Shown here: positions 1 through 36,689 of the stretch, piece by piece
Position numbering within the stretch: position 1 is the stretch's first letter
Layout: the number at the start of each line of letters is the position of its first letter
From: Gammaproteobacteria bacterium
GTDB taxonomy: Bacteria > Pseudomonadota > Gammaproteobacteria > Pseudomonadales > Litorivicinaceae
Length of the DNA: 36,689 bases
Assembly: GCA_002731015.1 (NCBI GenBank)
Contig: PBZM01000044.1
Location: 1 to 36,689 of the forward strand
Direction: 5' to 3'
The notes under the pieces: generated by a model
What the model was told of the DNA's origin: nothing
Databases searched by the model: none
The model's input: the letters and a program-made list of their open reading frames with translations, nothing else
Translations under genes and position numbers: made by a program

Positions 1-68
1 AACCGAACTTCAGGATCATGGTAATGCGCCTGAAGAGCGTCGAGAATCCTAACAGGTAAAGTTTTCAA
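1..68 (-). CDS. 5' fragment of a further glycan-locus CDS running off the left edge (TTG start overlapping the stop of the upstream gene; MKTLPVRILDALQAHYHDPEVR...)
   Basis: Open minus-strand frame from TTG (68..66) overlapping the TGA of the 65..1072 CDS as TTGA, open to the window edge; too short to assign a family. Confidence 0.3.
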   Translation of the reverse strand, partial: MKTLPVRILDALQAHYHDPEVR

Positions 69-1072
69 ACCGTGTAACTACTGACTTTCTGGCTGTTCTG
101 ATTACCTTTATCTACGAACCACTCAATGGTGTTCCGCAAACCCCGTTCCAAACCCGCCATTCCTGAAAACTCAGGCCTCCAAGACAGCACATCGGCGGCC
201 TTAGCATTGTCCGCCAAGAGTCGGATGACTTCGCTGTTTTCAGGGCGCAATCTCCTAGCGTCCTCAGATACAGAGACTTCAGCACCCATTAAATCTGCAA
301 TTTTTTTAACCGTGTCGCCTATAGAAATCTCGAAGCCACTACCAATATTAATAACCTGCCCGTCGGCGTTCTCACTCTCGAGCGCACACAAGAACCCACG
401 AACAGTATCTTGAATGTAATTAAAGTCGCGAGTTGGCGACGTTGCCCCTAACTTCAGCTCACTAAAACCAGCATTAATCTGACTAATTATCGTTGGAATT
501 ACAGCTCTGAGTGACTGTCGAGGCCCGTATGTATTAAAGGGTCGAAGAACAGTAACAGGCATTTCAAAGGATGCGTTGAAGGAAAGAGCTAACTGATCGG
601 CCCCTATCTTGGTTGCCGCGTATGGCGACTGCCCCACTAACGGATGATTTTCGGAAATTGGCACAGTCTGCGCAGACCCATAAACTTCACTGGTTGAAGT
701 ATGGATCAACTTACAATGCCCAGAATCGCGAATCGCCTCGCAAATATTTAATGTTCCTTTTACATTGGTATCGACATAAGAGGCAGGAGCGTGATATGAA
801 AATGGGATTGCGATAAGTGCAGCAAGGTGCATAACTGCATCGCAATTTTTTACAGCCGCTTTAATACTAGAGTGGTCCCTTATATCGCCCGCTATAACTT
901 CCATATCTTTTAAGATGTTTGGATCAGCCGAGTCCAACCACCCCCACGAATTCATAGAGTTGTACATTACATAAGCGCGCACGTTATAGCCGTGCCTCAC
1001 CAATGCCTCTGCGAGGTGCGAACCGATGAAACCATCGGCGCCAGTCACAAGCACCTTTTCATTATGTCGCAT
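65..1072 (-). CDS. legB: NAD-dependent 4,6-dehydratase/epimerase, LegB-like (extended SDR)
   Basis: VTGADGFIGSHLAEAL Rossmann motif, YAATK active site, NSWGWLD and AALIAIPFSYHAPASYVDTNVKGTLN typical of LegB-type dehydratases. Confidence 0.82.
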   Translation of the reverse strand: MRHNEKVLVTGADGFIGSHLAEALVRHGYNVRAYVMYNSMNSWGWLDSADPNILKDMEVIAGDIRDHSSIKAAVKNCDAVMHLAALIAIPFSYHAPASYVDTNVKGTLNICEAIRDSGHCKLIHTSTSEVYGSAQTVPISENHPLVGQSPYAATKIGADQLALSFNASFEMPVTVLRPFNTYGPRQSLRAVIPTIISQINAGFSELKLGATSPTRDFNYIQDTVRGFLCALESENADGQVINIGSGFEISIGDTVKKIADLMGAEVSVSEDARRLRPENSEVIRLLADNAKAADVLSWRPEFSGMAGLERGLRNTIEWFVDKGNQNSQKVSSYTV

Positions 1073-1138
1073 CAGGAGATATCATCCTTTGTGTGCAGGT
1101 TAAGCTTCTCTATCCTCACGATATTCTCACACAGCATT

Positions 1139-1275
1139 CTACCTTCTCCCATTCATCACAATGACTTGATCAAAATTGGCTAGTGTTTGCATTCTATGCG
1201 AAACAAACAACACGATCTTACTCGGCATTTTAATTATCAGACATCGCGATCATAAGGTAAGACCAGAGCCGGATT
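1139..1275 (-). pseudogene. Relic of ABC-transporter ATPase C-terminal part (H-loop region)
   Basis: Minus-strand conceptual translation NPALVLPYDRDV**LKMPSKIVLFVSHRMQTLANFDQVIVMNGRR*; the SHRMQTLxxFDQVIVM stretch is the ABC H-loop (switch) region; interrupted by in-frame stops. Confidence 0.6.
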
Positions 1276-1376
1276 GCAGACATCAGAGGCCGATGTTGAC
1301 TTCACAACACCTTTAGATTTGAGTAGGCCAAACCTTCGTCTTTCAATTGAGAAAAGTAGTGCCCTTGAAAACAAAG

Positions 1377-2756
1377 TCACAACCTGAAATCTGTTTCGTT
1401 CGCCGGGAATGCCGATTTTATGTCGAAGATTTTAGCATATGGTTTACCAAATCTTTTTATTCTCTGAATTCCTAAATCAACAAATTCAAGATGTGCGACC
1501 GCAATTACCACCGCGTCATAATGAGATTCTTTTGGAACGTTGATAAATGAATATTTATCGTTATCCCCGATAAAAGTCTCAGGTTTTACGTAAGGATCAT
1601 AAATTTCTATGCTTATTCCCTTACTTTTGAGGTCATCCACCAGTTTAAATACCTTACTGTTTCTAGTATCCGGGCAGTTCTCTTTAAACGTAGCCCCCAT
1701 CACCAAAACTTTCGACTCAGCTATCACAATGGAGCCACATTCCATAATCGAAATTATTTTCGATGCTAGGTAATCAGACATTCGATCATTCAAAGCTCGC
1801 CCAGCCAACAGAACCTGAGGACTGTATCCCAACTCCTCTGCTTTAAAGGTCAAGTAATACGGATCAACTCCAATGCAATGACCACCGACGAGACCGGGAA
1901 CATATTTTGTAAAATTCCATTTCGTAGCGGCTGCGTTTAGCACTGAATGTGTATCTATTCCTAACTTATCGCAGATGATGGCAATTTCGTTCGTCAACGC
2001 GATATTCAAATCGCGTTGTGAGTTTTCTATGACCTTTGCAGCTTCGGCAATTTTAATGGATTGAGCTTTGTGGGTACCCGCGGTGACTATTTGTTTGTAA
2101 AGACGATCAATCACTTCGCTAATGAAGACTGTAGAACCGGAGGTGACTTTGACTACGTCAGCCAGCCTATGTGTCTTATCACCCGGATTAATTCTTTCGG
2201 GACTGTAGCCGCAGAAAAACCTACCGCCCTTTTCTTTCAAATTTTTATCAGCCGGCAAATCATCAGATTCGTAACGCAGGCCAGACAAACGATTCAGAAT
2301 TGGCGCACATACTTCGTCCGTTACACCGGGATAGACCGTTGATTCGTAAATAACGATATCGCCATCATTCAAAAAAGTGCCAATCAGCTCAGTAGCCTTG
2401 ACCAAAGGATCTAAGTCCGGCTTCTTATGCTCAGTTATTGGAGTGGGTACCGCAACGATGTAACAGTTACGGTCAGCCAAAAAAGAAGAATCGTTGGTGA
2501 ATGTGGCGTGGACACAACCACGCAAATCATGTCCGCTAACTTCGCCCGTCGAATCGAAGCCACCTTGCAACTCATCAATACGTATCGAGTCCAAATCAAA
2601 ACCGATCACATCACGATGACATCCAAAGGCTACAGTTAGCGGCAGACCAACATAACCCAATCCAATAACAGCCACCCTTAATTCAGCGAAGACGCTATCA
2701 ATGTATTCATTGTCATAAATCGCAGCCTTCGAGGAATCGCGTACACCCATATTCAC
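1377..2756 (-). CDS. tviB: Nucleotide sugar dehydrogenase, TviB/VipA/WbpO-like (UDP-GlcNAc/GalNAc 6-dehydrogenase family)
   Basis: VAVIGLGYVGLPLTVAFG, YSPERINPGD, GGHCIGVDPYYLTFKAEELGY, KVLVMGATFKENCPDTRNSKV motifs. Confidence 0.88.
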   Translation of the reverse strand: MNMGVRDSSKAAIYDNEYIDSVFAELRVAVIGLGYVGLPLTVAFGCHRDVIGFDLDSIRIDELQGGFDSTGEVSGHDLRGCVHATFTNDSSFLADRNCYIVAVPTPITEHKKPDLDPLVKATELIGTFLNDGDIVIYESTVYPGVTDEVCAPILNRLSGLRYESDDLPADKNLKEKGGRFFCGYSPERINPGDKTHRLADVVKVTSGSTVFISEVIDRLYKQIVTAGTHKAQSIKIAEAAKVIENSQRDLNIALTNEIAIICDKLGIDTHSVLNAAATKWNFTKYVPGLVGGHCIGVDPYYLTFKAEELGYSPQVLLAGRALNDRMSDYLASKIISIMECGSIVIAESKVLVMGATFKENCPDTRNSKVFKLVDDLKSKGISIEIYDPYVKPETFIGDNDKYSFINVPKESHYDAVVIAVAHLEFVDLGIQRIKRFGKPYAKIFDIKSAFPANETDFRL

Positions 2757-2757
2757 A

Positions 2758-4050
2758 CTACTTTTGGGACTTGTCGTAAATTTTTAGAGAAGGGAAATAG
2801 CTCTGAGTTCCAGCTAAAAACGCAGCAACTGAAATCCAGAAAAAGCGACCCTCCACGAAGGCTGAGAAATGTCCGTTAGCAAATCCATTCGCCGCTGTTC
2901 CAAGTAAAACTGAGATCCCTGCCACATAAAAAATTTGCGTTCTTGGAACTTTAGAGAATAACCACCCGCCAAAGGCTAAAATAAAAAAGAAAAGTCCCAA
3001 CAAGCCGTGCTCTGCGGCTATATGTAAATATTGTTGATGAGGATCATCTATCACCTTGCTACGCCAGCCATCTTGACCTGCTACTAATGCGCCATAGTCA
3101 TATTTGTAACCTCCAGCTCCGGATCCTAACAAAGGTTTATTTTCAATTAACGCCAAAGAATTAGTCCACATGACAATCCTTATACCTAAGGAGGTAAGCT
3201 GCTCTGACGTGTATGCGGTCTCAATGTCAGTGAATGCTTTATTTATTTCCCGATTGGTGGTCTCGTTTATAAAAAGCGTTGCGAGAATAATACATACAGC
3301 ACCAAGACCTGCCAGCAGGGGAAGAACTGTTGCCTTGAACTGGCATTTCGCCCAAAAAAAAGCACTATACCCCGAGATTACTACCAGAAATAAGTAGCCA
3401 GACCTTCCAGTTGAAATTAATAAAATATTTGCTACGAATCCTGCTACTAGCAAGAAAAATAAACACCTGCTCATCCAATTAGAATTTTGTAACGCTAACA
3501 ATATGCAGAAAAGTGAACATGCTCCGAACAGCACACCCTGCGTTGCATGATTTTCAAGATAATGCTTAGGGACCCTATCGAGTTCGACAAGATTGAAATA
3601 TCCCAACCAAGTTGCAACCATATATACCGAGCATATTGCCACAACAGTGACCATCAATAGGCGCTTATCAGCATCACGTTCGAACAAGGCGAAGCAAATA
3701 GGTACCAGAATCAGTTTGCGCCAACTCCAAAATTCACCCAGTCTCTCTGCAATTGGGGCTTCACTCCAACTCATTGAAAACGCAACCCAAAACCAAAATA
3801 AAAATACAGCGGATACTCTGACGTCGTTGAATGAAGACAGTACCTTTTTTCGCAATGAAGCATCGTAAAACGTGATGCAGACCAGTAAAACTTCAAAAAG
3901 ATTGGTTAAGGCCCAAGCACGCGTCATTGTGACTACAATTCCAAGTACTAAAAGTCGAGCCCAAAATTCTGATTTAAGCCCATGGCGAGCATTAAATGCA
4001 CTTAAAAGATTCATAGAAATATTAGTACCCAAAAAACAACAGCGTTGCAT
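2758..4050 (-). CDS. O-antigen ligase/polymerase (WaaL/Wzy family) membrane protein
   Basis: Multiple hydrophobic segments plus GSGAGGYKYDYG...DDPHQQYLHIAAEHGLLGLFFFI, typical of the Wzy_C region. Confidence 0.8.
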   Translation of the reverse strand: MQRCCFLGTNISMNLLSAFNARHGLKSEFWARLLVLGIVVTMTRAWALTNLFEVLLVCITFYDASLRKKVLSSFNDVRVSAVFLFWFWVAFSMSWSEAPIAERLGEFWSWRKLILVPICFALFERDADKRLLMVTVVAICSVYMVATWLGYFNLVELDRVPKHYLENHATQGVLFGACSLFCILLALQNSNWMSRCLFFLLVAGFVANILLISTGRSGYLFLVVISGYSAFFWAKCQFKATVLPLLAGLGAVCIILATLFINETTNREINKAFTDIETAYTSEQLTSLGIRIVMWTNSLALIENKPLLGSGAGGYKYDYGALVAGQDGWRSKVIDDPHQQYLHIAAEHGLLGLFFFILAFGGWLFSKVPRTQIFYVAGISVLLGTAANGFANGHFSAFVEGRFFWISVAAFLAGTQSYFPSLKIYDKSQK

Positions 4051-4097
4051 CTAAAGCGCCGCATAACATCAAATTACTAACGTTTACCTAATCAATT

Positions 4098-5096
4098 TCA
4101 TCGATCAGTCAAATCCATAGCTTCGGCAGATAAGATGTCCTCGAAGTATTGAATGGTGAGTAATAAACCTTCTTCAATTTCAACTCGTGGTTTCCAGTCC
4201 AAAAACTTTTTAGCTTTTGTGATGTCAGGCCTTCGTTGCTTTGGATCATCTTGTGGAAGTGCCGCCTTTTTGATTACGGATGAACTCCCGGTCAAATCAA
4301 TTACCAACTCGGCAAGATCAATCATTGCAAGTTCTCTAGGATTCCCGAGATTGATAGGACCAGTCACTTCCTTATCCGTTTTCATGAAGCTCACAAAACT
4401 TTCTATGAGGTCTGTCACGTAACAAAATGAGCGTGTTTGGAGTCCAGAACCATACACTGTTATAGGGTCATTGCTCAGAGCCTGAACAATGAAGTTGCTG
4501 ACGACTCGGCCGTCATTTGGATGCATATTCGGTCCGTAGGTGTTGAAAATGCGGGCTACCTTTATCTCAAGTGAATGCTGACGATTGTAGTCAAAAAATA
4601 AAGTTTCAGCGCACCTTTTGCCTTCATCATAACAAGACCGTCGTCCAATTGGATTGACGGATCCTCTGTATTCCTCGGTCTGAGGATTTTCCTCCGGATC
4701 ACCATAAACCTCAGACGTAGATGCTTGAAAAATTTTCGCACCAGTTCTCTTAGCAAGACCCAGCATGTTGATTGCACCATGAACACTGGTCTTAGTAGTT
4801 TGCACTGGGTCACTTTGATAGTGAATCGGACTCGCCGGACATGCGAGGTTATAGATTTGATCTACCTCGAGATATATTGGGAACGTAACGTCATGACGAA
4901 TGAATTCGAAATTGGGTCGATCCAAGAGACCGGTGATATTTCGTTTGGAGCCTGTATATAGATTATCCAAACAAATTACGTCGTGGCCTTGATCGACCAG
5001 TCGACCACAAAGATGAGAGCCTAAAAAACCTGCACCACCGGTCACCAAAACCCTTTTTGATTCCATATTCAATACTCGATCCATCACCTTCACCAT
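4098..5096 (-). CDS. UDP-glucuronic acid decarboxylase (UDP-xylose synthase), extended SDR
   Basis: [114 protein letters not shown]. Confidence 0.9.
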
Positions 5097-5809
5097 TTCA
5101 AGAGTCGGGAAAAAAACCGGGGAATTACTTGGCGCCTTAGGCGGTTGTATCGATATTTAGCTTGTAAAAAAAACGGACTGTGCTTCGCACGACTCGAATC
5201 AAGAGACGTACCAAACAAGCCCGTTATTGATCCTTGGGTAGCTAAAGGCTTCGATACGCAATAATGTTTTAGCCCCAAATCTTGATCCATTAATTTTAAC
5301 TGGTGATCTGCTTGTCGATCCACGCTGTTTATATCTAACCATCGGGTCCTTAGTTCACATCCATGCTTATCCACTAAATATGCTTCAGCGGTCGTGAGCG
5401 GCTTCTCAACAAGATACTGTCCATCGGAATCGAAGAACCTAGAATCCAATTTATTATCGGCACCCCCAAGAAAAATTAACCACCCAGGCGGGAGACGTTT
5501 GGTCATATCCAAAATGTGGTTTAGTTCATCAAAAAATGATGCAAATAAAACCACATCATCTTCCAACACCAAAGCGATATCATTACTAGTCTTCAGAAAT
5601 AATTTTTGTGCGTGCAAATGCTTCAATACGTTGGATGCACTTTTTGGTGCGAGAGACCCTCCAACCCTACTCAGATCCGCTTCGTCTAGCTCGTCCGCAT
5701 CATACTGCCAGACATACTCAAACAAGAAACCGAATCGTTCAGCCATTTGTTCGATGTGCTTGTGTCGTTCCGTAAATGACTTTACAGAAATAACGTAGAT
5801 TGGGATCAT
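5090..5809 (-). CDS. Glycosyltransferase family 25 (LPS biosynthesis)
   Basis: [22 protein letters not shown]...; [12 protein letters not shown]; typical GT25 N-terminus and ED(D) motif. Confidence 0.8.
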
Positions 5810-5910
5810 TCAACGAAGGGCCTAGTAAAGAATATCGTTTTAATCACTCGTAACTCGGCGCGGAAAACTAACGTTATGATACCCCAAAAGCGGTTCAGAA
5901 ACTAAATCTT

Positions 5911-6756
5911 ATGCAAAAGAGAGAGCACGTAATCGTAGCTTATGGGCAAGAGCTAGGGTATCAACACGGCGCAAAATTCCAAATTTTGTCAGCGTGGAAA
6001 AGATGGTATTCCCAGCCAGATGTAGGCGTTTGTGTGGTAACCGATAAGCCCGAGCTATTTGAAAAGTACCCTATCAGGACTATTCAGATAACAGAGCAAA
6101 ATGTGCGAGAGTGGAGCCTTAACGGATTACAACACTTCGGAATCAAGCTAAGGGCTTTCGAACACTCCATGCGGACCACAGAAGCGCAAGTCTCTGTGCT
6201 TCTTGATACTGATACCTATTGGATAAAGAATCCAGAGTCATTGGCCAGTGATATCTGCGATGGTCGCGCAATCATGTTTTGTGATGAGGGGACGATCAGT
6301 GGGACGCGGAATGCCAGTATAAATAGGTTCAACGAAGGACTAACAAATCAGTCAGTAGAATGGGGTGAATTAAATTACGAACTCTCCCCAAAATCCCGAA
6401 TGCTTAACTCTTCGATCGTTGGCTTGCATAAAAATAACATAGACATCCTCGTCCAAGCATTTCGTCTCTTTAGCCTACTGGAACCGCTTGTAAACGCCCA
6501 TACCGTTGAACAATTTGCGCTAGGTGAAACTCTTAGAGTTAACAAATTCGATGTAAAGTTTGGGTCAGCATATACCCGAGACTGGTCTAGTATTGGTAGA
6601 AAGAATTACGCCACACCGATTTTGAGGCAATTCTTCGAAAAACACGGCGAAATCGATTTCGAGAACCACCTGGCAAATTTAGACTCAATAGTCATCAGAA
6701 GGCCTCTAAAAACGTTACTTAAACAAAAACTAGCAAGATTTAGGGGCTTAAATTGA
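5911..6756 (+). CDS. Putative glycosyltransferase (GT-A-like, DTDTYW motif), family uncertain
   Basis: Complete ORF in glycan locus; VLLDTDTYWIKNPE resembles the DXD region of GT-A enzymes. Confidence 0.6.
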   Translation: MQKREHVIVAYGQELGYQHGAKFQILSAWKRWYSQPDVGVCVVTDKPELFEKYPIRTIQITEQNVREWSLNGLQHFGIKLRAFEHSMRTTEAQVSVLLDTDTYWIKNPESLASDICDGRAIMFCDEGTISGTRNASINRFNEGLTNQSVEWGELNYELSPKSRMLNSSIVGLHKNNIDILVQAFRLFSLLEPLVNAHTVEQFALGETLRVNKFDVKFGSAYTRDWSSIGRKNYATPILRQFFEKHGEIDFENHLANLDSIVIRRPLKTLLKQKLARFRGLN

Positions 6757-6798
6757 AGAAAATATGCAAGACCATGTGCGGACAATCACACCTTCCCG

Positions 6799-7578
6799 AT
6801 GAATCGTTCTAACATTTCTCTGCTAATCACAACGTTTAACTGGCCAGAAGCGTTGGATCTCGTGCTGCAATCTGTTATGCGGCAGACTTCTTCACCATCG
6901 CAGATCGTCATAGCGGATGATGGTTCTCAGACAGATACCGGGTCTATCGTTTCTCGATATAAAAAGCATCTACCCATAGAAATCACATGGCAACCTGATT
7001 GTGACTTTCGAGCAGCTAGAGCTAGAAATCTAGCCCTATTAAGAACGAAATATGATTACGTTATTTTCGTTGATGGCGACTGTCTATTGCCTCCAAACTT
7101 TGTCCGGAACCACCTAGCGTTAGCCAAACCTGGGAAATTAGTCTCCGGAAATCGATCTTTACTCAGCAGGCATGAAAGCAACCTACTACTTCGTCAAAAA
7201 AGTCAAATAGATACTAAACAGCTGTTTTCTAACTATAAATATAGAGCCATGCCGTTCGGGCCTCTTAGGGACATAGATCCATTTTCTTGGCAGTCGGTCC
7301 GTAGTTGTAACTTCGGCGCGCATACCACTGATATACTAAAAGTTGGTGGATTTGACGAGAGTTACATTGGTTGGGGTCGTGAAGATAGTGATTTTGTGGC
7401 GCGTATGTTGAAAGCCGGAATAACCGTTAGAAGTGGCAGGTTCGCAACATGTGTTGCACACCTCCACCATATGGAACGCCCGCGTGATCAATTTTCTGTA
7501 AATGATGACAGGTTCAAGCAAATGCTTCATGGCACCATGGGTTACCGACCAGCAAAAACTATGATCAAGGCAATATGA
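6799..7578 (+). CDS. Glycosyltransferase family 2
   Basis: SLLITTFNWPEALDLVLQSVMRQTSSPSQIVIADDGS...FVDGDCLLPP...GWGREDSDFVARM. Confidence 0.85.
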   Translation: MNRSNISLLITTFNWPEALDLVLQSVMRQTSSPSQIVIADDGSQTDTGSIVSRYKKHLPIEITWQPDCDFRAARARNLALLRTKYDYVIFVDGDCLLPPNFVRNHLALAKPGKLVSGNRSLLSRHESNLLLRQKSQIDTKQLFSNYKYRAMPFGPLRDIDPFSWQSVRSCNFGAHTTDILKVGGFDESYIGWGREDSDFVARMLKAGITVRSGRFATCVAHLHHMERPRDQFSVNDDRFKQMLHGTMGYRPAKTMIKAI

Positions 7579-8435
7579 AAATATCCGGTTTTACATTCCT
7601 TAGAAACGCAGACATTAACGGATACCCCTTTATTGAGAGTGTCCGGTCTGCCTTACCTCTTGTCGACGAATTTATCTGCGCCGTGGGGCCGAGTATTGAC
7701 GACACTCGAAAAAAAATCGAATCCATTGGTGACCCTAAAATTAGAATTGTTGACACCTATTGGAACGAGAACATGTGCGATAGAGGATTCGTATATGGTC
7801 AACAAAAAATGATCGGACAGTACCAGTGCCAAGGAGATTGGGCGTTTTATCTCGAAGGCGATGAGGTGTTACACGAGGCAGATTTAGAAAAGATTAAACT
7901 ATCACTGGAAACTTATCTCGACGATCATCGAGTAGAAGCTTTTTACTTCGATTTTCTTCATTTTTATGGCACACCGTATCAAACCGGCATTGCAGGATAT
8001 CGTCAGGCGCCCCGCATCATAAGGAATTCAATTAGAACTATTGCTCCTGATGGTTTGTTTTGGGTGGTACTAGACAAAAACAAAAAGGGCCGCTACCCAA
8101 GAGCTCGGCACTCCGGCGCCCATATCTATCACTATGGCCACTGCCGGAACACAAAAAAAATGAGAGAGAAGCTGCGTCAGGTAAGCAAATATTGGGGGGG
8201 GCAACCGCCAGAGTTCCATGGATACGGGAACATAGACATTGCCGAGCTTCGGGACTTTAAATTGCGACACCCAACGGTTATGGCCAAATGGCTCGCAGAA
8301 GAAGCTGAGCATACATTTACCCAAATAAAAAATTACAAACCTACCGTACGAGATAGACGAAACAGGCTGAGGTTCTGGCTCGAACAAAAGCTGGACGTTG
8401 AGATCAGTAAAAAACATTTCAGGGCATTGGATTGA
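7575..8435 (+). CDS. Glycosyltransferase (GT2-like)
   Basis: MKISGFTFLRNADINGYPFIESVRSALPLVDEFICAVGPSIDDTR...WAFYLEGDEVLHEAD; overlaps preceding CDS by 4 bp (ATGA). Confidence 0.75.
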   Translation: MKISGFTFLRNADINGYPFIESVRSALPLVDEFICAVGPSIDDTRKKIESIGDPKIRIVDTYWNENMCDRGFVYGQQKMIGQYQCQGDWAFYLEGDEVLHEADLEKIKLSLETYLDDHRVEAFYFDFLHFYGTPYQTGIAGYRQAPRIIRNSIRTIAPDGLFWVVLDKNKKGRYPRARHSGAHIYHYGHCRNTKKMREKLRQVSKYWGGQPPEFHGYGNIDIAELRDFKLRHPTVMAKWLAEEAEHTFTQIKNYKPTVRDRRNRLRFWLEQKLDVEISKKHFRALD

Positions 8436-9508
8436 ATATTAACCTGCCGCCGGTAATTCATATTGTAAGACGTTTTGGTTGCGTAGGGGGAATGGAATCC
8501 TATGTGTGGAACCTCATCCATGAACTTATCAAACAAGGTTTACATGTCGAGGTAATTTGCGAAGAAACCTTCGGCGAATTTGACTCAAAAATCGTAATCC
8601 ATAGGGTCTCAAAATCGCGCCCCAAGCCTAGATGGAAATCGATGAGACGGTTTAGACAATTGGTAACGCAGTACGTGAATGATAACTTTAAAAGGCGTCA
8701 TGCTTTGATTCATAGTCATGAACGCTCAAACTGTCACCATTTGACAACCTTTCACGGACCACCAATAAAGAGTCCCAAAACATTCTTACGCAGTCTTCTA
8801 ATTAGTCGTCGAATATCGGCTTGGGAACAAATGGAAAAGGACGAGCTTCTCTCTTCTTCCACCACCCAAATACTTGCAGTTTCGACGATCGTTAAAAATC
8901 AATTATTGGATTTATATCCAGAGGTATCAGGCAAACAAATAAACATCGCCCATCCAGGAATTCATCCTCAACCAATAGGTCGAAGTGAATACAATAAAAA
9001 CCCTAAATTGCCTAAAAAATTCGTCTTCGTAGGAAAAGAGTGGAGACGAAAAGGTCTAGATCTGGCAATAGAGATTCTGGAGGCGCTTCAAAATCAATGG
9101 ACTCTTGATGTTTTTGGTCCGTCGAGAGAGGACCTTCCATTACGATTTGTTACTCATCCCTTAGTAAATATCGCAGGGTGGAAAGAGACGATTCCGTGGG
9201 AGGAATATGAGGTCTTGATTCATCCCGCAAGAAAAGAACCTTTCGGGATGGTAGTAGCCGAGGCTCGCTATCATGGAGTCAAGGTTCTCACCTCGTCGAA
9301 AGTAGGTAGTGTGGAGCTTGGCTTTAGAGATCTTGTCGCATTGGAACCTGAATCCCCAATATGTGAGTGGGTAAAAGCGCTAGAGCGATTAACCGCAGAC
9401 GGCGACAAAAGACTATCTGATTGTTTATGGACTTGGTCAGACCTAGCGAGCCTCCACAAAAGCACGTTTTACCCAATAGCATCAAGAGAGTTAACGAAAA
9501 GTAAGTGA
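8432..9508 (+). CDS. Glycosyltransferase family 4 (GT-B)
   Basis: VIHIVRRFGCVGGMESYVWNLIHEL; FVGKEWRRKGLDLAIEIL; LIHPARKEPFGMVVAEARYHGVKVL; TTG start overlapping previous stop. Confidence 0.85.
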   Translation: MNINLPPVIHIVRRFGCVGGMESYVWNLIHELIKQGLHVEVICEETFGEFDSKIVIHRVSKSRPKPRWKSMRRFRQLVTQYVNDNFKRRHALIHSHERSNCHHLTTFHGPPIKSPKTFLRSLLISRRISAWEQMEKDELLSSSTTQILAVSTIVKNQLLDLYPEVSGKQINIAHPGIHPQPIGRSEYNKNPKLPKKFVFVGKEWRRKGLDLAIEILEALQNQWTLDVFGPSREDLPLRFVTHPLVNIAGWKETIPWEEYEVLIHPARKEPFGMVVAEARYHGVKVLTSSKVGSVELGFRDLVALEPESPICEWVKALERLTADGDKRLSDCLWTWSDLASLHKSTFYPIASRELTKSK

Positions 9509-9511
9509 GTT

Positions 9512-9979
9512 GTGATGGAAACCAAAAAAAAATCTTCTCAGATAAGTAAAATCATACTTGTTGGTCTTTCGTCTTGCTTCACCACAAGTACGTTGCTAGC
9601 GATCGATTTTGAATCAATATATTCGAAACACGCTGACCATTGCATGGATCAAATTGCCGAGGAAAATCGAAATTTTTTTGAGCGTTTATTCAGTTCAAAA
9701 AAAATATCTGAGAAGTGCGTTCTCTACAGTGCTAACAAAACCAAAGAGGAATTTGACGCAGCTTTCTTCGAGAAAAAAATCACAGACCAAGAATATAGAC
9801 GAGTACTCAATCTATTCGAAACATTTCAAAATGAGGGCATTTCAGATGACATTAGCAAAATCACGAACAGCGCTGTTGATAGCCAAACAATGATAACAGG
9901 CCAAGGCAATCAGGACCGAGAGACACTTCCCACTGCAAGAGGTTTTAAATCAATAGGACCAAAGGGTACCACAAAATAA
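9512..9979 (+). CDS. Small putative exported protein of unknown function
   Basis: Complete ORF with signal-like N-terminus (KIILVGLSSCFTTSTLLA) at the 3' end of the glycosyltransferase run, followed directly by a terminator. Confidence 0.6.
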   Translation: MMETKKKSSQISKIILVGLSSCFTTSTLLAIDFESIYSKHADHCMDQIAEENRNFFERLFSSKKISEKCVLYSANKTKEEFDAAFFEKKITDQEYRRVLNLFETFQNEGISDDISKITNSAVDSQTMITGQGNQDRETLPTARGFKSIGPKGTTK

Positions 9980-9980
9980 A

Positions 9981-10010
9981 AAAACCCCGGCGAGAAGCCG
10001 GGGTTTTTAA
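9981..10010. terminator. Bidirectional intrinsic terminator between convergent glycan operon and porin
   Basis: AAAACCCCGGC-GAGAA-GCCGGGGTTTTT, perfect stem with A-tract upstream and T-tract downstream. Confidence 0.9.
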
Positions 10011-10025
10011 CAGACTTTCAACTTA

Positions 10026-10850
10026 TCAGAAAGCGAATGTTACGCCAGCTGCCGTTGTGTCCGCAGACGCATCTTTGGAGTCAGATGATGACTCAATGAA
10101 TGCAGTAACTCCACCACCCAGGCCGTACTGAAGGCCAAACGCGGTTACGTCCGCTGTCGTAGCGTTAGCAACTTGTGTCTCTTCGTTGGCTATATAAATG
10201 GTCATATCGCCCATGCCGTAGCTAACACCCATCGCAGCTTCTTCAGTATCCGTAGCATCGTCATCCATGCGCTCTACGCTGACTGCAGCGCCACCAAATG
10301 ACGCTGTACCACCTACATACGTGATCTTGCTTCCGTCATCGTTGTTGTTCTCGGCGTAAGCGACTTCCACTGGACCCGCGCCATACTCTAGCGCAACACC
10401 TGTATGCGCTTCACCGTCTTCGTCAGAGTCGGTTCCATGAGAAACGTAGATAGACAGACTAGGTACCAAAGAAGGCAGTGTCCAACCAATAGCAGCGTCG
10501 CCAGCGGTTGTGGCAACCCCAGTTACCAAAGCGTAGTCAGTACGATCGTCGACTGAGTCCGCAGCTGAACTGGTATCACCCAAGTCTAATTTACCGAAAT
10601 CACTAGACAGAGTCAGAGAGTTACCCCCGTCGTCTCCGCCCTCATCGCTAATATTGATGTCAGCAGAAACTGCAATGCCATTCGCCGTCTCGGTAGACGC
10701 CTTGACATTGAAATCACCGTCAATCGCGGTCGATGTAGCACCGTTTGCGTCTGTGTATGCAAACTCTTGGTCGCCGGTGATGTTAACATCCGCAGCGAAT
10801 GCAGGAGCTACAAACGCAGTAGCAACGGCAGCAGCAATAATTTTTTTCAT
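10026..10850 (-). CDS. Outer-membrane porin (Gram-negative general porin-like)
   Basis: MKKIIAAAVATAFVAPAFAADVNITGDQEFAYTDANG signal peptide and strand start; C-terminal aromatic residue (AAGVTFAF). Start chosen at MKK rather than the ORF-track MYLMRESQ. Confidence 0.8.
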   Translation of the reverse strand: MKKIIAAAVATAFVAPAFAADVNITGDQEFAYTDANGATSTAIDGDFNVKASTETANGIAVSADINISDEGGDDGGNSLTLSSDFGKLDLGDTSSAADSVDDRTDYALVTGVATTAGDAAIGWTLPSLVPSLSIYVSHGTDSDEDGEAHTGVALEYGAGPVEVAYAENNNDDGSKITYVGGTASFGGAAVSVERMDDDATDTEEAAMGVSYGMGDMTIYIANEETQVANATTADVTAFGLQYGLGGGVTAFIESSSDSKDASADTTAAGVTFAF

Positions 10851-11462
10851 TTGAGATTCCCTCATTAAATACAAATTTAAAGGTTACTTAAGTATCCTCT
10901 TTTTCCGGGTTACCCCAGAGACAGGCAAGCTAGACCTGCCGAGGTGTGGCATCCTTTCAAACGACCACGGGTGCTACATTAACTAAATCGAGCCGATTGA
11001 ACAACCGATTAGCCTAGAATAAGCAGTCCGGCAAATTTACGAAAAGCTCATTTAATTGGTGTCCTGACAAAAAAACGGAATGGTCATTCAGCTACATTTC
11101 AGATATCGCTACTTTATCGATTTTCAGCGGTTCACTGAACACTGCCCCAATGAAATAAAAAACTCATAATATCAAATACTTATGAATCGATATTCGGGCA
11201 TTTGATTCCTATTAGATTAGTATCAACGAGATTACTATTTACCGAAATGACTAATAGACCCCCGAACAATACCCAGCATTACTCGCAGGGCCAAGAACCC
11301 GACCACCATAATTATTAGACTAATGTCTAATCAAAAAAATCGGAACTTTTTTGGAAAAGGGCTTTTTAATGACGAAAAACTCTACCTAACATTGGTCGTG
11401 TAACTGCAGTAAGAAAAGGAGCGAGAGCAAGCACCGATTGTGTGGAAACCTGAATCTCTAGC

Positions 11463-12380
11463 CTAGGGGCGATCGTCGATGTCATCCTCTTTCTCAGGAA
11501 TCAAAAGATCCTCCCGCGAAATTTTCAGCATAAGAAGAACAATCGTCACCACATAAATCGAGGAATAAGTTCCCACCGCCACGCCGATTGTGAGAGCAAG
11601 CGCAAAGTTATGAATCAGTTCACCGCCCAATACGAGGATCGCGAACAATACCAGCAATGTGGTAGTCGAGGTCGCAAGCGTTCGACTCAGTGTTTGGTTA
11701 ATTGAATCGTTCATCACTTTAAGTGGATCACTGGTCCGCATGATCCTAAAGTTCTCCCGAATCCGGTCTGACACAACGATCGAATCATTTAAGGAATAAC
11801 CGATCACAGCCAAAACCGCCGCCAACACGGTTAGATCAAAATCGAGATCGAAAAGCGCAAACACCCCAAGAACGATGAGTACATCGTGCACCAGCGCAAC
11901 TACCGCACCGACGGAGAACTTAAACTGAAAACGAAAAGCAACGTAAAACATTACAATGCCGAGCGCTAGTAGAAGACCCAGTCCACCCTGTTCTCTGAGC
12001 TCTTCTCCAACTACGGAGCCGACAAATTCTGACCGGAGCAATTGTGCCTCGAAGCCGGCTGATTGGAGGGCTGCAAATATCTGATCTCCCGCTTTGGGAG
12101 CATCATCTTGGGCGATACGAATGACTACATCTGTAGGCGCCCCAAATGCCTGTACGACGGCGTCCTTGAAACCTGCATTACCAAGGGTCTCACGAACCTT
12201 CTCCAGAGCCGGTTCGCTGGCAAACTCAAGCTCGACCAAGGACCCACCGGTGAAATCAAGGCCGAAACTCAAACCATCAAAAGCAAGCAGCGCGATCGAA
12301 CAAATGACAAATATTAAGGACAGTGTTGAGCTGATTTGGCGGCCTGCCATAAAGTCAATAGATGGGGTTCCAATTCGCAT
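11463..12380 (-). CDS. secF: Protein translocase subunit SecF
   Basis: FTGGSLVELEF; VIGYSLNDSIVVSDRIRENFR; LSRTLATSTTTLLVLFAILVLGG; adjacent to secD. Confidence 0.95.
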   Translation of the reverse strand: MRIGTPSIDFMAGRQISSTLSLIFVICSIALLAFDGLSFGLDFTGGSLVELEFASEPALEKVRETLGNAGFKDAVVQAFGAPTDVVIRIAQDDAPKAGDQIFAALQSAGFEAQLLRSEFVGSVVGEELREQGGLGLLLALGIVMFYVAFRFQFKFSVGAVVALVHDVLIVLGVFALFDLDFDLTVLAAVLAVIGYSLNDSIVVSDRIRENFRIMRTSDPLKVMNDSINQTLSRTLATSTTTLLVLFAILVLGGELIHNFALALTIGVAVGTYSSIYVVTIVLLMLKISREDLLIPEKEDDIDDRP

Positions 12381-12382
12381 GG

Positions 12383-14227
12383 TCACAGAGCCCACTTTGG
12401 TAGATAGCGATGACCAAAAAGTCCTTCAATCAAGAGGCGTGTGATGAGAGTCGCTGTAAAGAGCGAAGTGCATATACCAATAGCTAAAGTGATCGCAAAT
12501 CCCTTCACAGGGCCGGAACCAATACCTGCAAGAATGATCGCAACTAAAAGCGTGGTGATGTTTGAATCTAGGATAGTAACAAAAGCTCGCTCAAAACCAA
12601 CGCGGACCGCTTGCGGGTCGGCAAGTCCCCTCACTCTCTCCTCACGGATTCTCGAAAAGATGAGCACATTCGCATCAACCGCCATACCCACAGTGAGAAC
12701 AATCCCAGCAATACCAGGAAGCGTAAGAACAGCTTGTAGCAGGCTCATGACAGCAACCAACAATACAACGTTGACAGCTAAAGCCAAATTGGCAATGACA
12801 CCAAAGCCTCTGTAAGTGGCTAGCATAAAAACCATAACGAGGATAAATCCTGTGACCAAAGAGTTTATCCCAGACCTAATGTTTTCTGCTCCCAAACTTG
12901 GTCCAATGGTACGTTCTTCCACAAAATAAATGGGCGCGGCCAACGCACCGGCGCGCAGCAATAACGCAAGTTCTGATGCCTCTCTTGCACTGTCGAGACC
13001 CGTGATCCGAAATTGGTTCCCTAACACCGCCTGAATCGTTGCGAGTGAGATGATCCCCTGCTCTTTATATCGTATTTTTTTCCTTTCACCAGTCGAACGA
13101 TCCACGTCGTCTCGAGTCCTTGACTCGATGAAGATTACAGCCATACGGCGTCCAACAGACGTCTTCGTCACATCAGCCATTCGGCGTCCGCCCGAAGCAT
13201 CAAGACTAATATTGACCTGAGGCATCCCGTTCTCATCAAAACTGGAGCGCGCATCACTCACTGAATTCCCCGTGGTGATGATATCTCGCTCAAGTTGGGC
13301 AACTCCCTCATTGGCTCGAAACTCGTACCGCTGTGTCTCACGAACCGGTGAATCAGGCAGAGCCTCTAGCCGAAACTCGAGATTCGCGGTGGCGCCAAGA
13401 ACGCGCTTTGCTGTTGCCGTATCTTGGACCCCTGGAAGCTCTACGACGATACGACTCCGTCCTTGGCGTTGAACCAAGGGTTCAGAGACCCCAAGCTCGT
13501 TCACGCGATTCCTGAGTGTAGTCAGATTTTGACCGACCGCATAATCTTCTATCTTGGTTTGTTCACCATCTGCAAGCAACAAACTCGCGAAAGCTGCGTC
13601 ATCATCAGCTTCACGATAAGCAAACACCCCTTGATATTCAGATCGAATCCGTTCGATGCCTCGAAAACGGGCCTCTTGGTTCAAAAACCGAATCTCAAGT
13701 TCACCATCTGCCCCAACATCAACAGAGCGGAAGCGAATACGGTCTTTCCTTAACATCTGTTTAATTTCGGACGCGTAGGCCACCAACCGCTGCGAAACTG
13801 CTGCTTTGAGATCCACTTCCATCAGGAAATGAACTCCACCTCGAAGATCGAGGCCCAATTTCATTGGACTAGCGCCAATCAGTTGAAGCCAATCTGGTGT
13901 AGTGGGGGCGAGGTTAAGTGCAGTAATGAAGTCAGAACCTAGCGTCGACTGCATCAGGCTTTTAGCCTTGATCTGTGTTTCTACCGAGTCAAAGCGAAAC
14001 AGAGCCTGAGAGTTCCCAAAATCTGTAGCTACCGGTTCAATTCCAGCTTCTCTTAACGCATCCTGTAGGCGTTCCACATCTGACTCACCTAAAGCTACCG
14101 TCGCACGATTTGATGAAACCTGTACCGCGGGATCGTCCGGAAAGCCGTTCGGAAGCCCATACAATATGCCCAGGGAAAGGGAGACGATCACAAAGACCGT
14201 CTTCCAGAGAGGGAGGCGATGACTCAC
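12383..14227 (-). CDS. secD: Protein translocase subunit SecD
   Basis: LGLDLRGGVHFLMEVD; NRVNELGVSEPLVQRQGRSRIVVELPG; GMAVDANVLIFSRIREE. Confidence 0.97.
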   Translation of the reverse strand: MSHRLPLWKTVFVIVSLSLGILYGLPNGFPDDPAVQVSSNRATVALGESDVERLQDALREAGIEPVATDFGNSQALFRFDSVETQIKAKSLMQSTLGSDFITALNLAPTTPDWLQLIGASPMKLGLDLRGGVHFLMEVDLKAAVSQRLVAYASEIKQMLRKDRIRFRSVDVGADGELEIRFLNQEARFRGIERIRSEYQGVFAYREADDDAAFASLLLADGEQTKIEDYAVGQNLTTLRNRVNELGVSEPLVQRQGRSRIVVELPGVQDTATAKRVLGATANLEFRLEALPDSPVRETQRYEFRANEGVAQLERDIITTGNSVSDARSSFDENGMPQVNISLDASGGRRMADVTKTSVGRRMAVIFIESRTRDDVDRSTGERKKIRYKEQGIISLATIQAVLGNQFRITGLDSAREASELALLLRAGALAAPIYFVEERTIGPSLGAENIRSGINSLVTGFILVMVFMLATYRGFGVIANLALAVNVVLLVAVMSLLQAVLTLPGIAGIVLTVGMAVDANVLIFSRIREERVRGLADPQAVRVGFERAFVTILDSNITTLLVAIILAGIGSGPVKGFAITLAIGICTSLFTATLITRLLIEGLFGHRYLPKWAL

Positions 14228-14238
14228 AGAATTTCCAA

Positions 14239-14562
14239 TTACGCCTTCAAGTCTTTCAAAGTGCCCTTAGGGAGCAACACGGCCACCGCCGGCTTTTGCA
14301 CTAATACTTCAGTCCCGTTCGCGATTTCAAGAGTGATCACTTCCTCAGAAACCCTAGTAATTCGGCCCATGAGACCACCGCCCGTCGCTATTTCATCGCC
14401 CTTCGCCAAGTTCTCGACAAGGTTCCTGTGCTCTTTTGCGCGCTTTTGCTGTGGTCGCCACAGCAGGAAATAAAAAATGGCAATAAAACCAACCAGCATC
14501 AGAATTTGAAACATTGGATCGGGTCCAGCTGGTGCCGCATTAGCGTATGCATTCGAAATCAT
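14239..14562 (-). CDS. yajC: Sec translocon accessory subunit YajC
   Basis: FYFLLWRPQQKRAKEHRNLVENLAKGDEIATGGGLMGRI. Confidence 0.95.
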   Translation of the reverse strand: MISNAYANAAPAGPDPMFQILMLVGFIAIFYFLLWRPQQKRAKEHRNLVENLAKGDEIATGGGLMGRITRVSEEVITLEIANGTEVLVQKPAVAVLLPKGTLKDLKA

Positions 14563-14638
14563 ATCAACATCATCCGTTGAAGTTATAAAACTCGCGTAAA
14601 AGTACAGGTTGGCGAGGATTTGAGCAACAGTGATTCAT

Positions 14639-16814
<2,176 letters not shown>

Positions 16815-16920
16815 AAGCCACCTCGCATTGATCGGAACCGAAGTCTAGGGTGTTTAGAGAAATTGGCAAGGGCCGATTAATGACAACCAACAAAGTTTTA
16901 AGTAATATCCGCGTCCCATT

Positions 16921-17007
16921 GCCGAAGTGGTGGAACTGGTAGACACGACGGATTCAAAATCCGTTGCCTTCACGGGCTTGGGGGTTCGAGTCCCCCCTTC
17001 GGTACCA
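16921..17007 (+). tRNA. tRNA-Leu (anticodon CAA) with encoded CCA
   Basis: Acceptor GCCGAAG/CTTCGGT; anticodon stem ACGGA-TTCAAAA-TCCGT; long variable arm; GGGGGTTCGAGTCCCCC T-arm; ACCA 3' end. Confidence 0.95.
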
Positions 17008-17026
17008 AAGTTACCACAGCTAAAAG

Positions 17027-17836
17027 ATGACGCCGGTGTCAAAACTCAGTTGCTACATTATCGCTTTCAACGAGAGTAACAAAGTCCGTCCTGCGATCGA
17101 GAGTGTTATCGAGTGGGCTGACGAAGTTGTTCTCTGCGATTCTCATTCAACAGATCACACCGCCGAGATTGCAAGAGAGCTCGGAGCACGTGTTGTTCAA
17201 ATCGATTTCAATGGATTCGGCAAATTGCGGAACGACGCGATCGCACACTGCAAGCATGAGTGGATTTTTTCCCTCGACTCAGATGAGCGCTGCACGCCGG
17301 AAGCCCGGGATGAAATCCTTTCAATTGTGAAGAAAAATGACCCGGAAGCTCCGGTAGCCTATTTTATGCCTCGTCAGAATTACCTCTTGGGGCGCTGGGT
17401 CAAGTATTCGGGTTGGAGTCCAGATTATCGTCAGCCACAGCTATTCCGTCAGGGGTGTTTGGGCTATACGACTGAAGAGGTACATGAAGGTTTTACCTGC
17501 ACCGGACCGATCGGCTATTTGACCAAGCCAATTTGGCAGTTCCCTTTCGAGGATCTTGAGCAAATGCTCAACAAAGCACAACGCTACTCAACATTGGGTG
17601 CACATAAATTGTTACGTAACAATAAGAAAGGTGGCATAGGTAAAGCATTTTTACATGGTTTTTCAATGTTCCTGAGAATATATATATTCAAAAGCGGTTG
17701 GCGTGATGGTCGCGCTGGATTAGTAATTGCAATCGGGGGATTTATCGGTTCTTTTTACAAATATGCGAAACTAGCAGAATTGCGAAATGACTGGACCGAA
17801 CCGACTATGCCTAAAGCGGGCAAACCAGACAAGTGA
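17027..17836 (+). CDS. Glycosyltransferase family 2, WaaE/KdtX-like LPS core glycosyltransferase
   Basis: LSCYIIAFNESNKVRPAIESVIEWADEVVLCDSHSTDHTAEIARELGARV...DSDERCTPEA. Confidence 0.85.
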   Translation: MTPVSKLSCYIIAFNESNKVRPAIESVIEWADEVVLCDSHSTDHTAEIARELGARVVQIDFNGFGKLRNDAIAHCKHEWIFSLDSDERCTPEARDEILSIVKKNDPEAPVAYFMPRQNYLLGRWVKYSGWSPDYRQPQLFRQGCLGYTTEEVHEGFTCTGPIGYLTKPIWQFPFEDLEQMLNKAQRYSTLGAHKLLRNNKKGGIGKAFLHGFSMFLRIYIFKSGWRDGRAGLVIAIGGFIGSFYKYAKLAELRNDWTEPTMPKAGKPDK

Positions 17837-18621
17837 TCAAACACGCGGCACTCATCACAGTCGTCGCAACCGCCGGGTTACTATACACAGCGCTAACCCA
17901 CGAAACTGATTTAGCTAAATTTGACCGGAACGAACTCGAAGCGCTTATCACATCGAACCGTCCGGCGCTTCCTTTAAATGCCACTATCGAAGATCGCCGA
18001 CAACAATTTGCCCGACTGATGATGGACTACGCAGAATATGAAAATAAAAGATTATTAGCGGCTAGAGCGTTTATTCCCAGAATCATCGAACGCCAAACGA
18101 AACATCTCGAACGTGATCCGGCACTAGCTTTGCTGATGTCATATTTTGCAATCGATCCCGATACCCCTCTAGATGAAGTAGAAGCAGAGTTGTATCTCCG
18201 TGTTGATGGACTGCCACCCGCATTGGTTGCTACACAGGCAGCGATCGAATCGGCATGGGGGCAATCTAGATTCGCGATACAAGGGAACAATTATTTTGGG
18301 CATCAGTGCTACACTCCGGGGTGCGGTATGAAACCAAAAAAAAATAGAAATAAATCGGTCGAGGTTCGACATTTCGATACCATCGGAGACTCGGTCGCCG
18401 CCTATTATCGAAATATTAATACGCACAAAGCTTACCGAAAACTGAGGCGAACTAGGCTTGAGTTGCAAAATAAAAACAAACCTCTAACCGCCAAAGAACT
18501 GATCCCGACACTTAGTAGTTATTCGGAACTAGGGAAAAGATATTTGAGAATCTTACGCTCAGTGCTTCTTTCTAATTACATTCAAATAGCGAAACAAATG
18601 GATACGAATGCGGCTTATTAA
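17833..18621 (+). CDS. Bax-like glucosaminidase-domain protein
   Basis: LVATQAAIESAWGQSRFAIQGNNYFGHQCYTPGCG...SVAAYYRNINTHKAYRKLR. Confidence 0.82.
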   Translation: MIKHAALITVVATAGLLYTALTHETDLAKFDRNELEALITSNRPALPLNATIEDRRQQFARLMMDYAEYENKRLLAARAFIPRIIERQTKHLERDPALALLMSYFAIDPDTPLDEVEAELYLRVDGLPPALVATQAAIESAWGQSRFAIQGNNYFGHQCYTPGCGMKPKKNRNKSVEVRHFDTIGDSVAAYYRNINTHKAYRKLRRTRLELQNKNKPLTAKELIPTLSSYSELGKRYLRILRSVLLSNYIQIAKQMDTNAAY

Positions 18622-19033
18622 GGCACCACTCTGGAAGCGCTTTTTGGCATTTATTTATGACGGGCTGATCGTTGTCGCGCTTACATTGATCTCCGGACTT
18701 ATAGCCTCTTTACTCGCGCAAGGGGAGGCGCCTACTTGGCTGACACGGTTGATTATATTGTCTTCAGTGGGAGGATACTTTTGGTGGTCTTGGTCACATG
18801 GCGGTAAAACGGCTGGAATGCTGGCGTGGAGGCTCCATCTAGTCGGCCTCGAAGGCGAACCAATCACTAATAATGTTGCACTCAGAAGACTTATTATCTG
18901 TGTGATGACCCTCGCACCATTCGGTTTGACACTTCTCACCAGCTGGCTGTCGCCAATCGGTCAAACATTTTACGATTTGTTGTCAAAAACCCGTGTGGTT
19001 TCTGAATCTCGGTCTCAAAAATCAACGCAATAA
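18608..19033 (+). CDS. RDD family membrane protein
   Basis: APLWKRFLAFIYDGLIVVALTLISG...GGKTAGMLAWRLHLVGLEGEPITNNVALRRL. Confidence 0.85.
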   Translation: MRLIKAPLWKRFLAFIYDGLIVVALTLISGLIASLLAQGEAPTWLTRLIILSSVGGYFWWSWSHGGKTAGMLAWRLHLVGLEGEPITNNVALRRLIICVMTLAPFGLTLLTSWLSPIGQTFYDLLSKTRVVSESRSQKSTQ

Positions 19034-20059
19034 ACGAGGCATCAGAATCAAAGGTATTGAAAGTGGTAGGATTATCGCTAAAGAGGGATGAGCACCCAAT
19101 AGGAATGCCAGAGGCGACGCCATATCCATTGCATATTTAAAGATTAGTCCAAGTAATGCTGCCAAAAAGATCCGCATCGATGTTCCGATTGACCGCATTG
19201 AACCAAACGCCGTTGCTGATGCTAGTAGCGTCAGGACAAAAAGTGTTACTGGCAGCAAAAGGCGCTGCCAAAATAGCTGACTATGTGCCCGAGCGTTGAG
19301 ACCCTCAGTTTCGAGATAGTTAGAGGCAGACCAGAGTTCACTCAATGAGAGAGCATCAGGCTTGAGCACAAGCCAACGGATCTGGTTCCTAGTCAAATTG
19401 GTACTTTGCACCAAATCACTTGTCTGTTGGATGACTTTATCGGCCTCGAACGACAACGTACGTGCATCAGCCAATTCCACTTCTCCGGAATTAAATCCAA
19501 CGTTTCTTGACACCACCAAGCGTTCAATCTCACCGCGCGTATCAACCAATTCAATCTGCTTCCAGAGGCGAACTGAACCATCTCTTTCTCCCTCGATAAA
19601 GACATAGCGCCCTGATTCTCGGGTCCAAAAAGCACTTTTTACATCACCCGAGACATTGGCGTTCTTTAGAGCTTGGCTAAAACGCTCTGCTACAGGCATT
19701 CCATATTCCGCTACTAGAATCGATCCAAAAAAAATCGGTGCCAGTACTAAGATTATCCTGAAAAAGATTTGCCTGATGCTCAGACCTGCCGCTCGAAGAA
19801 CGGTCAGCTCGTTCGTTTGAGCTAACCCACCGAGACCTGCTGCCACGGAAATGAGAACGATTAATGGTAGGTCCAAATACAAGCGCCGTGGCATCCCTGA
19901 AATTGAGACGATTCCGATTTCTACTATCGTGTAATTGATATGTGGTGATTTCGCCTCGTCCAATATTCGAAACACCAGCTCAAGCCCAAAAAACACCGAG
20001 AATACGATCAGGAACGAAACCCAGATTGCGCGGGCTATTAGCCAAGTCGAGCGGGTCAT
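19022..20059 (-). CDS. lptG: LPS export ABC transporter permease LptG
   Basis: LptF/LptG-type permease, 4-bp overlap with lptF when started at MTRSTW; ORF-track start (20332) would overlap lptF by 277 bp. Confidence 0.88.
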   Translation of the reverse strand: MTRSTWLIARAIWVSFLIVFSVFFGLELVFRILDEAKSPHINYTIVEIGIVSISGMPRRLYLDLPLIVLISVAAGLGGLAQTNELTVLRAAGLSIRQIFFRIILVLAPIFFGSILVAEYGMPVAERFSQALKNANVSGDVKSAFWTRESGRYVFIEGERDGSVRLWKQIELVDTRGEIERLVVSRNVGFNSGEVELADARTLSFEADKVIQQTSDLVQSTNLTRNQIRWLVLKPDALSLSELWSASNYLETEGLNARAHSQLFWQRLLLPVTLFVLTLLASATAFGSMRSIGTSMRIFLAALLGLIFKYAMDMASPLAFLLGAHPSLAIILPLSIPLILMPRLLR

Positions 20060-21126
20060 AGCCAACCTTTCCTGCGAGCAAGAGATCCCAGACCAAAAAA
20101 GACGCCAAAAGCCCCTATTAAAATCATGTGTATCCAGAGAAGACCTGGCCAAGGCGACCACTGACCGAGGATTATAGCCTTCTGCGCGTATGATAACGCT
20201 GTGATGTACCCAAACTGGATAAGGATCACAGGGATAATCCAAAGAAATCTGCTCTGCCGCGAGGAACCACGTCCTATCAGAAAGACGAACGGCAACATAA
20301 AAATACACATTATCGGGAGTGAGGCTCGCCATGAAACGATGGCTAGCTCGGCGGGCATCCCCGACTCAAGTAAAACACTGGTAGCCCTAGCCTCAAGAGA
20401 ATCTGGGCGGCTGTCTAATTCTGAAGTTAATCGAATCAAATAGCGATCGAACTTAGAGATTTCCCAATCGAGCGAGACGTCGCTACCGATGTGTTGGTAT
20501 CCGTCGAGCAATACCAAATATTTCTCCCCTTCATTGAATTCAAGCCGCGCGGTTCTGCCAGTCAGGAAGACCTCGTTTTTTTTTCTTTTCAACGGTTCGA
20601 CGATAAACACATCAATCAGCGACTCTCGATCTGCAGAAATGTCTGTAGCATAGATCAACCGACCAGACTTGTCGGACTGGAACCGACCGGGAACCACGGT
20701 ATCAAAAACAGTTAGATTTTCTTTTTCAACCACCTGACTATCGAGCACTCGTGCCAAATCCGGCGATAGAAAAAACGATAACCACCCGACCAATAATGCA
20801 ACTATCACTGAAGGCAAGAGAATGATTCGAAATAAGCCAAAATCAGAATAACCAGCTGCTCGCAAAATAATCAGCTCAGATTCCTGATTCATACGCCCGA
20901 TAACGAGAAGGACAGCAAGTGTTAGAGCAAGCGGCAGTATCAATTCTAATGACGATGGAATCCTCCAAAGAATCATCGTTAGCATCAGCTCAACAGACAG
21001 TTCGCCATCGGCTGCCTTATCTAGGAATTGAATGAATCGACCACTCAACACCACCAACAGCAAAACAAGTGAAACACCAGCAGAAGTTTCCAATATCTGG
21101 CGACTGAAGTACCTCAGAATGATCAA
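20056..21126 (-). CDS. lptF: LPS export ABC transporter permease LptF
   Basis: MIILRYFSRQILETSAGVSLVLLLVVLSGRFIQFLDKAADGEL; divergent from pepA. Confidence 0.9.
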   Translation of the reverse strand: MIILRYFSRQILETSAGVSLVLLLVVLSGRFIQFLDKAADGELSVELMLTMILWRIPSSLELILPLALTLAVLLVIGRMNQESELIILRAAGYSDFGLFRIILLPSVIVALLVGWLSFFLSPDLARVLDSQVVEKENLTVFDTVVPGRFQSDKSGRLIYATDISADRESLIDVFIVEPLKRKKNEVFLTGRTARLEFNEGEKYLVLLDGYQHIGSDVSLDWEISKFDRYLIRLTSELDSRPDSLEARATSVLLESGMPAELAIVSWRASLPIMCIFMLPFVFLIGRGSSRQSRFLWIIPVILIQFGYITALSYAQKAIILGQWSPWPGLLWIHMILIGAFGVFFGLGSLARRKGWL

Positions 21127-21170
21127 ATGCCCTACACTTCCCTACCTAACGCTGATTAAAGGAGCCATCA

Positions 21171-22625
21171 ATGGAACTTACCCCAATTTCATCTTCTCAC
21201 GCCGACACTGACACCGAATGTCTTGTTGTTGGAGTATCCGAAAATAACAGTGTAGTGGGAAGCGACAAGGAACTCGACACACTGATCTCAGAATTAGTAG
21301 ATTCCGGTGACTTTAAACCCAAGGCAGGTTCTCAGATTATTCTCAGAAACCCAATTGGCCTTCGTACGAAGAGATTAGTACTCCTTGGGGTAGGAAAAGC
21401 AGACAAATTCGATGCTCTAGCGCAAAATGAGGCATTTATTACCCTAGGGCGAACGCTCAAAGGCTTACCAATCAACCAAGCGACGCTTGACCTAGGGTCA
21501 CTTACCTTTGGCAATCAAGGTGCATTAGAGCGTTTGGGCTACGGTCTTGCATGGTCTTCCTACGAATATACGACTACCAAACCAAAACAAATAGATGACG
21601 ACACGAAGGTTCTTTCAGCACTGCAAGTAATTGGATCAGACACAGACCAATCACATCTCGCCACGGGAATCAAAATCGGGCAAGGTGCAAACCTGACAAG
21701 AGAATTGGGTAATCTGCCAGGCAACACCTGCACCCCACGATATTTAGCCGACCAAGCCATCCGTTTAGCTGATCGATTCAACAACCTCTCATGTGAGGTT
21801 TTCGACGAAAATATGCTCGAAGAGATCGGTATGCACTGCATGCTATCTGTTTCAAGGGGAAGTGATGAGCCCGCAAGGTTTATCATCCTTCAATACCAAG
21901 GCGCCGGCGACCCCAACTTAAAACCAAAGATATTAGTTGGCAAAGGTGTGACCTTCGACACAGGTGGCATTAGTCTCAAGCCTAGTGCGGCGATGGACGA
22001 AATGAAGTTTGATATGTGTGGTGCGGCGACCGTCATGGGTTGTATGCAATGCATCTGTGAATTGGGTCTGGAGACAAACGTCATCGGCGTAATTGCGGCA
22101 GTCGAAAATATGCCGTCTGGTCGAGCGACAAAGCCCGGTGATGTAGTGACAACGCTCGCTGGGAAAACAGTTGAGATACTCAATACGGATGCAGAAGGCC
22201 GACTCGTGTTGTGTGATGCTTTGACTTATGTAGAGCGTTTCAATCCAGAAGCTGTCATTGATATAGCGACTCTTACGGGGGCCTGTTTAATTGCACTTGG
22301 TCGTCACAACACAGGCCTACTTAGTACCGACGATGAATTGGCCAATGAACTTTATGAGATTGGTCGAGATACCGGTGATCCCTGCTGGAGACTTCCGATC
22401 GAAGCACCATATCAGAAGCTCTTGGATTCAAACTTTGCGGACATCGCTAATATTGGTGGGCGTGATGCCGGAACCATCACAGCTGCGTGTTTCTTATCCC
22501 GGTTTACTGAAAAATATCGATGGGCACACCTCGACATCGCCGGGACTGCGTGGTTTAGCGGCGGCAAAGCCAAGGGTGCGTCCGGGCGTCCTGTACCGTT
22601 ATTGGTGAACTGGCTCCGCGCATGA
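21171..22625 (+). CDS. pepA: Leucyl aminopeptidase
   Basis: VGKGVTFDTGGISLKPSAAMDEMKFDMCGAA; NTDAEGRLVLCDALTY metal-binding motif; SD AAAGGAG upstream. Confidence 0.97.
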   Translation: MELTPISSSHADTDTECLVVGVSENNSVVGSDKELDTLISELVDSGDFKPKAGSQIILRNPIGLRTKRLVLLGVGKADKFDALAQNEAFITLGRTLKGLPINQATLDLGSLTFGNQGALERLGYGLAWSSYEYTTTKPKQIDDDTKVLSALQVIGSDTDQSHLATGIKIGQGANLTRELGNLPGNTCTPRYLADQAIRLADRFNNLSCEVFDENMLEEIGMHCMLSVSRGSDEPARFIILQYQGAGDPNLKPKILVGKGVTFDTGGISLKPSAAMDEMKFDMCGAATVMGCMQCICELGLETNVIGVIAAVENMPSGRATKPGDVVTTLAGKTVEILNTDAEGRLVLCDALTYVERFNPEAVIDIATLTGACLIALGRHNTGLLSTDDELANELYEIGRDTGDPCWRLPIEAPYQKLLDSNFADIANIGGRDAGTITAACFLSRFTEKYRWAHLDIAGTAWFSGGKAKGASGRPVPLLVNWLRA

Positions 22626-23044
22626 CCAAAATCTCGTATTACATTTTAAATGAAGACACAATTGAAGCTAGGACACGCTTTGCGGTGAAGTTTGTGCGAC
22701 AATCCTACCGGAAAGGGCTTGATCTCCACTGCCACGTAGCAACTGAACCTGAAGCGCAAAATTTGGATCAGCTTCTGTGGGATGATCCGGACAGCTTTAT
22801 TCCTCACGAAATCGATCGCGGAAATACACCTAAAGCCCCGGTTGGAATTAGTTGGCAAGATCCTGCTGAGCGGCATGGCGTGCTAGTAAACTTAGGTGGA
22901 GCTCTGCCTCCATGGTTTTCACAATTTGATCATCTCGTGGAAATCGTGGTGCAAAACTCCGATGTGCTCAAGACCACTCGAGCCAACTGGAAAAAGTTAA
23001 AATTTGATGGATATCCGATAACACAACACGATCTGCGTTCATGA
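22622..23044 (+). CDS. holC: DNA polymerase III subunit chi
   Basis: [17 protein letters not shown]; canonical pepA-holC-valS order with 4-bp overlaps. Confidence 0.92.
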
Positions 23045-25815
23045 CCGATACTCTCGACAAGACATATGATCCCGCGGCTATTGAATCTCGCTGGTATGAA
23101 TTCTGGGAACATAACGGGCACTTTTCGCCCTCAGGGCAAGGTACCGCCTACTCCATTATGATTCCGCCACCCAATGTGACTGGTTCTCTGCATATGGGCC
23201 ATGCATTTCAAGACACCATCATGGATGCCTTAACCCGCTACCACCGGATGCATGGTGATGACACCCTCTGGCAGGTCGGAACCGATCACGCAGGTATTGC
23301 CACACAAATGCTAGTCGAGCGTCAGTTATTAGCGTCTGATATTTCACGCCACGATTTAGGCCGTGAGAAGTTTTTAGAGAAAGTCTGGGAATGGAAACAC
23401 ACTTCGGGCGGCATGATTACTCAACAGCTACGTCGCATGGGAGCTTCAGTAGATTGGTCTCGCGAACGCTTTACCATGGACGATGGCTGCTCTCGCGCCG
23501 TTCGGGAAGTTTTTATTCGACTCTTTGATGAAGGACTAATCTATCGCGGCAAACGCCTTGTGAATTGGGATCCTGTGCTCCATACAGCGATTTCTGATTT
23601 AGAAGTGGTAAGCGAAGAAGAAGAAGGTTCTCTCTGGTATTTAAGATACCCATTGGTCGACGGGTCGGGTCACTTGGTCGTCGCAACCACGCGACCCGAG
23701 ACGATGTTGGGGGATGCCGCTGTCGCTGTGCATCCTCAAGACGCCCGCTACAGAGAATTAATCGGTAAGTGCATAGCCCTGCCACTTTCAGATCGCGAAA
23801 TTCCAATCATTGCAGATGATTATGTGGATCCAGAGTTTGGAACAGGTTGTGTAAAAATCACACCCGCGCACGACTTCAATGATTATTCGATGGGCCGACG
23901 TCACAGCCTCCCGATGATAAATATTTTAACCGAAGACGCTAAACTGAACGAGGCTGTACCTGATGCTTATCGAGCCATGGACCGGTTTGATGCAAGGGCA
24001 AAAATTATTAAAGATTTAGGCGCCTTGGGTCTTCTTGAGAAGGTAGATCCGCACAAACTAAAAGTGCCTCGAGGCGATCGATCCGGTGTTGTTATAGAGC
24101 CTTTGCTGACCGATCAATGGTTTGTTGCCGTTGAGACACTCGTGAAACCTGCGATAGAGGCTGTAGAAAATGGCTCGATCCAATTCGTCCCAAAACAATG
24201 GGAAAATACCTATTTTGCGTGGATGCGTGATCTTAAAGACTGGTGTATCTCCCGCCAACTTTGGTGGGGCCATCGAATTCCAGCTTTTTATGACGGAGCT
24301 GGTAATATCTATGTGGCGGAAGACGAAGAGGCCGCCCGAAAAAAATATAACCTTTCCACCGAAGTAGGACTGACACAAGACGACGACGTTCTGGACACTT
24401 GGTTCTCATCAGCACTTTGGACTTTTTCAACTCTGGGTTGGCCTGAAAATACAGAGGCGCTGGAGCGCTACCACCCGACGAGCGTTTTAGTGACGGGCTT
24501 TGATATTATTTTTTTCTGGGTCGCTCGCATGATCATGATGACCCTGAAATTCACTGGGCAGATACCATTTAAAACAGTGTATGTACACGGACTTGTGCGG
24601 GACGCAGAAGGCCAAAAAATGTCTAAGTCCAAGGGTAATGTCTTGGATCCAATCGATCTGATCGATGGTATTTCTCTTGAGGACCTCGTAGAGAAAAGAA
24701 TTGGCTCTCTCATGCTACCCAAGATGAAGCAGACTATCGAAAAGGCGACCCGGCGTCAGTTCCCAGACGGACTTCAAAGCTACGGCACCGACGCCCTCCG
24801 GTTTACCTTTTGTTCACTGGCATCAACTGGCCGTGACATCAACTTTGATGTGGGGCGGATCGAGGGATACAGGAACTTCTGTAATAAGCTATGGAACGCG
24901 ACCCGATTTGTGATGATGAAGATGGACGGTCACAACCTGAGTGACTTCGACATATCCCACATGACGGTATTTGATCGATGGATCGGCTCGAGCCTACAGG
25001 CAACCGAAAGTAAAGTGGCTAGAGCAATAGAAAGTTATCGATTAGATCTGGCGAGTCAGGCGATCTATGAGTTTGTATGGAACGAGTACTGCGACTGGTA
25101 CTTGGAACTAACTAAACCGATTCTTGCGGAGGGCGGCGCGAACAGTGAGACACAGAATGCGACGCGATACACATTGGCTACGGTATTAGAGACTATCTTA
25201 CGTCTGACGCATCCATTAATGCCGTACATCACAGAGGAACTTTGGCAACAGATCGCACCACTTATTGGTCGCGGCGGCAACACCATATCTAAAGCGCCCT
25301 ACCCGGTCCACGATGCAGGCAAAGTTGACGCATCAGCCGAAGCAGATGTCGACTGGATGAAAGGCGTGATAGTTGCAGTCCGAACCATCCGCGGCGAAAT
25401 GAATTTGTCGCCGGCCACAGCAATTCCAATGATGTTAGCTGGCGGAACCGAAGACGACCGTGATCGCTTAGCTCGTCTCGAGACGTTGATCATACCGCTC
25501 GCGAAACTCTCTGAGGTCCGCTTCCTAGACATCGGTGAATCGATCCCAGCATCATCTACACAACTGATCGGACAATTAGAGGTCCACGTACCCATGGCAG
25601 GACTAATAGATGTTAATTCCGAAGTCAGGCGGCTTGAAAAACTGGTGAAAAAGCTGAGGGGTGATATCCAAGGATTGAGAGGTAAACTAAGCAACCCCGG
25701 CTTCATCGATAAAGCGCCAGAAAGTGTGGTTGAACGTGAACGCGGGCGGTTAGCTGAAGCTGAGAAACAACTGGCCAAAATAAGCGTCAAAGTTATTGAA
25801 CTAAAATCTGGATAA
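23041..25815 (+). CDS. valS: Valyl-tRNA synthetase
   Basis: [15 protein letters not shown] (HIGH), [15 protein letters not shown] (KMSKS), [17 protein letters not shown]. Confidence 0.98.
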
Positions 25816-25885
25816 AAGTGGACAGAAACGGAAATCAAAAAAACCATCTTGATGAAAAAAAATTATCGATAAATTGAACTGATAT

Positions 25886-25894
25886 TTATCCACA
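25886..25894 (+). promoter_or_regulatory. DnaA box 1 (TTATCCACA, perfect consensus)
   Basis: Exact 9-mer TTATCCACA in valS-nrdA intergenic region. Confidence 0.75.
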
Positions 25895-25908
25895 GTCTAA
25901 GCAAACGC

Positions 25909-25940
25909 AAAGCCAGAAAAACTCTGGCTTTTATTTTTTT
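25909..25940 (+). terminator. Intrinsic terminator after valS
   Basis: AAAGCCAGA-AAAAC-TCTGGCTTTTATTTTTTT. Confidence 0.9.
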
Positions 25941-25960
25941 AAAATCCAGTTCTCCCCAAT

Positions 25961-25969
25961 TTATCCACA
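25961..25969 (+). promoter_or_regulatory. DnaA box 2 (TTATCCACA, perfect consensus)
   Basis: Exact 9-mer, same orientation as box 1, 75 bp downstream, just upstream of the putative nrdA -35. Confidence 0.8.
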
Positions 25970-25980
25970 AAAATTTTGCA

Positions 25981-26008
25981 TTGACTTACAAACAAACCAC
26001 AGTATCTT
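25981..26008 (+). promoter_or_regulatory. Putative sigma-70 promoter for nrdAB (TTGACT-N16-TATCTT)
   Basis: -35 TTGACT 25981-25986; -10 TATCTT 26003-26008. Confidence 0.5.
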
Positions 26009-26012
26009 GTGT
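25997..26012 (+). promoter_or_regulatory. NrdR box 1 (CCACAGTATCTTGTGT)
   Basis: 13/16 match to ACACAATATATTGTGT-like NrdR consensus; overlaps putative -10. Confidence 0.65.
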
Positions 26013-26028
26013 TCTTAACTTCAACGCG

Positions 26029-26044
26029 CCCCAAGATATTGGGG
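26029..26044 (+). promoter_or_regulatory. NrdR box 2 (CCCCAAGATATTGGGG)
   Basis: Palindrome with perfect 6-bp arms, 11/16 to NrdR consensus, starts exactly 32 bp after box 1. Confidence 0.6.
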
Positions 26045-26085
26045 TTATAGATAAAAATAGTAACCTCAGGCTTGGTGGAGGCCGT

Positions 26086-28962
26086 ATGTACCAATCTAGC
26101 CGCGTCAGCGGTGAGCAACAAGAAGAACAAACGGTCGCTCCGAAATCTGCGCCCGTTTCGCCGGACGCCACTCCAACACCTGGTGACATCCGGGTGATGA
26201 AAAGGAACGGTGCTGTCGTCGGTTTCGATGTTACAAAAATAATAGTCGCGATGAGCAAGGCATTTTTAGCTGTAGAAGGTAATACCGCGGCCGCAAGCAA
26301 CAGGATCCACGAGACGGTAGAGCGGTTGACAGCCCAAGTGGTTGACACGTTTCACCGTCGGATGCCCTCGGGCGGCATAGTCCACATAGAAGACATTCAA
26401 GACCAAGTTGAATTGTGCTTGATGCGCAATGGCGAACATCGCGTAGCGCGGGACTATGTTTTATACCGAGAAGAAAGAAAGCGTTTGCGATCAGAAAGGA
26501 TCGAGTCAACACGCGAGGATCACCCAGAAATCAAAATCGTTGAAAGTGACGGATCCAAAAAGCCACTAGACGTCGGCCGGTTAAAGACAGTAATCGCTGA
26601 GGCTTGTGACGGTTTGGCTGACGTTAATGGAGAACTAGTTCTTCAAGAGACTTTGAAAAATCTTTATGACGGCGTGACACAACAAGATGTCAATGCGGCT
26701 CTGATTATGAGCGCGCGAACCATGGTAGAAAAAGAACCGAATTATACCTACGTTACTGCACGATTACTGCTAGACGATATCCGAGCGAAGGCACTTACAC
26801 GCCTAGGGGTTGCCGAAAAAGCCACTCAGTTTGAGATGGAAACATACTATCCACAAGCCTTGAGAGAGTTTCTTCAGTTGGCTGTTGATAGTGAGCTGGT
26901 CTCTGGTGAATTGTTGGAATACGACCTCGATCATATGGCAAAAGCGCTGATAGCTGAAAGAGACAACCAATTTACATATTTGGGACTTCAAACGCTGTAC
27001 GACCGTTACTTTATTCATAAGGAAGAAGTCAGAATTGAGTTGCCGCAAGTGTTCTTCATGCGTATAGCGATGGGGCTAGCACTTCGCGAGGATAATCGTG
27101 AAGAGCGGGCGGTTGAGTTTTACCAGCTCCTGTCAAGCTTCGACTATATGGCGTCAACACCAACACTTTTTAATTCCGGGACATTGAGAAGTCAGCTATC
27201 GAGCTGCTATCTCACCACCGTGCCAGATAACCTCGACGGCATTTACGGTGCGATTCGTGACAACGCTATGCTTTCAAAGTGGGCCGGCGGCCTAGGTAAC
27301 GATTGGACACCGGTGCGTGCACTTGGCTCATACATCAAAGGCACCAACGGAAAAAGCCAGGGTGTTGTGCCGTTTTTGAAAGTGGTTAATGACACCGCAG
27401 TGGCTGTTAATCAGGGCGGTAAGCGTAAAGGTGCAGTCTGCGGGTATCTTGAAACCTGGCACTTGGATATCGAAGAATTTTTAGAATTACGAAAAAATAC
27501 TGGCGACGACCGTCGTCGGACTCACGATATGAATACAGCGAACTGGGTTCCTGATCTTTTTATGAAGCGGGTATTCGAGGATGCAGAATGGACACTCTTC
27601 TCTCCATCGAGTTGTGCAGATCTCCATGATCTCTTCGGCGTGGCGTTCGAGGAACGGTATAAAGAATACGAGGCCATGACCCATACCGGTGAAATAACCC
27701 ACTTCAAACGCGTCCAAGCGAAAGATTTATGGCGCAAGATGCTTTCGATGCTGTTCGAAACTGGCCACCCTTGGATAACCTTTAAAGATGCATGTAATTT
27801 GAGAAGCCCTCAGCAACATACTGGTGTGGTGCACTCATCAAATCTTTGTACAGAAATAACACTGAATACATCGGCTGATGAAATAGCGGTCTGTAACTTG
27901 GGGTCCATTAATCTCAAGCAGCATGTCACCAGACAAGGCGGGCTTGATCGTAAAAAGCTCGAGAAAACCGTCAAAATAGCACTACGGATGCTCGATAACG
28001 TTATCGATATTAATTATTACGCTGTTCCTCAAGCAGAAAACTCAAACATGAAGCACCGGCCTGTTGGGCTCGGTATTATGGGCTTCCAGGACGCACTGTA
28101 TGAACTCGGGATTCCCTACGGATCGGAAGAGGCAGTGCAATTTGCTGACGAATCAATGGAGGTAATTTCGTACTATGCTATTGAAGCGTCTGCAGAGCTG
28201 GCAAGAGAGCGCGGTGCCTACTCAAGTTTTGACGGAAGCCTCTGGTCTCAGGGAGTACTACCAATTGATTCGATCGAAAAATTAAGGGAAGAACGTGGAG
28301 CCAATTATCTTAACGTGGACACCACCACCCAGCTCGACTGGACGGAGCTACGAGAAAAAGCCAAAGACGGAATGCGGAACTCAAACGTTATGGCCATCGC
28401 ACCGACAGCCACGATCGCAAACATCACGGGCGTGTCGCAATCGATTGAACCGACCTACCAAAATCTCTACGTAAAATCGAATCTTTCCGGCGAGTTTACG
28501 GTTGTTAACCCATATTTAGTTCGCGATCTCAAGGAACGCGGATTGTGGGACAACGTGATGGTCAATGATCTAAAATATTATGACGGATCAGTGCAACAAG
28601 TCGCACGTATTCCTGATGATCTAAAAGCTTTGTACGCTACGTCATTTGAGCTGGAAACACGTTGGATAGTCGAAGCCGCTGCACGTCGCCAAAAGTGGAT
28701 CGATCAGGCGCAAAGCTTAAACATTTATATAGCCAATGCCAACGGTAAGAAACTCGATGTGACATACCGTATGGCATGGTTCAGTGGATTGAAGACGACT
28801 TACTATCTACGCGCACTGGGCGCGACACAGGCCGAGAAATCGACCATCAACAAATCGGACCTGAATGCGGTCGTCGCAAAGCAGGCTCCACTAGGTACTG
28901 GACCCGCATCTGTTCCCGAGGCTTGTAGCCTTGATGACCCAGATTGCGAGGCCTGTCAGTAA
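26086..28962 (+). CDS. nrdA: Class Ia ribonucleotide reductase alpha subunit, with two ATP-cone-like N-terminal regions
   Basis: Start at ATG 26086 (MYQSSRVSGEQQEEQ) with GGTGGAGG SD; FNSGTLRSQLSSCYL, NLCTEI, ALMP-like APTATIANITGVSQSIEP, C-terminal CSLDDPDCEACQ. Confidence 0.95.
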   Translation: MYQSSRVSGEQQEEQTVAPKSAPVSPDATPTPGDIRVMKRNGAVVGFDVTKIIVAMSKAFLAVEGNTAAASNRIHETVERLTAQVVDTFHRRMPSGGIVHIEDIQDQVELCLMRNGEHRVARDYVLYREERKRLRSERIESTREDHPEIKIVESDGSKKPLDVGRLKTVIAEACDGLADVNGELVLQETLKNLYDGVTQQDVNAALIMSARTMVEKEPNYTYVTARLLLDDIRAKALTRLGVAEKATQFEMETYYPQALREFLQLAVDSELVSGELLEYDLDHMAKALIAERDNQFTYLGLQTLYDRYFIHKEEVRIELPQVFFMRIAMGLALREDNREERAVEFYQLLSSFDYMASTPTLFNSGTLRSQLSSCYLTTVPDNLDGIYGAIRDNAMLSKWAGGLGNDWTPVRALGSYIKGTNGKSQGVVPFLKVVNDTAVAVNQGGKRKGAVCGYLETWHLDIEEFLELRKNTGDDRRRTHDMNTANWVPDLFMKRVFEDAEWTLFSPSSCADLHDLFGVAFEERYKEYEAMTHTGEITHFKRVQAKDLWRKMLSMLFETGHPWITFKDACNLRSPQQHTGVVHSSNLCTEITLNTSADEIAVCNLGSINLKQHVTRQGGLDRKKLEKTVKIALRMLDNVIDINYYAVPQAENSNMKHRPVGLGIMGFQDALYELGIPYGSEEAVQFADESMEVISYYAIEASAELARERGAYSSFDGSLWSQGVLPIDSIEKLREERGANYLNVDTTTQLDWTELREKAKDGMRNSNVMAIAPTATIANITGVSQSIEPTYQNLYVKSNLSGEFTVVNPYLVRDLKERGLWDNVMVNDLKYYDGSVQQVARIPDDLKALYATSFELETRWIVEAAARRQKWIDQAQSLNIYIANANGKKLDVTYRMAWFSGLKTTYYLRALGATQAEKSTINKSDLNAVVAKQAPLGTGPASVPEACSLDDPDCEACQ

Positions 28963-28991
28963 TCGAAATGATTTAAGAGGGAAAAACAACG

Positions 28992-30236
28992 ATGCTTAAT
29001 TGGGAAGCTTTTAATGAACCAGATGAAAAAATTACCGCTACATCAAAGCAGGTAAAACAAGAAGTACCAAAACAATTAGCGACTGAAGCGGAACTAACGG
29101 CCGAAACCGCTGATCAAATGCGCTACGAGCCAACCGGATCGGCTGCTTATGAAGCCGCCCAAAAAGCACTAGAGCAGCTGGACGTGGCACCGGGTCTTGA
29201 AGAGCTCGAAATGGGGGCAGAGCGTGTTCAAGTAGATCAGAAACGGATGATCAACTGTCGTGCCGATCTGAATCAGCTCGTGCCATTTAAGTATGAGTGG
29301 GCTTGGACCAAGTATCTGGATGGTTGCGCGAATCATTGGATGCCGCAAGAAATCAATATGACTCAAGATATTGCTTTATGGCGGTCAAGCGATGGTCTGT
29401 CGGCGGACGAGCGCATGATAGTTAAGCGAAATCTAGGATTCTTCTCGACCGCTGACTCACTGGTTGCCAACAATCTTGTACTCTCGATTTATCGGTTGGT
29501 GACAAACCCTGAGTGCCGCCAGTATCTACTGCGTCAAGCCTTTGAAGAGGCAATCCATACGCATGCGTACCAGTACTGTATTGAGTCACTCGGAATGGAT
29601 GAAGGTGAGATCTTCAACATGTATCGCGAAATCCCATCTGTCGCTAAAAAAGCCGCTTGGGCATTGAAGTACACCCAAGCAATCGGTAACCCACAGTTCC
29701 AGACAGGCACCACGGAAAATGATCAGGAGTTACTGCAAAATCTGATCGCCTTCTACTGCGTCCTTGAGGGTCTTTTTTTCTATTGTGGCTTCTCACAGAT
29801 TTTGTCGATGGGTCGCCGAAATAAAATGACTGGTGTCGCGGAGCAGTTCCAGTACATATTGCGTGATGAGTCTATGCATGTGAACTTTGGTGTAGACGTT
29901 ATCAACCAAGTAAAAAACGAGAATCCACACCTTTGGACGGAGCAGTTCCAAGCAAAAATGACGCAGATGATCTTGGAAGGTTTAGCACTTGAGATTGAGT
30001 ACGCACGTGACACGATGCCACGAGGTGTTCTTGGCATGAACGCGCAGATGATGGAAGAGTATCTGAAATTCATCACTAACCGTCGACTCACTCAAATCGG
30101 ATTGTCAGAACAGTTCCCTGGCGTGGACAATCCTTTCCCATGGATGAGCGAAATCATGGATCTGCGTAAAGAGAAAAACTTCTTTGAAACGCGAGTAACC
30201 GAATACCAAGTGGGCGGCGCGTTGTCCTGGGACTAG
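28992..30236 (+). CDS. nrdB: Class Ia ribonucleotide reductase beta subunit
   Basis: [33 protein letters not shown]; adjacent to nrdA. Confidence 0.95.
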
Positions 30237-30257
30237 ACCTCAGCCGAGGCCAGTTTT

Positions 30258-30284
30258 AGCCCAGACTTCGGTCTGGGCTTTTTT
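30258..30284 (+). terminator. Intrinsic terminator after nrdB (UUCG tetraloop)
   Basis: AGCCCAGAC-TTCG-GTCTGGGCTTTTTT. Confidence 0.93.
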
Positions 30285-30360
30285 ATGTCAGTAAGGTTTA
30301 CACTTTTATATTAATCAGAGCCCGCATCCTACTTGATTACATTCGAGTAGCACGCGTCAA

Positions 30361-31314
30361 TTAGCGATGTTTTTCAGATCGACCAAAGATGCTATTTACT
30401 TCTTGCCGTGTTGGTGGCTGACATCCAACTCTTGTGCAGTTTATACCAGCGGACTGCGCAGAAAATGTCAGAATCTCTGACAACTGGTTCGCGTCCAGTT
30501 GCGCCATTTGGTCCCCGATCAAGTTCAATCTCTCAATTTCTGATAACAACGCCCCATGCAGTGAATCGCCTGCCCCGACGGTATCAGCTATGACTCCCGG
30601 TAACACTGAGGGAACGCGCACGGACACGCCACGGCGGGTTAAACCAACCAGACCATCAGCTCCCATTGTGTAAACACAAAGTTGGGGTGTGTATGCTTCA
30701 GTAAACTTTTCCAGAGCATTATCAGTCCATTCGGGGTAAAGATAATTAAGATCCTCGTCACTGAGTTTGACTATATCAGCTTCAATAAAGAACCGGATCA
30801 TTCCCTTTAAATATTCCTCTCGGTTCTTTGTAATCGACGGACGACAGTTCGGATCGATCGAAATCAGCGCTCCTCGTTGTTTGGCTGCCTGCAAAACTTC
30901 AAACCATGCATCCTGATCTTCTCTCGGAATTAGTGCACAAGATCCAACATGAAAGACCAACATCTGTTGAGGAAATGATTTAACAATGTCCACAACCGGC
31001 ACCTCTCGATCAGCTGTTTCTTTTCGATAGAAGGCGTAGTTAGGATTGCCGGCCTCATCAAAAGAGACGATCGCAAGAGATGAACAGGCTTCTGAACGAG
31101 AATTCGGCCTCAGCCTCACGTTACATTCAGAGAGACGGTCAACCAATAAATCCCCAAAAGAATCTGTGCTTATATTAGAAACATAGAGCACTGGAGAACC
31201 CATCAATCCCACCGCAAGCGCACAATTAACCGTTGAACCACCGGGGAAAGCCTCAAACAATCTTCGCTCACGATCAATCAAATCTACAATAGCATCACCG
31301 CCGATCACGATCAT
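30361..31314 (-). CDS. PfkB-family carbohydrate kinase (fructokinase-like)
   Basis: FPGGSTVNCALAVGLMGSPVLYVSNISTDSFGD; DTVGAGDSLHGALLSEI PfkB signature. Confidence 0.88.
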   Translation of the reverse strand: MIVIGGDAIVDLIDRERRLFEAFPGGSTVNCALAVGLMGSPVLYVSNISTDSFGDLLVDRLSECNVRLRPNSRSEACSSLAIVSFDEAGNPNYAFYRKETADREVPVVDIVKSFPQQMLVFHVGSCALIPREDQDAWFEVLQAAKQRGALISIDPNCRPSITKNREEYLKGMIRFFIEADIVKLSDEDLNYLYPEWTDNALEKFTEAYTPQLCVYTMGADGLVGLTRRGVSVRVPSVLPGVIADTVGAGDSLHGALLSEIERLNLIGDQMAQLDANQLSEILTFSAQSAGINCTRVGCQPPTRQEVNSIFGRSEKHR

Positions 31315-31414
31315 ATCGCTGCTTCCCTAACACGTGTAAATTTAAAAAATAAGCCACTTTCCATCACCGTACTGAATTGACCTAAAAATGCCACAGTAAC
31401 GAACGAGACTTGCT

Positions 31415-31558
31415 AAAAATAAAAACAAAGAAGGTGACTGCGTGGCGCAGCGACAGATAAAAGTTTTCGGGCGTAAAATTCGACATCCATGTCGACGCCC
31501 GAATCCTTCCTTTTGTTCCCAATCCTTTGGGATACCGGAAACCGGCATCGTGTCCTAT
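31415..31558 (-). ncRNA. Candidate CsrA/RsmA-sequestering small RNA (CsrB/RsmY/Z-like)
   Basis: Minus-strand TATAAT at 31570..31565; then AUAGGACACG; hairpin CCCA-AAGGAU-UGGG (31518-31531); AAAAGGAAGGAUU; hairpin UCGAC-AUGGAU-GUCGA (31480-31495) within outer stem TTCGGGCGT/ACGCCCGAA; terminal hairpin GUCGCUGCG-CCA-CGCAGUCAC followed by CUUCUUUGUUUUUAUUUUU. Confidence 0.6.
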
Positions 31559-31860
31559 TTTTTCATTATAACACGATATTTTTCTGGACAAAAAGGCTTT
31601 TAGGCGGAAAATTCCTTGGGAATTGATTAAAAAAAACTATTGAAAAATAATTTATAATAAAGGTCTTAATCTCAATAATTAGCAGTTGGTGCTCTCTGGC
31701 GTCACCACTAGTAAACAATGGACGGGGAGAGAATACAGAAAAACCCAGACCAACGTTTTTACTGCCACTTTAATAAACCAAAGCCAAAAAGCGATTGTAC
31801 TAGCTAGCTGAATTCCCTCTAAAACCGCTGTGATTTTTCGTTGACAAAGGAGCCTCCAAC

Positions 31861-32244
31861 ATGCACTTAAATAAAATTACGATCCTGGTCCACGACATCG
31901 ACGCGGCGGTCCAATTTTTTCGTGACGCCCTTGGTTTAAAATTAATCGAAGATAGCCTCATATCCGAATCCAAGCGGATTGTATGTCTCGCCACATCCGA
32001 CTCAAGGACGGCGTTCAACATTACCAAGCCCAAACACGGAGATGAATTCTTGGTAGGCCGTCAAGCGGGGGATCGAGTTTTCGTGTTCATGGATACTTCA
32101 GACCTAAACCGTGATATGCAAAGATTTCAACATAACCGAGTAGCGATATTCGATGGGCCGAGAACAGAAGACTTCGGCAGATGCGTGATAATAAAAGACT
32201 TGGTAGGAAACAAGTGGGAACTCGTTGAACGTCGATTATCTTGA
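31861..32244 (+). CDS. VOC-superfamily (glyoxalase/bleomycin resistance-like) protein
   Basis: LNKITILVHDIDAAVQFFRDALGLKLIEDS...VIIKDLVGNKWELVER; SD AAAGGAG. Confidence 0.85.
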   Translation: MHLNKITILVHDIDAAVQFFRDALGLKLIEDSLISESKRIVCLATSDSRTAFNITKPKHGDEFLVGRQAGDRVFVFMDTSDLNRDMQRFQHNRVAIFDGPRTEDFGRCVIIKDLVGNKWELVERRLS

Positions 32245-32375
32245 AGTTTATCTAAATTACCGCTGCTGACTATTATTTTCCCTAGGCAAAGTTATCAATA
32301 TGTTTGAGTGATAGTAACCGCTCATCCATACTAGGCAGGCTTGGAAAAAACCTTTTGTGCTCGGACTGTTCGTCT

Positions 32376-32825
32376 ATGATCAATTGTCGGCCCGCTACCA
32401 TCAAAGACTTAACCCGAATCGCGGCAGGTAATTGTGCGATGGCGAAAGAGACCGAGAGTATCAATCTATCGCAACCCAAGGTTGAAGACGGGGTTAGGGC
32501 TGTTTTATCCAACAGAAATCACGGAATTTATTGGGTCGCAGAAAAAGAAGCTCGTGTGGTAGGACAGATTCTAATTACCTACGAATGGTCTGACTGGAGA
32601 AATGCTCAGATCTGGTGGATCCAGAGTGTTTATGTATGGCCAAGCGCTAGACGTCAAGGAGTATTCAAGGCATTACTAGAATACGTAACATCGAAAGCAA
32701 CGAAAGCATCTGCATGTGGACTGCGTCTGTACGCCGATACATCGAACACCGAAGCCCACGCAACCTATCTAAACCAAGGTTTCGAAACGGGCCACTATCA
32801 AGTCTTCGAAAAAACGTTGCGATGA
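32376..32825 (+). CDS. GNAT-family N-acetyltransferase
   Basis: INCRPATIKDLTRIAAGNCAMAKETE; IQSVYVWPSARRQGVFKALLEYV acetyl-CoA motif; ATG start at 32376 preferred over TTG at 32304. Confidence 0.85.
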   Translation: MINCRPATIKDLTRIAAGNCAMAKETESINLSQPKVEDGVRAVLSNRNHGIYWVAEKEARVVGQILITYEWSDWRNAQIWWIQSVYVWPSARRQGVFKALLEYVTSKATKASACGLRLYADTSNTEAHATYLNQGFETGHYQVFEKTLR

Positions 32826-33259
32826 CTAACCTATTGACGATCAGTAAGTACAAAACCAGCGGTATCACGTCAGCCGGCATAACAATTATCTGTAGCATCA
32901 AGAGCCTTTAATTCGATCATTTCTGGTCGATCCACGGGCGCTTACAGCATGTCTGACAGTAAATGCGCCATCCAAGCAATCATAACCATCGAACCATCAA
33001 CACGTAACACAGCATCATCAGACTGACCTCCCGACCCCTATCCCAGTCAGAACGAATCGGCCCATACACGTATCTGGTTTGATAGGCGACGGACCGAAGC
33101 ACTGCGCTAGCCGCGAAAAACATTGCACAGCTCCTAGAAATCTGTGCGTCCAGAAAACGATGAGACAAAGCTGAAAATTTTTTAAGCGCCAAGTCACCAG
33201 TCCTTCCAACTCTTGCGAGGTCTATGGGTAGGATTTCCGTTTATTTCGGTATTTTTGAT

Positions 33260-34723
33260 TCAATCACCACCCACGGTCCGTCTAGCCTCTTTGACAGATA
33301 CAATTTTTATGGTGCTCGTGCCGCCCGGATTATTTAGGCGATCACCACGAGTTAACAGAACCTGACTATCACCGGGGAAAACTAATATATCAGCTACCTG
33401 ACCAACAACAAAATCGTCGATGTAGCTCATCGGCTGATCCTCGGGTGAAACAAATGCCAGCGGCATAACCCCTCGAAAAAGCGCCATCCTAGCCAACGTT
33501 CGTGATTGATTAGACAGCGCAACAATCGGTAACCTAGAGCCAGAACGACTCATCCAAAGGGGCGTGGAGCCACTTTCTGTTATACAAACTATTGCTGCTA
33601 GTTTCTTCAAATGGCTTGCGATATACATTGCTCCAAGCGCAATCGCCTCGTCCCGGCGATCGTATTGTGCCTCAACACGTGCGCCGAGGGCACGAGCTTG
33701 ATTTGTTTGCTCAGCACCCTCGGCAGTCTTGGCCATCGCCAGCACAGTCTCAATCGGGTATTCACCCGTAGCGGTTTCAGCCGACAACATTACGGCGTCG
33801 GTGCCGTCAAGCACCGCGTTTGCTACATCAAAAACTTCCGCTCGTGTCGGCATCGAATTAGATATCATCGACTCCATCATTTGCGTCGCGGTGATCACGG
33901 GACAATCTAACGCTCGAGCACGGGCGATAATTTTCTTCTGGACACCAATCAAGCGGTCGTCACCAATCTCAACCCCCAAATCACCACGCGCAACCATCAC
34001 GGCGTCGCTCGCTGATATCATCGCATCTAAAACATCCTCTGATGCGACGGCTTCCGCGCGCTCAATCTTTGCAATCAGGTCAGCCTTTGATCCACGCTTT
34101 GTCAGCGCATGTCGCGCGTGGTGAATATCTTCAGCATCGCGAGGGAACGAAATCGCAACGAAATCGGCTTCGATCTCGGCTGCCAACTTCATATCTTGAT
34201 AGTCCTTATCCGTCAGCGATCCGGCGGACAGTCCGCCGCCTTTTCTGTTGATACCCTTGTTGTTAGATAACTTGCCCCCCGTGACGACCTCTGTGAAGAT
34301 CTGCGAGCCCGTTACATCTAAAACTTTTAAGACAACGCGACCGTCATCCAAAAGCAAGATGTCTCCGGGTCCGCAGTCATTAGGCAGTCCACGATAATCG
34401 AGACCAACTATTGTCTCGTCGCCACGACTAGGATCTAGTTCAGCATCCAATATAAACTTCATCCCAACCTTCAACGTCACCGATCCGCTTTGAAATTGTG
34501 CGATTCGTATTTTCGGCCCCTGAAGATCGGCCAGTACGGCGACGGTTCGACCGATCTCATTGGCAATCGCCCGGACTTCCTTCGCACGCCTGTAGTGATC
34601 GTGAGGAACTCCGTGCGAGAAGTTCAATCGACAGACATCAACACCGGCCACAAGAAGATTCTTCATTACGCCTGGACGGTCTGTGGCCGGGCCTAAGGTG
34701 GCAACTATTTTGGTGCGTCGCAT
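33260..34723 (-). CDS. pyk: Pyruvate kinase
   Basis: RRTKIVATLGPATDRPGVMKNLLVAGVDVCRLNFSHG; VMVARGDLGVEIG; ITATQMMESMISNSMPTRAEVFDVANAVLDGTDAVMLSAETA. Confidence 0.97.
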   Translation of the reverse strand: MRRTKIVATLGPATDRPGVMKNLLVAGVDVCRLNFSHGVPHDHYRRAKEVRAIANEIGRTVAVLADLQGPKIRIAQFQSGSVTLKVGMKFILDAELDPSRGDETIVGLDYRGLPNDCGPGDILLLDDGRVVLKVLDVTGSQIFTEVVTGGKLSNNKGINRKGGGLSAGSLTDKDYQDMKLAAEIEADFVAISFPRDAEDIHHARHALTKRGSKADLIAKIERAEAVASEDVLDAMISASDAVMVARGDLGVEIGDDRLIGVQKKIIARARALDCPVITATQMMESMISNSMPTRAEVFDVANAVLDGTDAVMLSAETATGEYPIETVLAMAKTAEGAEQTNQARALGARVEAQYDRRDEAIALGAMYIASHLKKLAAIVCITESGSTPLWMSRSGSRLPIVALSNQSRTLARMALFRGVMPLAFVSPEDQPMSYIDDFVVGQVADILVFPGDSQVLLTRGDRLNNPGGTSTIKIVSVKEARRTVGGD

Positions 34724-34968
34724 ACCAAATATCCTTGTTTAGGGGTTTCGATGTCTTTGATTGATTTAATTTTGAGAAAGTTTAATCACAACCCCGCAAA
34801 CCAGGTCGTGGACCTTTATCATACTAAGGTACTTGGAGGCCTGACAAAAGTTTTGTCGTGGTAAGACAACGAGTGAGAGTTTCCAAAAAGATGCTCGATA
34901 GACCACATCTTGGATGACTCAAAATTCAACAAAGAAATCTGCTGCGTAGCTTTACCGTTAAGATCTTC

Positions 34969-34991
34969 GGGCGGAGAATACCCGCCTTTTT
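34969..34991 (+). terminator. Orphan intrinsic terminator in divergent pyk-amt intergenic region
   Basis: GGCGG-AGAATAC-CCGCC-TTTTT; no plus-strand gene lies upstream. Confidence 0.6.
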
Positions 34992-35006
34992 GGCATATAT
35001 TTCGCT
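34991..35006 (+). promoter_or_regulatory. Putative sigma-54 promoter upstream of amt
   Basis: TGGCATATATTTCGCT: GG-N10-GC, 9/12 informative positions of TGGCACG-N4-TTGCW. Confidence 0.45.
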
Positions 35007-35092
35007 CATATCTCGGAGACATAAAAATTCCGCACCAAATCCGCGCACATTGAACCAAACTTGGGCGCGTCTGGGTATTTTTACAAAAAAAC

Positions 35093-35107
35093 GCACTATT
35101 ATGGTGC
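35093..35107 (+). promoter_or_regulatory. NtrC (NRI) binding-site candidate
   Basis: GCACTATTATGGTGC, 13/15 to GCACYAWRKTGGTGC. Confidence 0.55.
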
Positions 35108-35126
35108 AAATAAATGGAGAGACTTT

Positions 35127-36347
35127 ATGGAGCCAACGCTAACAGGCTTAGCTGAACGCATCGATTTAATCGTTGCCGGGACTGACACTTTTTTTCTTTT
35201 GTTAGGCGCCATCCTCGTACTTTTTATGCATGCCGGATTCGCGTTCTTAGAAGTCGGCACCGTCCGTCACAAGAATCAAGTCAATGCACTAGTCAAAATC
35301 CTAACTGACTTTGGCGCCTCAACACTTGCATACTTTTTCGTAGGCTATCAGGTCGCTTACGCCACAGGTTTCCTAGTTAGCGCGGACCAAATGATGGCCG
35401 GCAATGGCTTTGCGCTTGTGAAATTCTTTTTTTTAGTCACGTTCGCTGCAGCCATACCCGCAATCATCTCGGGCGGTATCGCCGAGCGCGGTAATTTTTG
35501 GCCTATGATGCTTGCTAATGTTTCAATCGTGGCACTGATCTATCCACTCTTTGAGGGGATGATCTGGAACGGTAACTTTGGCTTCCAGCATTGGATAGAA
35601 AGTGTTACCGGATCAGCATTCCATGACTTCGCCGGATCTGTCGTCGTACACGGCATGGGTGGATGGCTCGCATTGGTGGGAATTATTTTCCTCGGTTCAC
35701 GGGCTGGACGAGTTCGTAATGGGACAGTAATTTCCTTCGCACCAAGTTCCATCCCGTTTCTCGCGCTCGGCGCTTGGATATTAACTGTTGGATGGTTCGG
35801 CTTCAATGTGATGAGCGCGCAGGCAGTCGAGGGCATCAGCGGGCTGGTTGCAGTGAATTCACTGATGGCTATGGTTGGCGGAACCCTTGCCGCATTGATT
35901 GTTGGAAAAAATGATCCTGGCTTTATCCATAACGGTCCGCTCGCTGGTCTTGTTGCGGTCTGCGCCGGCTCAGATGTTTTCCACCCACTCGGAGCTCTGG
36001 CAACAGGGCTAGTGGCCGGCGGCATTTTTGTTTGGCTGTTCGTTTGGTGCTCCAATCAAAAGAACATCGATGATGTTCTTGGGGTTTGGGCACTTCACGG
36101 TGTCTGCGGGGCTTGGGGCGGATTAGCTTGCGGAATCTTCGGCACGGACGCTTTCGGTGGACTAGGCGGTGTCTCGTTTATGGCTCAACTAATCGGGACG
36201 ATCACGGGCGTTAGTATCGCGGTGTTTGGGGGCTTGACAGTCTACGGACTAATCAGCCATACGCTAGGAATTCGGTTATCTGAAGAGGAGGAGTTCGACG
36301 GAGCAGATTTATCGATTCACCGCATAAAGGCCAATCCAGAAAGCTGA
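35127..36347 (+). CDS. amt: Ammonium transporter
   Basis: DTFFLLLGAILVLFMHAGFAFLEVGTVRHKNQVNALVK; DFAGSVVVHGMGGWLALVG; start ATG 35127 with GGAGAG SD rather than 35061. Confidence 0.93.
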   Translation: MEPTLTGLAERIDLIVAGTDTFFLLLGAILVLFMHAGFAFLEVGTVRHKNQVNALVKILTDFGASTLAYFFVGYQVAYATGFLVSADQMMAGNGFALVKFFFLVTFAAAIPAIISGGIAERGNFWPMMLANVSIVALIYPLFEGMIWNGNFGFQHWIESVTGSAFHDFAGSVVVHGMGGWLALVGIIFLGSRAGRVRNGTVISFAPSSIPFLALGAWILTVGWFGFNVMSAQAVEGISGLVAVNSLMAMVGGTLAALIVGKNDPGFIHNGPLAGLVAVCAGSDVFHPLGALATGLVAGGIFVWLFVWCSNQKNIDDVLGVWALHGVCGAWGGLACGIFGTDAFGGLGGVSFMAQLIGTITGVSIAVFGGLTVYGLISHTLGIRLSEEEEFDGADLSIHRIKANPES

Positions 36348-36354
36348 CTTCGGC

Positions 36355-36394
36355 TAGGCACTGCCGAAGCAGTGCCTACTTGCCTGATTTTTTG
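36355..36394 (+). terminator. Stem-loop(s) downstream of amt, probable terminator
   Basis: TAGGCACTGC-CGAA-GCAGTGCCTA perfect 10-bp stem, T-tract GATTTTTT shortly after. Confidence 0.55.
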
Positions 36395-36496
36395 AAAACG
36401 GGAGGTGCCTCGCGAACCAAACCGTTGGTAAGTAATCATAAAATAAAAGCTTTAAGGTAAATTATCCGTTTCGCACCAGTTTCAAATGAAATTTGA

Positions 36497-36689
36497 TTAG
36501 GTTAGAACATCGGCCGTGGACGATATTTTTTGCTCTTCTTGAGGTTGATCCGTAGTCTCCAACAGATAATCTTCTTTTAAGCCAAGCAGATCATCAGACG
36601 TCTCGTAACCTAGTTTTGCATACAAATGATCAATAGTTTCTTGGATCGACTGAACCGCGCTCTCATCTTTCGGATTGTCTGCAAGCACG
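36497..36689 (-). CDS. C-terminal part of an unidentified CDS running off the right edge
   Basis: Open minus-strand frame to the window end (VLADNPKDESAVQSIQETIDHLYAKLGYETSDDLLGLKEDYLLETTD...*); GTG at edge need not be the start. Confidence 0.45.
   Translation of the reverse strand, partial: VLADNPKDESAVQSIQETIDHLYAKLGYETSDDLLGLKEDYLLETTDQPQEEQKISSTADVLT

Follow-up and report, generated by a model that had tools for sequence, protein, structure and literature searches.

CsrB and CsrC of enterics and vibrios (RF00018 and RF00084) are longer than the element described here and have many more sites, and they share with it multiple GGA hairpin loops near the SELEX consensus; the element has no Rfam match to either family. 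RsmZ/PrrB (RF00166), RsmY (RF00195) and RsmX of Pseudomonas are also ~100-150 nt in length and encoded by single stand-alone genes, and the likeness extends to several ANGGAX-loop hairpins with single-stranded GGA linkers and to the presence of CsrA/RsmA in the genome. Unlike those RNAs, the element lacks a sequence or covariance match, a GacA box and GacA/GacS. The TwoAYGGAY RNA motif of Rfam, reportedly described by Weinberg et al. in 2010, consists of two hairpins whose AYGGAY loops contain GGA; it was unmatched in our Rfam scan, and loop 2 of the present element is mostly AAGGAU across homologues, not AYGGAY.

CsrB and CsrC depend on BarA-UvrY, and the CsrA SELEX consensus is RUACARGGAUGU (PMC7652899). 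In the RsmE/RsmZ structures ANGGAX presented on a stem is the high-affinity site and single-stranded GGA a weaker one (PMC4005645); no better site for CsrA/RsmE is known than such a hexaloop. The Gac system is a gammaproteobacterial hallmark that controls the Csr/Rsm RNAs, known Gac-independent cases being RsmW and RsmV of P. aeruginosa, which sequester CsrA/RsmA and are transcribed independently of GacS-GacA (PMC7366521). RsmW and RsmV are P. aeruginosa-specific additions alongside the Gac-controlled RsmY/Z, whereas the present RNA is the only one found, is conserved genus-wide and occurs in a genus in which Gac is undetectable. We consider it highly probable, from sequence comparison, that the element encodes a CsrA decoy small RNA of the CsrB/RsmY/RsmZ kind as a gene in its own right.

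Position, promoter-like block and fold of the element

The window (the whole stretch of DNA analysed, 36,689 nt) carries the element on the minus strand of the intergenic region between a pfkB-family gene and a VOC-family gene. The features of the region are as follows.

30361-31314, minus strand: pfkB-family sugar kinase gene (PF00294), the downstream neighbour, outside the RNA gene
31415-31451, minus strand: possible terminator (uncertain), a GCUGCG-CCA-CGCAGU hairpin (31451-31437) plus a U-rich tail
31467-31557, minus strand: 91-nt core of the candidate small RNA, with three hairpins and five conserved unpaired GGA motifs; has BLASTN and covariance-model homologues
31467-31502, minus strand: hairpin 3, an outer helix, a 6-nt internal bulge, an inner helix UCGAC/GUCGA and an AUGGAU hexaloop (31485-31490)
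31504-31510, minus strand: single-stranded linker GGAAGGA with two GGA motifs, invariant in 13 of 13 homologues
31518-31531, minus strand: hairpin 2, CCCA-AAGGAU-UGGG, an ANGGAX hexaloop on a stem
31534-31546, minus strand: hairpin 1, CCGG-UUU-CCGG, without GGA
31553-31555, minus strand: 5' unpaired GGA motif (AGGACA), ~4 nt away from the predicted start of transcription
31565-31570, minus strand: -10 hexamer TATAAT, from sequence, with a 15-bp spacer to the -35
31586-31591, minus strand: -35-like hexamer TTGTCC, from sequence
31861-32244, plus strand: VOC/glyoxalase-family gene (PF00903), divergent from the RNA promoter

The original prediction had read a TATAAT -10, a weak TTGTCC -35 and a 15-bp spacer from the minus strand, and the sequence is as quoted there. 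The weak -35 and the 15-bp spacer are points against a small RNA gene. Among the homologues the conserved block opens at CTTxxTGTCC (the -35) and spans the spacer, the -10 and the start region, the DNA upstream of CTTxxTGTCC being divergent. TGTCY of the -35-like hexamer is retained in all 12 homologues that extend this far, and the -10 varies among TANAAT, TATACT and TACAAT. From the -10 spacing, transcription would start at ~31558, and AGGAC at the 5' end is retained in each of the 12 homologues having sequence there. Most homologues share the -35/-10 spacer sequence as well (ATATCGTGATAT-like), and in most the TGTCC and GGACA arms of an inverted repeat flank the -10 region (31552-31590 in the window). 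The repeat and the conserved spacer may mark a regulator site; a TGTCC...GGACA operator around the -10 was rejected on the grounds that two homologues have TGTCT in place of the TGTCC arm.

Conservation fades past hairpin 3. The terminator-like hairpin of the original prediction is present (one found versus 0.3 expected by shuffling) but is not conserved, having no consistent counterpart in the homologues. The mature RNA is predicted to be about 95 to 145 nt long, and its 3' end may lie at ~31415.

RNAfold gave three hairpins and drew, inside each hexaloop, an extra A-U pair that leaves a GG-containing tetraloop. The two GGA hexaloops that had been proposed to sit on stems proved real (AAGGAU, 31527-31522, and AUGGAU, 31490-31485). 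In the two most distant homologues (G020 and G007) the minimum-energy fold differs in part from the shared one; the individual hairpins can form, and the hairpin 1 stem has another sequence that is still able to pair. The 161-nt stretch folded with a z-score of -3.5, which was matched by none of 200 shuffles, and the 91-nt core with a z-score of -2.7. Five homologues were folded, giving a z-score of -3.0 for one and modest values (-0.9 to -1.6) for the other four, and thus fold stability by itself is weak evidence. The same holds for GGA density. The five GGA motifs of the original prediction are conserved, although the core contains six, the sixth lying unconserved in the 3' arm of hairpin 2; as the 36.7-kb window holds 20 clusters of at least five GGA per 91 nt (10 per strand), such density alone is ordinary. 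The case for the element rests on conservation (13 genomes, retained GGA motifs and compensatory pairs).

Homologues, conserved positions and covariation

The window's genus is OM252 / uncultured Litoricola (Litoricolaceae), which has been named 'Ca. Halomarinus' (PMC8269220). As named records show, it includes HIMB30 and LSUCC0096, two cultured strains that carry the RNA and in which the candidate can be studied. By BLASTN, 13 of the 22 genus genomes have the element, and it is missing from all of 36 further genomes in the family and order. A covariance model derived from the BLASTN homologues recovered the same 13 genus genomes at 62-115 bits, all other hits in the genus scoring no more than 17.9 bits. 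A search of 295 sampled genomes of the order with this model yielded no convincing homologue beyond the genus; the best hit there (23 bits, G022) overlaps coding sequence, and those of the weak hits that were read look like coding sequence or chance. A genome-wide scan with the pattern GGAAGGATTCGSGCRNCGAC gave 34 contigs, of which the 12 from the genus also score with the covariance model and the others do not. The small RNA is most likely single-copy.

Several of the nine genus genomes lacking a hit are fragmentary, and in G002 the contig stops 249 nt past the VOC gene. In G014 nrdB adjoins the VOC gene with 237 nt between them and without the RNA (L132 1860-2140). In that assembly just one CsrA was found as well, and no hit for a LuxR-type regulator, but with a completeness of 87% none of these absences is certain.

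An Rfam scan of the window at the gathering threshold gave no hit on the element. The Csr/Rsm families, even at an E-value of 10, failed to match the window or two homologue loci, a scan of the element alone gave no hit above chance, and a search of the genus with RF00166 found nothing. By its motifs the RNA most likely falls within the Csr/Rsm functional kind, yet in no described Rfam sequence family.

In alignment A3 all 13 homologues retain GGA in loops 2 and 3, together with the linker GGAAGGA. Invariant columns make up 16 of the 18 GGA columns versus 8 of the 35 other unpaired ones (Fisher p 5e-6, with the reservation that neither columns nor genomes are independent). Loop 3 reads [A/U]CANGGANG[U/A] in every homologue, and its claimed closeness to the SELEX core was borne out by an exact match to ACARGGAUGU in six of the 13.

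The stems vary in ways that largely preserve pairing. The outer helix of hairpin 3 has a compensatory G-C to A-U change in about half of the sequences and a U-A to C-G change in two, and hairpin 2 has G-U/A-U changes and, in G021, a compensatory C-G to G-C change. No variation occurs in the inner-helix pairs of hairpin 3, which therefore provide no test of the structure. Three pairs have changes on both sides; these amount to nine cells, where shuffles gave 3.1 +/- 1.7, and none of the slid registers was comparable on pairing. Three compensated pairs were also reached by 31 of 500 shuffles. Hence, covariation is supportive of the structure, but not overwhelmingly so. The original prediction had named lost GGA loops and randomly drifting stems as evidence against itself; what the homologues have is loops that are kept and stems that change by compensation.

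These data bear on three other explanations. That the element is not a gene but a chance GGA-rich intergenic stretch would fit the abundance of GGA clusters in the window (20) and the modest fold z-scores of several homologues. This explanation, to which we give very little credence, is already refuted by the comparative data, in which 13 genomes with differing gene contexts and diverged flanks share invariant motifs and compensatory changes. A small protein gene has next to no likelihood: short open frames do overlap the region, but one- and two-base indels among the homologues shift every frame, and conservation tracks the hairpin loops rather than codons. The overlapping ORF calls had been suspected of being spurious, and the frame-shifting indels uphold that suspicion. 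The third explanation is a structured small RNA with another role, either base-pairing regulation or binding of an unknown protein ligand, that the GGA motifs would reflect. The conservation of the linker GGAAGGAUUCG, as strict as that of the loops, could also stem from a seed region or another ligand. However, what is invariant follows the CsrA rule (ANGGAX on stems, [A/U]CANGGANG[U/A]) and not the pattern of a pyrimidine-rich anti-Shine-Dalgarno seed; where the loops do vary, at N and X, they vary as CsrA sites do. We regard such a role as unlikely and favor the CsrA decoy.

Gene neighborhood

Wherever a homologue has enough flanking sequence, the VOC gene lies on the promoter side. Downstream of the RNA there is no such constancy: on the same strand there is pfkB in five of the 13 homologues and a RelE/XRE pair in one, and in convergent orientation a ROK regulator in three, a PRK-family kinase in one and nrdB in two; the remaining homologue contig ends before the next downstream gene. 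The location "upstream of pfkB" in the original prediction thus holds in the window, but is incidental.

Genes of sugar metabolism are common targets of CsrA, and the RNA could be a CsrA-bound 5' leader that controls the pfkB-family kinase gene in cis. In the five homologues with same-strand pfkB the coding match begins ~240-310 nt away from the 5' end of the RNA. On the other hand, the RNA is equally conserved where the next gene is convergent or belongs to the unrelated RelE/XRE pair, and in the window the terminator-like hairpin separates it from pfkB. We consider a pfkB leader very unlikely; because the downstream gene and its direction vary, the data argue for a stand-alone gene.

The neighborhoods can be explained by a separate RNA gene in the nrdB-VOC interval, beside which varied genes have been inserted. 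The nrdB-to-RNA interval contains different genes in different species: pfkB (with transaldolase in G002), ROK, a PRK-type kinase or RelE/XRE. It looks like a site of cassette exchange (L005, L006, L010, L012 and the window). A search of the nrdB-linked intervals of the sister genus with the RNA model found no counterpart.

CsrA, GacS/GacA and the proposed decoy

A CsrA decoy requires CsrA, the absence of which from the genome had been named in advance as counting against the prediction. Two CsrA genes were found in the window's genome, and at least one is present in 21 of the 22 genus genomes, usually in two copies. CsrA1 scores above the NCBIfam CsrA cut-off and retains the HREEI motif with Arg44. 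CsrA2 is divergent, falls just under that cut-off and, compared with solved CsrA structures, has one extra residue inserted. Of the features of the Csr/Rsm class, the element has two ANGGAX loops on stems, three single-stranded GGA motifs and CsrA in the genome, although its five conserved GGA sites are at the low end for the family. Its own conserved promoter-like block and changing neighbors would fit an independent, non-coding transcription unit, but no terminator is conserved. The CsrB/RsmY/RsmZ-like architecture first proposed from the window is supported by GGA invariance, compensatory stems and the presence of CsrA.

The usual GacS/GacA regulatory context is missing, which is a point against the small RNA reading. 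The sCache_4 domain, the sensor domain of GacS/BarA, is absent from the genus and sister genus and was found in 21 of 31 other sampled genomes of the order. The GacA/UvrY/SirA model scored no higher than 114 bits in the genus, and for the sister genus its best score was 146; the cut-off of 280 was exceeded in 19 of those 31 genomes. The acs-adjacent LuxR-type regulator, considered as a candidate GacA, is nearest ErdR, though under the ErdR cut-off; the other LuxR-type regulators of the genus were FixJ/CsgD-like or unassigned by eye, and none is GacA. Hence, GacS and GacA are apparently absent from the genus. This accounts for the missing GacA box (TGTAAG-N6-CTTACA), which the original prediction had also failed to see: the best match upstream of the element is wrong at four of the 12 fixed positions, and a search upstream of those homologues with upstream sequence found nothing conserved. 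Nowhere in the Litoricolaceae sample (G000-G024) are GacS and GacA recognizable, although the window's genus, at least, retains CsrA.

Given these data, we propose that the RNA would be transcribed from ~31558, and that the two ANGGAX hairpins, the predicted high-affinity sites, would be occupied by CsrA dimers before the linker and the 5' GGA site. In this way mRNA leaders would lose two to three CsrA dimers, and CsrA repression would be relieved. As GacS/GacA is undetectable in the genus, another regulator or growth state probably controls transcription of the RNA and would act via the conserved core promoter. That the Litoricolaceae, or at least OM252, retain a working Csr sponge after loss of GacS/GacA, with an undescribed control acting through an unusually conserved core promoter, seems to us evenly balanced between true and false. 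The RNA is a candidate switch for a central post-transcriptional regulator in a globally distributed genus of marine bacterioplankton, and a Csr RNA kept without detectable GacS/GacA offers a natural case for asking what else drives such RNAs.

In all seven genomes in which the CsrA2 paralogue and the small RNA are on one contig, ~5-27 kb separate the two. The CsrA2 loci are L015 1471-1695 (G000:C49), G020:C4, G003:C29, G001:C1, G008:C10, G018:C1, G019:C3 and G005:C33.
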